Assembly: GCF_900176145.1 (NCBI RefSeq)
Contig: NZ_FWWY01000002.1
Location: forward strand, 1-64,000
DNA from: Sulfobacillus thermosulfidooxidans DSM 9293
GTDB taxonomy: Bacteria; Bacillota; Sulfobacillia; Sulfobacillales; Sulfobacillaceae
Direction of reading: 5' to 3'
Length of the DNA stretch: 64,000 nt
The stretch's first letter is position 1. Every line of letters starts with the position of its first letter. The position numbers were made by a program, and so were the translations under genes. Under the pieces are notes generated by a model. That model was not told the DNA's origin, did no database searches, and saw nothing but the letters and a program-made list of their open reading frames with translations. This document shows, piece by piece, positions 1 to 64,000 of the stretch.

Positions 1-809
1 AACGGAAAGTGCGAAATGCTCATGAGTCTCCTCTGGTCTGAGGAGATTGATTTTGTTTCACTCTTTTATCGCAAGGCGAGATGCATTAAAGATGGCTTTT
101 AAACTCTCTTTTCAACAATTGCACCGAATAGGCAATGGGCAGTTCGCTAGACATCCTCATTGTTTATTATAAAGGAGCTTTTGGCCAGTTCGCACCTCCA
201 CCATGGCTAGGTTATGTCATGGTATTTGGCTAATCTCAGGGGTCTACCACTCTTGTCCGCGTTCAGAAATCCCACTTAGTTCCACAATTTTAAAAAACGT
301 CATATGCCTAAAGGTATTGCTCTGTTCTGTATTGAACTCTTGCGCGAAAGGAATTTACACAGCAGCTGTCCTTCTGATGACGAGTTGCAAAGGTGGAGAA
401 CAGGGCGAGTATTGAGAACTACTTCCTGAATTAACGATGTCTCAATTTTCGCGGTCCCTCATTAGCCACATCATCGGACCTAAAATCCCAGGCATTCGGT
501 CGTTATATGAAGAACCGTTAGGGCAACTACGTAGTGTTCGCACGCCTTGAGGGTGGATCAATGGCGAAGTCTGCGACACAGCCGAAAAGGAATTTTTGGC
601 TCTCGTGGCGAATTTTGGGATAACGGGCATCCGTTGTCGGTAAGGTATGTTGCTCACAGCAGGGAATCGTTGGTTTATCTCTTCTTAGCTTTGGCTGAAC
701 GGTATGAGACGACGAATGCCTAATCTGGAATGGGCTAGTGAACCGGTGGGTTCCGGTTGCCACCCGGCGCAAAATACGAAGCGTCTCATTGATTGGAGGA
801 CTACGATCT
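1..809. other. Stretch without a recognisable intact gene
   Basis: No ORF here has both a good ribosome binding site and a recognisable product. On the + strand around 540-640 one frame reads like protein (EGVWINGEVCDTAEKEF, then LALVANFGITGIR) before a stop, so this is probably the remnant of a coding region I cannot name. The 200 bases before 810 may hold the promoter of the helicase gene; I see no clear -35/-10 pair. Confidence 0.4.
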
Positions 810-3318
810 ATGAATATTTTCGAAAAAAAACTTAGGCAAGGTCATAGCCCCTCGTTACCTATTCATCCTGTCGAGCTATTCCATTCACTGTTGCATCAAG
901 AGGGCTATGAATATCTTAGGGGAGTCCAAGAGGAAGTTCTTACCCAGTGGCATGACAACCGCCACAAGCGCGACGTGGTGGGAAAGATGAATACCGGTGC
1001 GGAAAGACCCTTACCGGGCTATTGATGTTATACTCCAAACTCATTGAAGGTTATGGTCCAGCTTTGTATGTGTGTCCAGATAATCAACTTGTCGACCAAG
1101 TTATCGAACAGGCCCGTAACTATGGGATTCCGGCATGCGTTTTCGATGGGAGTGGAGGTTATCCATCTGAATTTCTGAACAAGCAGTCCGTGTTAGTCTG
1201 TAATTTTGACAAGCTTTTCAATGGTAAGTCTATCTTTGTGCGAGATAACATTCAACTAGGAGCTGTCCTCCTTGACGATGCTCATACCGGAGTCAGGCGG
1301 GTCCGTCAAAATGCAACTATTACGATACCTCGCAGTCATGCTTTGTTCCAGCGATTACTGTTGCTCTTTCAGAAGGATTTAGAGAACCAGGGCGCGGGTA
1401 CGTTCGCCCGCATTTTCGACAATGATCCTTCGCCAAGAGCGTTGATGCGCGTTCCTTATTGGGCATGGGTGTCCAATCATGACCTTGTCGTTCGTATGAT
1501 CAACGAGTATCGTACAGACGATGCCATTGATTTTGCGTGGCAATTGCTCGCAGATGATTTACTACAGTGTGACTGTTTTATCTCATCCCAGGGTCTCGAA
1601 ATATCTCCTATGCATGTCCCCTATCACCTGAATCCTCCGTTTCATGAGGCAAAGCACCGATTTGTGTTGTCTGCGACGTTTGAGGATAACTCGGACTTAC
1701 TAAGAGACTTGGGGATAAGCAGCGATAGCGCTCTCAATGCATTGGTACCCAAGGACCGGAAGGACATTGGCGAACGGCTGATTTTAGCCCCAAGTCGCTT
1801 TGACCTTTCGCTCGACGACGAGGCCGTAAGAAAGCTGTTAGCAGATTACACCCACTCACACCTGGTCAACACGGTTGTCCTTGTGCCTTCCCACTTTCAA
1901 GCGGACAAATGGCGCAACTTGGGTGCTACGATTGTTGATAGAAATAATATCTCTGATGCTCTCGTTACGTTGAAGCAGGTCAAAGGTAATTTGATGGTAT
2001 TCGTAAACCGGTATGATGGGGTAGACTTGCCGGGCGACATGTGCCGAATTTTAGTTCTGGATGGTCAGCCTTCTGATCATTCTCTTAGGGACCGGTATTT
2101 AAATTCAGTTCTAACAGATTCTTCGGCCGTTAACGCCAAACTCGCTCAAACAATAGAACAAGGGCTAGGGCGCGCCGTCCGGTCGGGGAGTGACTATTCC
2201 GTGGTTTTTCTTCTTGGCGCTGAATTGGTTCGATTCCTGAGCGTGCAGAGTAACTATCAATACTTCGCCCCGGTGACGGCTGCACAACTCTCGCTGGGGC
2301 TGCAACTACTCGATGGGGAAGACCGGTCAAATCCTAGTGACACCATTGTTAATATAGTGGGATACTGTCTTGCGCGAGATGTGAATTGGAGACAATATCA
2401 TCATAACATTATTACGAGTGTAAGCCAAAATGTGAGCACTCATAGGACGCTATCCCTAGATACCGCGAGAGCCGAAGCCGAAGCGATTCGCCTATATAGG
2501 CAACGCAATTACCAAGCAGCCAGTCAACGCATCTTAACGCTCATTGAAGAAAGAAAAAGTGAGTTGTCGCAGCGCGAATTGGGCTGGTATTTCCAACTCG
2601 CGGCGCAACTATTGTTTCCAGGTAATCGAGTGCGTTCAAACGATCTGCAAGCAAAAGCAGCACAAACTACCACAGGATTGTTTCATCCCCTTTGGGACCG
2701 GTCTATAACCGGGTTACTCCTTCAGGCCGTCAAAGTGCCATAATACGTCGACAAATAGCGGAATTTGAGCGGCCTCAGGACATATTAATACATTTAGAGA
2801 GTATTTTAAGCCACCTCCATTATAACCCTGATATTCCAGCGGAGCGCTTTGAATCTAATCTCGCCAATGTCGGTCGTTTTCTGGGGTTCGGCGCTCAGGA
2901 ACCGGAGCGCGACCTCGGCACGGGCCCAGATGTACTCTGGTGCATGGCTGATGGGCATTATCTCATATTGGAAGCTAAATCACGGGCTATGCATGATAAG
3001 ATTTCCAAGGCAAATCTGGCACAGCTGTATCATTCGGAGAAATGGTTTCAAGAGCATTACGGGGCCGACCAAGAATACACTTTAGTTACGCTTCAACCTC
3101 CGAGTACCAAGGAGGAAGATGTGACGGTAAGCGAAAAAGTACGGGTTATAGATCAGCAAGCATTGGAAGATTTGCGGGCGAATCTCCGTGGTTTAGTACG
3201 AGCCCTGGGGACTACACCACCGCATGCACATACGGAACAAGAAATACAGCAGTTGCTTAATTCACACTATCTATCGTCAAAGCAGTTTCGGGAAAGATAT
3301 TTGAAACGCATTCAATAA
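810..3318 (+). pseudogene. DEAD/DEAH helicase with C-terminal PD-(D/E)XK-like nuclease domain, frameshifted twice
   Basis: The ATG at 810 follows GGAGGA with good spacing. Three overlapping reading pieces (810-1025, about 1000-2743, about 2700-3318) make one superfamily II helicase of roughly 830 residues if joined. Visible motifs: Walker A (restored as MNTGAGKTLTG), motif II DDAH, motif III SAT and motif VI QGLGRAVRS. The last 190 residues contain GPDVLW and LILEAK, the D...ExK pattern of PD-(D/E)XK nucleases. The first break is a one-base loss in a G run inside the Walker A loop near 1000; the second is near 2740. Helicase-nuclease proteins of this shape are common in phage-defence islands, which is the inferred role. 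As sequenced the gene is inactive, unless the single-base losses are sequencing errors. It is followed by an IS remnant. Confidence 0.75.
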
Positions 3319-3348
3319 TGGCCCAAACCATTTTACTAAATTAGATCT

Positions 3349-4391
3349 TATTGTCAGGACAGATTTTATCCTCAAAGTGTGAGATGGACGTCCTTCCTTT
3401 TGGTCTTCTTGGGGGACTTTATCCCCCCGTTTGGCGTGGGCCGTTTGTTGGCCCGTCGGCAAACGGGGGGCCAGCCCAAAGGGTTGTTTGTGGGGTCTCA
3501 CGCGAATCCCAGGAAACCTCTCCGAGGGTTTTCTTCCCGTCAATCGGGGTCCGGTGCCGGCAGGGGCGAATACCAGGCGGCGGGGGGTGTATAGCCCAAG
3601 GCCTGGTGAAGCCGTTGATAGTTATAGAATGTGAAGTATCGGCTCAGGCCGGACCATGTTTCCCACGGTGAGCGGTCATCGTGCAGATCCACGTCGTCGT
3701 ATTTTGCGCTGCGTCATAGCCATTCTGTCAACATGTTGTTCCATGCTCGCCCTTTACGGTCTAAGCGCATCTGAACCTTCTTGGCCAACAACAAGGCCGT
3801 GTATTGGGGATTGGTCAAAGGGCTGCCGTGATCGTGATTCCCAATGGTCTGAGTAGCGATGAACAACGCCCGCTCCGCGGCCGTGAGCACAAAGGGCAGT
3901 TCCAAGGTTTCGGAGAGTTCCCACGCCACCACAAACCCACCAAATAAAGCCAACCATGCACCAATCGGATATACGTGACGTCAATTCCCCACACGTAATT
4001 GGGGTACGCCGACGTGATGCCTTTCAATCAATACGGATACACCGGGTGCTGCGGATGGCGGGTACTCGTCTGGGAACCCGGTGCGAGCCCCCAAATGCCC
4101 ATCTCCCGCATGGTGCGCTGCACGCGCTTACGGTTCACGGTGTAACCTTCCTGGTTCCACTGAGCCGTCATCCGTCGGGATCCGTAAAAGGGCCGATCGG
4201 TATCAATGTCATTGATTCGATGCTTGAGGGCGATCTCGTCGGCATCCGGCCCGACGGGCCGGTCATAGAGGCTGGAGCGGTTGAGGCTCAACCAGTGGGC
4301 TTGGATCGTTAACGCTGTCAGCTGTTGTTGGAGCGCTTGGGACTCGGTTAAACAACTGCGGAAAGTTCTCAAGCGCCTGGCGCTTCCAGCC
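3349..4391 (-). mobile_element. Decayed IS3-group A copy (A3)
   Basis: Read on the minus strand this is the same element as the intact copy at 6899-8277. The right end (ATTGTCAGGACAG) and the 3' hairpin region lie at 3349-3490, and orfB is recognisable in pieces (HVWGIDVTYI-like, FVVAWELSETLELPF, NRKRVQRTMREMGIWG). OrfB carries several stops and frameshifts. The copy stops inside orfA at the KRQALENF segment near 4391, so the left end is lost. It is old: substitutions are scattered and mixed in type, unlike those in the IS3-B copies. It is still useful because its hairpin arms show compensatory changes relative to the intact copies. Confidence 0.85.
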
Positions 4392-4551
4392 CGGAATCTG
4401 TGTAGATGGAAATGACATGAAGTATCCCATTTCGTAGCAACGTCGAGTCATAATGTCCCACAATACGTCTGAAACGAGGAGGGACTCTTGGCTCTACTGG
4501 GGGGCCTAGCGGTGTCGTCTCGAAACGGACAGGGTACAGACGATAAAATGC

Positions 4552-4683
4552 TCACCATGTCGTAAAGCTAGAGGGCCCTATCTGGGATTCATAGAGGCGT
4601 TTTCCTTCTAACAGAATATCGTGCTGTTCAGAAGAAACGCTGTCCAAATTCACGAAGCCTCCGTAGGTTTTTTGGTATGTCAT
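4552..4683 (-). CDS. Possible 43-residue small protein
   Basis: The minus-strand ATG at 4683 has GGAG about nine bases upstream and opens a 43-codon frame that begins MTYQKTYGGFVNLDSVS and ends SSFTTW. The composition is protein-like and not a shadow of another gene. It reads like the amino end of a longer protein cut by a stop, so it may be a fragment. I do not recognise a family. Confidence 0.35.
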   Translation of the reverse strand: MTYQKTYGGFVNLDSVSSEQHDILLEGKRLYESQIGPSSFTTW

Positions 4684-4806
4684 AATGGCGTCTCCAAATT
4701 CTCAGTGCTATCACTGTGGGTGCCCTAATATGTGCGGCGCACATGGCTTTATTTCCAGAGCATGAGCCAAGGGGCAGCAACGCCTTTTTCGATAATGAAT
4801 ATAAGT

Positions 4807-4835
4807 TAAGGACCAGGAGATAGTCCTGGTCCTTA
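4807..4835. repeat. Perfect 12-bp hairpin
   Basis: TAAGGACCAGGA (4807-4818) is followed by a 5-base loop and its exact reverse complement TCCTGGTCCTTA (4824-4835). There is no T run on either side, so it is not a standard intrinsic terminator. It could be an IS end, an operator or a decayed regulatory stem. No adjacent gene is clear. Confidence 0.5.
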
Positions 4836-5065
4836 TGGCGTATAAAGAGCTATGCTCTACAGCGCAATTACCTGCCATTGGCAGACCCGGCCTCTTCCGA
4901 TAAAGACCCAACCCTTATTAATCCCCAGAGTTGGTGCTAATTGTTGATACGCCAGCAACGTCCGGCACTGCACGGGCGGGATGGTGCAATATTTGGGTCA
5001 TTGGGCACCACCTCCTTAAGCCAAGATTAACACAATACTCCGCGGAACTTCTAGTTGCGGTTAAA

Positions 5066-5140
5066 TCATATTGAATCAGGCACGCGTTCGGTCTTCTTCA
5101 CAAAAAACGCGTCCACAAAAGTCGATCTTTCACGAAATGA
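5066..5140 (-). pseudogene. Fragment of an IS1634-type transposase
   Basis: A minus-strand frame ending at 5066 reads STFVDAFFVKKTERV, which matches the segment PTFVDALYVQKPERV in the IS1634 transposase C-terminal half at 58828-59304. Only about 24 residues are recognisable; the surrounding sequence is too diverged. It shows that an older IS1634 relative was once present here. Confidence 0.55.
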
Positions 5141-5704
5141 AAGTGACGTTCCACAGGCACTTATTTTTTGTATTCGGCAAGCAATGCGGCGGCCGACAGG
5201 TAGTCGGCGGGGGCGGTGGTGATGAGGACAAATGTACTGCACCGTTCTAATTAGCATTGGTGTCGGATCCCAATCGATGGCACTAAAGGCTATCTCGACA
5301 TGCCAGGTCATCACGCTGTCATCCAGAGTAGTGCTTTTGCCCGGCCGACCCGGCCGCGTTTATCGAGTCTGCGAGCGGATTGTCTCGGTGATATGATTGT
5401 TGGCGCTAATGCTATTTGTCATCGGATCGACTAAAATAGCGGTCATATTAATATCCGGGGTCCGACTCACTCCGTTCGCATGATTACGACGAACCACTGG
5501 ATCTCATCGAACCCTTTCTTCCATCGATCGGTGACCGGTGACTGCTTACCTTCGTGTACGAATGTATCGTCGTGAGATATTCACGTTATCCACACCCTTG
5601 ACATGAGGGCTGAAACCAGCTCCCTTTTTCCCCCGGCCGGGGAAAAAGGGAGGATCAAGGCCGAGAATCCACGACGTCTTACAATATGAGGGGCCATAGG
5701 TAAA
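5141..5704. other. Stretch without a recognisable gene
   Basis: No convincing ORF, RBS or RNA is visible. Near 5626-5652 the sequence CTTTTTCCCCCGGCC/GGGGAAAAAGGG forms a strong inverted repeat just before the MBL fragment. It could be a terminator for transcription from the left or part of an IS end. Confidence 0.35.
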
Positions 5705-5945
5705 ATGAAACTTACGAAGTTTCGCCACGCATGCGTTCGACTGGAAAAAGATGCCCAGAGCCTCGTGATTGACCCGCGCGCGATGACGCCGGAGCAAAAC
5801 ATCTTGGACGTTGCCACAGCCGTTCTCATCACCCACGAGCACTTCGATCACCTCGAGGCAGACCGTCTCATCACCGCCACCGCCCAGGATCCGCAACTGA
5901 CGATCTACACCTGTTCCGGAGTGGCCCGGCACGTGGCAATTACGT
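5705..5945 (+). pseudogene. N-terminal fragment of an MBL-fold metal-dependent hydrolase
   Basis: From the ATG at 5705 about 80 residues look like the start of a UlaG-like MBL hydrolase: a first strand MKLTKFRHACVRLE and the metal motif THEHFDHLEAD (HxHxDH) at about residues 43-53. After about residue 80 the frame loses all similarity to the family, so the gene is truncated by a rearrangement near 5945. The family is normally about 200-240 residues long. The remnant cannot be active. Confidence 0.7.
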
Positions 5946-6254
5946 GGTCGATTCCAACGCGTGTCATCAGAAGAATACCTTCCTTTCTAGTGTGCAGTAT
6001 ACCGCTTCAGAATTTTCCTGAGAGTCGAAGCGAGGCGAAGAGATGCTGTCGGATTATCAGGCTCAGGCCACTGCAACCGCCGACGTAGACCGAGGGACCT
6101 AGGGATCGGAGGTAGCTGGTATGTTCTTCTATGCGCAATTACAGCAAAACAGAGGCCTACGAGACATATACCGCACATAGTGTTTGTGAGAACCTATCCC
6201 TGCTACCAAGGAATGGCCAGGGTTCAAAGCCTATAGGAAGGGGATCGTCAGAGC

Positions 6255-6520
6255 ATGAACAAAGCGGAACTCGTACGGCGGATTTCGCATGACGTGGGCA
6301 TTGTGCAGGAAGATATGCGTCCGATTCTGAATTGCCTCATCAACATCATGGGGCAGACGCTGGTGCGGGGCGAACCCATTCAGTAGGTCAGCTTAGGTAC
6401 CTTTGGCGGCCAACAGATCGCGACAAGGGTCGTCAAGCACCCCCAAACGGGGAAACTCATCCGCATTCCTGCCCGGTGTTTCGGCGGGATAAATTTTTGC
6501 GGGATTTTACAACAGCGGGC
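6255..6520 (+). pseudogene. HU-family DNA-binding protein, broken
   Basis: The ATG at 6255 opens MNKAELVRRISHDVG, the classic HU start, and continues to RGEPIQ, where a TAG stops it after 43 residues. The same frame then resumes with SLGTFGG, RVVKHPQTGKLIRIPA, the HU arm region. A further frameshift near 6475 moves the end (FRRDKFLRDF, the FRPGKxL motif) into another frame. One stop and one frameshift therefore inactivate a gene of about 90 codons. HU is a nucleoid protein and is usually present elsewhere in the genome; this is probably a redundant or mobile copy. Confidence 0.8.
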
Positions 6521-6544
6521 CTATGTTTCGGTGACGCCTATTGG

Positions 6545-6751
6545 CTAAGCATCCAAAGCCCCCTGACTGAAAGCCTGAACAAGTGGGTCATCGACGGCAA
6601 TCCATTCTCTGTCATATGTTGCGACGATGAGTCCCAGATGTTGCGCGATACGTTGACAGTCCGTCGCAGAATAGTGGTGATAGGTGCGTAAATGGTGAAG
6701 CCAGTGATCTAGAACATGTCCCATAGCGGGGTGATGCGGATTGGGTATCAT
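6545..6751 (-). CDS. Small hypothetical protein, 68 residues
   Basis: The minus-strand ATG at 6751 follows TTAGGAGGCTTCACACC, a strong ribosome binding site at good spacing. The product is a soluble 68-residue protein rich in His and acidic residues (HHPAMGHVLDHWLHHLRTYHH), with no membrane segment or known motif. It runs toward the broken HU gene. The strong RBS and intact frame in an otherwise decayed area suggest a real gene. Function unknown. Confidence 0.55.
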   Translation of the reverse strand: MIPNPHHPAMGHVLDHWLHHLRTYHHYSATDCQRIAQHLGLIVATYDREWIAVDDPLVQAFSQGALDA

Positions 6752-6956
6752 GGTGTGAAGCCTCCTAAGCAGTTGTCGTTAGGGTTTATTCTAGTTGAGG
6801 TGTCTTACATAGACCATGGTCTAAATGTGTAACAGACAATAGAGGAGATATTTTCATCTGAGAGGACTTTGAAGAATGTGCGTCGAACCTCCGAAACCTA
6901 TAGTGGTCCCCAAAAACTAGACAATTTTGGAGGCCGTCAAGTGTTACACTGGACAT

Positions 6957-7262
6957 ATGATGGCGAAACAAAAACGGCATTCTGCCACCTTCAAAAGCCA
7001 AGTGGTGCTCGAAATGCTCAAGGAAGAAAAAACCGTCAGCCAGATTGCCGCCGAATACGGCATTCATCCCAGTCAACTGCATCGCTGGAAGCGCCAGGCG
7101 CTCGAGAACTTTCCGCAGTTATTTACCGAGTCCCAAGCGCTCCAACAACAGGCCCAAGCCCACCAACAACAGCTGACCGAGCTTTATGCGGAAATCGGCA
7201 AACTGACCACACAAGTCGAGTGGCTCAAAAAAAAATCTGGCCTCGACCCTGACCCGCGATGA
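6957..7262 (+). CDS. IS3 transposase OrfA (group A)
   Basis: Helix-turn-helix protein of about 101 residues that binds the IS ends. MAKQKRHSATFKSQVV begins the HTH_Tnp_1 domain, TVSQIAAEYGIHPSQLHRWK is the helix-turn-helix, and the C-terminal part (ESQALQQQAQAHQQQLTELY) is a coiled coil for dimerisation. The start is either 6957 or 6960; GGAGG at 6930 is rather far upstream. A run of nine A lies near its end and orfB lies in another frame, so a fused OrfAB made by ribosomal slippage is possible. OrfB can also start on its own just after the OrfA stop. Confidence 0.9.
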   Translation: MMAKQKRHSATFKSQVVLEMLKEEKTVSQIAAEYGIHPSQLHRWKRQALENFPQLFTESQALQQQAQAHQQQLTELYAEIGKLTTQVEWLKKKSGLDPDPR

Positions 7263-7266
7263 ACGG

Positions 7267-8097
7267 ATGACCTTGTTGGATCGGGGAGCGGATACGCTCC
7301 CGTTGACGACGCAAGCCGCGTTGTTAAGCCTCAACCGCTCGAGCCTCTATTACCGGCCCGTCGGGCCGGATGCCGAGGAGATCGCTCTGAAGCATCGCAT
7401 CGATGAAATTTACATCGATCGACCGTTTTACGGGTCCCGGCGGATGACGGCTCAGTTGAACCACGAGGGTTACGCCGTAAACCGCAAACGCGTGCAGCGC
7501 ACCATGCGGGAGATGGGGATCTGGGGGCTCGCTCCGGGGCCCCAGACCAGCACCCGCCATCCCCAGCACCCGGTGTATCCGTATTTATTGAAAGGCGTCA
7601 CGCCGGCGTACCCCAATCATGTGTGGGGGATTGACGTGACCTATATCCGGATGGTGCATGGTTGGCTATACCTGGTGGCCATTATGGATTGGTATTCACG
7701 GTTTGTCGTGGCGTGGGAACTCTCCGAAACCTTGGAACTGCCCTTTGTGCTCACGGCCGCGGAGCGGGCGTTGTCCATCGCCAGCCCCACCATTTGGAAT
7801 CACGACCAAGGGAGTCATTTTACCAGCCCCCAATACACGGCCTTGTTGTTGGCCAAGGAGGTGCAAATCAGCATGGACAGTAAGGGGCGGGCGTTGGACA
7901 ATGTATTGACGGAACGGCTGTGGCGCAGTGTGAAGTATGAAGAGGTGTATCTACACGATTACCGTTCACCCCGGGAAGCCCGATCGGGCTTGAGCCGATA
8001 CTTTACGTTCTATAACTATCACCGGCTGCATCAATCCTTGGGCTACACGCCACCCGCGGCCTGGTATTCGCCCCTCCCGTCCCTCGACCGGGAGTGA
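7267..8097 (+). CDS. IS3 transposase OrfB (group A), DDE catalytic subunit
   Basis: 276-residue rve-type DDE transposase. An HTH_21-like N-terminus (FYGSRRMTAQLNHEGYAVNRKRVQR) precedes the catalytic core: first Asp in WGIDVTYI, second Asp in NHDQGSHF, Glu in LTERLWRSVKYEE. All three acidic residues are present, so this copy is probably active. The ATG lies five bases after the OrfA stop, implying translational coupling. It is followed by a strong hairpin before the right end of the IS. Confidence 0.92.
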   Translation: MTLLDRGADTLPLTTQAALLSLNRSSLYYRPVGPDAEEIALKHRIDEIYIDRPFYGSRRMTAQLNHEGYAVNRKRVQRTMREMGIWGLAPGPQTSTRHPQHPVYPYLLKGVTPAYPNHVWGIDVTYIRMVHGWLYLVAIMDWYSRFVVAWELSETLELPFVLTAAERALSIASPTIWNHDQGSHFTSPQYTALLLAKEVQISMDSKGRALDNVLTERLWRSVKYEEVYLHDYRSPREARSGLSRYFTFYNYHRLHQSLGYTPPAAWYSPLPSLDRE

Positions 8098-8125
8098 TGT
8101 TGCCCGGGATTGAATCCCCCACAGA

Positions 8126-8189
8126 CAGCCCTACGGGCTGGGCCTCCTGTTTGTCGACGGGCCGACAACGGCCCTCGCCAAACAGGAGG
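8126..8189 (+). ncRNA. Structured 3' tail of IS3-A1 (possible RNA element)
   Basis: About 28 bases after the orfB stop comes a small hairpin CAGCCC-TAC-GGGCTG (8126-8140), then a long one: CCTCCTGTTTG (8143-8153) pairs with CAAACAGGAGG (8179-8189), with an inner GGGCC/GGCCC stem. The decayed copy A3 has CCCCCCGTTTG and CAAACGGGGGG, so two T-A pairs became C-G pairs together. This covariation supports a selected structure. It lacks a T run. A terminator, an mRNA-stabilising element or a small RNA are all possible. Confidence 0.6.
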
Positions 8190-8277
8190 GTAATGGTTCC
8201 GATGAAGACCCAAAGGAAGGAGGCCAGTCTCACACTTTGGGGGTCAAAAATCTGTCTTGACAATGGGGTCCACCTTA

Positions 8278-8925
8278 ACCTTTACAAGGCGTTCTATTCT
8301 CCGATTGAAACGACATTGCAAATGCTAACAACAATTTACACTCTCTTAGATAACTTAAGAGCCACTAGTACGCTATTCTTCATGACACTGTCGTCGGCAT
8401 CGGTCAGGGAAAACGGTTCGTTCGGGATTAGTGGGAGTTTTCGCGCTATGTCGGCGCGTTTTCTATTCTGCGAATGTTTTCATTGACTAGAAACGATGTG
8501 AGGTAATCCGTAACTACGTGTTCGCATGCTGGACTCCAGCTCTAGAACTAGCTTAATTCCGTTTTCAAAATTGGAGATTTTTGCTAAATTGAAAATGGTC
8601 AGGCAGACCAATTTGTGTGGCTCCCCGATCGTGATTAAGTGTCACGAGACATGGCTGTTTTCGTTTCGCCCGCTTGACACCGAATTATAGACAATATGCG
8701 TAAACTAATGCCATGCTACTTAGGGTTAATGATGTTCGATTCGGGGTATGTCACTTCCTGCATTAAAAAATAATTTTAGAGTCCGCTCCGTGGTTAAATG
8801 GAATATTAGCATTGAGCGAGGCATTGCCTAGTTTCTTAAGAAGATTCTATGCGACTGTGAGACGTTCCAAACGGTTATGACAATGTTGAAAACCGTGTTT
8901 AAGGGATTATAGGAGATGTTAATTC
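8278..8925. other. AT-rich intergenic stretch
   Basis: I see no ORF with an RBS. The sequence is AT-rich and probably contains the promoter of the HEPN gene; a TTGACA-like box lies near 8674 but without a convincing -10 at the right distance. Confidence 0.35.
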
Positions 8926-9855
8926 GTGACTCGTCAGAAAAGGCAGTTGATAGTCCAATATCTGGGCAGTCGGGGGGTTACTTTGCCTTGCTTGCAAGCC
9001 GTTGTGACGATCCTTGCCAGCCCTTACCGCTGTCGAAACGCTACCGTAATTTTTGAGAAGAGAGCCCCAGGCCAAACCCATTCAGCAGTTTGTTTCGCGG
9101 TATGGGACTGGCTTGACCACCCGGTGACAATTATTCCTGACGGATTCGGAACCCATGGAGGAACTGGGGGATGGGGACTTGCCGTCGCCCTAGAGTTGTT
9201 TAAATTTAGTAAGGTGCCTCTCGCTGAATATTGGGCCTCCAATATCCAGTTCGAACGGGTGGCAAGTGGGTTTCCTACCGTCAAGGACATTAATGATATC
9301 CAACGAGATTCTAACTGGGCACCGAGTTGGCCAATGTATATGCGTGACTTTGAGGAACGTTTGTGGATAGAAGCCTTAAATGGTGATGGGGTTTCATTTC
9401 CCTATGGTCTTATTCTCCCGGAACTGTTAAGTGACGTCAGGGGTTTTCGGGATGACCCCGAAACATGCGTGTTAAAAGCGATCAAGCGACTGGAAACAGC
9501 CATTCGCAAGATGGGAGAATATAGTGCGGATCTTGTTGGCGACAATCTAATCAGTCAGGCTATGGGAGAAAAAGGAGTCTTGCAGCCGAAGGGCGAAGTA
9601 AAGAACGAGATTCAGTCGTGGTTGTTACTGTATCGCGGACTCATTGGAGCGATTCGAAATCCTCTGAGTCATCGGCATGTAGATATGAACTTTGAATTCG
9701 CAATGGAACAGATCATCTTTGTAGATTTATTACTTCGTAAACTTAAATCGGATTATCCTTTGCAGTATGAACAGTGGCAGCAATCCTTGAAGGCCCCGAA
9801 TAAGGTGGAGTGGACGGATGGCAATCACGAAGAACAGGATGACGCCGGTGTCTAG
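8926..9855 (+). CDS. HEPN/Ymh-like (TIGR02391-type) protein, putative defence gene
   Basis: GTG start at 8926 with AGGAG about ten bases upstream; 309 residues. The C-terminal third (about 205-290) is helical and contains RGLIGAIRNPLSHR, the RxxxxH motif of HEPN nucleases, in the arrangement of the Ymh/TIGR02391 family. The N-terminal part contains a glycine-rich stretch GFGTHGGTGGWGLAVAL that I cannot assign; it is not a standard Walker A. HEPN proteins often act as RNases in abortive infection or toxin systems. The gene stands alone among IS remnants, with no antitoxin beside it. The defence role is inferred; the HEPN assignment rests on one motif and the helical context. Confidence 0.6.
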   Translation: MTRQKRQLIVQYLGSRGVTLPCLQAVVTILASPYRCRNATVIFEKRAPGQTHSAVCFAVWDWLDHPVTIIPDGFGTHGGTGGWGLAVALELFKFSKVPLAEYWASNIQFERVASGFPTVKDINDIQRDSNWAPSWPMYMRDFEERLWIEALNGDGVSFPYGLILPELLSDVRGFRDDPETCVLKAIKRLETAIRKMGEYSADLVGDNLISQAMGEKGVLQPKGEVKNEIQSWLLLYRGLIGAIRNPLSHRHVDMNFEFAMEQIIFVDLLLRKLKSDYPLQYEQWQQSLKAPNKVEWTDGNHEEQDDAGV

Positions 9856-9960
9856 AAGAATCCTGTAATAAATTGTTAGGCACGTTTTTTGATTAAAAAA
9901 AGATCCCTCTCATAGATTTGGAATACTGACACAACAACTGAATTCAAGGGGCACAGTTAA

Positions 9961-10300
9961 ATGGCTACGTACAGTGTAAAGCAGGGTGGCCTGGAAAATC
10001 ATGTGCTGGAGGTCGGCGGTATCGATGTGGCGAAGGTAGCATTACATTCAGTGGCTCGATAAGAGCAGGTCGTCGATCGCGAACCCTTTCGATTTGCTAA
10101 CATTTGTACAGGATTTCAGGGTATGGAAGCAGCGTTTATCGCATTGGGGCATCGACAGGCCATAGTTAGGGGGCCATTGGCTCTGCACGCAAGGCGTAGA
10201 GGCCATGTTTGTGTAGCCAGTTCGGATCTCTGGACTCAAAGAGGTGGATGATAATACCCCGACCAAGCCCCATGCCAGGGACGCCGGAATGCTGACGTGA
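9961..10300 (+). pseudogene. Decayed IS110-type transposase
   Basis: The frame from 9961 contains VGGIDVAKVALHS, the first catalytic Asp segment of an IS110 DEDD transposase, followed by a stop. Further on, other frames give LKEVDDNTPTKPHARDAG, which matches LKEVDDHTPSKNDAKDAG in the IS110 copy at 48034-48726. Stops and frameshifts are frequent. This is an old remnant of an element close to that second IS110. Confidence 0.7.
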
Positions 10301-10871
10301 CTGGCAACATAGGCAACACCATCAGGACGTTATGCGGTGATGAGTGCAGAGCGACAACTGAATCCATCAGTACATTTCGGAATTTCTGACGGTGTTCGAG
10401 GCATGGAATTAGTGGCCCACGCGGTGCCTCAACCAAACCGAAAACTCTAGGAATTTATTCCAACTAATCGTTATCATGCGAAATAACGTGAGACAAGGTT
10501 CGTTGTCTAGTTATTGGGGATTCAACCGCATAAAACGGCCGGTAAATCTTTTCGAAGTAGAGTCCGATATTGTGTGTGGGTATGATGGGAATCAAGCCCC
10601 GACACGCGGAGCAGGAATCGGCGGGCCATCTGTCGAACTGCTCGGTATTTCGTGGGCGAGCCGTGCGATGTCGCCGGGCGGAACGACTCGGTATTTTACC
10701 TGGGTCTGCACGCGATGCAGCGGTTCGCTTAGTGTGTGTGAGTGAGTTCCGCCCCGCGCACCGCCCCCATGAGCCGGTTCGGCCGGAGACTCGGATACGT
10801 GAATGCCCACAGGCACGGAATCATCCAGACATCACCAGCCACAAGACCATGGGAAAGGGAGGATAGGCGCC
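10301..10871. other. No gene recognised; probable 5' non-coding end of IS110
   Basis: 10301-10560 looks like more decayed IS DNA. The 200-300 bases before 10872 are GC-rich with several inverted repeats, and may be the left non-coding end of the IS110 element that follows, the region that encodes the bridge RNA in the IS110 group. I could not define the element's left end. Confidence 0.35.
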
Positions 10872-11931
10872 ATGACGCGGTTCATGGGATGGGATCTGCA
10901 TAAGAATTATATTCATGGCTATGTGTTTCAACCCGGCCAAAAAGGCACGCATTTCCGGTTTCTCAACACTCCCGACGAGTGGGCCCGGTTTGTCGCGACG
11001 CAACTCACGCCGGAGACCGCCGTCGCCATCGAAGCCACCGGAAATGCGTTCACAATCTATGATCGCTTGGTGGACTACGTCCGTCAAGGGGTGGTTATTC
11101 ATCCGGCCGGGCTGAAGGGCCTCGGCGGCGGGCAATCCGGGCGTTGATTACCCAAGTCCGCGCTTGCCAGCAGCAGGAGACCGCGTGGCGGAACCGGGCG
11201 CGGAATCTGTTGATCCGTGCGGGCTATGCGGTCCCGCGGACGGTGGCCTTGCGGGAGTGGTTCGCCGCCCAGGGGGCGGAACTCGACGAGACGCTGCAAA
11301 TCGTTTTCACCAGTGCGCTGACGATGGCCGAGCAGGCGCAGCAGGAAGGGGATCGCTTGCGGGGCGAGATTCTCCGGCGCTTGGCGGGGTACCCCGAGAT
11401 GGCATGGCTCTGGAGCGTGCCTGGCCTTGGGGCCTGGACGGCTGCCGTGGTGTGGGCCTGGCTGGGCGATCCTCAGCGGTTTCGGTCGGCCCGCCAAGTC
11501 GGGCGGTATGCCGGATTGGATCCCAGCGTCCATCAATCCGGCGAAGCCGATTGGCGCGGACATATCAGTCATCAAGGGCCGGCAATTCTGCGGCAAGTGC
11601 TGGTTGAAGCGGCTTGGTGGGCGATTCGGGCGAAGGACACTCCCCTGCGAACATTTTATGCCCGCGTCGTCCCCCGACTCGGCAAACGGCGAGCCATTGT
11701 GGCGGTAGCGCGCAAGCTTCTCCTGGCCGCCTGGCGCGTGTGGCACGAGCAACGGCTGGCCCACGAAGTCGACTGGCGGCGGTATCAGAAAAAACTCAGT
11801 GCCATTCGCGCTATCCTGCGCACCGTGCCGTCATATCCGTTGACCGACCGATGGCAGATTCTGACCGGTGCAGAAGGTTCTGCTCCGGACCGCGCGGCGA
11901 CGGAGGCGCGGGGACAACCCGTTTTGTCGAC
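10872..11931 (+). pseudogene. IS110-family transposase with an internal deletion
   Basis: Two frames make one transposase. 10872-11147 gives the RuvC-like N-terminus (MGWDLHKNYIHGY, first Asp; AIEATGN, Glu), and about 11125-11930 gives the transposase_20 C-terminal domain (LWSVPGLGAWTAAVVWAWLGD, GRYAGLDPS). Between PAGLKGLGG and IRALITQVR the segment with the KTDxxDA catalytic aspartates is missing, and the join is out of frame, so the protein is inactive. The 3' end runs into IS3-B1 at 11932. This is a different IS110 from the one at 45.8-48.8 kb. Confidence 0.8.
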
Positions 11932-13375
11932 GATTCCGCCCCCCAAATTTGGACATTTGCGATCTCTTTCACGCGGATACGCATTGGGACATCCTATCAG
12001 CCCTACGGGCTGGGACTGGGGGACAGGGGCCCGGGCGTCACTGCGCCCCTGTCCCCCCGTGCAAAAGTCGCTAGCTTTTCTACACTGTGACGGGCATCCC
12101 GGTCGCTTGCCCTCCCGCGACGCGTTGTCGCATCGTCGCCGGGGACCAAAATTCTCAGCTCCCATGCAGCCGATCTGGTTATAAAAGGCAATCCATCGCG
12201 TTATGGCCGCATAGGCCTCGCCATATGTGGCCAATGCTTGAGTGAGACACTCGCGCTCCCACGGAGCATGCCACGACTCATAAAGGCGTTTTTATTCGGC
12301 GTGGCCACCGGAATGCGTTCATGTTCCAGACCATAGGCGGCACAAGCCGTTTCGAATGCCTCGGCGATCAACGGGGGGCCATTGTCCGTCCGTAGAACGG
12401 GAGGCGTTTGCCATTCCGATTGACGGGGGAGCACCGCGTGTTTTAGAGTTCGCACAACATCCGTCGCCTGACAATGGAGTCCCATGTGGTCAGCAATAAT
12501 CATGCGGTCACACACATCGATAATGGCTTGGCGAGACAAAAACCGATCCTCACCCGCGATAGACACAGAGGTCATGTCCGTTTGCCAGAGCTGGTTGGGA
12601 GCCGTGATGATGCGGTTCCGCGCCAGCCGGCGCGGATGCCGGATGCGGCGTTTTCGCTGAGGCCATAATCAGGGTCCCTGTCGAAGGAGGCGATACACCT
12701 TTTTGACACGAATCTGTAGATGATCGCGTCGTCGCAAGACCCCTGGGATTTTGTGATACCCATAAGCCGCATTCTCCGTCGTCAGAATATCGGTCATCCC
12801 GTCCATCATCGGGCCATCGGCGATTTTCTGGCCATTTTGTGTGACGCGGTATCCTCGCGGAGGTCGACCCGGCGCCTGATGGCGCCGATCCGGTTCAGCA
12901 TGGCGTTGGCGATGACGCCACGCATAACAGGGGGCCCGTGAAAGGCGAATCGTCGCACACCATCGGCGAAGGGACACCGGGGGAGCGCGGTGATGCCCCT
13001 CCATCACGTGTTCACACCATGCTGTCACGGACGGATCCCCTTTTTTTGCAGCCGATCGTGAAGCATGGCCATCGGCCGATCTTTTTCCCCGAGTCATGTC
13101 TTTAATCGTTCATTTTCGTCTACCAGACTCATGAGATCGGGGGGATGGTGGGCCGCCTTCACCGCCTCACGCACCCCACGACGCACCATGGATGGACTCA
13201 GCTGATGACGACGAGCGACTAAGGTCGCATTTTGCGTGTCTTGAGCTTCTTGAACAATCTGTTGCTTGAATTCCGGTGAATCGGTGTGATGCATCGTGCA
13301 CACTCTCTCCTCTGAACTGATCATGATCCTACCAGGAGAGATCGCGATTGTCTCGTCTTCTTAAGGGGCTTAAAA
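11932..13375 (-). mobile_element. Decayed IS3-group B copy 1 (B1)
   Basis: Full-length copy, in reverse, of the IS3-B element whose intact form lies at 59305-60751. OrfB is broken into frames at about 13097-12669, 12575-12201 and further; orfA (about 13297-13094) ends early. Many protein changes relative to the intact copy are of the kinds W to G, F to V, Y to D, T to P and Q to P, the result of the A-to-C/T-to-G bias described in the findings. The right side joins an IS1634 half at exactly the same base as copy B3 does. The left end abuts the IS110 pseudogene. Confidence 0.88.
11998..12060 (-). ncRNA. Structured tail of IS3-B1
   Basis: CAGCCC-TAC-GGGCTG (11998-12012) lies next to a 16-bp stem: ACTGGGGGACAGGGGC (12015-12030) with GCCCCTGTCCCCC... 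(12045-12060). Here one A of the right arm is changed to C, breaking a pair that is intact in B2 and B3. It lies just 3' of orfB on the minus strand. The same 15-base mini-hairpin occurs in the unrelated IS3-A tails. Confidence 0.55.
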
Positions 13376-14236
13376 GGCATCGGCACGCTCCCCGATTTTG
13401 CCGAGGGGAACCCAGGCGTTGGCCGCCAAGGCGGCCGTTTTCGCCTCTTGCGCCGCCCGAAAGGTATCCGGACAACGCGAGAGAAAGCGGAGCGAACGGT
13501 CAGCCATCGCCTTTAAGTTGGGGCCCGTGACGAGAGCGGAATCGGCCACATAGACGAGTTGTTGCAGTTGCTGGGGCGAAAAGTCATCGTCTAAGGCCGC
13601 AATCATCTCGGCATTGAGGGTTTTATCACTGAGATTCCCGTCTTGCACCGTGCCCACCACGGGAATGCCTTCCCGCGTCCCCAACAGCGTCAGAAGAATT
13701 TGACGAAGATCGGGACGATGATCCTTGGAATGGCCATAGGTGGGATGCACTCCGCTTGCCGAGTCAGGGTCCGGATACGTGCCATAGACCGAGCGAGTCG
13801 TACGATCCCCGTGGACAAACACCGGATTATCGGGCGTCCACACGTGGTCGTGCAAGAGTGCTCGCGTGGCGACGGCACTGAAAACGGTGGCACCGCCGGC
13901 AGCGGCGACTTTGTCCAAAGCGCGTCCGAGCGCATCATCGGTAAAATCGGCCGCGGTGCGGCCGGATCCCAATAACAAGGGCACATCGGTCAACTGAAAC
14001 TGCGCGTGAACGCGATACAGCGGTTGACGAGCGGTGAGCAAATTGACGATGAGCGCGAAAATCCGTTCACCGGGCGACAGATGGCAACGCTGCGCATCCC
14101 ACGCAACGGTCTGATTCACGGTCTCGACCAATCCGATTTCCTCACAGAGGGCCCGGATGACCGGTCCGGCGCCCACAACGAGGGGTGTAGGCATGGGTGT
14201 GTTCATAAGAGATGACTTCGCCAGGCAAGGCACCAT
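13370..14236 (-). pseudogene. IS1634-family transposase, N-terminal half (copy 1)
   Basis: 288 residues from the DUF4277-type N-terminus (PLVVGAGPVIRALCEEIGL, QRCHLSPGERIFALIVNLL) into the start of the DDE domain (FVHGDRTTRSVYGTYPD, HSKDHRPDLRQ, PVVGTVQDGNLSDK). The frame ends after GERADA, where IS3-B1 is inserted, and the C-terminal half is absent here. The translated sequence is the same as that of the copy at 62004-62870. The start is uncertain: the listed ATG sits almost on GGAG, and MNTPMPTPL about 11 codons later is a likely alternative. The IS end lies near 14297 (GTGCGGAAGGTAAG). Confidence 0.85.
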
Positions 14237-14297
14237 CTCCTTTGCGATCAGCCCCCAAAAAATAATTTTTTTGTTCTCACCACGTGCGGAAGGTAAG

Positions 14298-14697
14298 TCA
14301 TACGGAAATGATTCGCCATTTCCATTCCGTTTCCCTTTGCGGAATATTCCGAATATTAGACATCAAAAAATTCATTCCCCAAGAGATTCACGTGCGGAAA
14401 ACCTGCTTTCAAGTGGTCCATTCAAAAGGGAAACCAACCATCGTATTTAGAAAGGGGATATTGAACATCGTATTGAGACAATTGAAAAGAGAAAAAAAGA
14501 GTAAGAACAAGTCCTGTTATACGGAAATTTCACGACTCTTATTGTCCCGCACTCCATTCCCGGCCATGCAAGTTTTTGAACCAAGAAGGGTTGCGTGGCG
14601 TGGATGCGCTGGTGGGTTAGCCGCATCTGAGGCCCCATTGGCTTGACAGTTATTGCATGTTATTCTGACTATACATAAAAATGAAGGAATGATGCTC
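14298..14697. other. AT-rich leader of the biosynthetic cluster
   Basis: No gene seen. A sharp fall in GC content marks the border between IS DNA and the cluster. A possible promoter (TTGACA at 14643-14648, TATAC near 14670) lies just upstream of the first cluster gene. Confidence 0.45.
14643..14676 (+). promoter_or_regulatory. Possible promoter of the oxidoreductase gene
   Basis: TTGACA at 14643-14648 is a perfect -35. The best -10 candidates (GACTAT or TATACA) sit at spacings of 18 and 21, so the match is imperfect. The leader TTGACAGTTAT resembles the starts of the promoters at 18180 and 23070. Confidence 0.35.
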
Positions 14698-15735
14698 ATG
14701 TTGCGAATAGGGGTAGTCGGCACAGGAAATGTCGGCGCCAATCACCACATACCAGCGTACAAGTCCATGGGACATAAAGTAACGGTCGTTGCAGTCGCTG
14801 ATGTGGTAGAAGAACAGGCCCGTCGTTGCGCTGAACGTTTTTCCATACCCCATTATTTCACTGATTATGACGAAATGTTGCGAACTATCGACTTGGATGC
14901 GGTGAGCGTTTGCGTGCCAAACGCATTGCACTCCGAAATCGTTATTGCGGCTATCGAGAAAGGCTGTCACGTCCTTTGTGAAAAGCCGCCAGCGGTTACC
15001 AGCCAACAAGCCGAGGCAATGCGAAACGTCTCTCAAACTAATAGTAAAATTTTAACATACGGATTTCACTACCGCTTCAAACCGGAAGTGAGGTTGGTAA
15101 CACACTTCGCAGAGCGCTTAGGAGAGATATACGCTATCAATGTCAACGCAACCAGAAGACGTGGCATTCCGGGGTGGGGACAGTATGGTAATCGAGACCT
15201 CCAAGGTGGAGGTGCCCTAATGGATTTCGGGGTGCATTCATTGGACAGTGCCCTCTTCATCATGGGATATCCGCAACCCGATGTTGTTTTCGCTTGTTCT
15301 TATCGTAAGTTCGGTAATAAACCCGGATGGGGCTTCATGGGATCGTGGGACTGGGGGAACTTCAATGTGGAAGATATGTTACGGGGAATAGTTCGGTTTA
15401 AAAATGGAGCAAGTTTATTGTTTCAGACAGCTTTCTCTGCGAACGTAGGGGAGAACCAAACAGTCAAGATTTCGCTTATGGGAACCGAGGGAGGCGCAGA
15501 GGTATTTCCCCCCACAATTTTTGGTGAAGAGTATGGAGCGTTAACAAACATGGCCGTAATCACCCCGCCGACCGACAATCCGCGCAGAGAATTGATAGAT
15601 GCCTTTGTCGACTCCTGTATTACGGAGCAGGTGAATAAATGGTTGCCCACTCCTCAGCAGGGTTACGAATTGCAAAGCCTGCTTGAGGCTATTTATAAGA
15701 GTGCTGATTCTGGTGAGCCAATAACAGTTCACTGA
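14698..15735 (+). CDS. Gfo/Idh/MocA-family NAD(P)-dependent sugar oxidoreductase
   Basis: 345 residues from the ATG at 14698, chosen because AAGGA lies nine bases upstream and the Rossmann start MLRIGVVGTGNVGANHH follows at once. Motifs: GxGxxG-type nucleotide loop at residues 7-12, CEKPPAV (catalytic-face EKP motif) near 95, and the C-terminal GFO_IDH_MocA domain with GGGALMDFGVHSLD. Such enzymes oxidise a sugar or cyclitol hydroxyl, often preparing a ketone for a DegT aminotransferase; one is encoded at 21477-22655. In lincosamide clusters the equivalent pair is LmbZ and LmbS. First gene of the cluster, 20 bases before the thioesterase. The substrate is inferred only. Confidence 0.88.
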   Translation: MLRIGVVGTGNVGANHHIPAYKSMGHKVTVVAVADVVEEQARRCAERFSIPHYFTDYDEMLRTIDLDAVSVCVPNALHSEIVIAAIEKGCHVLCEKPPAVTSQQAEAMRNVSQTNSKILTYGFHYRFKPEVRLVTHFAERLGEIYAINVNATRRRGIPGWGQYGNRDLQGGGALMDFGVHSLDSALFIMGYPQPDVVFACSYRKFGNKPGWGFMGSWDWGNFNVEDMLRGIVRFKNGASLLFQTAFSANVGENQTVKISLMGTEGGAEVFPPTIFGEEYGALTNMAVITPPTDNPRRELIDAFVDSCITEQVNKWLPTPQQGYELQSLLEAIYKSADSGEPITVH

Positions 15736-15755
15736 AATACGAAGGGAAAGAGTGC

Positions 15756-16496
15756 ATGAATAACATTTTGCTGTTTAGTAGAAAGAAGGCGAAAGCACGC
15801 CTTTTGTGTTTTCCTCATGCCGGGGCTGGGGCAATATCCATAAAGCCGTTGGCTGACAACCTTCCAGATTGGATCGAAGTAGCAAGTATCAGATTACCTG
15901 GAAGAGAAAGTCGTTTCAATGAACCACTCCTGACGAGGTTTAGTGAGTTCAGGGACGATGCGTTATCTAGCATTCTCGAACTCCAAACCGATAAGACTCC
16001 GCTATTTTTGTTGGGTCAGTGTTCAGGCGCAACCTTAGCCTATGGAGTCGCTAAGTCTTTGGTTGCTTTACCAGGCACTGCCGTACTAGGGTTGATAGTT
16101 GTATCCAGCTCAAATCCAACGTTTCTCCGGCATCAAATGAGTGGGGTAAACTTGCGAGATTTGGCAGAAGAAGCAATGAATACAGGTATCCCCAAGGAGA
16201 TACTGGATGTTACAGAATTTTCAAACATTATTTTAGAACAAATGGAAGCCGATTATCGATTGGTTTTCAATACGGTTTCTGAAGTGAGTTCGAACCCGGC
16301 TCCATTTCCTATCTTAGAATTCAGAGCTGTTGACGATAGACTCGAGAGTCCATCAAGGTGGGAAGGATTTTCCACCAATTGGGAGACCGCGGTTATTCCA
16401 GGAAAGCATCTTTTAATCCAAGAGAATCCACGAGACTTGGCAACTCTGACGCTAAGATTTATCGAACGCCTAAGTGATCCACAAACGAATATATGA
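15756..16496 (+). CDS. Type II thioesterase (alpha/beta hydrolase)
   Basis: 246 residues. FPHAGAGAISIKPLADNLP and RLPGRESRF are the hallmark N-terminal segments of TEII enzymes of NRPS/PKS systems, which clear misprimed carrier proteins. The nucleophile elbow reads LLGQCSGATLAY: the usual Ser of GxSxG is a Cys. Candidates for the rest of the triad are the Asp in VDDRLESP and the His in PGKHLLI. A Cys nucleophile is rare but occurs in some natural-product thioesterases, and may indicate acyl transfer rather than simple hydrolysis. Partners: the free carrier protein (24917) and the carrier-TE didomain (33919). Confidence 0.88.
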   Translation: MNNILLFSRKKAKARLLCFPHAGAGAISIKPLADNLPDWIEVASIRLPGRESRFNEPLLTRFSEFRDDALSSILELQTDKTPLFLLGQCSGATLAYGVAKSLVALPGTAVLGLIVVSSSNPTFLRHQMSGVNLRDLAEEAMNTGIPKEILDVTEFSNIILEQMEADYRLVFNTVSEVSSNPAPFPILEFRAVDDRLESPSRWEGFSTNWETAVIPGKHLLIQENPRDLATLTLRFIERLSDPQTNI

Positions 16497-16622
16497 CGGT
16501 CTTTTCAAAATTTGGCCGACCTGTCTGCAGTACTCGGCGTAGGGACGAGAGAAAGCACAACTGATACTTGAGCGTGTTCTGTAGGGTAGCGGCAACGGAA
16601 TTTGGCGAGGTGGTAAATTAAG

Positions 16623-17855
16623 ATGAGGTTTATATTGCTAATGGTTGCCCGCGTGTTTAAGGACGTCGCGGATGGGTTTTTCCATATCGCGGCTGTGTGG
16701 CTTGTGGTTTCAAGGCACGGGAGCGGCGGCGGAACGGCTCTTTTCGCCTTTTGCGAATTGATTCCAGCTGTGGTCTTCGGTGCGATATCAGGTCCTTTTC
16801 TTGAGCGCCACCTTAAGGTTTGGTGGTCGGGTGGGTATCTAGTACGCGCTGCTTCGATTTTGACCCTGGTTCTATTTTCTCTTACGGGTCAATTAGTGTT
16901 GGTGGCAGTTTATATAGTTACCGCCGTTCAATCCTGCTTAAACTCAACCGATGAACCAATCGTTGTGGCGGTGATTCCTAGATTGGATGATCGACACCTG
17001 CAGAGCGCATACGCTCAGGTGCAATCAGTAGACAACGTAGTCACTATAGCTGGGCTGGCGGGTGCTGGATTTATAGTTGCAACGGTTTCTCCAGCTTTCA
17101 CTTTAGAGTTGTCCGCAGCAATGTTTTTGGTGGCAGCAGCACTTGCAAGTTGGATCTCCACTGGCATTTCGACCTCGCATGAAGGTAGAATAGTTGTATC
17201 ACGGAGTGTTCGGGGTACCATTCGAAGTTACGTGAGTGATATCTTTAAGGGATTCAGGATAGTCAATGAAGTGCCCCGCATTCGCGTCATCGCCATCGGA
17301 TCATCGATCATAAACCTTGGTCTGGCACCATTCATTGCCCTTCTTCCTATTTTTGTTCGTTACCAGCTTCACGGTTCCGCCATGCAACTATCTATCCTTG
17401 AGGGAGCGACGGCGCTCGGTTCACTGGCCATGGGGATACTGCTTTCCCGCGCACAATTTGATCAGATGCGGTTATTTCTTTTTGGAAGTCTAGCCAGCGG
17501 TGTTGCCATGAGCCTGTTCGGCATCCAACGTAACACATGGCTGGCAGGTGTTTTGTTGATGATTCTTGGTGTAGCTCAAATCGCAATCAACGTCCCCGAA
17601 GTTAATGTGGTGCAAACCAAGCTTCCAGAAATTCAGCATGCACAGGTTTTCGCGGCCCTGTCTTCGCAGAGTCTAGCTCTACTCCCCGTGGGTCTAGCGG
17701 TTAGCGGTGTGTTTGCCACAAAAACGAACACAGGATATGAAATCACGTTTGGTGGCGGGCTGATCATGGCGTTGGCCTTGTGGCTTGGTGTTCGACGCAT
17801 CTCGTTCAGGAGTAGTGGTACGCTACGTGATTCGGAAGACGATTATAGTGGTTAA
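16623..17855 (+). CDS. MFS transporter, probable product exporter
   Basis: 410 residues with about 10-12 hydrophobic segments; RBS GAGGTGG upstream. The layout fits the MFS_3-like (enterobactin-exporter type) group: an N-terminal MRFILLMVARVFKDVADGFFHIAAVWLVV, a middle loop near residues 180-205, and second-half helices (LGLAPFIALLPIFV). In antibiotic clusters such proteins export the product and give self-resistance. No substrate can be read from the sequence. A weak hairpin with a short T run follows at 17951-17972. Confidence 0.85.
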   Translation: MRFILLMVARVFKDVADGFFHIAAVWLVVSRHGSGGGTALFAFCELIPAVVFGAISGPFLERHLKVWWSGGYLVRAASILTLVLFSLTGQLVLVAVYIVTAVQSCLNSTDEPIVVAVIPRLDDRHLQSAYAQVQSVDNVVTIAGLAGAGFIVATVSPAFTLELSAAMFLVAAALASWISTGISTSHEGRIVVSRSVRGTIRSYVSDIFKGFRIVNEVPRIRVIAIGSSIINLGLAPFIALLPIFVRYQLHGSAMQLSILEGATALGSLAMGILLSRAQFDQMRLFLFGSLASGVAMSLFGIQRNTWLAGVLLMILGVAQIAINVPEVNVVQTKLPEIQHAQVFAALSSQSLALLPVGLAVSGVFATKTNTGYEITFGGGLIMALALWLGVRRISFRSSGTLRDSEDDYSG

Positions 17856-18179
17856 TTTCTGCGTAAGGAGGGCCGGAGGTGTCTTGCTCTCTTTTCGGTA
17901 CAGCCAGTGGCAATTCACCCATGGATCAAGTCGAAAAAGTCCACACGTGCCCCCTCTAGAAGTAGGGGTTTTCCCTATATAGTGGCTGATGCGCAGGATT
18001 TCGCCACCGAAGATCGGAACGAAATGCGGGTCTGTCAAGTCAGAGATAACCGGGATCGCCAAGAGCGTAGGAGAAAACCAGAGTCATGGTACCCACGACT
18101 TTTCAGTCTCCTGGAACGGTCCAAGGTCCTTGGCGAATGAGAGGGACTTTCCGGACGAGAGACACGGTTCATACCTAGG
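17856..18179. other. Intergenic stretch after the MFS gene
   Basis: No supported gene. It contains a weak terminator-like hairpin (CCCCT 17951-17955 with AGGGG 17964-17968 and TTTT) and ends in the promoter at 18180. Confidence 0.4.
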
Positions 18180-18208
18180 TTGACAATTTTTCAATATATC
18201 TGGAAAAT
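18180..18208 (+). promoter_or_regulatory. Promoter, conserved with the one at 23070
   Basis: -35 TTGACA (18180-18185), 17-base spacer, -10 GAAAAT (18203-18208). Over 36 bases from the -35 onward it agrees at about 28 positions with the sequence at 23070-23105, including spacer bases. It drives the GNAT gene at 18248. Confidence 0.6.
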
Positions 18209-18247
18209 TGAAATTATCTAGTAGAGCTGTGTGGTGGAGGGGATATT

Positions 18248-19246
18248 TTGATAACCAGCGACTTCAATCGGTATTCGGACTGGCAAAAATCGCGACACTA
18301 TGTGACATCGAATGGGGCTTTTGGCGCAGCCTCCTTTTTGCGCGAAACTTTCGAGGACTCACGCTGGTCGGGCTACTTCGCCGTAAGTGAAAGAAGAGCG
18401 GATGTTATAGTGCCGTTTTTTGTGGCCCGAATGGCTTCTGTGCACTCGACATATCTGGTAGAAACCTTTTTGAGAGAGGGGATAAATCTGACCGACCGCG
18501 CTTATATCGTGTTGATTGGTTCAACTCCAGGGGGCTTTCCGGGGTATCTCTTCCGAGCAGACAATTCGCCAGATACTACATTTGAAGGTCTTAGAGATGC
18601 CCTGGGTCAAATCGCGAGATATGGCGACCTGGACAACGCTAACCTTGTTATAGCGCACGGAAACGAAGATATGGTGCGAGCGCTCCTTGAACAACGCGCC
18701 ACTAGCGTGGTAGTAAATGATGGATATCGTGCGGTTCTTCCAGTGCTGGACATCGAAAAGTTCCCAAGAAAAATCAAGCAAACATATAGAGCGGATATTC
18801 GTAAGTTTGAGGCTTTAGGTATTAGATGGACATTTGAGGAATGGAGAACGATTTTGCGGGAAGCTGGCGAGGCTATTATAGGAGTTAAATCCAGACACGG
18901 ACTATCGGATTCCATCCTACGGTTGCAAGAGGAGTATTCTGCGATCGAAGACGAAGTTGAGATAAACGGTTGCCTAGTTACCGGACCCGATGAACGTCCA
19001 ATTGGCGGAAGTATTATCTGGATTTATCAAGGGTTTCTCCACGTCGTAGAGGTCGGTATGACGAGCGACCCACAGTATGCAAAACATGCCTATTATGCGG
19101 CCGTTTTCCACGGTCCTATGGAATTAGCTCGAATCCGAGGTATCTCTGCCATAGATTTGGGCTTGGAGGCACTAACTCCTAAGCGCGCGCGTGGAGCGCA
19201 AATGGCCGAATCCTATCTAGTGAGGATATCCGGGGAGATGACATAA
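18248..19246 (+). CDS. FemAB-like GNAT-fold acyl/aminoacyl transferase
   Basis: 332 residues; TTG start with GGAGGGG 6-7 bases upstream. The C-terminal half has the Acetyltransf_6/FemAB-like pattern: PIGGSIIWIYQGFLHVVEVGM, YAKHAYYAAVFHGPMELA, then AIDLGLEALTPKRARGAQ. In this superfamily GNAT-fold proteins move an acyl or aminoacyl group onto an amine (Fem ligases, and enzymes in aminoglycoside and peptide-antibiotic clusters). The cluster has an adenylation domain and carrier proteins but no condensation domain, so this protein is a candidate for making the amide bond. That role is inference. Confidence 0.65.
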   Translation: MITSDFNRYSDWQKSRHYVTSNGAFGAASFLRETFEDSRWSGYFAVSERRADVIVPFFVARMASVHSTYLVETFLREGINLTDRAYIVLIGSTPGGFPGYLFRADNSPDTTFEGLRDALGQIARYGDLDNANLVIAHGNEDMVRALLEQRATSVVVNDGYRAVLPVLDIEKFPRKIKQTYRADIRKFEALGIRWTFEEWRTILREAGEAIIGVKSRHGLSDSILRLQEEYSAIEDEVEINGCLVTGPDERPIGGSIIWIYQGFLHVVEVGMTSDPQYAKHAYYAAVFHGPMELARIRGISAIDLGLEALTPKRARGAQMAESYLVRISGEMT

Positions 19247-19382
19247 TTGGATGCCTTTCAAGGGATATAAAGATTCGGCCTGAATCAAATTAAGAAGTTG
19301 AGTTGGGCAGCCACCAAATCTGAGAGTAAAGACGACGGGAACGTGGCACCTGACAAAACTGCAATTTAACGAGGAGGCTAAT

Positions 19383-19427
19383 ATGCTATCAAAGGAGGCA
19401 GATGATGATAGGAAACAAAGAAGCTGA
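19383..19427 (+). CDS. Possible 14-codon leader peptide
   Basis: ATG at 19383 with AGGAGG at 19372-19377 opens MLSKEADDDRKQRS and stops inside the next gene. Its codons contain the ribosome binding site of the FkbM gene. A short translated leader overlapping a start like this often couples or tunes translation. Nothing else supports it. Confidence 0.3.
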   Translation: MLSKEADDDRKQRS

Positions 19428-20286
19428 AACCCAACAATTCCCGGTTGCTAACCATACTTTTCGGCAATCCGCTTTAAATGTGGTAAGGGCATATCGTGCG
19501 GGCAGAGGTTTGTCAAAATGGGCGCTGCCATTGTGGGTAGCAGCCTATTCCAAAGACACTCTAGCACACGCATTCGCTTCCAATCGGAGGAAGGTGTTCC
19601 TGGTCCATGAAGCAAATCATGATCTATCCATTGCTCTTCGCTGCAATCCCAGCGACATCTCTGTTTTGCGCGAGGTGTTTTTAGACCGTTCTTACGAGTT
19701 CCCTTATCCAATAAATCGCCATGACCCTACAATTGTTGATCTTGGAGCTAACATAGGGCTAGCCTCTGCATTTCTTCAGGCCAAGTATCCTTATGCGACA
19801 ATTATCTGCGTTGAACCCTTAAATGAGAACGTAGGCATGATTAGACTTAATTGCGAACTAGGAAAATTTACTTGGAAAATCGAACCCTCAGCCGTTTCCG
19901 ATGCCATCGGTGCCGTCAAATTCTTTGCCAGTGAGTGGTGGGGTTCTGGCTCGATTGTCCCCAGGGTAGGGCTGAGCCGCCAATCTTCTCCGAACCGATA
20001 CGAGCATGCATGGAAGCTTCCTATCCGGAGTGTCAACACAATAACCATGGCCGAGTTAATTCGGAAGTACAGCCTTGAATTCATTGACATACTTAAGATC
20101 GACATAGAAGGCGCCGAGGCGGATCTCATTTTAAACGCAACTGGCTGGATTGAGAAAGTAGGTTCGATAGCGATAGAAATTCATGATAAATATGTCGATG
20201 GTCCGGTGATTCGCAGGGCCCTGGCTGATCGTGGTTTTTTTCTGTCTGGAAGTAGTCTCGGATGTGAATTTTACGTGCGGCGCTGA
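19405..20286 (+). CDS. FkbM-family SAM-dependent methyltransferase
   Basis: 293 residues. The ATG at 19405 is preferred over 19402 because AGGAGG ends at 19398, giving better spacing. TIVDLGANIGLASAF is the SAM-binding loop, IICVEPLNENVGMIRLNCE the acidic loop, and IDILKIDIEGAEADLI the FkbM signature. FkbM enzymes usually O-methylate a hydroxyl on sugars or polyketides. In this cluster it is a likely tailoring enzyme of the sugar. A short leader ORF overlaps its start. Confidence 0.88.
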   Translation: MIGNKEAETQQFPVANHTFRQSALNVVRAYRAGRGLSKWALPLWVAAYSKDTLAHAFASNRRKVFLVHEANHDLSIALRCNPSDISVLREVFLDRSYEFPYPINRHDPTIVDLGANIGLASAFLQAKYPYATIICVEPLNENVGMIRLNCELGKFTWKIEPSAVSDAIGAVKFFASEWWGSGSIVPRVGLSRQSSPNRYEHAWKLPIRSVNTITMAELIRKYSLEFIDILKIDIEGAEADLILNATGWIEKVGSIAIEIHDKYVDGPVIRRALADRGFFLSGSSLGCEFYVRR

Positions 20287-20486
20287 AGCAGAAAGGTAAC
20301 AGATCGCTTGATTTTGGATGCATTCCGCTAAGAGATAGCCAGCCCTTCGGAAAACGATGACCATGTCCCGTTGTTCGACGTGCTATTTTCCTTACACAGT
20401 ACATTGCACATACTTAAGGCCAACTCTCCAAAATGAAATTAATATATATTTTAGTAAAAAAGTAAATTATGTGGAGGATGGGATTC

Positions 20487-21299
20487 ATGTTATCTAACAT
20501 TAAACTTATTGCAATTGATCTCGACGGAACGTTGCTTAACAGCCAAGACCGTATTACGGCCCATACCAGAGACGTTTTACGAAAAGCAATAAAGCAAGGA
20601 TACGTGGTGGTGATTGGAACCGGAAGGCCATATCGGCGAAGCAAACGGTATTACGAACAACTAAATCTCGAAACTCCTTTAATAAATTACCATGGGGCAT
20701 TGGTTCATCATCCTCGAAATCCAACATGGGGCAACTTTCACAGTCCGTTGGGGTCATCAATAACCCAAGGAATCATTGAAAAGGCGCAGTCCTTTGGCGT
20801 ACGAAACATTTTCGTTGATGTACGAGACTCTGATCTTTATCTTCAAAGCTATCACAAAGAACTTATGAGAAGATTTTTCAATCCGAGACATTTAAACATT
20901 TGTCTCCTTCGGGATTTTTCGTATTCCCCTGCGACATCTGTGTTAATCTATCCCTTTAGACACAACTATCAAGCTCTAAAGGAACATCTTTATCATCGTT
21001 TTTATGGAGAAATTCGTATAATTCAATGGGGACCGCCATGGAATCTTGTCGAGATTGTGACTCATGATGTGAATAAAGCTCTAGGCCTTAGCTACATCTG
21101 TAAGCAATATGATATTCATTCGGAAAACGTAATTTCATTCGGTAATGCTGAAAACGACATGGAATTTATTGATTTCGCAGGCGTCGGAGTAGCGATGGAA
21201 AACGCAATTCCCCAACTTAAAGAAAAAGCAAGCTTTGTCACCGCATCCAATGACAACGATGGGGTTGCGCAATTCTTGGAACAGCAACTATTATTGTAA
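20487..21299 (+). CDS. Cof-type HAD phosphatase
   Basis: 270 residues from the ATG at 20487 (GGAGG nine bases upstream). AIDLDGTLLNSQD is motif I, VIGTGRP motif II, HDVNKALGL supplies the Lys, and SFGNAENDMEFI motif IV, with a C2b cap between. These HAD-IIB enzymes dephosphorylate sugar or cofactor phosphates. The gene and its AT-rich 5' region look more Bacillus-like in base composition than its neighbours, so it may be a later addition and need not belong to the cluster. It converges with the aminotransferase gene. Confidence 0.85.
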   Translation: MLSNIKLIAIDLDGTLLNSQDRITAHTRDVLRKAIKQGYVVVIGTGRPYRRSKRYYEQLNLETPLINYHGALVHHPRNPTWGNFHSPLGSSITQGIIEKAQSFGVRNIFVDVRDSDLYLQSYHKELMRRFFNPRHLNICLLRDFSYSPATSVLIYPFRHNYQALKEHLYHRFYGEIRIIQWGPPWNLVEIVTHDVNKALGLSYICKQYDIHSENVISFGNAENDMEFIDFAGVGVAMENAIPQLKEKASFVTASNDNDGVAQFLEQQLLL

Positions 21300-21476
21300 T
21301 TTTGAAATAGGTTGGGATCCTCATCGCATAGCCAGTGAAATATCTGCATACATGCTGTTCGCTGTGATTAGAACGAAGAGTGAACGACGTTCTCCGTCCA
21401 TTCCATAGGTCAGCGAAGGGCCACGTCGAACCATCGTCCTCCGTCGTCCCTTCCACTGTAGAGTTTTCGTATGCTG

Positions 21477-22655
21477 CTATATATTACCTTTCAAGGACTC
21501 GATGGCTTCCGGAATTCGGTCGACCACGTCTTTGTATAGCAGGACACGATGGTCAAAAAGAATCGTGCACCTGGTCGCCGCTTCGGTGTTCGCAAGCCAG
21601 GCCTCGGGCCTATCAATAATAGTGGATACGGAGTACAAAGGATCCCTGTAAACTGGAGTGAAAACTGAATGCATCAAAAATCCTTCCGCCTCGAGTGCTG
21701 CCGTCATACTCTTTGCGGTCAATCTGGGGTAAACCTCTTGATCAAACTGGAATCCATATCGGTATCGAGAATGACTCGATTGTTCTGGATATGTAGTCAA
21801 CGGTTTTATCCCTTCTAGTTGCCTAAGGTTCTCATCAAGCATTTTGGCATTCGCTTCTCGTTTCTCGTGTTGTTGTGGTAACCGTCGAAGTTGCCCGAGC
21901 AAAACGGCACACTGGAACTCTGTCATACGATAGTTGAATCCGAGGATGCCAGAAGGTTCATAGTTTCTGCTTCTGCGCCCGCAATTCTTAAGCGCATAGC
22001 AAGTTTCCATGAAACGTTCATCGTTTGTGGCAATAAACCCGCCTTCCCCTGCTGTCATAATCTTGGCCATTTGAAAGCTAAACGATGCTGCGTGCCCGAC
22101 TGATCCAGGACCCTCGTCTTTCCACCTTGACCCGTGAGCGTGAGCTGCATCCTCAATCACGAATAAATTGTATGATTCTGCCAGTTGCATTATTTCGTCC
22201 ATGTGCGCCATGGTTCCATAAAGGTGAACGGGAATAATAGCCCGTGTTTTGTCGGTCACGGCCTTTGCCGCCGACACGGGGTCCATGCATAGTGTATTCG
22301 AATCGATATCTGCAAATACGGGACGAGCCCCAACGTTGACCACTGCTACCGCAGTGGCCAAAAAGGTCGCCGCAGGTACCACCACTTCATCGCCGGGACC
22401 TATACCACAGGCCTTTAGAGCAACCTCCAACGTCACAGTACCATTCGCTAAACATAGACCATATCGTGTTCCTACGAAATCGGAAAACGCCATTTCAAAT
22501 TGTCTTTCAATTGGGCCATCAAAGCCCCAAATCCTTGACTGCAGAGTTTCAACCAACAACAATTCGTCTGTCTTATCAACTATTGGCCAGGGTTCGTAGA
22601 CTGATTCAGCAATTAATGGCGTACCTCCTAGAATTGCCGGTGTACGACTGCTCAT
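21477..22655 (-). CDS. DegT/DnrJ/EryC1-family sugar aminotransferase
   Basis: 392 residues; ATG with GGGAG nine bases upstream. PLP-enzyme features: NGTVTLEVALKACGIGPGDEV, DxxxH-type segment VIEDAAHAHGS, and SFSFQMAKIMTAGEGG, where the Lys forms the Schiff base. It transaminates a keto-sugar or keto-cyclitol, with Gln or Glu as donor. It is the only cluster gene on the minus strand. Functional partner: the Gfo/Idh/MocA oxidoreductase. In lincosamides LmbS does this step on the octose; AHBA synthase-like and cyclitol aminotransferases are alternatives within the same family. Confidence 0.9.
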   Translation of the reverse strand: MSSRTPAILGGTPLIAESVYEPWPIVDKTDELLLVETLQSRIWGFDGPIERQFEMAFSDFVGTRYGLCLANGTVTLEVALKACGIGPGDEVVVPAATFLATAVAVVNVGARPVFADIDSNTLCMDPVSAAKAVTDKTRAIIPVHLYGTMAHMDEIMQLAESYNLFVIEDAAHAHGSRWKDEGPGSVGHAASFSFQMAKIMTAGEGGFIATNDERFMETCYALKNCGRRSRNYEPSGILGFNYRMTEFQCAVLLGQLRRLPQQHEKREANAKMLDENLRQLEGIKPLTTYPEQSSHSRYRYGFQFDQEVYPRLTAKSMTAALEAEGFLMHSVFTPVYRDPLYSVSTIIDRPEAWLANTEAATRCTILFDHRVLLYKDVVDRIPEAIESLKGNI

Positions 22656-23345
22656 GCAAATTCACTCCCATTCTTTCTGATTTTACAATATATTCACATA
22701 TCTGTATACAGATCCCCTCGCGTTAGAGAGTTATTGTATAACTATGGCATATCAACCGCTGTCTCACGGCGTGGCTTTGTAGGAAACGATATGCGCTCGG
22801 CTCTTGGCTTGGAGCTGGCAGCTGAAATGGCATATTCGCCATACAGGGCGAGCACGGGAGCACATCCATACCCGACTAACATTGGGAACAAATACTAGTA
22901 AGGAGATTTTGGGGGAAGACCCTATTTTTCAAAGATTAACGGGATGCGAGTATGGCTAAATTTAGTGATGTGTGAAAATGTGACCAGCATCCTTCAAACG
23001 GAGTTCCCGAAGATTGATCTCCAGATAAACAGCCCAAATGAAATTGCAAAATGACACGTGTAGGGGGGGTTGACAATTATACAATACTTCGTGAAAATAG
23101 CAATTGTTAGGAATGTTCTGTATAAGATTTACAATTTTATATGCCTAAGAAAGGTCAGTTCGGAGTCCTAATCTTGAGTTGGAATTCAGGTTATGGAAGC
23201 CGAAATGGATTCCATAGTTGTTGCGGTTGCCGATGTAAGTCTGGTTATATAGGACGTTTTTCGGTGTTCCGCGGAACCAACTCGAGTACGGGAATATGGA
23301 ATTAATGGGTTCTATTTCGTCGTAATATTGCGGAAGGTGATGCTA
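22656..23345. other. Long divergent regulatory region
   Basis: About 690 bases between the divergent aminotransferase and adenylation genes. No gene with an RBS is visible. It is AT-rich in parts and contains the promoter at 23070. CTGTATACAG near 22705 is a perfect 10-base palindrome in the aminotransferase upstream region and could be an operator. Confidence 0.5.
23070..23098 (+). promoter_or_regulatory. Main promoter of the adenylation/sugar operon
   Basis: -35 TTGACA (23070-23075), 17-base spacer, -10 GAAAAT (23093-23098). It shares an extended match with the promoter at 18180, including the following AATT. The distance to the start codon, about 250 bases, leaves a long leader. Confidence 0.55.
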
Positions 23346-24875
23346 TTGGCCACACAAGGCGTCGAAGACTTGGCCATTGTAACTTCGGAACGAAAATTCA
23401 GCTATTCCGTGGTACACGAAGTCTGTGACGGTATCGAAAAACTTTTGGATGCTCAGCACGTGAGCTCTGGCATAGTGGTCCTATCGGGACCACGTTCACC
23501 AGAATACGTGATGTCACTAATTTCAACACGGAGATCTCAACGTACATTTTTTCCTGCGCCGTATCCCACTCCAGAAGCGTGGGTCGAGGCGATGGCTGGT
23601 GCGGCTCCTATAGACCTCGCGCTTGTAGATCTTTCTCGTTTTGGTGAGCGCTGGCTGAGACATTGGGAACCTATCGCATCCCTGAACGAAGTTAACGAAT
23701 GTTTGAGTGGGCAGTGGACGGTGCTGCGGCCTAAGTTGATTCCCCAACGTGAGCGCACAGCTGATAAAAATCCTGAATTAGCTTACGTGATTTGTACTTC
23801 TGGGTCAACTGGTACCCCTAAGGTTGTCGAGGTCGGATCTTCGGCGTTTGACAAAAAGATATCTAGCTTACTGGCCCAATGGCCGAGTCCACAGGGCAAG
23901 GTTTGGCTCAACTGGCATCATTATTCGTTCGACGTCGCTTTATGGGAGGTGTTCGGGTGCTTTGAATCCGGCGGTACTTTAGCAATCTGCGACGATGTTA
24001 CAGTATTGTCGGACGAACTCCCTGAATTCATAGAAAACGTAGAGCCCAACTATGTATGTCTCACTCCAACAGCATGGCGCGCACTGAAGTCATGCCACGC
24101 TTGTTGGAACAGCGTCGAACGTCTTATTCTGGCTGGAGAGTCAGTTCATGCTCAAGAAGTATTGGAATGGGTTCGAGGTCTGGGTTGTAGCTCGTCGTCA
24201 ATGTCGATATGGAATGCTTATGGGCCAACAGAAGCGATTATATATGCGACAAGCGCGCGCATCTGGCCCGAGGGTGATGTGACATTGAACGGCCCTAATA
24301 TAGGTTGGCCACTTCCAGGAGTTCAGGTGCGCGTAAATACAACTGAGGTCACAGACAAACAAGGGACATTGATTCTGGGTGGCCATGAAATTGCCGAAAG
24401 GTATGGAGAATGGTTATTCCCGCTGTCGGTAGGTGACCGTCAGAGATTTTTTTCTGAACATGGTGTTCGCCTTTTTGAAACTGGCGATGTGGTAAGGAAA
24501 CTGCGGGATATGAGTTTGGTCTTTCTAGGTCGACGAGACCGTCAAGTAAAGCTTGAAGGAGTCAGAATTGAGTTAGACGCTATAGAGGCTATAGCGTGTA
24601 GGAATGAGACGGTTCTTGGAGCTCATGCAACCGTGGCCCAAGAAACAGGAGGCCGAAAAGGTATCGTGTTGGCGATAGTTTGTCGGCAGGAGAATGAGGA
24701 TCGAAACCGAGAACTTGCCATCGATGTTCGCAACACGTTGCAGCATACGTTCCCCAGCCCGTTTCTTCCGGTCATCATCGAAGTGTTGCCTGAACTTACA
24801 TTGAGACCTAGTGGAAAGTTGGATACGTCTGCTGCTCGACGAAGATTCGAATCGAAGGGATGGATACCCTCGTAA
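23346..24875 (+). CDS. Stand-alone NRPS adenylation domain protein
   Basis: About 509 residues. The TTG at 23346 is preferred because GGAAGGTGAT sits eight bases upstream. Adenylation motifs in order: A3 YVICTSGSTGTPKVV, A4 HYSFDVALWEVF (the Asp that binds the alpha-amino group is present), A5 NAYGPTEA, A7 FETGDVVR, A8 GRRDRQVKLEGVRIEL, A10 RPSGKLD. It activates an amino acid as aminoacyl-AMP and loads it on a carrier protein. No carrier or condensation domain is fused; the carrier protein is the next gene. This resembles LmbC with its separate carrier in lincomycin biosynthesis. The amino acid cannot be read reliably by eye. Confidence 0.93.
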   Translation: MATQGVEDLAIVTSERKFSYSVVHEVCDGIEKLLDAQHVSSGIVVLSGPRSPEYVMSLISTRRSQRTFFPAPYPTPEAWVEAMAGAAPIDLALVDLSRFGERWLRHWEPIASLNEVNECLSGQWTVLRPKLIPQRERTADKNPELAYVICTSGSTGTPKVVEVGSSAFDKKISSLLAQWPSPQGKVWLNWHHYSFDVALWEVFGCFESGGTLAICDDVTVLSDELPEFIENVEPNYVCLTPTAWRALKSCHACWNSVERLILAGESVHAQEVLEWVRGLGCSSSSMSIWNAYGPTEAIIYATSARIWPEGDVTLNGPNIGWPLPGVQVRVNTTEVTDKQGTLILGGHEIAERYGEWLFPLSVGDRQRFFSEHGVRLFETGDVVRKLRDMSLVFLGRRDRQVKLEGVRIELDAIEAIACRNETVLGAHATVAQETGGRKGIVLAIVCRQENEDRNRELAIDVRNTLQHTFPSPFLPVIIEVLPELTLRPSGKLDTSAARRRFESKGWIPS

Positions 24876-24916
24876 ACAAACAGTTAGAGCTGGACTAGCA
24901 GAGCCTACACGAAGGA

Positions 24917-25171
24917 GTGAAGGAATACTTGCTTTCGGACATTGAGATGAAGATTCTAGAAACCATACGTAATGTGCTCGAAGATCCTAACGTTGACGTC
25001 AATTCGGACTTTTTTGAAGCAGGGGGGAATTCATTGCTGGCAGCAATTTTGGTTGAAAAGTTGCGAGGTTCGTCCATTCCTGTCGATATACGAACAGTCC
25101 TTCGTTTACCAACCGCAAGGGGGATTGCCCAATATATGCTCGATCAACAGAAAGAAGGTGATCCGCGTTAA
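24917..25171 (+). CDS. Peptidyl/acyl carrier protein
   Basis: About 80-84 residues with DFFEAGGNSLLAAIL; the Ser of GGNSL takes phosphopantetheine. The GTG at 24917 overlaps the AAGGAG box, so a TTG at 24929 may be the true start. Likely partner of the adenylation protein just upstream, and activated by the Sfp-type transferase at 36786. The downstream glycosyltransferase overlaps its last 14 bases. Confidence 0.9.
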   Translation: MKEYLLSDIEMKILETIRNVLEDPNVDVNSDFFEAGGNSLLAAILVEKLRGSSIPVDIRTVLRLPTARGIAQYMLDQQKEGDPR

Positions 25172-26336
25172 CATTTGTTATCTGGCTGGAAGCTACCATC
25201 CAACAATTGGGGGAGCGGAAACGTACGTACGCTCTGTTGCGGAGAGAATGGCTTCTAGAGGGCATGACGTAATAGTTCTCACGGATGAAAACAAAGATTT
25301 CCCGTCACCAGAAAACATTAATGGCGTCCGTGTATACAGATTATCCGCCTACCGACGTCTCTTCGAAGATGAGACCAAAATCAGGTGGGAGCAGATGTAC
25401 TTCGGCCTACTAGGCGAGGTTGATGAAGTGTTGCGAAACCATCCACTCGACTTATTGCACGCAAATAGCCTGGACACGGCCATACTTGGCGCCGTGCTCA
25501 GCGAGCATTTGCGTATTCCTCTTGTATGCACGTACCACGAAATGGAACCGGAGGATGACCCGTTTGGCAGGGGCAAGTGTGGATTTGTGTTCAGGTATGT
25601 TCCTGCATATTTTATTGCTGGAAGCCGCTTCTATTACGACAAGGCGGTACAGTTAGGCGCTCTAGAGAAAAAGTTACGTGTAATCTATCACGGGGTTGAT
25701 CTTAGTCGTTTCGGCACTCGCAATTCTGATGCATCCAAGCGATACTTAGACGTTGACCCTAGCGAACCGTTGGTTGTCTGTGTTTCCCGGTTGAAGCGAA
25801 GGAAAGGCCTGTTGGAGCTGGTCAACGCACTCAAGTTAGTCCACATGGTTAATCCCCATGTGAACACGGTGATTGCGGGAACCGCAAGTTCGGGTTCATC
25901 AAGCTATGAGTCGGAATTAGAACAAGCAATTCGCCTTCAGGGACTGCAAGACCGGGTGCGCATCCGTAAGGACTTAACACTCGATCACATGCCAGTAGTG
26001 TACTCTGCCGCGGATGTGGTGGTGCAACCGAGTTTTAAGGAGGGATTGGGTATAGCGGTTCTAGAGGCAATGGCTTGCGAGCGTTCTGTCGTTGCCACCG
26101 AGACATCCGGGTTCGATGAATTTCTTGTCGATGGATTCAACGCTTTATTAGTGATCCCTGGAGATGTCGAGGGACTATCAGAAACCATCATTCGGATTCT
26201 CACGGATTGTGATTTAAGGGAACAATTGGCCTCGAACGCGAGGATGACGGTCGAGAAGCACTTCAACCTTGATCGCACCGTCGAGATGACCAGTGACCTG
26301 TACGTGAGTCTTCTAGATACGGGGGAGGGTCGATGA
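25158..26336 (+). CDS. GT4-family glycosyltransferase
   Basis: 392 residues from the GTG at 25158, which overlaps the carrier gene. GT-B fold: N-terminal ICYLAGSYHPTIGGAETYV (glycine-rich acceptor-side loop), C-terminal VSRLKRRKGLLELVNAL and SFKEGLGIAVLEAMACE, the retaining E-x7-E motif. It transfers a nucleotide-activated sugar, most simply the product of the sugar block, to an acceptor. The longer in-frame extension upstream is a shadow of the carrier gene. Translationally coupled on both sides. Confidence 0.9.
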   Translation: MIRVNICYLAGSYHPTIGGAETYVRSVAERMASRGHDVIVLTDENKDFPSPENINGVRVYRLSAYRRLFEDETKIRWEQMYFGLLGEVDEVLRNHPLDLLHANSLDTAILGAVLSEHLRIPLVCTYHEMEPEDDPFGRGKCGFVFRYVPAYFIAGSRFYYDKAVQLGALEKKLRVIYHGVDLSRFGTRNSDASKRYLDVDPSEPLVVCVSRLKRRKGLLELVNALKLVHMVNPHVNTVIAGTASSGSSSYESELEQAIRLQGLQDRVRIRKDLTLDHMPVVYSAADVVVQPSFKEGLGIAVLEAMACERSVVATETSGFDEFLVDGFNALLVIPGDVEGLSETIIRILTDCDLREQLASNARMTVEKHFNLDRTVEMTSDLYVSLLDTGEGR

Positions 26337-26337
26337 G

Positions 26338-27048
26338 ATGTTTCTATACGGAATAATTTTCGACATTGGGAATGTTCTTATCCACCCTGACGGCAATCGT
26401 ATATCTCAAATTTTGTTCGATACAACGGGCAAGCATGTGCCTGCTCCCCTCTGTCGCAAAGCGTTTTCATTTGCAGATCACGAAATCTTTCAACCGAACG
26501 ATCCTTTACGGCTGCGTCAAGACGAACCGTATGCCGTCGTGTGGGGAAAACATATCGGGCTTGACAAATCAGATTCCCTGCGTGTCTGGGAACATATGGA
26601 ACGTGAATCCGAAAGCGTATGGGGGGAGTTAGATGGTTATGCCATTCCCTTGCTGCAGTATCTGCGTTTAGAAAACATAAAAGTAGGTGCTTTGTCTAAT
26701 GGGACGGGAGACACTGAAGCGACATTAATTAAGTATGGGTTGCGAGATTTCTTCGACGTAGTTGTTGACTCGGCTGTAGTAGGCATCGAAAAGCCTGATT
26801 TTCGCGTGTATCGCGAAGCCCTTCGATTACTAGATGTAGATGCGCAGCAGTGTTGTTATGTTGGCGATTCTCCGGAGGAGGTCTGGGCTCCTCAGCAACT
26901 TGGGTTTGGAGTGTCCATCCTCGTAGATCCCATGGACGTTTACCAAGATTGCCCTTTGTTCGACTTGCGAGTTTCGTCTCTGCTCGAAGTAAGGCAAATT
27001 ATCGGTTTCCGCCCACATTCTATATTTCGAGGCACTTATGATTACTAG
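26338..27048 (+). CDS. HAD-IA family hydrolase
   Basis: 236 residues. IIFDIGNVLI is motif I, ALSNGTGD motif II, GIEKPDFRVY motif III (Lys) and YVGDSPEEVWA motif IV. The cap is of the alpha-helical C1 type. These enzymes remove phosphate from small sugar phosphates. The start is one base after the glycosyltransferase stop, and its end overlaps the Nudix gene, so it is co-translated. Its task in the pathway is unknown; a second phosphatase of GmhB type lies downstream. Confidence 0.85.
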   Translation: MFLYGIIFDIGNVLIHPDGNRISQILFDTTGKHVPAPLCRKAFSFADHEIFQPNDPLRLRQDEPYAVVWGKHIGLDKSDSLRVWEHMERESESVWGELDGYAIPLLQYLRLENIKVGALSNGTGDTEATLIKYGLRDFFDVVVDSAVVGIEKPDFRVYREALRLLDVDAQQCCYVGDSPEEVWAPQQLGFGVSILVDPMDVYQDCPLFDLRVSSLLEVRQIIGFRPHSIFRGTYDY

Positions 27049-27583
27049 AGACGGACCTGAGAACACTGTTCTAAAGAATTCTCACGCTACGGTTATGAGT
27101 GTCCCCGTAAGAAACAACGGAGAGCCTAACGAACCTTTCATACTAGTGTCGCGACGCAGCTTTGTTGTTATTTGTGCGTATAATCACTTAGGACAATTAC
27201 TTTTTGTGAACCAACACAGGTTTGCAGCCAATAGGTCAAGCCTTGAACTTCCTCAAGGCGAGCTCGAAGACGGGGAATCACCAACCACCGCTGCCATCCG
27301 AGAACTCGTTGAAGAAACCGGGGTTTTGGTGCCTGCGAGTGCTGTGCTTGACGCCAATGTCCAAATTTACGAGGCAGCAGACTGGTGTCAGGCAAGCGGA
27401 CATCTTTGTTTCGTAAACATTGCCAATCACTGTGGTCGACTATATCAGCCCGAATTCAATGTAGAATGGCTTAATCCGTTAGAATTTGATGCTTTTATTG
27501 ATAAGGGTAGAGTGATAGACGCGACGACAATTGCAGCAGTGCACATTTTCATGAGCAAACGCAATGGTCTCGATAGTGCTTAA
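27038..27583 (+). CDS. Nudix hydrolase (ADP-sugar pyrophosphatase-like)
   Basis: 181 residues with a perfect Nudix box, GELEDGESPTTAAIRELVEETGV split as GELEDGE and RELVEETGV, around residues 74-96. VNQHRFAANRSSLELPQGELE is typical of ADP-ribose/NDP-sugar pyrophosphatases. It may split an NDP-sugar or a toxic nucleotide by-product. The gene overlaps the HAD gene by 11 bases. Confidence 0.88.
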   Translation: MITRDGPENTVLKNSHATVMSVPVRNNGEPNEPFILVSRRSFVVICAYNHLGQLLFVNQHRFAANRSSLELPQGELEDGESPTTAAIRELVEETGVLVPASAVLDANVQIYEAADWCQASGHLCFVNIANHCGRLYQPEFNVEWLNPLEFDAFIDKGRVIDATTIAAVHIFMSKRNGLDSA

Positions 27584-27623
27584 TGTTAAAATTGTGATAA
27601 GGAAACTTGTGGAGGTGAGTTGG

Positions 27624-28571
27624 ATGGTCCAAGAAATTACACCGGAGTACCTATGGTTTAACGGAAAATTGACTAAATGGCCTAACGCAAAAGTCCACAT
27701 ATGGTCAGAAGTTGCCAAAAGGGGTGCCAACGTATTTGACGGTATTCGGGCCTTCTGGCTTGCGGAATCGGCGACTTACAATCTCCTTGGGGTAGACGAA
27801 CACCTTGCACGACTTTACGAATCCGCTGCTCTTCTGCAGATTCCAGTTCCTTATCGGGTATCCGAACTTAAGGAAGGAATCATGGAACTAGTCAAAGCCC
27901 TTGATTTTCGCGAGCACTTGTGGGTCAGGCCAACCATTTATATTGACGCAGGACGATACGGCTACGATCCAGAAAGCACCGAGACAGGCGCTTACATCGT
28001 TGCCTTTCCGGTAGGGCACTCAGATACCATGGACCGAGGCATTACGTGTTGCGTTAGTAGTTGGAGGCGATCGCAAGAGAATTCGATGTCGCCCCGAATT
28101 AAAGCTGGCAGTTCATATATGACGTTCAGGCTCCCAAGAATCGAAGCCCAACGATTGGGGTATGACGAAGCCCTGTTGCTTAATGAGAGAGGAACCGTGG
28201 CGGAGGCCTCGGGAGCAAGCGTGTTTGTCATCAAGAGCGGAGTCGCTTACACTCCTCCTTTATATTCGGACATTCTCGAAAGCTTGACCAGAACGTATGT
28301 GATGCAACTTCTTGAGCAAATGGGCGTTCGAGTCGTCGAAAGAGAAATAGCTCGGACGGAGTTGTATGTAGCCGACGAGATATTCCTATGTGGAACTTTA
28401 TCTGAGATACAACCCGTGGCCCAAGTAGATTTTTACCCGTTAAAATCCCAAGTTGGCCCGATAACATCCCAATTAATTAATAGATACCTAGCCATATGCG
28501 ACAAAGGTGAAAGTATTCCGGAAGGTTGGATGACCGGCGTTTCGGTACGAAAATTGGAGGGAGAAGAATGA
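27624..28571 (+). CDS. Class IV PLP aminotransferase (IlvE-like)
   Basis: 315 residues; ATG at 27624 behind GGAGGTGAG, so the upstream in-frame extension is not used. GANVFDGIRAFW near the start, catalytic Lys in PRIKAGSSY, and DEALLLNERGTVAEASGASVFV are the branched-chain aminotransferase pattern. It may make or modify the amino acid activated by the adenylation protein, or aminate a keto acid precursor. The stop overlaps the next start as ATGA. Confidence 0.9.
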   Translation: MVQEITPEYLWFNGKLTKWPNAKVHIWSEVAKRGANVFDGIRAFWLAESATYNLLGVDEHLARLYESAALLQIPVPYRVSELKEGIMELVKALDFREHLWVRPTIYIDAGRYGYDPESTETGAYIVAFPVGHSDTMDRGITCCVSSWRRSQENSMSPRIKAGSSYMTFRLPRIEAQRLGYDEALLLNERGTVAEASGASVFVIKSGVAYTPPLYSDILESLTRTYVMQLLEQMGVRVVEREIARTELYVADEIFLCGTLSEIQPVAQVDFYPLKSQVGPITSQLINRYLAICDKGESIPEGWMTGVSVRKLEGEE

Positions 28572-29530
28572 TACCAATGAAGACGGCCGTTGTTACAGGA
28601 GGGGCCGGATTCATCGGCAGCCATCTCGTAGACGAGCTTCTTAACCGGAATTTCCAAGTCTGGGTTTACGACGATTTTTCCTCCGGTTCCCGTAGAAACT
28701 TGGAGTGTCATCACGATAGTCCGCATCTGGAATTGGTGTCTGGGTCCTTATTGGACGAGTCAACTCTCCACCAGGTAGTTCAAGGAAAGGATGTGGTTTT
28801 TCATTGTGCTGCCAATTCGGATATTGCCAAGGGAATCGCGGATACAACTTTAGATTACCAGTCGGGATTGCGGGGAACTCTGAATTTACTCGAAACCTTA
28901 AGGACCAGCGGAACAAACAATTTGGTCTTTTTATCTTCCAGCGCGGTGTACGGGTTGATCGATAGTGCCGCATCCGAAAGCTCTGGTCCTCTACTTCCCG
29001 TTTCTATCTTCGGTGCGAGTAAGGTCGCTGCAGAAGCGTTTATTGGCTCCTATTCGCGTCTATTTGGACTTCGGTCTCTGATATTCCGGTTGGGAAACGT
29101 AGTTGGTTCCCGAATGGGACGTGGAGTGATTTCTGACTTTCTCTCTAAGTTATCTGAAAATTCGAGTTCGTTAAAGATTTTAGGAGATGGGCACCAGCGC
29201 AAGAGTTTTGTTCATGTCAGGGACGTTATATCTGGCATCTTTCACGTGATGAACATCTCTCACTTGACGGACGACCGTCCCTGCGATGTGTACAACCTAG
29301 CCACGGGCACGTCGACAGATGTTTTATCTATAGCTAAGTTTGTTCAAATGCATCTACATATACCTAGCATGAAAATCGAGTCTGATTCTTCCGGCAAAGC
29401 TGGGGACCAACCCCATATTATCCTCGATGTAACGAAAATAAGGAATACAGGTTGGGAGCCATCCATGTTGTCCGACGAAGCCATACAATTAGCTATACGC
29501 CAACTTGATGAAGAATCCACATTAAAGTAG
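28568..29530 (+). CDS. NAD-dependent epimerase/dehydratase with Tyr-to-Phe at the active site
   Basis: 320 residues from the ATG at 28568, overlapping the previous stop. VVTGGAGFIGSHLVDEL is the NAD loop and VFLSSSAVYG the Ser strand. The catalytic YxxxK reads SIFGASK (TTC codon): Tyr is replaced by Phe while Lys stays. GNVVGSRMGRGVISDF and GDGHQRKSFVHVRDV follow. Extended SDRs with this layout epimerise, dehydrate or decarboxylate NDP-sugars; LmbM fills this place in lincomycin. Loss of the Tyr should cripple hydride chemistry, so the enzyme either uses another base or has a different role. Confidence 0.88.
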   Translation: MIPMKTAVVTGGAGFIGSHLVDELLNRNFQVWVYDDFSSGSRRNLECHHDSPHLELVSGSLLDESTLHQVVQGKDVVFHCAANSDIAKGIADTTLDYQSGLRGTLNLLETLRTSGTNNLVFLSSSAVYGLIDSAASESSGPLLPVSIFGASKVAAEAFIGSYSRLFGLRSLIFRLGNVVGSRMGRGVISDFLSKLSENSSSLKILGDGHQRKSFVHVRDVISGIFHVMNISHLTDDRPCDVYNLATGTSTDVLSIAKFVQMHLHIPSMKIESDSSGKAGDQPHIILDVTKIRNTGWEPSMLSDEAIQLAIRQLDEESTLK

Positions 29531-29542
29531 GAGGTGATCAGA

Positions 29543-30532
29543 ATGGCATCCGTTATTAGCAAGACCCCCTTGAGGCTTCCTCTCGGTGGTGGAGGAACCG
29601 ACCTTCCTTTTTACTATGAGAGTTATGGTGCCGAGTTCATAAGTGTAGCCATAAACAAATTCATCTACGTAGCAGTTACTAGCGAAATTGGGGCAAATAC
29701 TTTTAGGATTTATGAGGACGCTACTGTTAGCGACTATGAACAGATAGCCGATATTCCTGAAGGCATTCACCGTGCCGTTCTGGAGTTGTTTCCTACCGTC
29801 AAAGTGGGCATTCACTCGTTTTCGGACATCCCATCCGGGACTGGGCTGGGTAGCTCGGGATCTTTTATAGTCGGGTTCATTAATGCTTTAAGTACATTAC
29901 ACGGAGATTCTTGGGCACCGGTAGACTTGGCGGAATCTTCCTGCGAAATTGAAATGCATCGATTGCGGCGCCCTGTGGGCAAACAGGATCAATATATTGC
30001 GGCATTCGGGGGTGTAAGGCATTTTTGCATTGATCGAGAAGGCCACGTATCGGTTCGGGTCATCTCTATGCCTCCTGAATCTCTTAAGTCTTTGAGAAAT
30101 TATCTCGTCATGTATTATACCGGAATTCGCAGAAACAGCGCTCCCGTTCTAGAGCGTGTCGCAAGACTTTCCACGTCTGACCACCGGACCCAAGTTGAGA
30201 AATTGCACGAAATTAAATTAATCGGACGGGAAATTATTTCTGTGCTTGAGAAAAACGATACTTTGCAATTGGGGCGCTTGATGCATGAACACTGGGAGAT
30301 TAAGAGATCAATGACTCGCAACCCTCCTGAAATCGACAAGTGGTACAACCTTGCCCGCTCTCATGGGGCGGTTGGAGGAAAGATAATGGGGGCCGGCGAA
30401 GGTGGAATGTTTTTATTCGTATGCCCTCCCGCTAAACAACCAAACTTAGATCATCAGATGCGGATGGAAGGGCTCATCCCCATCGACTTCGACTTTTATG
30501 CCAGTGGCTCCGAAATTTTGGTGCAAAGCTGA
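29543..30532 (+). CDS. GHMP sugar kinase (HddA/LmbP-like)
   Basis: 329 residues; the ATG at 29543 has GGAGGTGAT eight bases upstream. SKTPLRLPLGGGGTDLPFYY is the HddA-type N-terminus, PSGTGLGSSGSFIVGF the GHMP ATP loop, and GGKIMGAGEGGMFLF the C-terminal motif. HddA puts a phosphate on the anomeric carbon of D-glycero-D-manno-heptose 7-phosphate; LmbP does the same on octose 8-phosphate. The neighbouring isomerase, phosphatase and nucleotidyltransferase are the standard partners. Confidence 0.93.
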   Translation: MASVISKTPLRLPLGGGGTDLPFYYESYGAEFISVAINKFIYVAVTSEIGANTFRIYEDATVSDYEQIADIPEGIHRAVLELFPTVKVGIHSFSDIPSGTGLGSSGSFIVGFINALSTLHGDSWAPVDLAESSCEIEMHRLRRPVGKQDQYIAAFGGVRHFCIDREGHVSVRVISMPPESLKSLRNYLVMYYTGIRRNSAPVLERVARLSTSDHRTQVEKLHEIKLIGREIISVLEKNDTLQLGRLMHEHWEIKRSMTRNPPEIDKWYNLARSHGAVGGKIMGAGEGGMFLFVCPPAKQPNLDHQMRMEGLIPIDFDFYASGSEILVQS

Positions 30533-30550
30533 GCAAGTAGGAGGTGCAGT

Positions 30551-31180
30551 ATGACGCATACTGACAGGTATCTCAACAACGTTTCTCTAATATCGCAGGT
30601 AATCAACCGGGATGTAGTTGAAAATATGGTGCGGTATCTCCTTGCAGTGCGTAGTAAAAATGGCCGAGTTTTTTTTCTCGGAGTCGGTGGAGGGGCAGCA
30701 CATGCTAGTCATGCAGTGGGAGACTTTCGCAAGACTGCGGGCATTGAGTCGTATTCCCCTTCGGATAATGTGGCCGAGATCACCGCCCAAATTAATGACT
30801 CTGGGTGGCATCTGGCGTTTAAGAACTGGTTGATTGAAAGCCGCCTCAACCAACGCGATTGTATCTTCGTCTTGTCGGTGGGCGGAGGCGATGACCGTGC
30901 GAGAATCAGCACTATAATTAGTGAAGCCGTTAAGTACGCTAAATCAGTAGAAGCTACAGTAATAGGGATAGTTGGTCGTTCAAGCGGAGTGACGGCTACG
31001 TTGGCAGATGCTTGCATTGTCGTACCAGAAGTAGACCCGCTGTTCATTACGGCACTAACGGAGTCGTTTCAAGCTGTGATACTCCATTTGTTAGTCACGC
31101 ATCCCGACTTAATGGTTAACCAAATGACTTGGGAGCAACACAAGGCCACCAATCAAAGGTCTGAGCAAGAATGGCAGTAG
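30551..31180 (+). CDS. SIS-domain sugar-phosphate isomerase (GmhA/LmbN-like)
   Basis: 209 residues; GGAGGTG before the ATG. FFLGVGGGAAHASHAVGDFRK and FVLSVGGGDDRA are the two SIS phosphate loops, matching GmhA, which turns sedoheptulose 7-phosphate into heptose 7-phosphate. In lincomycin the isomerase domain of LmbN does this with octulose 8-phosphate. Here no carrier domain is fused, unlike LmbN. The end overlaps the phosphatase gene. Confidence 0.92.
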   Translation: MTHTDRYLNNVSLISQVINRDVVENMVRYLLAVRSKNGRVFFLGVGGGAAHASHAVGDFRKTAGIESYSPSDNVAEITAQINDSGWHLAFKNWLIESRLNQRDCIFVLSVGGGDDRARISTIISEAVKYAKSVEATVIGIVGRSSGVTATLADACIVVPEVDPLFITALTESFQAVILHLLVTHPDLMVNQMTWEQHKATNQRSEQEWQ

Positions 31181-31749
31181 CTGCGTTTTTGGATAGAGAT
31201 GGAGTGATAAACCGTTTAGTAAAAAGAGATAGCACGTTTGATAGTCCTATGACTACCGGAGAGTTCAGTCTCTTTCCATGGGCTGCCCCGGCCATTCGAC
31301 AGTTGAATAATCTTGGTTTTAAGGTTGTTGTCGTTTCTAATCAGCCAGGGGTGGCGAAAAACACGCTAACATTGGACAAATTTGCCGAGATTACTGATCT
31401 TATGATACGCCAACTATTACAACAGGGTGCGCGGATCGATGAAGTTAGATATTGTCTGCATCACCCTGATGCTGTACTTGAACAATACCGGATGAAATGT
31501 AGGTGTCGTAAACCGAACCCCGGTCTCTTAGTAGAAGCGGCCTCAGATATGAATATCGACCTAAGTCGATCATATTTGGTTGGAGATCGTGACGTGGATA
31601 TCTTGGCGGGCAGAAGTGCTGGATGCACGACGGTTTCGGTTGGCAACGACGAACGTGCCGCCGAACTTTCAGACATGGTAGCGAGTGACCTGTTGGAGGC
31701 AATACAAATTATAGAGAGGAGAACACAAAATGAAGATCTTTTTAGATAG
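31171..31749 (+). CDS. GmhB-like HAD-IIIA sugar bisphosphate phosphatase (LmbK-like)
   Basis: 192 residues. AAFLDRDGVINR is motif I, VVSNQPGVAK motif II, CRCRKPNPGLL motif III and YLVGDRDVDILAG motif IV. The zinc-binding loop is CLHHPD...CRC. GmhB removes the terminal phosphate of a sugar 1,7-bisphosphate; LmbK removes the 8-phosphate of the octose 1,8-bisphosphate. Overlaps of 10 and 20 bases with its neighbours show strict co-translation. Confidence 0.93.
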   Translation: MAVAAFLDRDGVINRLVKRDSTFDSPMTTGEFSLFPWAAPAIRQLNNLGFKVVVVSNQPGVAKNTLTLDKFAEITDLMIRQLLQQGARIDEVRYCLHHPDAVLEQYRMKCRCRKPNPGLLVEAASDMNIDLSRSYLVGDRDVDILAGRSAGCTTVSVGNDERAAELSDMVASDLLEAIQIIERRTQNEDLFR

Positions 31750-32401
31750 TGCAAATTTGCAAGATATCAAGATGTGGTTTCCAACTGGAGTAATAGATGG
31801 CGTGACTACCAATCCCACTATCATGTTGCGCCAGGGAGTACGAAACATCCGGGAAAGAATTGCTGAAATTGCTGACTATATTGCTCCTTTCCCATTGAGC
31901 GCGGAAGTTCTGAGTGACGACCAGGAAGACATCGTTCGTCAAGGCCTATCCCTATCAGAAATTGCTACAAATGTTGTGGTGAAAGTCCCGATTGTCGATC
32001 GGGCGGGAGTCCCTTCACTAGTTGCCATTAAGAGGCTGTCAGACAAAGGGGTAACGGTTAACTGTACCGCATGCTTAACGTTCAATCAGGCTGTTTTGGC
32101 CACCCGGGCCGGAGCGTCCTACGTCAGCATTATGGTTGGCCGAATAGCCGATGAGGGACAACCGGGAGAAGAAGTAGTACGATGCTTAAGGAATTGGTTG
32201 GACCGGTGGGAATTGAAAACAAAAATTATATCCGCCAGCATTCGAAGTCTCATCGACATTCAACGGGTTGCCGTAAGTGGTTCCGACATTATAACGATAC
32301 CACCCGACTTACTGGCAAAAATGGCAGATCATAAGTACACCAGACATACGGTAGAACAGTTTCTTAATGACGGCGCGGGACTCAATGAAGGGGCATACTA
32401 A
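31730..32401 (+). CDS. Transaldolase-family enzyme (TalC/FSA size; LmbR-like candidate)
   Basis: 223 residues, the short transaldolase type. MKIFLDSANLQDI and GVIDGVTTNPTIM open the barrel, the Schiff-base Lys is in NVVVKVPIV, and VNCTACLTFNQAVLA, YVSIMVGRI and IISASIRSL follow. Transaldolases move a three-carbon dihydroxyacetone unit. In lincomycin biosynthesis LmbR of this type builds octulose 8-phosphate from pentose 5-phosphate and a ketose phosphate. Its place inside the isomerase-phosphatase-nucleotidyltransferase operon points to sugar assembly rather than central metabolism. It could instead supply sedoheptulose 7-phosphate for a heptose. Confidence 0.9.
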   Translation: MKIFLDSANLQDIKMWFPTGVIDGVTTNPTIMLRQGVRNIRERIAEIADYIAPFPLSAEVLSDDQEDIVRQGLSLSEIATNVVVKVPIVDRAGVPSLVAIKRLSDKGVTVNCTACLTFNQAVLATRAGASYVSIMVGRIADEGQPGEEVVRCLRNWLDRWELKTKIISASIRSLIDIQRVAVSGSDIITIPPDLLAKMADHKYTRHTVEQFLNDGAGLNEGAY

Positions 32402-33084
32402 TGAAGGTTTACGTTGTATGTGGCGGGTATGGTACTAGAATGCGAACCATATTAGGAGACACACCGAAATCTCTTTGCTATGTGGATGCACAAAGAACTC
32501 TTTTGGACCTGCAGCTGGCTTGGTTGGGGCAGACACCAGTACATTTTTGTCTTGGTCATGGGTACGAAGCCATACAGCGCAAATTGTCGACCTATAGTTT
32601 TCGTTATTCGTCAACTGTTGAGAAGCCCAGAGGAGTGATCGCAGCATTGGTACACGCGCGCCCAAAGGAGGATTCGTTTGGGATACTGTTGGGCGACGTG
32701 TTGCCGCAAGTCCCCCTGCAAGAACTCTTGGATGCTGGTCGGAGAGAAATTTCCAAGGGGAAATCTATTATGTACATATCCGATGCCTTGGACGTACCCG
32801 GGCAGCGTGGAAATGTGTCGGTGTTGGGCTCTCACATAGTGTATTCCAAGAACCAGGCATTTCGAGGACAATTCGTCGATATTGGTTTTTGGGTATTACG
32901 CCGAGACCATCTTACGGTCAGACATTTTGACGAAGAAGCATTCTTTCGGGACTTAATTCAACACAACCTTCTGTCTACTTGCTGGGTATCGAAGCGCTCG
33001 TGGGAGGTTGGCTCGCCATATGGACTTAGACAGATACAAAAATCGTTTGGGGAGGTGCAGATTCCCAATGAGGATCACAATTGA
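32401..33084 (+). CDS. Sugar-1-phosphate nucleotidyltransferase (HddC/LmbO-like)
   Basis: 227 residues; ATG shares one base with the previous stop (TAATG). MKVYVVCGGYGTRMR and GDTPKSL are the NTP-binding signature, and GILLGDVLPQVPL the metal-binding Asp region. It would join the sugar 1-phosphate to a nucleotide, GDP in both the HddC and the LmbO case. It is the last step of the activated-sugar block. Confidence 0.92.
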   Translation: MKVYVVCGGYGTRMRTILGDTPKSLCYVDAQRTLLDLQLAWLGQTPVHFCLGHGYEAIQRKLSTYSFRYSSTVEKPRGVIAALVHARPKEDSFGILLGDVLPQVPLQELLDAGRREISKGKSIMYISDALDVPGQRGNVSVLGSHIVYSKNQAFRGQFVDIGFWVLRRDHLTVRHFDEEAFFRDLIQHNLLSTCWVSKRSWEVGSPYGLRQIQKSFGEVQIPNEDHN

Positions 33085-33739
33085 CCATTTGGCGCGATGC
33101 TTTGAAATCATGCGCAGCAAAAAGGGGAAATTGCTTATTTCAATTGATGGGTACGGTGGCTCGGGCAAGTCGACTTTGGCTCTGTCATTGGCACAGGTAT
33201 CCCAGGAGATCAGCCTTGTTTCAATCGACGACTTTTATCTGCCACCGCATGCCCAGGATCATTCTAACGCAACCATAGGTCAATATTTTGATTGGCGTCG
33301 GCTCGAACAACAGGTTTTGATTCCTCTCCATAATAGCCAGAACGGGACATACCAACGATACGATTGGGATTTAGAGGACATGGCTGAATGGCACGATGTG
33401 CGGGCCAATCATGTCGTAATTATCGAGGGCGTTTTTTCTTCTCAAACTCGGTTGAGCCAGTTCTATGATATGACAATCTGGGTCGAAGCTCCGCACTCCG
33501 TCCGGCTATCTCGGGGTTTAAGGAGAGATGGAGAATCTTCTCGATTCATGTGGGAAAGTGTATGGATCCCGGCGGAAGATCATTACGTTCGAACAGAGAT
33601 GCCACAACACCGAGCCGATATGATAGTTGATGGGTGTTCTGGGTATCCAGATGGACATGTTAACGTGCTGAAGGTGAAACCATGGCTTTCAGCAATGCTC
33701 GCTCTGAAGAAACCTGATGACACACCTGATGACCTATAG
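33068..33739 (+). CDS. Uridine kinase-like P-loop kinase 1
   Basis: 223 residues from the ATG at 33068; GGGGAGG lies 12 bases upstream and the gene overlaps the nucleotidyltransferase by 17. SIDGYGGSGKSTLA is Walker A, SIDDFYLPP the uridine kinase-type Asp motif, and RYDWDLEDMAEWHDV and VVIIEGVFS follow. It phosphorylates a hydroxyl of a nucleoside-like or sugar substrate. A clear paralogue lies at 35937. Possible roles are activation of a pathway intermediate or phosphorylation of the product for self-protection. Confidence 0.83.
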   Translation: MRITIDHLARCFEIMRSKKGKLLISIDGYGGSGKSTLALSLAQVSQEISLVSIDDFYLPPHAQDHSNATIGQYFDWRRLEQQVLIPLHNSQNGTYQRYDWDLEDMAEWHDVRANHVVIIEGVFSSQTRLSQFYDMTIWVEAPHSVRLSRGLRRDGESSRFMWESVWIPAEDHYVRTEMPQHRADMIVDGCSGYPDGHVNVLKVKPWLSAMLALKKPDDTPDDL

Positions 33740-33918
33740 GTATGCGCCTTAAAGACAATGTTCCCAAATAGTTAGTTGAATTATATTACAATAGAACCAC
33801 CATCATCCTTGAGATACACCTGTAGTTGTGCGATGATTGAGAAGGATCTGAATGGGCGTAATATTTTGGAATGTCCTCAAGGAGTGGAGGTTCCTAGGCA
33901 TTCTAAGGGGGGCTTGAG
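33740..33918. other. Short intergenic stretch before the carrier-thioesterase gene
   Basis: No supported gene. The gap breaks the otherwise overlapping operon and may hold an internal promoter, but I see no clear boxes. Confidence 0.3.
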
Positions 33919-35010
33919 GTGGCAAATCCAAAGACGGAAAAAGTGTGCAAGATATTTTCAGAAGTCCTTGCTGTTGAACCTGTTGACTTGAACGATAACT
34001 TTTTCAGTCTAGGTGGTGACTCACGGAAGGCTGTACAGCTTATAAACAGGGTAATACAGGAGTTCAAAATTTCATTACCCATGGAATTGTTTTTCCAAAC
34101 TCCTTCCCCACAAGGGCTGTGTGACATCTTAAGCGGAAAAAACATTGCGATCGACAGGATCGTTGTTAGGATGGCTCGAGGCAGAAATTACGCACCGGTT
34201 TTTTTAGTACATCCTTTGGACGGATACGTATCACCCTACGCTCATCTGGCAATGATTTTGGGAGTCGCTGGGCATCCCGTATATGGCTTTCAAGCAACCG
34301 GCCTAAAATCACTGAGTTCAGAAACTATTGAAAGCATTGCAGAAAAGTATGTGCAGGAGCTAAAGACTATTTTCCCTCGTGGTCCGTACATCGTCCTCGG
34401 ATGGTCTCTAGGCGGAATAATTGCATACGAGATGACTAAGCAATTGGAGTGTATGGGGGAACGTGAGGTTTTTTTAGTTATACTGGATACGCCGCCTAGT
34501 GCGCCGAGTGAGCCGGAATCCGAGCCGAGACTGATTCAGTTGCTTGATTCTTTTGATTGGCATGGTATCGACCGCGATGCTCTGTTGCGAATGAATGAGG
34601 ATGAAGCATTTATTCATGCATTGGAGGAGGCGAAGTCCCAAAACATCGTTCCACAGTCGTTAGGATTAGAGCTTTTCAAACATATGGCCGACATTGTCGT
34701 GAACTTGGATCGAGCGCTCTCTCGGCACCGTACATCTGGAAAAATAAAGTCCAACATCAATCTTTACGTTTCTTCTGAGCCTATGCCGCCGCCGTACAAC
34801 GGCACATTGGTTGACCCCGCTGCTTGGAACGATAGAACCGAAGGAAAGGTAAATGTCATGAAATTGCCGGGGAACCATCTGACATTGGTAACTTATCCGA
34901 ATGTCATTATCCTCGGTGAGATGCTTACTGAGTTTTTAAGAAACTCAAAGCTTGCATCCGACCAGCCCCATGCGAATGGCCTTTTGGGAGGAGGGAGGAC
35001 GAATGAGTGA
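33919..35010 (+). CDS. Carrier protein-thioesterase didomain
   Basis: 363 residues; GTG start with AAGGGGGG upstream. Residues about 1-75 form a carrier domain (DNFFSLGGDSRKAVQL, Ser for phosphopantetheine). Residues about 95-345 are a thioesterase: FLVHPLDGYVSPYAHLA, nucleophile VLGWSLGGIIAYEM, Asp in VILDTPPS and His in KLPGNHLTLV. It looks like the end of an NRPS without its condensation and adenylation domains. It may receive the aminoacyl group from the free adenylation protein and release or transfer it. The stop overlaps the sulfotransferase start. Confidence 0.92.
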   Translation: MANPKTEKVCKIFSEVLAVEPVDLNDNFFSLGGDSRKAVQLINRVIQEFKISLPMELFFQTPSPQGLCDILSGKNIAIDRIVVRMARGRNYAPVFLVHPLDGYVSPYAHLAMILGVAGHPVYGFQATGLKSLSSETIESIAEKYVQELKTIFPRGPYIVLGWSLGGIIAYEMTKQLECMGEREVFLVILDTPPSAPSEPESEPRLIQLLDSFDWHGIDRDALLRMNEDEAFIHALEEAKSQNIVPQSLGLELFKHMADIVVNLDRALSRHRTSGKIKSNINLYVSSEPMPPPYNGTLVDPAAWNDRTEGKVNVMKLPGNHLTLVTYPNVIILGEMLTEFLRNSKLASDQPHANGLLGGGRTNE

Positions 35011-35890
35011 AACAGGTCTAGCCAAACCCAATTTGTTCATCGTTGGGGCTGCAAAATCAGCCACAACAAGCTTGGCATATGCGCTAGCAAGACACTCACA
35101 AATTTTCATGAAGGTTAAGGAACCCCATTATTTTCCTACAAAGCATAGAGTGTATCCTGTCGGTGGACCGCCTGGAACTACTAAACCAATTTTCAATCTT
35201 GAGTGCTACCTTAAGCTGTACTCCGAAGCCCAAAACGAAAAGTACCTGCTTGATGCGACGGTTGAACATCTTTATTATAACGCTTGCGCGCGCGATATCT
35301 ATGAGTTTAACAACGATGCGAAAATATTAATTATCTTAAGGAATCCTATTGATCGGGCTTTTTCGAGCTATAAGCACGTGTTGCGAGACGGGAGGGAAAA
35401 GTTGTCCTTTGAGGAAAGTTTGGCGTTGGAAGAAGAGAGAATCAAAGCGAACTGGGGGACTATTTGGCGGTTTAAAGATGTAGGTTTGTACTACGAGAGT
35501 GTTAAAACCTACCTTGACGTTTTTGACTCGAAGGCGAAAGTCATTCTGACCGACGAATTTGAACATGACCAAAAGCGAGTTCTGGAAGACATTTTTACTT
35601 GGTTGGGTCTCGAGTTTGAACCTGTGGAGAGTGAGACTCGATACAATGTCAGCGGAATCCCGACTTTCAGACTCAAACTAATAAATAAAATGCGCTCAAC
35701 TCCAATATTAAACAAACTACTTGAAGTGGTGGTATCTGAAACACAGTACGAGGCATTTGAGAGGGCGAACGTGAAACCTGTCGTCATGAAGCCAGAAACA
35801 CGCGAGTACCTTAGGAGTTATTTTAGAGACAATTTAGAGAAATTGGGCCCATTAATTAATAAGGATCTGTCGAGCTGGAATTCCTCTTAA
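35003..35890 (+). CDS. PAPS-dependent sulfotransferase
   Basis: 295 residues from the ATG at 35003 (GGGAGG upstream; overlaps the previous gene by eight bases). IVGAAKSATTSLAYAL is the 5'-phosphosulfate loop; IILRNPIDRAFSSYKH is the 3'-phosphate binding motif. It belongs to the family of heparan/LPS-type sulfotransferases and would sulfate a hydroxyl or amine of the product. Sulfation of an octose- or heptose-type antibiotic would be unusual. Confidence 0.9.
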   Translation: MSETGLAKPNLFIVGAAKSATTSLAYALARHSQIFMKVKEPHYFPTKHRVYPVGGPPGTTKPIFNLECYLKLYSEAQNEKYLLDATVEHLYYNACARDIYEFNNDAKILIILRNPIDRAFSSYKHVLRDGREKLSFEESLALEEERIKANWGTIWRFKDVGLYYESVKTYLDVFDSKAKVILTDEFEHDQKRVLEDIFTWLGLEFEPVESETRYNVSGIPTFRLKLINKMRSTPILNKLLEVVVSETQYEAFERANVKPVVMKPETREYLRSYFRDNLEKLGPLINKDLSSWNSS

Positions 35891-35936
35891 GTGAAAGGGA
35901 CCAGCGATAATTCGAGTGTACAGGGAGAGGCAACAA

Positions 35937-36584
35937 ATGGTCGTATCACTGATGCAAGTAATGTCGAGACTGCGGGCAATCCCAAGGAATCGAAGTACGT
36001 TAATCGTTGGGATTGACGGCCCGAGCGCCTCTGGTAAAAGCTCAATAGCCTTAAAGCTGAAGGAGTTGGATAACGGAGTAACGATCGTCCAAATGGACGA
36101 CTTCTACCGGCCTTCAATGGAACGCACTATCCATCATGAGGAAGTTGGGGGGAATTTCGATTGGAAAAGGTTACTTGAACAGGTGCTGGCGCCTCTAAAT
36201 AGAAACGAAACCGGTAGATATCAGCGTTATGATTGGGAAGCCGATAACTTGGCAGAATGGCACGATGTACCTGCAGGTGGAATCGTCATCGTCGAAGGTT
36301 GTTTTTCGGTGAGAAACGAATTGATGTCTTTTTATGATGCTCGCTTTTGGGTGCACAGTCCTACACAGGTTTGTCTTGAACGAGTTATTCAACGTGAGAA
36401 AAACGGGGCTGGAAACAGGCAGGCATGGGAGAACCAATATCGTCCAGAGGAGGAAAAATATATTAATGTTCAAAGGCCTCATAGAAACGCAGATATAGTC
36501 ATCGACGGTACAGGCAAGATCGGGGATCTTTCTCACTATGAAGTCAACGTCATTCGTGCTGATGACGGGTGGTTTTATTTCTAA
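35937..36584 (+). CDS. Uridine kinase-like P-loop kinase 2
   Basis: 215 residues; the ATG at 35937 has GGGAGAGG upstream. Walker A GIDGPSASGKSSIA, Asp motif QMDDFYRPS, then RYQRYDWEADNLAEWHDV and GIVIVEGCFSV. It is clearly a paralogue of the kinase at 33068, sharing the whole YQRYDWxxxxxAEWHDV block. Two such kinases flanking the carrier-TE and sulfotransferase genes suggest either two phosphorylation sites or one biosynthetic and one resistance enzyme. Confidence 0.83.
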   Translation: MVVSLMQVMSRLRAIPRNRSTLIVGIDGPSASGKSSIALKLKELDNGVTIVQMDDFYRPSMERTIHHEEVGGNFDWKRLLEQVLAPLNRNETGRYQRYDWEADNLAEWHDVPAGGIVIVEGCFSVRNELMSFYDARFWVHSPTQVCLERVIQREKNGAGNRQAWENQYRPEEEKYINVQRPHRNADIVIDGTGKIGDLSHYEVNVIRADDGWFYF

Positions 36585-36785
36585 CTGAAACCCCGACAAA
36601 TCACAATTTCCCCTCACGTCTCTGCAAACTCCGCAACCTAGGGAACGGAGATTAACCCACGTGCTGTTGGTCGTGAAATGGTTCGGTGGCTCGTACTGAA
36701 AGGCACATCCCGAAACAATGGAATTAACTGGATTCAAACTAAATACCGCCGCTCATGCGACGAGAAACAAGTGGGGAAAGAGTTG
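36585..36785. other. Intergenic gap before the PPTase gene
   Basis: About 200 bases, no gene. It could hold a separate promoter for the PPTase gene. Confidence 0.3.
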
Positions 36786-37505
36786 ATGGAATATTTCGTT
36801 GTTCAATTGCCGGATCTTTTGGATCAACGCATCATCGCAAATTCATTGCCCTATATTTCGCCTGAGCAGCAGGCTAAAGTCGAGAGTTTTCGCCATATCG
36901 GTGATGCTTTTCGGTGTCTCACAGGCGATCTCTTGATCCGAGTCATCATTTGTGAAAAGTTCAAGGTGTCAAACCAAGAGTTGAAATTTGAACGTAATTC
37001 ATACGGAAAGCCATTTTGGCGCGAACACCCAGACTTTCAGTTCAGCGTTTCCCATTCTGGACAGTTAGTTGTGTGTGCCACACATGACAAAGAGATTGGT
37101 ATCGATGTAGAACAGGTCAAAGCCGTTGACATAGATTTTGTCACCACTTGCTTGTCGGAACGAGAAATGATTGGCGCTCTTCAAAAAGAGGGATATGATT
37201 TATACGATTATTTTTGTGATTTGTGGATCGCGAAGGAAAGTTATGTTAAGGCTTTGGGAAAAGGTATGTTCAAATCTTTTGACTCATTTTCTGTAAAGTT
37301 ATGCAGCAATGATACAATCACGATCCTCGACCGGCATGAGGAAATCGCCAGTAACTTCCTTTGTAAGAGATACCGTGTATCTCAAAACTATCGAGTTGCT
37401 TTGTGCGCTGCTTGTTCAAGTTATGATGAATTCCCTGACTTCCCGACGCACCTTTCGTTTCACTCTATTTATAATAGATTTGATGTGAGGGCCGAATATC
37501 CGTAG
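36786..37505 (+). CDS. Sfp-type 4'-phosphopantetheinyl transferase
   Basis: 239 residues from the ATG at 36786 (GGGGAAAG upstream). FSVSHSGQLVVCATH, GIDVEQVKAVD (metal-binding Asp and Glu) and LWIAKESYVKALGKG are the three Sfp signature regions. It moves phosphopantetheine from CoA to the Ser of carrier proteins, here the free carrier (24917) and the carrier-TE protein (33919). Last gene of the cluster. Confidence 0.93.
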   Translation: MEYFVVQLPDLLDQRIIANSLPYISPEQQAKVESFRHIGDAFRCLTGDLLIRVIICEKFKVSNQELKFERNSYGKPFWREHPDFQFSVSHSGQLVVCATHDKEIGIDVEQVKAVDIDFVTTCLSEREMIGALQKEGYDLYDYFCDLWIAKESYVKALGKGMFKSFDSFSVKLCSNDTITILDRHEEIASNFLCKRYRVSQNYRVALCAACSSYDEFPDFPTHLSFHSIYNRFDVRAEYP

Positions 37506-38282
37506 CTGCTTCCGGTTCAGGGGTAAGGCTTGCAATCGTGGGTGCATGAATTCTACATCAATCCAACCGAACCCGTGTTGCAATTATCTAGATCGATCCA
37601 GGCCACAGTCAAGGCTAAGATCATACAACATTCCTTTTAATGAGAAAGGACTATCCTCTTGCCATCAAAGTGTGTTTTGGTAATAAAATGGCGAATTAAA
37701 CAATCATGAAATCTGAAATTCATCTTCAGGTAACGGGCTGTGACTTGAAAGCTGTCGGCAGTCATGCCGTGCGAACCCCCCCGTCCAGAACTACCCCAAC
37801 TTTCGATTTTAGGTGTTCTCCAGCCTTGCTGTACAAGGAAAGTTGATTTTTTTCGGACACTACAAGTGAGGATTTTCCAGTACGAGGACGAGAAAATGAA
37901 GCCATAACCAGTGTCAACAGTCCTAACACATTTGTCAAATGGAACGATATTCCATGGAAACGGGTTTTGGTCACTACAATCGCAACATTTAACGGTCTAA
38001 TGCGGGTTTATGAGTTCTTTTTTGTCAAAAATCTCCTATCATGTGGATAAAATGCAACTGGAAAATCGAAAGTCGGGCTACGGGCGCGAACCTACCGTGA
38101 CGTAGGGCAGTGGCAACACCGCCTTATGATAGCTTACTAAACTATGTAGCCGAATCTGGGAAAGTGACCCGGGCCGGTTTTAAAAGGTGACGCGGCCCCA
38201 ACTATGCCAGAGGCCGGATCATTATTGACAGCCGCAACGTAATTAAAATGATCCAGCTTCGGTGTAGTAACTACAATCTTAT
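37506..38282. other. Right border of the cluster, no gene seen
   Basis: AT-rich DNA without a supported ORF, RBS or RNA gene. Short coding-like stretches on both strands are not convincing. Probably decayed DNA between the cluster and the mobile elements. Confidence 0.4.
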
Positions 38283-38588
38283 TTATGCCCGGTAGACCAT
38301 AATCCGTTTACGTGCGTTACAAACACATCCGGAAGGATATAGCTGCTCTCGTATCCGGCGAAGGCTCCTAGCGTTGATGTGCATTCTCAGCGTTGTCCCT
38401 TCTTTGATGACACGAGTGTTACTAGCACCCATAGTAATTAAAAAGTCATGTACTTGTGGAACCATGGATCCAGAAATGGTCATTCGGACCAATTCATGAC
38501 TCCTGGTAGATGAATACAAACGAATTGCCGAGTGCCCATCACAATAACCCCGAACAAAATCTACAGTTGGAATAAAGGGAGGCACCTC
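38283..38588 (-). pseudogene. LAGLIDADG-type homing endonuclease fragment
   Basis: About 100 residues on the minus strand: FVRGYCDGHSAI matches the LAGLIDADG helix consensus (FxRGxxDGeG), followed by a beta-rich half (LVRMTISGSMVPQVHDFLITMG, LRMHINARSLRRIREQLYP). The 5' end is lost, because the frame begins exactly at the end of the IS256 remnant. Source may be an intron- or intein-borne endonuclease or a stand-alone DUF of this fold. Confidence 0.5.
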
Positions 38589-38747
38589 GAGGTTGTCCCA
38601 AGCTTCGTGGAATTTCGCTAGCGCATCCTTTCTCGTGATTTAACCGATTTGCTCGGTTTTTTGTTCCGGTTTTTTTGGACACGTGGCTTTTAAGGCCGTT
38701 TGCAACACGGGAATCTCGCGATAGCCGGGGATCCGCGTCAACGTGTC
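38589..38747 (-). mobile_element. IS256 end fragment
   Basis: Begins with GAGGTTGTCCCAAGCTTCG, the same terminal repeat as the complete IS256 at 46620-48033, and continues through the final codons of its transposase up to the ACGTGTCT segment. Only one end remains. It truncates the LAGLIDADG gene. Confidence 0.85.
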
Positions 38748-38812
38748 TGCCCCGAAAATCACCGATCGCCCACGCGACATGACCACTTACACCCCCCAAG
38801 AATACACAAAAG

Positions 38813-40559
38813 GTAACTGGTTAGGTACCTTCCTCCGGCACCGGTAAGAAAAATTTTGAAATTATATTAGTAGTACGGGCTGGACGTGGGCCGGCCCACC
38901 TGATAGAGTAGGGACATCAAGGTGGGTGAGGTGATCTTCCATGTCATCAAGATCGGAATCGGATGCAGGCGCGGGCTTTCAGGCCTCGCTGATCGAGGGA
39001 ATGGATCGCGAGCGCTTTGAGGCGTACTCCCAACAAGCCGGGCTGGACGGGCTCTTGGCCCTCTTTCAGGCCATGAGTCAGCAAATCGCGCAGTTGCAAG
39101 ACCCCGTCAATCAACTGCGTCAACAGTTGGGACAAAATAGCCGCAATAGCTCGAAGCCCCCTCCAGCGACGGGTATCAGAAACCCGCCCCCAAAAGTCGG
39201 CGTCAACGAACGGGGAAGAAGCCCGGCCGCGAGCGGGGCCATCCGGGCACGACGCTCTTCCAACGCGAGGTGCCGGACGATGAGATTCGGTATCCTGTGG
39301 ACCACTGTGACCCCTGCGGAGAGGACCTGACGGAGACTCCGCCGGTGGCGGTACAGCGGCGGCAAGTGTGGGACCTCCCGGAGCAGCCGATCGTGGTGAC
39401 CGAACATCAAGCGGAAGTAAAAATCTGTCCCAGCTGTGGCACGCGGGCGCGGGCCACCTTTCCGCCCGAGGTTCAGGCGCCGGTCCAATATGGGCCCGGC
39501 ATCCTCGCCCTAACGGCCTATCTCCATTATTATCAATTGGGGCCTCTCGCACGCCTGCGGGAACTCTTTCGAGACCTCTGGCAGTTGCCGTTGAGTACGG
39601 GCCCCGTGATGCGGAGCTGGCGCCGGGTGGCTGCCCGCCTGGAACCCGTGATGGAGACCGTGCGGGTGGCCCTACAAGACGCCCCCCGGGTGAATACCGA
39701 CGAAACGGGCATGCGCGTGGAGAGCATCTTGCAGTGGTTCCACACCGTGTCCACGCCCGGGCTGACGTATTTATTTGCCCATGCCAAACGGGGCAAGGAC
39801 GCCGTCGATGCGATGGATATTTTGCCGCATCGGATCGGGACGACCCAGCATGATGGATGGGCGACGTATCGCGCCTACCCCGGGCAACATGCGTTGTGTA
39901 ATGCGCATCACGAGCGAGAGCTCATTGCAGCCCAGGAAGCGGTCCACCAAGACTGGGCGGGTGAGTTGCTGACACTCTTGGGTCAAATGAAGACGGCGAC
40001 AGACGCGGCCCGGGCTGCTGGCCGGGCGGAGCTGAACTCAGGGCTCCGAGTTCAACTGTTGACCCGCTATGACGTACTCGTACGCGAAGGCCTGCGCCAA
40101 AATCCCGCCAATCATCCCGCTCCGGGGCGCCGGCGGCGCCCCAAACAAACGAAGACGCGCAATCTCCTGGAACGGCTCGATCAGCATCGGACGGAAGCCC
40201 TTCTCTTCGTCCATGACCTCTCGGTGCCCTTTGACAACAATTTAGCAGAACGCGATTTACGCATGGTCAAGGTGCGGCAAAAAGTGTCCGGGACGTTTCG
40301 CACGACGGACGGTGCCACCGCGTTTGCCACCGTTCGCGGCTACCTCAGCACGGCCAAGAAACAAGGACAACCCCTGTTAGCAGCACTACGCTCCGTCTTG
40401 GGCGGCATGCCTTGGATGCCCACAACCCGCTAAGCCCCGACGCGACCCACGTTGAACGTCTTCGGGGATGGCCTTGCCATCCTCTGGTTCACGCGGCTCC
40501 GCTCGCCCCTCTGGGCATCCCCTGATCTCTTAAATCGAACTGGGTACCTAACCAGTTAC
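38813..40559 (+). mobile_element. IS66-family element
   Basis: Perfect 17-bp terminal inverted repeats GTAACTGGTTAGGTACC (38813-38829 and 40543-40559). It carries one transposase gene only, without the tnpA/tnpB accessory genes of large IS66 elements. No 8-bp target duplication is visible. It interrupts the gene that starts at 40725 on the minus strand. Confidence 0.9.
38941..40433 (+). pseudogene. IS66 transposase, single frameshift
   Basis: Two frames: 38941-about 39165 gives the N-terminal coiled coil (LFQAMSQQIAQLQDP, LRQQLGQNSRNSSKPP), and from about 39167 to 40433 come the zinc-finger (CDPCGEDL, CPSCGTRARATFP) and DDE_Tnp_IS66 domains (VNTDETGMRVE, QHDGWATYRAYPG, CNAHHERELIA, VPFDNNLAERDLRMVKVRQKVSG). 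One base is missing in the C-rich run after NSSKPP, and the frame GYQKPAPKSRRQRTGKKPG then restores the protein. All catalytic residues remain, so one base separates this from an active transposase; sequencing error is possible. Confidence 0.85.
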
Positions 40560-40725
40560 CTATTTCGAACGTAGGGCCGCTGTGTCCCACGGTGTCATCT
40601 CGCCACCTGCGCCATGAGAGATTCCGCATTGCGTCAGCCGCCGGCGGGAACGCTGGCGAAAATGCTGACGATGATGGGAACTCGAGAGACCTTTCTGTGT
40701 CGTCATTATGAAAAATCTGTGTCAT
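40560..40725 (-). pseudogene. Truncated hypothetical gene beside the XRE gene
   Basis: The ATG at 40725 overlaps the XRE stop as ATGA, implying a two-gene operon. About 55 residues (MTQIFHNDDTERSLEF) are left before the IS66 end cuts the frame. No family recognised. Confidence 0.4.
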
Positions 40726-41090
40726 ACTGACTCCCTATCCTCGTCCAAAAGCCGATTTAAGGCATCCAGATTTATAGTCAGGCGGTTAACCCAACGAATG
40801 GTTTCGAGATCCTTCGACGTGATCTGGGCGGTATGGAATGCTGCTATAACGGCTGGGGTGCTCTCCGGCTCGGATATCGGATCGTCTTGGAGAAAATAGC
40901 TCAACTCAACCCCATAGAGGTCAGCCAAGCGTTGCAATGTGGGAATATCTATTGGCCGTTGTCCTGTCTCAATATAAGAGACTTGTTCGCGTTTGAGATC
41001 TCAATAGGCTGCCACGTGCTGTTGCGTAAGACCTGCATGATGACGGGTATGCGCCAATCGTTGTTCAATGATTACACGAGGTAACACCAT
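40722..41090 (-). pseudogene. XRE-family regulator with an in-frame stop
   Basis: From the ATG at 41090 (AAGGGGG upstream) the frame reads VIIEQRLAHTRHHAGLTQQHVAAY, then TGA at 41001-41003, then DLKREQVSYIETGQRPIDIPTLQRLADLYGVELSYF, an HTH_3 domain, and about 50 C-terminal residues with DALNRLLDEDRES. A single change would give the expected Leu codon. These small regulators usually control the phage- or plasmid-like genes beside them. Confidence 0.78.
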
Positions 41091-41248
41091 AAAATAACGC
41101 CCCCTTTTTGGAGATCAACCAAAGTGACAGAAATATGGGTTGAGAACACGAGTAATGGGTTGTCGGGCCCAAGCAGGGTGCGGCAATGGGGATCGAATAC
41201 GGATCAAAACGCTATAAGGGTCTGAGTGTGCGGTGAGGCGATAATCTG

Positions 41249-41569
41249 TTAAAGAATCGTGACACGATACCAGGCAATGGTCGCGTCGGCCGGCAACGTG
41301 GTGGCTCCTTCGGGCAGGCGGGGGCCGCGGTATTGGCCGATGATCGCGAGATCGCCGGATTGGAGCGTCACCGTGCGACGTTGGACAGGCACGGGAATTC
41401 CGAGCAGTTGGGAAAAGATCGCCGCGGTTTCGGCGTGCCCCACAGCGCTTTCGATAACCGGTCGGGTGAGCAGTTCGCGGGCCGTTTCCAGCGGTATGGC
41501 GTCGATATGCAGACTAACGGGAAAGTGAGCGAGCATGTTGAGGGAAAAGGCATTGAGGAGATAGGTCAT
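41249..41569 (-). CDS. DUF1874 protein, AcrIII-1-like cyclic tetra-adenylate ring nuclease
   Basis: 106 residues from the ATG at 41569 (AAAGGAG upstream). MTYLLNAFSLNML, then ESAVGHAETAAIFSQLLGIPVPVQR and PRLPEGATTLP match the DUF1874 family of STIV B116, YddF and the viral ring nuclease AcrIII-1. The His of VGHAETA corresponds to the catalytic His of AcrIII-1, and the Glu of LPEG to its conserved Glu. AcrIII-1 destroys the cA4 signal of type III CRISPR systems. The family match is strong; ring-nuclease activity is inferred from the conserved residues. The neighbours fit a phage/plasmid origin. Confidence 0.85.
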   Translation of the reverse strand: MTYLLNAFSLNMLAHFPVSLHIDAIPLETARELLTRPVIESAVGHAETAAIFSQLLGIPVPVQRRTVTLQSGDLAIIGQYRGPRLPEGATTLPADATIAWYRVTIL

Positions 41570-41640
41570 GATGAAGACTCCTTTCAGGATAATGACGAAT
41601 GAGAACAGAGGAGAGCCGGTCCGGAGAGGATCGGCAGGAC

Positions 41641-41952
41641 TTAGGAACGGGAGGCGTGGGACACGGTGGCGACCCACGTATGGATGGCGTGGGTCGAGAG
41701 CGTCCATGTGTCGGCAAAATGGGCGACAAAGGCCCACTTAAAATCTTGATAGAGCTGATCGGCTGTTGCCGTATCAACGGCATCCGCTAAGAGCGCATAC
41801 GCCAAATCGGCGGGACCGGATCCGCCGTAGCCCCATTCAAAGCCCGTGGGGCTATGCCGCACGAGATGAGGGAGATCGCCGAGAATGTGTCCGTCGACGA
41901 CAATGTGGACGATAGGGCCCTGGGTTGTGCGAAATCCGTGGTAAGCTTTCAC
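41641..41952 (-). CDS. DUF6166-like small protein
   Basis: About 103 residues from the GTG at 41952, with AGGAG upstream; the longer in-frame extension lacks an RBS. KAYHGFRTTQGPIVHIVVDG and RHSPTGFEWGYGGSGPADLAYALLAD are typical of the DUF6166 family common on phages and plasmids. The C-terminus is less conserved (FKWAFVAHFADTW). Function unknown. It lies just upstream of the ring-nuclease gene on the same strand. Confidence 0.75.
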   Translation of the reverse strand: MKAYHGFRTTQGPIVHIVVDGHILGDLPHLVRHSPTGFEWGYGGSGPADLAYALLADAVDTATADQLYQDFKWAFVAHFADTWTLSTHAIHTWVATVSHASRS

Positions 41953-42312
41953 GCAAGCATCACTCCTGCTGCTGAGAGTAAATTGAGTCTGCCGTGTGAT
42001 AAACACGGCCGCGAGGCCGGAGTAGAGCACACAGCGTGTTCTGGCAGAGGAACGAAATACCATGTGGTGGAGGGCCGTCGCAGACCGTCATACAGATCAA
42101 TAGGGCTAGTGGTGGGACAGAAACAGGATGAAAAACCCGACGATAATCACCATTAAGGTGCTCCAATACCCGTATTGCAAGCTGGTGAGTTTTTGATTGA
42201 AATGCGAGGTGGCCGGAAACCGGATTAGGGAAAACGAAAGGGTGTCGGATCCTCTCTTCTGATAAAAGAACGAACACAAGATGGCCCGGGAACGACAGGG
42301 ATCTCCGCCCCA
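41953..42312. other. Gap with a possible small membrane peptide
   Basis: A minus-strand frame ending at 42106 codes a C-terminal membrane helix (YWSTLMVIIVGFFILFLS), preceded by a polar stretch. No start with a proper RBS was found, so it is only a candidate. The rest holds nothing recognisable. Confidence 0.3.
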
Positions 42313-42726
42313 TCAACGCGACCGCGCGAGCACAGGGACGGATCCGTGCGGTGAATGAGGGGAGTGCCGCCACAATCGCCACCACTGAGCCCCATCGGTT
42401 GCACCGATCGGAAACGCGTTAAGGCCCCAATGGACGGGCAGAATCCACCGCCACCACACCGCTAAGGTGGGATGCCACCAGAGCATAAGACACATCCACA
42501 CGCCTTCGGCAATCGGCGCGGCAATCAAGGTTTGCCGGATTTGCGAGGGCGTTAGTCCTGTAACATCTAACGCCACACCAATGCGTCCATGCCGGAGATC
42601 CCAAACAGCGTGCAAAATCCGACCGCCATAGGAACGGGCGACGAGACTATGCGCCAATTCGTGGACGACGAGAAGTCCCACAATACTGATGAGCAACATT
42701 AGGAGTAAATGCGAAGATTGAATCAT
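42313..42726 (-). CDS. M50-like membrane metalloprotease
   Basis: 137 residues. LLLMLLISIVGLLVVHELAHSLVARSYGG combines a membrane helix with the zinc motif HELAH. A second hydrophobic block (LAVWWRWILPVHWGLNAFPIGATDG) resembles the NxxPxxxxDG region of site-2 proteases, whose Asp is the third zinc ligand. It is shorter than usual for S2P enzymes, but both active-site parts are present. Possible role: intramembrane cleavage of a regulator. It sits in the phage/plasmid-like island. Confidence 0.7.
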   Translation of the reverse strand: MIQSSHLLLMLLISIVGLLVVHELAHSLVARSYGGRILHAVWDLRHGRIGVALDVTGLTPSQIRQTLIAAPIAEGVWMCLMLWWHPTLAVWWRWILPVHWGLNAFPIGATDGAQWWRLWRHSPHSPHGSVPVLARSR

Positions 42727-42756
42727 CAGGTATCGACCTTTCTGAGATCAGTGGGA

Positions 42757-43245
42757 TTAATGATAAAACAGATAGCCAAGCCAGCCGTAGCGCCATTGAT
42801 CTTCTTGCGCAGATAAGGTCCGCAGCGACGGAAAAGCGGCGGGCGGTCCCTGCTGCACGGTATCCCAAGCCGCGCGCATTTGCTGCGCCGCACGATCCGC
42901 CGAAAGACGGCCAATCCCGGTGCCGAGACCGGGACAGGTGCATCGCGTCACCGAATCGGACGGGTGTTGGGCATTCCACTCGGCCAGGGCCAAGAGCAGG
43001 CCGCGAAAGGCCAGATAGGCGTGCAGCGTGCTCCGAACGGGCCGCGGCGTCCGCATGGTGGGCGCGATAATCAAATGGGTGTAGGGCGTGTGCGGTGTGG
43101 GAACGATCAGGGCTTGCCCGATGAGAAGCTCGCCATGCGCCTGATGCCGAATGGCGATATTAGGAATTCCATCGAACACCCGATGCCAGGCGCGGATAAG
43201 CGCGGGTTTGCGGTCAATGAGGATGAGAGAACACAAACGCAACAT
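42757..43245 (-). CDS. Macro-domain protein lacking part of the first ADP-ribose loop
   Basis: 162 residues from the ATG at 43245 (GAGGTGATC just upstream). ELLIGQALIVPTPH, HLIIAPTMRTPRPV, HAYLAFRGLLLALAEWN and CTCPGLGTGIGRLSADRAAQQMRAAW match phage-type macro domains. The usual segment with the first binding loop (PANxxGxMxGGxD) between NIAIRH and HGELLIGQ is missing, apparently an in-frame loss of about 40 residues. Macro domains bind or remove ADP-ribose and can counter ADP-ribose-based defence. Activity of this form is doubtful. Confidence 0.72.
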   Translation of the reverse strand: MLRLCSLILIDRKPALIRAWHRVFDGIPNIAIRHQAHGELLIGQALIVPTPHTPYTHLIIAPTMRTPRPVRSTLHAYLAFRGLLLALAEWNAQHPSDSVTRCTCPGLGTGIGRLSADRAAQQMRAAWDTVQQGPPAAFPSLRTLSAQEDQWRYGWLGYLFYH

Positions 43246-43414
43246 GATCACCTCTTGAGTCACGATGTGAGCGAGAAAGATGAATTCCGGGATTCAGCGG
43301 GAAAGCTTTGCAAAATGGTGACGAGATACGGGATGTCTGCGGCATGAAAGGCGATGTATAGTGGTCCCCAAAAACTAGACAATTTTGGAGGCCGTCAAGT
43401 GTTACACTGGACAT

Positions 43415-43720
43415 ATGATGGCGAAACAAAAACGGCATTCTGCCACCTTCAAAAGTCCAGTGGTGCTCGAAATGCTCAAGGAAGAAAAAACCGTCAGCCA
43501 GATTGCCGCCGAATACGGCATTCATCCCAGTCAATTGCATCGCTGGAAGCGCCAGGCGCTCGAGAACTTTCCGCAGTTATTTACCGAGTCCCAAGCGCTC
43601 CAACAACAGGCCCAAGCCCACCAACAACAGCTGACCGAGCTTTATGCGGAAATCGGCAAACTGACCACACAAGTCGAGTGGCTCAAAAAAAAATCTGGCC
43701 TCGACCCTGACCCGCGATGA
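43415..43720 (+). CDS. IS3 transposase OrfA (copy A2)
   Basis: Nearly identical to the OrfA at 6957-7262; one visible change is SPVVLEM for SQVVLEM. Intact helix-turn-helix and coiled coil. It could act in trans or as a repressor even though the OrfB of this copy is defective. Confidence 0.88.
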   Translation: MMAKQKRHSATFKSPVVLEMLKEEKTVSQIAAEYGIHPSQLHRWKRQALENFPQLFTESQALQQQAQAHQQQLTELYAEIGKLTTQVEWLKKKSGLDPDPR

Positions 43721-43724
43721 ACGG

Positions 43725-44432
43725 ATGACCTTGTTGGATCGGGGAGCGTATCCGCTCCCGTTGACGACGCAAGCCGCGTTGTTAAGCCTCAACCGCTCGA
43801 GCCTCTATTACCGGCCCGTCGGGCCGGATGCCGAGGAGATCGCTCTGAAGCATCGCATCGATGAAATTTACACCGATCGACCGTTTTACGGGTCCCGGCG
43901 GATGACGGCTCAGTTGAACCACGAGGGTTACGCCGTAAACCGCAAACGCGTGCAGCGCACCATGCGGGAGATGGGGATCTGGGGGCTCGCTCCGGGGCCC
44001 CAGACCAGCACCCGACATCCCCAGCACCCGGTGTATCCGTATTTATTGAAAGGCGTCACGCCGGCGTACCCCAATCATGTGTGGGGGATTGACGTGACCT
44101 ATATCCGGATGGTGCATGGTTGGCTATACCTGGTGGCCATTATGGATTGGTATTCACGGTTTGTCGTGGCGTGGGAACTCTCCGAAACCTTGGAACTGCC
44201 CTTTGTGCTCACGGCCGCGGAGCGGGCGTTGGACAATGTATTGACGGAACGGCTGTGGCGCAGTGTGAAGTATGAAGAGGTGTATCTACACGATTACCGT
44301 TCACCCCGGGAAGCCCGATCGGGCTTGAGCCGATACTTTACGTTCTATAACTATCACCGGCTGCATCAATCCTTGGGCTACACGCCACCCGCGGCCTGGT
44401 ATTCGCCCCTCCCGTCCCTCGACCGGGAGTGA
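43725..44432 (+). pseudogene. IS3 transposase OrfB (copy A2), catalytic Asp deleted
   Basis: 235 residues, in frame, but 41 residues are missing between AAERAL and DNVLTERLW. In A1 this segment contains NHDQGSHF with the second catalytic Asp, so the protein cannot catalyse transposition. The deletion joins two copies of GCGGGCGTTG present in A1, which points to slippage between direct repeats. Confidence 0.88.
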
Positions 44433-44612
44433 TGTTGCCCGGGATTGAATCCCCCACAGACAGCCCTACGGGCTGGGCCTCCTGTTTGTCGACGGGCCGA
44501 CAACGGCCCTCGCCAAACAGGAGGGTAATGGTTCCGATGAAGACCCAAAGGAAGGAGGCCCATCTCACACTTTGGGGGTCAAAAATCTGTCTTGACAATG
44601 GGGTCCACCTTA

Positions 44613-45513
44613 CAGTCACAGGATGGTCACCATCCCGGGCATGGCTTCCAGCCCTCGCGACCCGATCGCCTCGATGCGCGATGTTGGTCCGGTTGGGCTG
44701 GTACGAGGGCAACCAACCGTGACCCGGGTATGAGGCATGGGCAATGGACGCGGATTGATGAAGTTCTGACCCAGCAGATGATTCGCTCGGGGCTCGAAGG
44801 CGTCGCCGGTAGCCATCATGAGGCGTTGTGCGCTTTGACCAATGTTTGGCTACGCATTTTATCAGAGCTACAACGAAACCCGATTCCTGTTCCTGTCCGA
44901 TCGGGGCCCGACACGCCGCGTAATCGTACAGTGCCATTTCTCGGGCGATCACTTCCTGGTGACCGACTAGCTGGCACGCCCCCGCTCACCGCGTACGGCG
45001 ACCACGTCACGTGAACCACCTCCTTGAGCCTCTTTCGCGTTTAGGATGACATAATTGCGCCTTTTATTCGTGATGAACTGAATCTTGAAGCCTTACGAAA
45101 GCGGTCGGCCGTTTCTTGTGGTTTGAGAGAATTTCCCCGCCGCTCCGTGGCGAGAGGGGGCCGATAGTGGGGCGAGGTATGCTTAAAGTTCGTGAATGAG
45201 AAGATGCATTAGCACGTCTTTTTGATCCAGATCCCCTAACTGGCGATTAGGAATGCGAACGGGGCAGGGGAGACAGTCGGAGGTTATGGTGCCTACCAAT
45301 ACGGAGTAACCTGCTCATATCAGTGCCGAATGCGCTCGGGTCGCGCCGTTCAATCAGCCACATACTGGTCCCAGCCAGGGCAGGTGATTTTCGCGGATCT
45401 TCGTCACGACACAACTGTATACCCAAGAACTGCTGTGGGTGGATCAGCCTTCGAGAAGACAACGGCTTCGTGCGAAATAACGGCATAGTATTGTGCTAAT
45501 AAGAGAAAATCTA
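44613..45513. other. Decayed DNA, no gene recognised
   Basis: 44640-45015 has coding-like pieces (TRIDEVLTQQMIRSGLEG, HHEALCALTNVWLRIL) that look like the C-terminal end of a transposase, but no family fits safely. 45247-45486 on the minus strand has another piece (LGIQLCRDEDPRKSPALAG). Both lack starts and an RBS. Confidence 0.35.
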
Positions 45514-45544
45514 AAACGGCATACAAGAAAGACGTATGCCGTTT
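45514..45544 (-). terminator. Intrinsic terminator after rhaM
   Basis: AAACGGCATAC (45514-45524) and GTATGCCGTTT (45534-45544) form a perfect 11-bp stem with a 9-base loop. Read on the minus strand it is followed by a T-rich tract (TTTTAGATTTTC). It lies just after the rhaM stop and should end the MFS-rhaM transcript. Confidence 0.75.
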
Positions 45545-45560
45545 AGTTTGATGTTCAGAA

Positions 45561-45764
45561 CTAAGCATGAAAATGAAATACTTCAGGAATGACCTGCATT
45601 GAATGTCCCTGCTCGTCGGTCATTAGAATGTCAGCCATATACTCCTGCCATTTTTTATTGGCAGGATGGTTAGACAAAATTCGCATGGCTTCAGTGAAAT
45701 CATTCACTTCCATATAGGCGAAGAGCGTATTTCCGTGCATGAAGATACTATACGTCTGTATCCC
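45561..45764 (-). pseudogene. rhaM: L-rhamnose mutarotase, C-terminal part
   Basis: Minus-strand frame GIQTYSIFMHGNTLFAYMEV, ..., KKWQEYMADILMTDEQG, ..., VIPEVFHFHA ending in TAG at 45561. This is the C-terminal two thirds of RhaM, which interconverts alpha and beta L-rhamnose. The N-terminal third lies at 48835-48939 beyond an IS110 insertion. Joined, they would give a normal mutarotase of about 104 residues. Confidence 0.88.
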
Positions 45765-46055
45765 TACCTACCTTAGTTTTTTGTGTAAATCCTCGTGTTC
45801 TCATAGTTTTTTGTTAATCCCGGGACCTTTGCGACCGTCGACACGTGATGAACGACCTCACGAAGCCTACCAATGGATTGCAGGGTCTGAGCCCGAATCG
45901 TCCTCTGTTCAGGATGATGTCGTTCCCTGGTGCAGACGAGGGGAGCAGAATCTTTTGCGCAGGGTCTCGTGTGGCTCACTACGAAAGAGCGCACACATGC
46001 CCGAATGGTAGGGATCCTCTCCCTCGCCCCAAACGTCCCGGGACGTCCTCGTCAC

Positions 46056-46619
46056 TTACGCTGCGGCAGCGGCCGTGGACCGGGAAAAGGCTCGCCCGGC
46101 ATCGTAATGGACCTGGTGCCGTAAACAGGCCCACGCGATCCGCAAAAGTTTACAGGCCAGCGCCATCAACGCGGCTTTCGGCGCCAGGTGCTCCTGGAGT
46201 TCCCGATAGCGCGCCCGTGCGGGACCGTCGTGGGCAATGGCCACCAACGCGGCTTGATATAACATCTGCCGGACTTGCGGCCGCCCACGCTTAGCCAGAT
46301 GGGTCTTCCCCTGATACTTTCCGGAGTTGTCGGACACCACGTTTAGACCAGCCATCCGTACCGCCTGCTGAGGATGGGCATAATCCGCCAAGTTCCCCAA
46401 TTCGCCCAACAGTGTCGCCATGACCACCGGACCAAAGCCCGGAATCGCCTGCAAAGCGTCCGCTCCTGGCACTGAGGCCACCAATTCCTGCTGAGCGGCT
46501 TCTGTGGCCGCGAGCGCGGCGCACGCCGCGCGCCAATGCCCCAAGTACGCGGCTAACTGGGCGCGCGCACTCGTGTGCCCAGGCACCCCAATGGAGTCGC
46601 GATAGGCACTCATTAAGGC
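46056..46619 (-). pseudogene. IS110 transposase, C-terminal half
   Basis: SAYRDSIGVPGHTSARAQLAAYLGHW, then ALQAIPGFGPVVMATLLGELG (helix-hairpin region of transposase_20), AVRMAGLNVVSDNSGKYQGKTHLAKRGRP with the conserved Ser region, and a C-terminal helix. Continues the N-terminal half at 48034-48726 in frame through the shared ALM codons of the 9-bp duplication. Confidence 0.88.
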
Positions 46620-48033
46620 GAGAATGCCCCATTTTTCGTGGAAATTGAAACTAGCGATCCTGATGGCTCTCTGGTTTACTAGAGAGGTCTGAACCCATCT
46701 TGAGGAGGAATCGCTAGTGACTACCAGTATAAAGAAAAAATCGCTTCCCGAACAGTCGGTGACGGTGCCGTGGGTGGACATCCTCCAGGATGCCGAAGAC
46801 GGGTTATTGGCGCTGTCGATCCGGGTCGGATTGCAGGTTTTGCAACAGATGATGGCGGCCGAGGTGGAGCAGTTGGCAGGGCCTAAAGGCCGTCATGATC
46901 CGCAACGCCAAGCGGTCCGACACGGGACCGAAGTCGGCAGCGTCTTTTTGGGGGATCGCAAAATCTCCGTTCCGCACCCCCGGGTGCGGGCCGCTGATGG
47001 CTCGGAGGAAATTCCGTTAGACACCTACCATCAGTTTCAGGACCCGACGCTGGCGACACAAGCCGTACTGGAACGCATGCTGTATGGCTTAGCGAGCCGC
47101 CAACAGCGCCATGCCGATGCAGCCTTTGAAGCCGCGATGGAGCAGCCAGGCCCCAGCAAAAGCACGGTGAGCCGCCGCTTTATCCAAGCCACCCAACAGG
47201 CCCTTGACCGCTTTCTCCAGCGCCGGTTGGATGACCGGACGTGGGTGGTGGTGATGATCGATGGTTTGCGTGTAGCGGACCATCTGGTGGTGGGCGCCTT
47301 AGGGATTGATGCGGACGGTCACAAGCGTGTCTTGGGATTGGTCGAAGGGGCGACAGAAAATCATACCGTAGTCATGGCCTTATTGCAGGATCTCATCACT
47401 CGCGGCCTGACGGCCGCGCAGGGATTACTCGTGGTCATCGATGGGGCCAAGGCCTTAGCCAAAGCCGTGCACGACGTCTGGGGAGACCAAGTCCTCATCC
47501 AACGCTGCCAAATCCACAAGCAACGGAATGTGCTCGACCACCTGCCGAAATCGGCCGAAAATCGGGTCCGCCAGCGCTTACGGAAAGCGTATCAAGAACC
47601 GGATGCGGACAGGGCCGCGCAGGCATTAGAAGCGCTCGCGAAAGAGCTCGAACGGGATCATCCCGGCGCCGCTGGGAGTCTCCGGGAAGGACTGGCGGAA
47701 ACGTTAACCGTCCATCGATTGGGCCTGCCGGGCCTCTTACGCCAAACGTTGGCGAACACCAATGCCATGGAATCCATCAACAGTCAATTTCGGACCCATG
47801 CGCAAAATGTCAAACATTGGACCAATGGGCAACAAGTCTTACGCTGGTTGGCGTCGGCGAGCTTTTTTATCGAAGACACGTTGACGCGGATCCCCGGCTA
47901 TCGCGAGATTCCCGTGTTGCAAACGGCCTTAAAAGCCACGTGTTCCAAAACGCCGGAACAAAAAACCGAGCAAATCGGTTAAATCACGAGAAAGGATGCG
48001 CTAGCGAAATTCCACGAAGCTTGGGACAACCTC
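46620..48033 (+). mobile_element. Complete IS256-family element with 9-bp target duplication
   Basis: 1414 bp. Terminal repeats GAGAATGCCCCATTTTTCGTGG and GAGGTTGTCCCAAGCTTCGTGG (reverse strand). The target CATTAAGGC is present on both sides (46611-46619 and 48034-48042). It carries one intact transposase gene. A further end fragment of the same IS lies at 38589-38747. Confidence 0.93.
46717..47982 (+). CDS. IS256 transposase (mutator type)
   Basis: 421 residues; GGAGGAATCGCTAGTG places GTG at 46717 in good distance. HxxP-type N-terminal part (RQAVRHGTEVGSVFLGDRKISVPHPRVR), then the DDE core: Asp in VVVMIDGLRVADH, Asp in LLVVIDGAKALAKAV followed by CQIHKQRNVLDHLP, and Glu in NTNAMESINSQFR. 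All catalytic residues present, with an intact frame, so probably active. Confidence 0.93.
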   Translation: MTTSIKKKSLPEQSVTVPWVDILQDAEDGLLALSIRVGLQVLQQMMAAEVEQLAGPKGRHDPQRQAVRHGTEVGSVFLGDRKISVPHPRVRAADGSEEIPLDTYHQFQDPTLATQAVLERMLYGLASRQQRHADAAFEAAMEQPGPSKSTVSRRFIQATQQALDRFLQRRLDDRTWVVVMIDGLRVADHLVVGALGIDADGHKRVLGLVEGATENHTVVMALLQDLITRGLTAAQGLLVVIDGAKALAKAVHDVWGDQVLIQRCQIHKQRNVLDHLPKSAENRVRQRLRKAYQEPDADRAAQALEALAKELERDHPGAAGSLREGLAETLTVHRLGLPGLLRQTLANTNAMESINSQFRTHAQNVKHWTNGQQVLRWLASASFFIEDTLTRIPGYREIPVLQTALKATCSKTPEQKTEQIG

Positions 48034-48726
48034 CATTAAGGCCGCCGCCCGTTTGGGGCCGACCCGATGATGGGATGCCTCCAGCAAGCCCATGACCAAG
48101 TCCTCGAAGGGATACCCCAACACGTCAGCCGGCAAGGGCACGGTGTCCAGCACCCACAGGGCCGCCATGCCATCCCAGGCTTTGAAGATCCGCCGAAATT
48201 CCGGGGCATAGACATCAATCCACCCCTGAATGCGATTCTGCCAGCGGACAACGTCCGCCTTCTGCTGGCGTCGGGTCACGGACAACGTGGCCAGCTCGCT
48301 CCAGACTCCCTCACGCGGCGTCCAGTGCATGTACCGCCCCTCGGCGACTGCCCGGGCAATAATCCCGGCATCCTTGGCGTCGTTTTTCGAGGGCGTGTGG
48401 TCGTCGACTTCTTTGAGCTTGTGCGTGTGTAATGGATTGACTAAGACGACGGTCACGCCGGGTTGTTGGCGCAACCAGTGCGCCAGGGGCATCCAGTAGG
48501 GGCCGGTTGATTCGAGTCCCACGACGAGGCGCTGCCCGACCGGGCGGCAGGCCCACATCGACTCGAACCCGCTGCGGGTATTGGCAAACCGCACGGGCTT
48601 TCCAGCCGACAACCCGTTGGGAAACAGCCACTGGATGTAATGCCAGCCTTGGGCCACGTCCACCCCTCCAATCACGGCGCCTTGGACCGCCGCTTTGCGT
48701 TGATCAATTGTCGATGTAGAATGCAT
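48034..48726 (-). pseudogene. IS110 transposase, N-terminal half
   Basis: ATG at 48726 with AAGGAGG eight bases upstream. RuvC-like DEDD residues: Asp in IGGVDVAQGWHY, Glu in VVGLESTGPYWM, and Asp pair in TPSKNDAKDAGIIARAV. The frame runs into the IS256 end after RAAALM, giving a false tail. Intact before the IS256 insertion. Confidence 0.9.
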
Positions 48727-48834
48727 CTATAAGTCCTCCTTGGTCTGGTGTTGGGTCTGCACCTTCAACAGTACCAAAGGGGGATTTTTTTCTTCAACGG
48801 TCAAAGTTCGCCGAAATCACATCTCTACAGGACG

Positions 48835-48939
48835 CTCATGAAACGCCTGTAATAGTTCTGGATAGACATGCTGATGGCGAACTCGATACTCTATTTCGGT
48901 TCCTGGATGAATCTTTAAGACAAATCCCACGCGTTGCAC
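48835..48939 (-). pseudogene. rhaM: L-rhamnose mutarotase, N-terminal part
   Basis: The GTG at 48939 has GGAGG about six bases upstream. It reads QRVGFVLKIHPGTEIEYRVRHQ, then VYPELLQAFHE, the RhaM N-terminus with its conserved Tyr/Arg/His region, and runs into IS110 after HE. The matching C-terminal part is at 45561-45764. Confidence 0.88.
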
Positions 48940-48970
48940 AGATTCCACCTCCATATTAACGGTGAAGTAT

Positions 48971-50311
48971 TTACGCCATAGATTTCACGTGATTAATTTC
49001 TTCTAGAGTCTTCCCGCTTGTTCGAGGTCCAAATACGCCACCTACGATGAGGTTGTAGGTGAACATGAGCGTAATCATCAAGGCAATTGCCTTAAAGCCC
49101 CCAATAGCGGCCGTAACAACCGGGAGATAAAAACTCCAAATTCCTAATATGAGACGCATAATTGACCATAAGAAACCTTGAGCAGTATTGCGGATTTCAG
49201 TAGGAAATAATTCAACGGACCAAATTCGTTGTAACGGCCATAAACCGATACCTTGTCCGACACCGAATAAGATAACGTTGGCATACGCGACAAACGGATT
49301 GGATATGGGAGCAAATAACAAGATAAAGAAGGCCAGTGCACATAAGAACGAGCTAATAGCATAAAGCACGCGTCTGTCAATGCGATCATTTAGGGGCATA
49401 AAGACAAACACGACCGCTAAAATGGCTAATAAAAAATAGAGTATTTCCATAAGGTCAGATGTTGTGGCCTTTGTTGCGCCAATCGTTTTAAAAATGTAGG
49501 GGAAGAAGAATCCGTATGTGCCCGCCGGTATGCCCCATAGTACATAAATTGGGGTGATGAACAGTAACCTTTTCACGTTTCGCCGTTGAAATAAATCTTT
49601 GAAACTCATTCTAGAGGAGGGCGCTGGTTGTGGGGTGAGGGGGACAGAAATTTCCTTTTCCAATTGCAGAAGTTCTTCGGTTTTCCCATGGCTATACGCC
49701 CAGCGGGGTGACTCGACGAGTGATCGCCGTAATAAATAAGTGACAAGGGCGACAATGAATAGACTTCCGAATAGAAGACGCATGCCGAGTAACCCGAGGG
49801 GATTAAGTGCCAAGGCTAGTAAGAGAATGACAATGGGACCAACATACCAAAATATGTTGGTCATTCCCATCAATTTGCCGCGTGCTCTTTTGGGAGCATA
49901 CTCGGCAATTAGAGACCATGATGTAGGAACATCTGCTCCCACTGCAAAACCCATAACAAGATAACCGGTGATTAACATGAAGGGACTTAAAGCAAAAATC
50001 ACGAGAAGGGTCCCAAACATGTAAAGAAGCAAATCAATGTTGTAAATGAATTTTCGGCCAAAGCGGTCACCTAAAAATCCTGCAACGAAAGCGCCTACGG
50101 CGGTAGAAATACCATTGGAGCTGAATGCAGCAATGAGCCCGACGAGGGATAGACTCATATGAAAATATTTAATCCATAACAACAAAGCTACACCGCCGGC
50201 TACGATGGATCCCGCATCCAAATAATCCCCCATGCCCGATAAAACAGTCCACCACCAATGTTTCCCGGTTAATTGAGAATCGTCAATATTGGTAAATGCT
50301 GATTGGGACAT
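48971..50311 (-). CDS. MFS sugar/metabolite transporter
   Basis: 446 residues, 12 predicted membrane helices; ATG with AGGAGG upstream. GFLGDRFGRKFIYN is the A-like motif after helix 2, PTSWSLIAEYAPKRARGKLMG the helix 4-5 motif, and VELFPTEIRNTAQGFLWS the second-half signature of the sugar porter/metabolite:H+ symporter group. By context it imports L-rhamnose or a related deoxy sugar. It is followed by rhaM in one operon, and read divergently from the catabolic genes via the IclR gene. Confidence 0.88.
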   Translation of the reverse strand: MSQSAFTNIDDSQLTGKHWWWTVLSGMGDYLDAGSIVAGGVALLLWIKYFHMSLSLVGLIAAFSSNGISTAVGAFVAGFLGDRFGRKFIYNIDLLLYMFGTLLVIFALSPFMLITGYLVMGFAVGADVPTSWSLIAEYAPKRARGKLMGMTNIFWYVGPIVILLLALALNPLGLLGMRLLFGSLFIVALVTYLLRRSLVESPRWAYSHGKTEELLQLEKEISVPLTPQPAPSSRMSFKDLFQRRNVKRLLFITPIYVLWGIPAGTYGFFFPYIFKTIGATKATTSDLMEILYFLLAILAVVFVFMPLNDRIDRRVLYAISSFLCALAFFILLFAPISNPFVAYANVILFGVGQGIGLWPLQRIWSVELFPTEIRNTAQGFLWSIMRLILGIWSFYLPVVTAAIGGFKAIALMITLMFTYNLIVGGVFGPRTSGKTLEEINHVKSMA

Positions 50312-50436
50312 GACTCTGCCTCCTTAGGTAAATTACAATTGAGTTCATAAATATGAAAACAAGTTCACAACACTACGCATAGTATATTCGATATTAGTCG
50401 CACAATTCCTTCTTATATGATTAGACTGTGAAAATT
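50312..50436 (-). promoter_or_regulatory. Regulatory region of the MFS gene with a palindrome
   Basis: TTCATAAATATGAA (about 50344-50357) is a perfect 14-base palindrome just upstream of the transporter. It resembles the GTTCATAA half-sites near 51388 and may be an IclR binding site. Confidence 0.45.
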
Positions 50437-51216
50437 TTATTGCGGTGTTCGCCACGCTTCTGGGTCTGTGGCTCCACATTCATGAGAAATGAGACGGCTG
50501 TAGTGAGTGATCGTTTGGACCATGCGATCTCGATGAGAGGAACTAAAGCGGTCTTTAGGGACAGAAATACTCACGGCCGCCATGACGTGGTTGTTCATTC
50601 CCAAAATGGGAACAGCGACGCAACGAATATCAGGGGAATATTCGCCCCAGTCTGTGGCATACCCGTCTATTCGAGTGACATCAAGTTTGTCTAATAATTT
50701 TTGCAAAGTAGGGGTGGTGAGGGACGTATAAGTGGGTAACTTATCGGGATACAGGCGGGTGACGTCGGTTTTTGGCAGTGCAGCCAAGATAGCTTGCCCA
50801 ATGCCGGTAGCATAGGCAGGAAGGCGGATTCCGACATGAGACGCTAATTGTAAGGGATGGCTGGATTCAACTTTGGCTACATACATAACATTGCCTTGAT
50901 CCAATATGGCTAATTGAACGGTTTCATTTAACTCGTTTCGAATAGTTTGTAAGTACGGCCAGGCGACAGGAACAATTTGAAGACTTTGAGCCCATGTTGA
51001 TGCCCATTCCCATATTCTGCTGCCCAAACTGTAGCGCTTGGTCAGGTGATTATATGTCAGAAGACGTTGTTGGGTCATTGTTGTCAATAATTCGTGTAGG
51101 CTGCTTTTGGGTAATTGGCTTGTTTCCAGCAGCTCCGAAAATGTTAAACCGGGAGGATGAGCGGATACTATTTCTAAAATGTCTGCGACGCGGAGTGCTG
51201 ATTTTACGGAATTCAA
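50437..51216 (-). CDS. IclR-family transcriptional regulator
   Basis: About 259 residues. The TTG at 51216 is taken as start because AGGAGG lies six bases upstream of it and inside the longer frame. N-terminal winged helix (ALRVADILEIVSAHPPGLTFSELLETSQLPKSSLHELL), C-terminal effector domain (QLAILDQGNVMYVAKVES, HVGIRLPAYATGIGQAILA, AVAVPILG-like segment). It probably senses rhamnose or a breakdown product and controls the flanking operons. Confidence 0.9.
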   Translation of the reverse strand: MNSVKSALRVADILEIVSAHPPGLTFSELLETSQLPKSSLHELLTTMTQQRLLTYNHLTKRYSLGSRIWEWASTWAQSLQIVPVAWPYLQTIRNELNETVQLAILDQGNVMYVAKVESSHPLQLASHVGIRLPAYATGIGQAILAALPKTDVTRLYPDKLPTYTSLTTPTLQKLLDKLDVTRIDGYATDWGEYSPDIRCVAVPILGMNNHVMAAVSISVPKDRFSSSHRDRMVQTITHYSRLISHECGATDPEAWRTPQ

Positions 51217-51417
51217 AGCTAACCTCCTATAAGAAATCATTTATATAGATATTAAAAAGGCAGGTCGAATTTGTGATTGTTATCTTACCATATGTGTTCG
51301 AAAGCCCTAGGGCGATAAAGACAAAACTTTTATCTTTTAAGCAGGAAATATATCGATAATGTCGAATAGAATATATAACGAACTATAGTTCATAAGTAAG
51401 AACTGGAGGCGTTGCCT
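51217..51417 (+). promoter_or_regulatory. Divergent regulatory region with IclR operator candidates
   Basis: GAACTATAGTTC (51380-51391) is a perfect 12-base palindrome. It is followed directly by ATAAGTAAGAACT, so that AGTTC-8-GAACT forms a second overlapping palindrome. The position between the IclR gene and the first catabolic gene suits an operator. Confidence 0.55.
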
Positions 51418-52206
51418 TTGTACAATGTTTGGGTAGAAGAGGTAGCCGATTTGGGTAAGGTTCCTGGGCCGGAGATATTTTGGATGGCTCGTTTTGGAGA
51501 ATGGTTGCCGCTGAAGATACATGTTCTTTTAATAGTCGGTGAGGGGCGTACGATTTTAGTGAACACGGGGCCGCCTTTAGATTATTTGGAACACATGAAC
51601 AGCGTCTGGCGTGAAGAGTTAGGTGATCAAGCCCACATGACGGTTCAGCCATCTCAACATATCGAAACAGTGCTCAGCCGTCATGGAATATCGTGTGAAC
51701 AGGTCGATACCATCATTGTGACTCCTTTACAAGCCTACGCTAATGGAAATATTGATAAGTTTCCCAATGCGCAGATCTGTGTATCGCGTAAAGGATGGAT
51801 CGATTTATTTGCGCCGCGCTTTTTTGACCCAAGAAGGCATATGGCAGTTCCAGACCGGTTGTTACAATACCTTCTTTTTGAGGCATGGCCTAAAAGGCGA
51901 GTACGCCTGCTAGAAGACCAGGATGAGGTAGCACCAGGCATTCGAACAATTTGGGTAGGAACGCATCATCGGAGTTCTTTAGCTGTAATGGTTCCCACGG
52001 CTCGGGGCCTTGTGGCTTTTAGTGACATCGTTTTTTACTACGAAAATATTGAAAACAATCATCCCCTTGGCATTCAAGAAAGCATGGAAGAATGTCGCAT
52101 TGCTTACCAGATGCTGAGAGAAAAAGCCGATATAATCGTTTCCCCGTACGATCCATCCACTATGACGAGGTTTCCACAAGGGGTAATTAGCGTTGCAACA
52201 GAATAG
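51418..52206 (+). CDS. MBL-fold protein without metal-binding residues
   Basis: About 262 residues; the TTG at 51418 gives the best spacing to GGAGG. The fold matches lactonase-like MBL hydrolases (LLIVGEGRTILVNTGPP, AVMVPTARGLVAFSDIVFYYENI), but where HxHxDH should be it reads VTPLQAYANGN, so the four metal ligands there are gone. A His (THHRSS) and an Asp (FSD) remain. As first gene of the rhamnose operon it stands where a rhamnono-lactonase would be expected. Either a metal-free relative or a non-catalytic protein; function uncertain. Confidence 0.75.
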   Translation: MYNVWVEEVADLGKVPGPEIFWMARFGEWLPLKIHVLLIVGEGRTILVNTGPPLDYLEHMNSVWREELGDQAHMTVQPSQHIETVLSRHGISCEQVDTIIVTPLQAYANGNIDKFPNAQICVSRKGWIDLFAPRFFDPRRHMAVPDRLLQYLLFEAWPKRRVRLLEDQDEVAPGIRTIWVGTHHRSSLAVMVPTARGLVAFSDIVFYYENIENNHPLGIQESMEECRIAYQMLREKADIIVSPYDPSTMTRFPQGVISVATE

Positions 52207-52242
52207 AATGGCACGGTGAATTCAATGAGAGGGCGAAAAGTG

Positions 52243-53238
52243 ATGAAAACTTTAACATGGACGGCTAAAGAGACTATGAGCATTTTATCAGCCCCCGCAC
52301 CTGTTCCGGAGCCGGGATGGATTGCATTACGGGTAGCTGGTGTAGGAATTTGTGGCTCTGAGCTCTCGGGTTACTTGGGGCACAATGAGCTTCGAAAACC
52401 GCCGTTAGTCATGGGGCATGAGTTTTCGGGGGTGGTTGAAGAGGTAGGTCACGGGGTAACAAACGTCAAAATTGGTGATTTAGTCACTGCCAATCCCCTG
52501 GTGACGTGTGGAAGATGTATTCATTGCTTGCGGGGAGAACGGCAACGTTGTGAATCTCGGCGGATCATTGGAATCGATTTTCCGGGTGCTTACGCAGAGC
52601 GTGTTCTGGTTCCTTCAAATCAGTGTTATGCGGTAAAAGACGCGATTGACGGTGCGCTGGTTGAACCGTTGGCGTGTGCGGTCAGAGCCGTCGGGCTAGC
52701 CCGTATAAAAGTCGGGGATACGGCTGTAGTCATCGGTGCAGGAATCATAGGACTTATGACGGTACGTTTACTTGGTTTATCGGGGGCTAAACGCATTGCG
52801 GTAGTCGATCCTAATGACGAACGCTTAAAGATTTCCCAACTATGGGGTGCTACTGAGATGGCTCCTAATCTGGGTGCCTTGTTAACAGATAATCATCCCC
52901 AGAGTTTTGATTGTGTGATAGATGCCGTGGGGTTGTCGACGACTCGCCGGGACAGTTTGAATGCCCTCATTCGGGGAGGCCGAGCTGTCTGGATTGGACT
53001 TCATGAGGCCCTAACCCATCTCGATGGAAATCAGATAGTTCGTGATGAACTCGAAGTGCGAGGTAGCTTTTGCTATACCGATGATGAATTTATCCGTGCG
53101 GTGAGTTTAATTAATTCGCAAAAGTTTCTTCCTGTAGACCGTCAATGGCTCGATGTGAGATCTCTCGAAGAAGGGCCTGCAGCGTTTAAAGAATTAGTCA
53201 ATGGGTCGCCATTCTCCAAAATCATCTTAACATTTTAG
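52243..53238 (+). CDS. Zinc-dependent medium-chain sugar/alcohol dehydrogenase
   Basis: 331 residues from the ATG at 52243. Catalytic zinc site: GICGSEL (Cys), MGHEFSG (His-Glu). Structural zinc site: [15 protein letters not shown]. Rossmann loop: [11 protein letters not shown]. The family includes sorbitol, galactitol and L-threonine dehydrogenases. In this operon it most likely oxidises L-rhamnose (C1) or a later intermediate. Lies between the MBL-like and FAH genes. Confidence 0.88.
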
Positions 53239-53340
53239 GGTTTTGGCTTACCTCTGCGATTAATTATCAAGCGCTCACGTCGAGTCGCATTTAAAGAATG
53301 TTAATAGAATGTTAATTCTGGTCATACAGGGGGATGAGGG

Positions 53341-54240
53341 ATGAAACTAGCCAGTGCCATAGTCAAAGGGGGCGAGGAGGTTGTTTGGGTATCCTCACGG
53401 GGCTATGTATCGTTTGTTGACTTAGCAGCCTATTACGGCCAAAGAATCAAGCCTTTCACCATGGACCAATTGATGCAAGATGCGGACCGATTTAATTATT
53501 GCCAAGACCTGATCCAAAGAGCTCTCAGCGATCAACTGGTGTTGGATACACCCATTGATAAATTACTGGCTCCTGTGCCTTATCCTAAGAAAATCCTATG
53601 CGTGGGGCTTAATTATCGTCCTCACGCACGAGAGTCTCAAATGGAAATACCGAAATATCCTGTGTTATTTTCGAAATATCCCAACGCCGTCGTTGCTTCC
53701 GGCGATTTGATTCATCCACCCCAGGATGCTCTAGAGATGGATTACGAGGCTGAACTCGTTCTTATTATAGGCAGGACTTGTGCGCACGTAACGGAAGACA
53801 CAGCCTTGGATTATGTATTCGGTTACTGTAATGGCAATGACATTTCGGCTCGCGACCTGCAATTTCGTACGGGACAATGGTTATTGGGCAAGAGCTGTGA
53901 TGGATTTGCGCCTATGGGTCCTTATGTTGTAACGACTGAAGATATTGATGATCCAGATAATTTAGAGATTCTAGGAAAGCGGAATGGGGAAATAGTTCAG
54001 CATTCCAACACCCGCGAAATGATTTTTTCTTGCCGTTATCTTATCAGTTACATTTCTCATTATATGACGCTATATCCCGGTGACGTGATATTTACGGGCA
54101 CTCCTGAAGGAGTGATTTTGGGACAGCCCATCCATGCTAGGAATTGGTTAAAACCGGGTGAAACTCTTTCGGTATCAGTGGAAGGGCTGGGAGAATTGGT
54201 AAATGAAATTGGGACACCACAAGCGAACACAAAGTCATGA
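53341..54240 (+). CDS. FAH-family hydrolase, probable L-2,4-diketo-3-deoxyrhamnonate hydrolase
   Basis: 299 residues. KILCVGLNYRPHARES, DYEAELVLIIGR (metal-binding Glu residues), NGNDISARDLQFRTGQW, GKSCDGFAPMGPYVV and GDVIFTGTPEGV are the FAH C-terminal domain signatures. In the non-phosphorylative rhamnose route this enzyme splits the diketo acid into pyruvate and L-lactate; the lut genes downstream would then oxidise the lactate. Substrate inferred from context. Confidence 0.88.
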   Translation: MKLASAIVKGGEEVVWVSSRGYVSFVDLAAYYGQRIKPFTMDQLMQDADRFNYCQDLIQRALSDQLVLDTPIDKLLAPVPYPKKILCVGLNYRPHARESQMEIPKYPVLFSKYPNAVVASGDLIHPPQDALEMDYEAELVLIIGRTCAHVTEDTALDYVFGYCNGNDISARDLQFRTGQWLLGKSCDGFAPMGPYVVTTEDIDDPDNLEILGKRNGEIVQHSNTREMIFSCRYLISYISHYMTLYPGDVIFTGTPEGVILGQPIHARNWLKPGETLSVSVEGLGELVNEIGTPQANTKS

Positions 54241-54265
54241 GTGTCAGGGAAGAGGGGTTCGAGTC

Positions 54266-55027
54266 ATGGCATTAACAGGAAAAGTGGCGGTTGTTAGCGG
54301 AGCCTCCCGCGGCATTGGGCGTGCGATAGCCATACGGCTGGCCCAGGAAGGGGCTAAAGTCGTCATTGATCATCCGGGAGATGACGATGCAGCACTTGAA
54401 ACAATGTCGGATATTCAAAAATTCGGCGGTGAGGCGATTAGTGTGAAAGCAGATGTCTCAAGCTCCCCAGAGGTAGAATTTCTGTTTCGAGAAACTCTGG
54501 AGACATATCATACGGTAGACATTTTAGTTAACAATGCCGGAATTTGTCCCTTTGTCGATTGGTTTGAGGTGACAGAGGACTTATGGGACCGTGTGCACGC
54601 CATTAATTTAAAGGGGGCGTTCTTATGTTCTCAATATGCCTCGAAAATCATGCGCGATCATCATCACGGGGGAAGAATCATTAGCATCAGTTCAATTTCT
54701 GCGTTGGTTGGAGGCGGATTACAAACCCATTACACCCCAACGAAGGCGGGAATTCGATCCCTCATGCAATCGTTGGCGATTGTACTGGGGCCTTATGGGA
54801 TTACATGTAATTCCATTCTGCCCGGCAGTATCCTAACCGATATTAATCGAGACCATTATGCGGATAAAAAAATTCTCGAACGAGATGTAAACCGCATTCC
54901 CTTAGGACGTTTAGGGACTCCGGATGACATTGCTGGCGTCGCGGCCTTTTTAGCTTCAGATGATGCACGGTATATTACGGGAGCCGACATATTGGTAGAT
55001 GGGGGATTGTTTGTGAATTTACAGTGA
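54266..55027 (+). CDS. SDR-family dehydrogenase, probable 2-keto-3-deoxyrhamnonate 4-dehydrogenase
   Basis: 253 residues from the ATG at 54266. VVSGASRGIGRAIA is the NAD(P) loop, VNNAGICP the NNAG motif, SISSISALVG the catalytic Ser, and YTPTKAG the YxxxK pair. GADILVDGGLF closes the fold. Two places in the pathway need an SDR: L-rhamnose 1-dehydrogenase and L-KDR 4-dehydrogenase. With a zinc dehydrogenase also present I favour the latter, without proof. Confidence 0.87.
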   Translation: MALTGKVAVVSGASRGIGRAIAIRLAQEGAKVVIDHPGDDDAALETMSDIQKFGGEAISVKADVSSSPEVEFLFRETLETYHTVDILVNNAGICPFVDWFEVTEDLWDRVHAINLKGAFLCSQYASKIMRDHHHGGRIISISSISALVGGGLQTHYTPTKAGIRSLMQSLAIVLGPYGITCNSILPGSILTDINRDHYADKKILERDVNRIPLGRLGTPDDIAGVAAFLASDDARYITGADILVDGGLFVNLQ

Positions 55028-55067
55028 AAAGCCATAAATGGAGTTTTATGAGGAGGATTTATTCCGG

Positions 55068-56261
55068 ATGAAAAATAACCTGAAAATTGTTCAATTACGA
55101 ACTTATACGTTATCGCAAGCGGGAGGTGACTATCATGCCCAGAATACGGATCACTGGATTGTTGGAGAAATAGCGACACCCATGTCCATTTACCCACAAT
55201 ATCGTTCCCGTCGGTCTTCGTGGGGCATTGATGTTTTAGGAACTATTGTCGTGGAAATTGAAGCGAGTGACGGAAGTATTGGATTTGGCGTGAGTACTGG
55301 CGGACAGATCGCTTCGTGGATTATCGAACATCATTTGTCACGTTTCATTGTGGGGCAGAGTCCGTGGAATATTGAGATGATGTGGGACCAAATGTATCGG
55401 TCAACGCTATACTATGGCCGAAAAGGTGTAGTCATGAACGCCATATCGGCCATTGATTTGGCACTTTGGGATTTGCTTGGGCATATTCGTCAAGAACCGG
55501 TCTATGCCATGCTAGGAGGGGCCGTACGTGACTCGCTACAATTTTATGCTACCGGGCCAAGACCTGACGTAGCCAAAACACTGGGTTTTATTGGGGGTAA
55601 ACTTCCCTTGCAATATGGGCCTGCATCTGGGGAAGAAGGATTGCGAAAGAATATTTCTGCGGTTCGTGAAGCGAGAGAGCATGTTGGGGATGACTTCTGG
55701 TTGATGCTTGATTGCTGGATGGCATTGGATTTACCCTATGCGATTCAATTAGCCGAAGCAATGATGCCGTATCATGTTAAGTGGATTGAAGAATGTTTTC
55801 CACCTGACGATATCTGGTCTTATCAGGCATTGCGCCAAGTGCTAAATAGGAAAATGTTGGTAAGCACGGGAGAACACGAAGCGACGCGTTGGGGTTTTCG
55901 ATTATTATTAGATAATGCGGCAGCGGATTTTATTCAACCGGATGTAACGTGGTGCGGGGGGATAACGGAATTAGTGAAAATAGCAGATGTGGCAGAAAGC
56001 CATGGAGTATGGGTTATTCCGCATGGTTCAAGTGTATACAGTTATCACTTTGTTATTACGCGCAACAGCAGTCCGTTTGCGGAGTTTTTGATGATGCATA
56101 AACATGCTACTAAAGTTGTTCCAATGTTTTCACCGCTTCTTTTGAATGAACCCATTCCCGATAATGGCCGCATGAAGCTTTCCGATAATCCGGGTTTTGG
56201 CGTCGAATTGAATCGAGAAATTTTAATGCCTTTGGGTAACGTTTCCTCTGCGCCGTCTTAG
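55068..56261 (+). CDS. L-rhamnonate dehydratase-like enolase-superfamily enzyme
   Basis: 397 residues from the ATG at 55068 (AGGAGG upstream). The N-terminus has the RhmD hallmark HWIVGEIATPMSIYPQY, then SSWGIDVLGTIVVEIEASDG. Barrel metal ligands: MLDCWMALD (Asp), WIEECFPPDD (Glu), STGEHEAT (Glu-His), and the catalytic His in VIPHGSSVYS. It dehydrates L-rhamnonate to 2-keto-3-deoxy-L-rhamnonate. This is the gene that identifies the pathway. Confidence 0.9.
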   Translation: MKNNLKIVQLRTYTLSQAGGDYHAQNTDHWIVGEIATPMSIYPQYRSRRSSWGIDVLGTIVVEIEASDGSIGFGVSTGGQIASWIIEHHLSRFIVGQSPWNIEMMWDQMYRSTLYYGRKGVVMNAISAIDLALWDLLGHIRQEPVYAMLGGAVRDSLQFYATGPRPDVAKTLGFIGGKLPLQYGPASGEEGLRKNISAVREAREHVGDDFWLMLDCWMALDLPYAIQLAEAMMPYHVKWIEECFPPDDIWSYQALRQVLNRKMLVSTGEHEATRWGFRLLLDNAAADFIQPDVTWCGGITELVKIADVAESHGVWVIPHGSSVYSYHFVITRNSSPFAEFLMMHKHATKVVPMFSPLLLNEPIPDNGRMKLSDNPGFGVELNREILMPLGNVSSAPS

Positions 56262-56389
56262 CATGTCGGAACCAATTAGACTCCTAAAAACATTAAAACT
56301 CCTTACTATCAAAATCTTACACTGGTTATTAGATAATCGTTAGCAGAGATTCGTATCGCATTCAGGCGGGATAGGGAAAGAAGGATGAT

Positions 56390-57229
56390 ATGTTCGTGAA
56401 ACGTGTGCAACTGTTTGTGACATGCTTAGCGGATCTCATGCACCCCAAAGCGGCGATTGCCGCGGTGCATGTGCTGGAACGGCGAAAAGTCTCCGTCGAA
56501 TTTCCCGAGAATCAAACGTGTTGTGGTCAATTTAGCTACAATGCGGGCTATCACCACGAGGCCGCCATCTTGGCGAGACATTTCCTCACGGTTTTTGAAG
56601 CCGGCACTCACGGTGAATCCCCGGACATTGTGTCGTTGTCGGGGTCGTGTGCCGCGATGGTTATCCAGACCTATCCGCAATTATTATATGAAGATGCCTT
56701 AGCACAAGGCGAATCCGAAGACGTGGCCGAACACTGGAAACAACGGGCCGTGCAATTAGGAGAACGTCTCCATGAATGGTCGATGTGGCTGAACCAGCAT
56801 TGTCCGTCGGCACCCGCGACCACCCCGACAATCCCTGTCGCCTATCATTTGGGCTGTCATATGCGCCGGTTGTTGCCGGGTGCGCAGGATGCGGCACAAA
56901 TGTTAGGACATTACGGCATCGAAGCCTTAGAACCCGACGATGCGGAGCAATGTTGTGGGTTTGGTGGGACGTACAGTGTGACAGAACCCGTGATCTCGAC
57001 CACGTTAGCGGATGAGAAATGGCAACACATCGACCAATTACGGGAGAGCACGGGGGCCCTGTGCTTGACCAGTGCGGATCTCGGATGTCTTCTCCATCTG
57101 AAAGGCCGCCTCATCCGGCAAGGCTCACAATTCCCCGCGTGCCATGTGGCGGAATTGGTGGATTTGGCGGATCAAAAGCGTCTGTCCGTGGAACAGATTC
57201 AGGCGGCCGGACTGAAGGGAGGCCAATAA
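56390..57229 (+). CDS. lutA: LutA, CCG-domain iron-sulfur subunit of lactate utilisation
   Basis: 279 residues. Two CCG repeats: PENQTCCGQFSYNAGY and DDAEQCCGFGGTYSV, each with its upstream Cys (VTCLADLMHP; AYHLGCHMRRLL). LutABC oxidises L-lactate to pyruvate with electron transfer to the membrane. The start directly follows AGAAGGATGAT. Directly coupled to lutB. The position next to the rhamnose genes makes metabolic sense because that route yields L-lactate. Confidence 0.9.
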   Translation: MFVKRVQLFVTCLADLMHPKAAIAAVHVLERRKVSVEFPENQTCCGQFSYNAGYHHEAAILARHFLTVFEAGTHGESPDIVSLSGSCAAMVIQTYPQLLYEDALAQGESEDVAEHWKQRAVQLGERLHEWSMWLNQHCPSAPATTPTIPVAYHLGCHMRRLLPGAQDAAQMLGHYGIEALEPDDAEQCCGFGGTYSVTEPVISTTLADEKWQHIDQLRESTGALCLTSADLGCLLHLKGRLIRQGSQFPACHVAELVDLADQKRLSVEQIQAAGLKGGQ

Positions 57230-58681
57230 ATGGCGGGACAACTCCCTTATGATCATCGCCCCTGGGCACTTAGGCGCACGCTCGCTCTGCACGATCACAC
57301 GATGCGCAACACGATCGGTTTTGTGACACGGCGCTTTACCGTCGCCAAACGGGAAGCGTACCGCCAACATCCCGAGCTGGAAACTGCTCGCCTTGTGGCG
57401 GTTCAAGAAAAGCGCCAAGCCATTCGCGACCTCCCGGAACTCCTCGCAACACTCCGAGCGCGTATTGAAGAGCATGGCGGACAAACCTATCTTGCGGCGA
57501 ATGCTCACGACGCCGTTCATCGTGTTCTGAACATTGCCCACCATGAGCAGGTCCGTTTGGTGATCAAGAGTAAATCGATGGTGACCGAAGAAATTGAATT
57601 AAACCGCGCCTTGGAGCAAGCAGGCATTGTGGTCCGGGAAACCGATCTCGGGGAATACATCATCCAATTAGCCCACGAGAAACCCTCTCATATCCTCGCA
57701 CCCGCCGCGCATCGGAACCGTCATCAAATCGATGAATTATTCGAACACGATGCGGCCCAGCAGGGGGTGATGCCACCCCGGAGCGATGACATTCACGATT
57801 TGACGGCGTATGCCCGGCAACGATTACGGCAGGAGTTTCTGGCCGCCGATATGGGCGTCACGGGGGGGAATTTCTTGGTCGCAGAAACCGGGACGCTGGT
57901 TCTCATTACCAATGAAGGGAATGCCGATATGGTCACCACCCTGCCGCGGATTCTCGTGTCGATTGTGGGCGTCGAGAAAGTGATCCGCGACTGGGCCTCT
58001 TTAATTCACCTGATTCAACAACCGGCGATGAGTGGGATTGGCCGTCATCTTTCGTCGTATACGACCCTCGTGCAGGGGCCCAAACAGGCGGGATCGGCCG
58101 ATGGTCCGATGCAGTGGCACGTGATATTGGTGGACAACGGGCGCATGGCTTTGCGGGATACGGCCTTTGAGGATGTGTTGAGCTGTATCCGGTGTGGCGC
58201 ATGTTTAAATGTCTGCCCCGTCTTTCGCGAAGTGGGGGGCCATGCGTACGGCAGTGTGTATCCGGGTCCCATTGGCATCGTCGAAACCCCGTTGTTGACA
58301 GATTTCGCGATGTTGCCGGAGTTGCCTTCTTCGTTGTGCACGCTCTGCCATGCGTGCCAAGAAGCGTGCCCCATGGAGATCAACTTACCCCAACATATTG
58401 TTGATTTGCGCCGTATCCAGGTCCAACGTAAAATGACGCCGGGCCTGTGGGATTGGACGATGAAAACCTGGGCCCGTTTTTGGTCGACTCCCGGCGGATA
58501 TCGGCGTTCGGTTCGTATTGCCCGCCTGGCCACCCGCTTATCCGGCCAACACCAATCGCTGCATGCGGCACCGGGAGTCTTTGCGGGATGGTTTGAAACC
58601 CGCGATATGCCCGCCGTGGCCGATCAAACCTTTCATGAATGGTGGCCAAAGCGGCATCAACCCACATCAACCGATCAATGA
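57230..58681 (+). CDS. lutB: LutB, LUD domain plus 4Fe-4S subunit
   Basis: 483 residues. N-terminal LUD domain (VIKSKSMVTEEIELNRALEQ, GVTGGNFLVAETGTLVLITNEGN), then two 4Fe-4S motifs: CIRCGACLNVCP and CTLCHACQEACPMEI. Matches LutB/YkgF-type oxidoreductases in order and length. The ATG follows the lutA stop at once, behind GGAGGCCAATAA. Confidence 0.92.
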   Translation: MAGQLPYDHRPWALRRTLALHDHTMRNTIGFVTRRFTVAKREAYRQHPELETARLVAVQEKRQAIRDLPELLATLRARIEEHGGQTYLAANAHDAVHRVLNIAHHEQVRLVIKSKSMVTEEIELNRALEQAGIVVRETDLGEYIIQLAHEKPSHILAPAAHRNRHQIDELFEHDAAQQGVMPPRSDDIHDLTAYARQRLRQEFLAADMGVTGGNFLVAETGTLVLITNEGNADMVTTLPRILVSIVGVEKVIRDWASLIHLIQQPAMSGIGRHLSSYTTLVQGPKQAGSADGPMQWHVILVDNGRMALRDTAFEDVLSCIRCGACLNVCPVFREVGGHAYGSVYPGPIGIVETPLLTDFAMLPELPSSLCTLCHACQEACPMEINLPQHIVDLRRIQVQRKMTPGLWDWTMKTWARFWSTPGGYRRSVRIARLATRLSGQHQSLHAAPGVFAGWFETRDMPAVADQTFHEWWPKRHQPTSTDQ

Positions 58682-58699
58682 CGGGAGGAGGATGCGGTG

Positions 58700-58790
58700 A
58701 TGCGTGTGATACAACAATTTGATCAACAATGGCAGAAGAACGGGGCAAAAATTTATCATGTGGCGCCTTCCGAACTTTTTCTAGATTCAA
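58700..58790 (+). pseudogene. lutC: LutC start, cut by IS1634
   Basis: ATG at 58700 behind GGGAGGAGG. MRVIQQFDQQWQKNGAKIYHV, then PSELFLDST, looks like the beginning of a LutC (LUD-domain) protein of about 200-240 residues. The IS1634 left end begins at 58791, preceded by ATTCAA. The sequence beyond the other IS end does not obviously continue lutC, so more than one event may have damaged it. Assignment rests mainly on position after lutAB. Confidence 0.6.
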
Positions 58791-58827
58791 CTCCTCTTCC
58801 GCACGTGATGGGTGAAAGCAGAGGAAT

Positions 58828-59304
58828 TTATCCCGAGGGTCTCGATGGCACCTGCGTGTAAATCGTGTCTGTGAAACCCAATGCGGCCAAAATGGCCGCT
58901 ACCGGCTGGGTGTGAACCGCCGGGACAAAGAGTTGACGGGTCTGGGCATCGAGGGGCATGACAATCAGTCCGCGCAGATGATGTAACACTTCCTGCCCGG
59001 TGGGCCGCGCCAATAGACCGCGGGTTGGCGTGGGAAGGGGCGGGGCCTGTCGCGCCCGGCGTTCGATGAGGCTGAGTACCAACGCGGCGAGCAAGAGCAC
59101 ATAGCCTAAGGCCTCGACCCGTTCCGGCTTTTGCACATAGAGCGCATCCACAAAGGTCGGATCTTTTAAAAAGCGAAAGCGTTGTTCAATGACGGTCTGC
59201 CCTTTGTATTCTTCGAGTAATCGGCGGGCATCAAAGGGCGTGGAGGGCAGATTCGTGATTAACACAAAGGTGGCTGCCCGGTCCTGTGCTGCCTGCACGC
59301 GTTC
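58828..59304 (-). pseudogene. IS1634 transposase, C-terminal half
   Basis: About 160 residues: ATFVLITNLPSTPFDARRLLEEYKGQ, VIEQRFRFLKDPTFVDALYVQKPERVEALGYVLLLAALV, the Glu region (YKGQTVIEQRFRFLK) of the DDE fold, and a C-terminal tail. Separated from its N-terminal half by IS3-B2 and B3. Confidence 0.87.
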
Positions 59305-59452
59305 GATTCCGCCCCCCAATTTTGGACATTTGCGATCTCTTTCACGCGGATACGCATTGGGACATCCTATCAGCCCTACGGGCTGGGACTGGGGGACAGG
59401 GGCCAGGGCGTCACCTCGCCCCTGTCCCCCAGTGCAAAAGTCGCTAGCTTTT

Positions 59453-60403
59453 CTACACTTTGACGGGCATCCAGGTCGCTTGCCCTCCAGCGACTCGTTG
59501 TCGCATCGTCGCCGGGGACCAAAATTCTAGGCTCCCATGCAGTCGATCTTGGTTATAAAAGGCAATCCATCGCGTTATGGCCGCATAGGCCTCGCCATAT
59601 GTGGCAAATTCTTGAGTGAGACACTCGCGCTCCAACTGAGCATGCCACGACTCAATAAAGGCGTTTTTATTCGGCGTGGCCACCGGAATGCGTTCATGTT
59701 CCAGACCATAGGCGGCACAAGCCGTTTCGAATGCCTCGGCGATAAACTGGGGGCCATTGTCGGTCCGCAGAACGGGAGGCGTCTGCCATTCCGATTGACG
59801 CTGCATCACCGCGTGTTTTAAGGTTCGCACAACATCCGTCGCCTGACAATGGAGTCCCATGTGGTAGGCAATAATCATGCGGTCACACACATCGATAATG
59901 GCTTGGAGATACAAAAACCGATCCTCGCCCGCGATATACACATAGGTAATGTCCGTTTGCCAGAGCTGGTTGGGAGCCGTGATGATGCGGTTCCGCGCCA
60001 GCCGGCGCGGATGCCGGATGCGGCGTTTTCGCTGAGGCCATAATAAGTGCCACTGTCGAAGGAGGCGATACACCTTTTTGAAACTAATCTGTAGATGATA
60101 GCGTCGTCGCAAGACCCATGTGATTTTGTGATACCCATAAGCCGCATTCTCCGTCGTCAGAATATCGGTAATCCAGTCCATAATCTGGCCATCGGCGATT
60201 TTCTGGCCATTTTGTGTGACGCTGTATCCTCGCGGAGGTCGACCCGGCGCCTGATGGCGCCGATCCGGTTCAGGATGGCGTTGACGATGACGCCACGCAT
60301 AAAAGGTGGCCCGTGAAAGGCGAATCGTCGCACACCATCGGCGAAGGGACACCTGGGGAGCGCGGCGATGCCAGTCCATCACGTGTTCACACAATTCTGT
60401 CAC
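59453..60403 (-). CDS. IS3 transposase OrfB (group B), DDE subunit
   Basis: 316 residues. N-terminal HTH_21-like part (ENAAYGYHKITWVLRRRYHLQISFKKVYRLL), then the core: Asp in WQTDITYVYI, Asp in LRTDNGPQFIAEAF, Glu in NAFIESWHAQLERE. Start GTG overlaps the OrfA stop (GTGA), so translation is coupled. All catalytic residues are present. Confidence 0.92.
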   Translation of the reverse strand: MTELCEHVMDWHRRAPQVSLRRWCATIRLSRATFYAWRHRQRHPEPDRRHQAPGRPPRGYSVTQNGQKIADGQIMDWITDILTTENAAYGYHKITWVLRRRYHLQISFKKVYRLLRQWHLLWPQRKRRIRHPRRLARNRIITAPNQLWQTDITYVYIAGEDRFLYLQAIIDVCDRMIIAYHMGLHCQATDVVRTLKHAVMQRQSEWQTPPVLRTDNGPQFIAEAFETACAAYGLEHERIPVATPNKNAFIESWHAQLERECLTQEFATYGEAYAAITRWIAFYNQDRLHGSLEFWSPATMRQRVAGGQATWMPVKV

Positions 60404-60678
60404 GGACGGATCCCCTTTTTTTGCAGCAGATCTTGAAGCATGGCAATCTGCAGATCTTTTTCCCCGAGTAATTTTTTTAACCGGTCATTTTCGTCTACCA
60501 GACTCATGAGATCGTGGGGATGGTGGGCCGCCTTCACCGCCTCACGCACCCAGCGACGCACCATGGATGGACTCAGTTGATGACGACGAGCGACTAATGT
60601 CGCATTTTGCGTGTCTTGAGCTTCTTGAACAATCTGTTGCTTGAATTCCGGTGAATAGGTTTGACTCATCGTGCACAC
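60400..60678 (-). CDS. IS3 transposase OrfA (group B)
   Basis: 92 residues. YSPEFKQQIVQEAQDTQNATLVARRHQLSPSMVRRWVREA is the HTH_Tnp_1 domain; VDENDRLKKLLGEKDLQIAMLQDLLQKK is a leucine-zipper-like coiled coil. It binds IS ends and partners OrfB. Confidence 0.9.
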   Translation of the reverse strand: MCTMSQTYSPEFKQQIVQEAQDTQNATLVARRHQLSPSMVRRWVREAVKAAHHPHDLMSLVDENDRLKKLLGEKDLQIAMLQDLLQKKGIRP

Positions 60679-60751
60679 TCTCTCCTCTAAACTGATAATT
60701 ATCCTACCAGGAGAGATCGCGATTGTCTCGTCTTCTTAAGGGGCTTAAAAG

Positions 60752-60818
60752 TAGGTATCCGTGACCGAGCGCGCGCCGCCCGTGCCGAGGGTTTGGGCGG
60801 TCGATTGGGTTTGAATCC
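60752..60818 (-). pseudogene. Middle fragment of IS1634 between two IS3 copies
   Basis: 67 bases left between B2 and B3. The minus-strand frame gives TQSTAQTLGTGGARSVTD, plausible for the linker of the transposase, but it does not connect directly with either half. Some of the IS1634 middle has been lost. Confidence 0.5.
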
Positions 60819-62010
60819 GATTCCGCCCCCCAAATTTGGACATTTGCGATCTCTTTCACGCGGATACGCATTGGGACATCCTATCAGCCCTACGGGCTGG
60901 GACTGGGGGACAGGGGCCCGGGCGTCACTGCGCCCCTGTCCCCCAGTGCAAAAGTCGCTAGCTTTTCTACACTTTGACGGGCATCCCGGTCGCTTGCCCT
61001 CCAGCGACGCGTTGTCGCATCGTCGCCGGGGACCAAAATTCTCCGCTCCCATGCAGCCGATCTTGGTTATAAAAGGCAATCCATCGCGTTATGGCCGCAT
61101 AGGCCTCGCCATATGTGGCCAATGCTTGAGTGAGACACTCGCGCTCCCACGGAGCATGCCACGACTCCATCAAGGCGTTTTTATTCGGCGTGGCCACCGG
61201 AATGCGTTCATGTTCCAGACCATAGGCGGCACAAGCCGTTTCGAATGCCTCGGCGATCAACGGGGGGCCATTGTCCGTCCGTAGAACGGGAGGCGTTTGC
61301 CATTCCGATTGACGCTGGAGCACCGCGTGTTTTAGAGTTCGCACAACATCCGTCGCCTGACAATGGAGTCCCATGTGGTCAGCAATAATCATGCGGTCAC
61401 ACACATCGATAATGGCTTGGAGATATAAAAACCGATCCTCACCCGCAATATACACATAGGTAATGTCCGTTTGCCAGAGCTGATTGGGAGCCGTAATGAT
61501 GCGGTTCCGCGCCAGCCGGCGCGGATGCCGGATGCGGCGTTTTCGCTGAGGCCATAATCAGGGTCCCTGTCGAAGGAGGCGATACACCTTTTTGACACGA
61601 ATCTGTAGATGATAGCGTCGTCGCAAGACCCATGTGATTTTATGATACCCATAGGCCGCGTTCTCCGTCGTCAGAATATCGGTAATCCAGTCCATCATCG
61701 GGCCATCGGCAGATCTTTTTCCCCGAGTCATGTCTTTAATCGTTCATTTTCGTCTACCAGACTCATGAGATCGGGGGGATGGTGGGCCGCCTTCACCGCC
61801 TCACGCACCCCACGACGCACCATGGATGGACTCAGCTGATGACGACGAGCGACTAAGGTCGCATTTTGCGTGTCTTGAGCTTCTTGAACAATCTGTTGCT
61901 TGAATTCCGGTGAATCGGTGTGATGCATCGTGCACACTCTCTCCTCTGAACTGATCATGATCCTACCAGGAGAGATCGCGATTGTCTCGTCTTCTTAAGG
62001 GGCTTAAAAG
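60819..62010 (-). mobile_element. IS3-group B copy 3 (B3), internally deleted
   Basis: OrfB pieces lie at 61652-61389 and 61455-60967; orfA lies at about 61931-61728 and is truncated. About 270 bases covering the orfA end and the orfB start are missing relative to B1 and B2. The break joins GGCCATCGGC-like sequences present at both borders in B1. It shares many A-to-C/T-to-G changes with B1. The tail hairpin (60885-60947) is fully paired. Confidence 0.87.
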
Positions 62011-62870
62011 GCATCGGCACGCTCCCCGATTTTGCCGAGGGGAACCCAGGCGTTGGCCGCCAAGGCGGCCGTTTTCGCCTCTTGCGCCGCCCGAAAGGTA
62101 TCCGGACAACGCGAGAGAAAGCGGAGCGAACGGTCAGCCATCGCCTTTAAGTTGGGGCCCGTGACGAGAGCGGAATCGGCCACATAGACGAGTTGTTGCA
62201 GTTGCTGGGGCGAAAAGTCATCGTCTAAGGCCGCAATCATCTCGGCATTGAGGGTTTTATCACTGAGATTCCCGTCTTGCACCGTGCCCACCACGGGAAT
62301 GCCTTCCCGCGTCCCCAACAGCGTCAGAAGAATTTGACGAAGATCGGGACGATGATCCTTGGAATGGCCATAGGTGGGATGCACTCCGCTTGCCGAGTCA
62401 GGGTCCGGATACGTGCCATAGACCGAGCGAGTCGTACGATCCCCGTGGACAAACACCGGATTATCGGGCGTCCACACGTGGTCGTGCAAGAGTGCTCGCG
62501 TGGCGACGGCACTGAAAACGGTGGCACCGCCGGCAGCGGCGACTTTGTCCAAAGCGCGTCCGAGCGCATCATCGGTAAAATCGGCCGCGGTGCGGCCGGA
62601 TCCCAATAACAAGGGCACATCGGTCAACTGAAACTGCGCGTGAACGCGATACAGCGGTTGACGAGCGGTGAGCAAATTGACGATGAGCGCGAAAATCCGT
62701 TCACCGGGCGACAGATGGCAACGCTGCGCATCCCACGCAACGGTCTGATTCACGGTCTCGACCAATCCGATTTCCTCACAGAGGGCCCGGATGACCGGTC
62801 CGGCGCCCACAACGAGGGGTGTAGGCATGGGTGTGTTCATAAGAGATGACTTCGCCAGGCAAGGCACCAT
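62004..62870 (-). pseudogene. IS1634 transposase, N-terminal half (copy 2)
   Basis: Same 288-residue product as at 13370-14236, with the same false C-terminus made by the end of the adjoining IS3-B. The identity extends over the whole block 61711-62930 versus 13078-14297 apart from one T in a T run near the IS end, so the two blocks are recent duplicates. Confidence 0.87.
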
Positions 62871-62936
62871 CTCCTTTGCGATCAGCCCCCAAAAAATAAT
62901 TTTTTGTTCTCACCACGTGCGGAAGGTAAGATTCAA

Positions 62937-63484
62937 CATCATACTCAAGATCCAATCGGTCTTTATAAATTCGCGTAGCGCTTGGTCATCGTTGACAATC
63001 TCTTGTGGTAAATTCCACGCCACTGCGACACCTTAGCAGGATTTTCCATCCTCGTTGTCGAAGACTTCCCATGACGACTTAACAACGACCTCCCTGGCGG
63101 TGGGTCTTCGGCGTTACGCAGGGCAATGCCCATTCAGAAAAGAGACGCCCACGCCGCACATGGGGCACCCACAGGAATGAAAATGGGGGCCGGCACTCGG
63201 GGACGGTACCATATACCGTATCTTGCAAGTCAATGCCGCTAGATACGGTATGGAGCCGGCCAAGAAGTGTTTACGAAGGTTCGTGAGGTTGTCAGCGAAC
63301 AATGTGGCGAGAATTACAGCTAGGTGTCGCCACCCGTCCGCGGACTAGTTGGATTCAACGGGTGATTGAAAATGGGGAAGAATCATAGGAATGGTAAGTT
63401 ATTTTAAGAGTTGAGATGTGAATAGTTATCAGAGTGTGCCATTAAACAATCGCAATTTAGGTTATAGGAAGAGGTGGTTTTAGA
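62937..63484. other. Intergenic stretch before the ATPase gene
   Basis: No supported gene; stops are frequent in all frames. Contains the inverted repeat at 63213-63251. The last 100 bases are AT-rich and should hold the promoter of the ATPase gene. Confidence 0.4.
63213..63251. repeat. 11-bp inverted repeat
   Basis: ATACCGTATCT (63213-63223) and AGATACGGTAT (63241-63251) pair perfectly around a 17-base loop. GCCGGC at 63189-63194 and 63255-63260 could extend the structure outside. Might be a decayed IS end or an operator. Confidence 0.45.
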
Positions 63485-64000
63485 GTGAGGGTTCGAAAAC
63501 TTAAGATTTTCGGTTTGTATGACTTGTTTGATTTTGATGTTAGCTTTGAAGATAACGAAACGGTCATTCATGGAATCAATGGTTCTGGCAAAACCGGAAT
63601 ACTGCAGGTACTGGGGTGGTTTGTTACCGGGAACATTGAAAGATTAGCAAACGTGGAATTTACTCAGGCTGGTCTTGAATTCGAAGATGCTGGAGGACAT
63701 TTGATTGCATATCAGCTAGTACAAGATAAGCGGAGTTCTAAGGTGGAAATCTATAAGAATCAAAAAAAAATCGGACATTACATTCGATCCTCACGTGCTT
63801 ATGGCGAAAGTCAAGAGGATGAAGACACTTTGCAACAATGGCGAACTGAGTTGAGCCACAGTTTGAGGGCTTCTTTTATTGCCGTTTCCCGTTATGGGGA
63901 AACTCGTTTTCGGACTCGTTCGATAATACCCAAGGACCCCTATGACACGGCTTATTCACGAAGTACACGTTCGTCGCTTGAAAATGCTGTGTGGCGTGCG
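63485..64000 (+). CDS. AAA ATPase, N-terminal part (continues beyond the window)
   Basis: The GTG at 63485 follows GGAAGAGGTGG, and 172 codons run open to the window end. RKLKIFGLYDLFDFDVSFED and VIHGINGSGKTGILQVLGWFV (Walker A GINGSGKT) are the start of an SMC/RecF/OLD-like ATP-binding cassette domain. Such ATPases are frequent in defence modules, often with a nuclease partner downstream. Length and partner cannot be seen here. Confidence 0.8.
   Translation, partial: MRVRKLKIFGLYDLFDFDVSFEDNETVIHGINGSGKTGILQVLGWFVTGNIERLANVEFTQAGLEFEDAGGHLIAYQLVQDKRSSKVEIYKNQKKIGHYIRSSRAYGESQEDEDTLQQWRTELSHSLRASFIAVSRYGETRFRTRSIIPKDPYDTAYSRSTRSSLENAVWRA

Follow-up and report, generated by a model that had tools for sequence, protein, structure and literature searches.

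The window, a 64,000-nucleotide stretch of Sulfobacillus thermosulfidooxidans DSM 9293, comprises bases 1-64000 of C2, a 248,656-bp second replicon in a genome that also has a 3.61-Mb chromosome. C2 carries genes for a VirD4/TraG coupling protein, a VirB4-like ATPase, ParA, ParB, a Replic_Relax protein and a ParM-like protein, the last sharing 42% identity with its counterpart on the conjugative Sulfobacillus plasmids pY0017 and pL15. The 86-kb contig C55 of G001, a congener, has two blocks of backbone genes in common with C2. These backbone genes and shared blocks support the plasmid origin that a preliminary description of the DNA had proposed: C2 is a 249-kb conjugative-type plasmid, and the segment at 41249-43245 is IS-bounded accessory DNA. 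A ParM-like partition protein and a conjugation backbone are features that pY0017, pL15 and C55 share with C2; unlike C2, they lack DUF1874 in the stretches read, and C55 has a type III-A CRISPR-Cas system.

The segment is bordered by an IS66-family element and by an internally deleted IS3-type element with 99% copies at other sites on the plasmid (Table 1). As first described, its four genes are encoded on one strand, the minus strand, and the order of transcription is macro, M50-like, a coil gene remnant, DUF6166, DUF1874 and an XRE pseudogene. Each of the four frames is preceded by a plausible Shine-Dalgarno sequence, and their codon-position GC resembles that of the C2 backbone genes. A promoter and terminator scan around the DUF1874 gene gave no site above chance. 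The segment is variable plasmid cargo that has been cut about by insertion sequences.

Table 1 Features of the accessory segment and its borders, in window coordinates.
Feature	Coordinates	Strand	Details
IS66-family element	38941..40433	+	transposase 39270-40433, PF03050 161.5 bits; low-side border of segment
XRE regulator pseudogene	40731..41096	-	one in-frame stop
DUF1874 gene, predicted AcrIII-1-type ring nuclease, 106 aa	41249..41569	-	ATG start, SD AAAGGAG
DUF6166 gene, 103 aa	41641..41952	-	GTG start, SD AGGAG; conserved HSPTGFEWGYGGSGP region
Remnant of small membrane-anchored coil gene	42112..42207	-	tblastn 62.5% over 32 aa to L043:14980-15219
Small M50-like membrane metalloprotease gene, 137 aa	42313..42726	-	HELAH and NAFPIGATDG motifs
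Macro-domain gene, internal in-frame deletion	42757..43245	-	PF01661 20.3 bits, cut-off 22
IS3-type element, internal deletion	43357..44613	+	rve/HTH_Tnp_1; high-side border of segment

The protein encoded at 41249-41569 scores 48.4 bits with the Pfam profile PF08960 (DUF1874; cut-off 26), and the nearest solved proteins found by phmmer are viral AcrIII-1 proteins: AFV3-109, SIRV1 ORF114, STIV B116 and 6scf. When the protein is aligned with seven named relatives, ten residues are invariant, including His45, Arg64, Arg84 and Glu87. Over 46 DUF1874 sequences His45, Arg64 and Arg84 are likewise invariant, and Glu87 is present in 90% or more. His45 and Glu87 align with H47 and E88 of SIRV1, and the H47A variant of SIRV1 gp29 is catalytically inactive and still binds cA4 (PMC7213978). 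The AlphaFold2 model (pLDDT 95.9) has as its top structural match (Foldseek, VIA) 6scf, which is AcrIII-1 with cA4, with Z 16.4 and rmsd 2.1 over 105 residues. Family score, alignment and fold thus agree with the original recognition of a DUF1874 protein bearing the His and Glu of AcrIII-1. The identity is 42% to the enzyme of phage THSA-485A (Tsac_2833) and 29% to SIRV1 gp29, and the THSA-485A homologue abolishes cA4-mediated plasmid immunity in vivo in E. coli (PMC7371418). Since the frame is full length, the catalytic residues are kept, the model matches 6scf and a homologue is active, the gene very probably encodes a working AcrIII-1-type ring nuclease. Its product shares family, length, His/Glu/Arg residues and fold with the AcrIII-1 proteins of THSA-485A and SIRV1 (6scf, 2x4i), and all of them are encoded on mobile elements away from cas genes. 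The window gene differs in being a candidate enzyme and in its location on a Sulfobacillus megaplasmid.

AcrIII-1 has already been recorded in prophages and integrative conjugative elements (PMC7213978), so both the kind of protein and its location on a mobile element are known. Other plasmid-borne DUF1874 genes occur in Nitrosomonas stercoris, Thermus aquaticus and Thermoanaerobacterium. The closest named relative found is on conjugative plasmid 1 of N. stercoris (AP019756; 50-52% identity), where the neighbors differ: the stretch read there contains neither DUF6166 nor an M50 or macro gene. Alignment-based scans of viral contigs gave matches for both DUF1874 and DUF6166, with DUF1874 relatives on 90 contig stretches; scans with the single DUF1874 or M50 protein of the window gave none, the back-translated patterns being probably too strict. 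With profiles built from Sulfobacillus sequences, no type III genes were detected in the flanks of the scanned DUF1874 contig loci. Among related genomes the family is present in 1 of 61. What the present gene adds is a plasmid example of AcrIII-1 from acidophilic Bacillota, a group in which sister species have cA4-type systems. The closest relatives on genome contigs (53-59%; L122-L124) are in Patescibacteria-type MAGs assigned to Moraniibacteriota, Uhrbacteria and Campbellbacteria.

We consider it likely that this AcrIII-1-type ring nuclease, carried in plasmid accessory DNA, protects the plasmid by cleaving cA4 in recipient cells. The protein, most likely as a dimer, would bind cyclic tetra-adenylate and cut it with His45 as general acid, and the cA4-dependent type III effectors of the recipient (Csx1/Csm6-like, Card1/Can2) would then not be activated against plasmid transcripts. 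The family, the intact frame, the active-site residues, the fold and the plasmid context are seen directly; from them we infer expression, cA4 cleavage and a benefit during transfer.

The relevant recipients would be other cells of the genus. The preliminary description had proposed to check the host for a type III CRISPR system, and the check turned out negative: the genome contains no RAMP genes, and its single match to the Cas10 palm falls short of the cut-off. The present host is devoid of type III effector genes, so the ring nuclease now has no target there. The host does have a type I-C locus that looks complete (Csd1 and Cas1 by profile, the other genes by inspection) and CRISPR arrays of a repeat family common to its congeners. 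A Cas1 fragment with many orphan repeats and no Cmr genes (L318:12633-12935, L317) lies at the position of the cas1-to-III-B region of the congener G003, between the same four flanking genes. Since G003 has its III-B system at this site, the host has most likely lost a type III-B locus here. Three congeners (G002, G003 and G004) have type III-B systems (Cas10/Cmr) with Card1/Can2 and Csm6-HEPN effectors, and cA4 activates Card1/Can2 (PMC7969007). The genus thus includes recipients with a suitable alarm. The plasmid contig C55 of G001, which has a conjugation-type backbone, itself carries a type III-A system: at about 75-85 kb (L071/L072) it encodes Cas10, Csm3 and a Csm6-HEPN protein, and about 50 copies of one repeat form three arrays. 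One member of the plasmid family therefore carries a type III system. None of the 288 spacers of the genus, taken from five genomes, fully matches the plasmid, the best being partial matches of 17-21 bases.

The location of the ring nuclease gene in decaying, IS-bounded DNA counts against a protective role, and so do the missing target in the present host, the chance-level promoter scan, the presence of the family in just 1 of 61 related genomes and the merely partial spacer matches to the plasmid. The gene may instead be a relic that is no longer expressed and has survived by chance between insertion sequences, a reading favored by the damage to its neighbors (the macro deletion, the stop in the XRE gene and the coil remnant) and by the missing type III effectors of the host. 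We regard this as unlikely, because neither the ring nuclease frame nor the DUF6166 frame is shortened, and both keep the family-invariant residues and have good Shine-Dalgarno sequences.

It is less probable still that the protein is a Crn2, a ring nuclease of the CRISPR-associated kind that has outlived its type III locus and whose role was to reset the immunity of the host, not to defeat it. The model does share its fold with Crn2 and Csx1-Crn2 (8y7f, 8y7g; Z 14), PADLOC assigns the protein to the CRISPR ring-nuclease model Csx16, and a III-B locus apparently lost from the host, where a Cas1 fragment and repeats persist, would provide a source. However, Crn2 is located in type III loci or fused to Csx1, and the window gene is neither inside nor fused to a type III CRISPR locus; it lies on a plasmid, far from the chromosomal Cas1-fragment locus. 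PF08960 was found in no congener, so the III-B loci of the congeners are without such a gene, and among named relatives the nearest come from phages and plasmids.

The genes that accompany the ring nuclease were initially read, together with it, as the remains of a phage or plasmid module against immunity based on cyclic oligoadenylates and ADP-ribose. The presence of DUF6166 beside DUF1874 is borne out by a PF19663 score of 110.9 bits (cut-off 27), and the profile searches suggested for the two families thus place both above cut-off. DUF6166 is a common mobile-element family with relatives encoded on 362 viral contig stretches, and its HSPTGFEWGYGGSGP region is strongly conserved. The AlphaFold2 model is confident (pLDDT 94.1); it has no match above Z 2.3 in the PDB and no usable match in BFVD, and PHROGs, PADLOC, NCBIfam and the literature returned no match for the family. 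A third DUF6166 gene of the host genome occupies, after the EAL gene, the slot of C2 that corresponds to the macro and M50 site of C55. On a Hymenobacter plasmid (L077:3878-7971), DUF6166 adjoins a SIR2 protein and a Piwi-domain protein, neighbors of the short Argonaute type. The small coil gene, a remnant in the window, is also found on the sister plasmid contig C55.

The third product was described as a membrane protease with an HELAH motif. It is a membrane protein, and both metal-ligand motifs of peptidase M50, HExxH and NxxPxxxxDG, are present; in an alignment of relatives HELAH is kept and NAFPIGATDG recurs as NxxP..(N/T)DG. The Pfam M50 score of 22.1 bits is, however, under the cut-off of 27.2, so we call the protein M50-like and not a member of M50. 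A 61% identical copy is encoded on C55.

A macro-like protein is indeed encoded next to it, but as a deletion derivative with a sub-cut-off score. Alignment with full-length relatives shows that about 48 residues were lost in frame, so that the first strand jumps to HGELLIGQ. The sequence SPANSFGWMxGGxD, which we take to be the ADP-ribose-binding loop (loop 1) of macro domains, is kept by full-length relatives encoded on other contigs of the class and is absent from the window copy. With NSFGWMxGGxD deleted, the copy lacks a defining feature of ADP-ribosyl hydrolases and ADP-ribose binders, and the statement that macro domains remove ADP-ribose is therefore not transferable to this protein.

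The XRE gene is broken, as reported, by its stop codon, but the row of genes does not stand behind it: in transcriptional order the pseudogene comes last, downstream of all the others, and is therefore not their upstream regulator. Its intact chromosomal copy, with 79.5% protein and 81% DNA identity, is 1.1 kb away from another DUF6166 gene. The XRE gene belongs to a separate unit of XRE, IrrE-like and then PIN-like genes, of which the chromosomal example is the one near that DUF6166.

A counter-defence island, in which several anti-defence genes would be grouped repeatedly across mobile elements, was not found by neighborhood or genome co-occurrence. With profiles for DUF1874, DUF6166, the M50-like protein and the macro family we compared 123 DUF1874 loci, four of which are the window itself. 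In the flanks of the about 119 others, covered to at most 7 kb per side, neither DUF6166 nor an M50-like gene nor this macro family occurs, and DUF1874 is absent from all 79 viral DUF6166 loci compared. Across 398 genomes of the phylum DUF6166 is present in 15 and DUF1874 in 11; the two coincide only in the genome of the window itself, against 0.4 expected by chance. Recurrence of the gene order had been set beforehand as one test of the joint module, and just one combination recurs, macro with M50, once, on C55. There a ParB/Dam-type methylase gene and a RelE-like gene separate the two, and neither DUF1874 nor DUF6166 was found in G001. With this gene order, the lost macro loop and an XRE gene from another unit, the joint module does not hold; what stands of the original reading is the plasmid DNA and the AcrIII-1-like protein. 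That the four genes act together as an island against nucleotide-signal and ADP-ribose based immunity is highly improbable, for all that they lie on one strand, that macro and M50 meet again on C55 and that DUF6166 is common on viral contigs. DUF6166, the M50-like gene and the damaged macro gene are separate plasmid cargo that forms no module with the ring nuclease. No link of DUF6166 or the M50-like protein to defence appeared in any of the data examined, and the negative result keeps both from a counter-defence label by association.

The surprising part of the analysis is a spacer in a congener. Spacer 16 of the type III-B array of G004, taken as S. thermotolerans Kr1 (L304:14852-14885, ACCTCCATGTTCAGCATGTTCAATGAGAAGGCGT), aligns with the starts of the DUF1874 genes of L131 and L186 at all but one of 20 bases, and over its full length the best identity is 26 of 34 bases. 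Its reverse complement encodes AFSLNMLNME, which includes the most conserved N-terminal motif of DUF1874. On a position-specific DUF1874 matrix the spacer scores 26.5 bits, a value equaled by none of 72,503 shuffled spacers (maximum 24.0), and the next best of the 288 spacers from five genomes scores 15.7. The separation is narrower in a plainer BLOSUM test, where spacer 16 scores 39 and one of 120 shuffles 38. The repeat of this array ends in ATTGAAAC and its last copy is degenerate, which suggests the direction of transcription. In that direction the crRNA of spacer 16 would be antisense to an acrIII-1-like mRNA, as type III systems need. Exact and codon-degenerate searches of viral contigs gave no exact protospacer, and 34 genomes of the family returned only the spacer itself. 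Since it matches the DUF1874 gene of the window at only 17 of 34 bases, spacer 16 would record a relative and not the window gene.

Judged from these sequence comparisons, spacer 16 apparently represents type III-B immunity aimed at an anti-CRISPR transcript. The titles and abstracts searched report no type III spacer against AcrIII-1, which is weak evidence of novelty. If the reading is true, an immune system targets the mRNA of the very enzyme able to disarm it, and spacer 16 offers a testable case of whether a type III complex can act on an acr mRNA before cA4 is removed. A III-A system on one plasmid, acrIII-1 on a related one and a III-B spacer whose antisense crRNA would hit the codons of the AcrIII-1 motif may together reflect a type III contest at the alarm molecule between Sulfobacillus plasmids and their hosts; we put this forward tentatively, as possible rather than probable. 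For specialists, the interest lies in spacer 16 and in how type III systems and ring nucleases are distributed among the members of a single plasmid family. Elsewhere in the window, a by-eye reading of positions 14653-37505 indicates a long gene run of secondary-metabolite type, with a thioesterase, an adenylation domain, a carrier domain, a sulfotransferase and a phosphopantetheinyl transferase-like protein.
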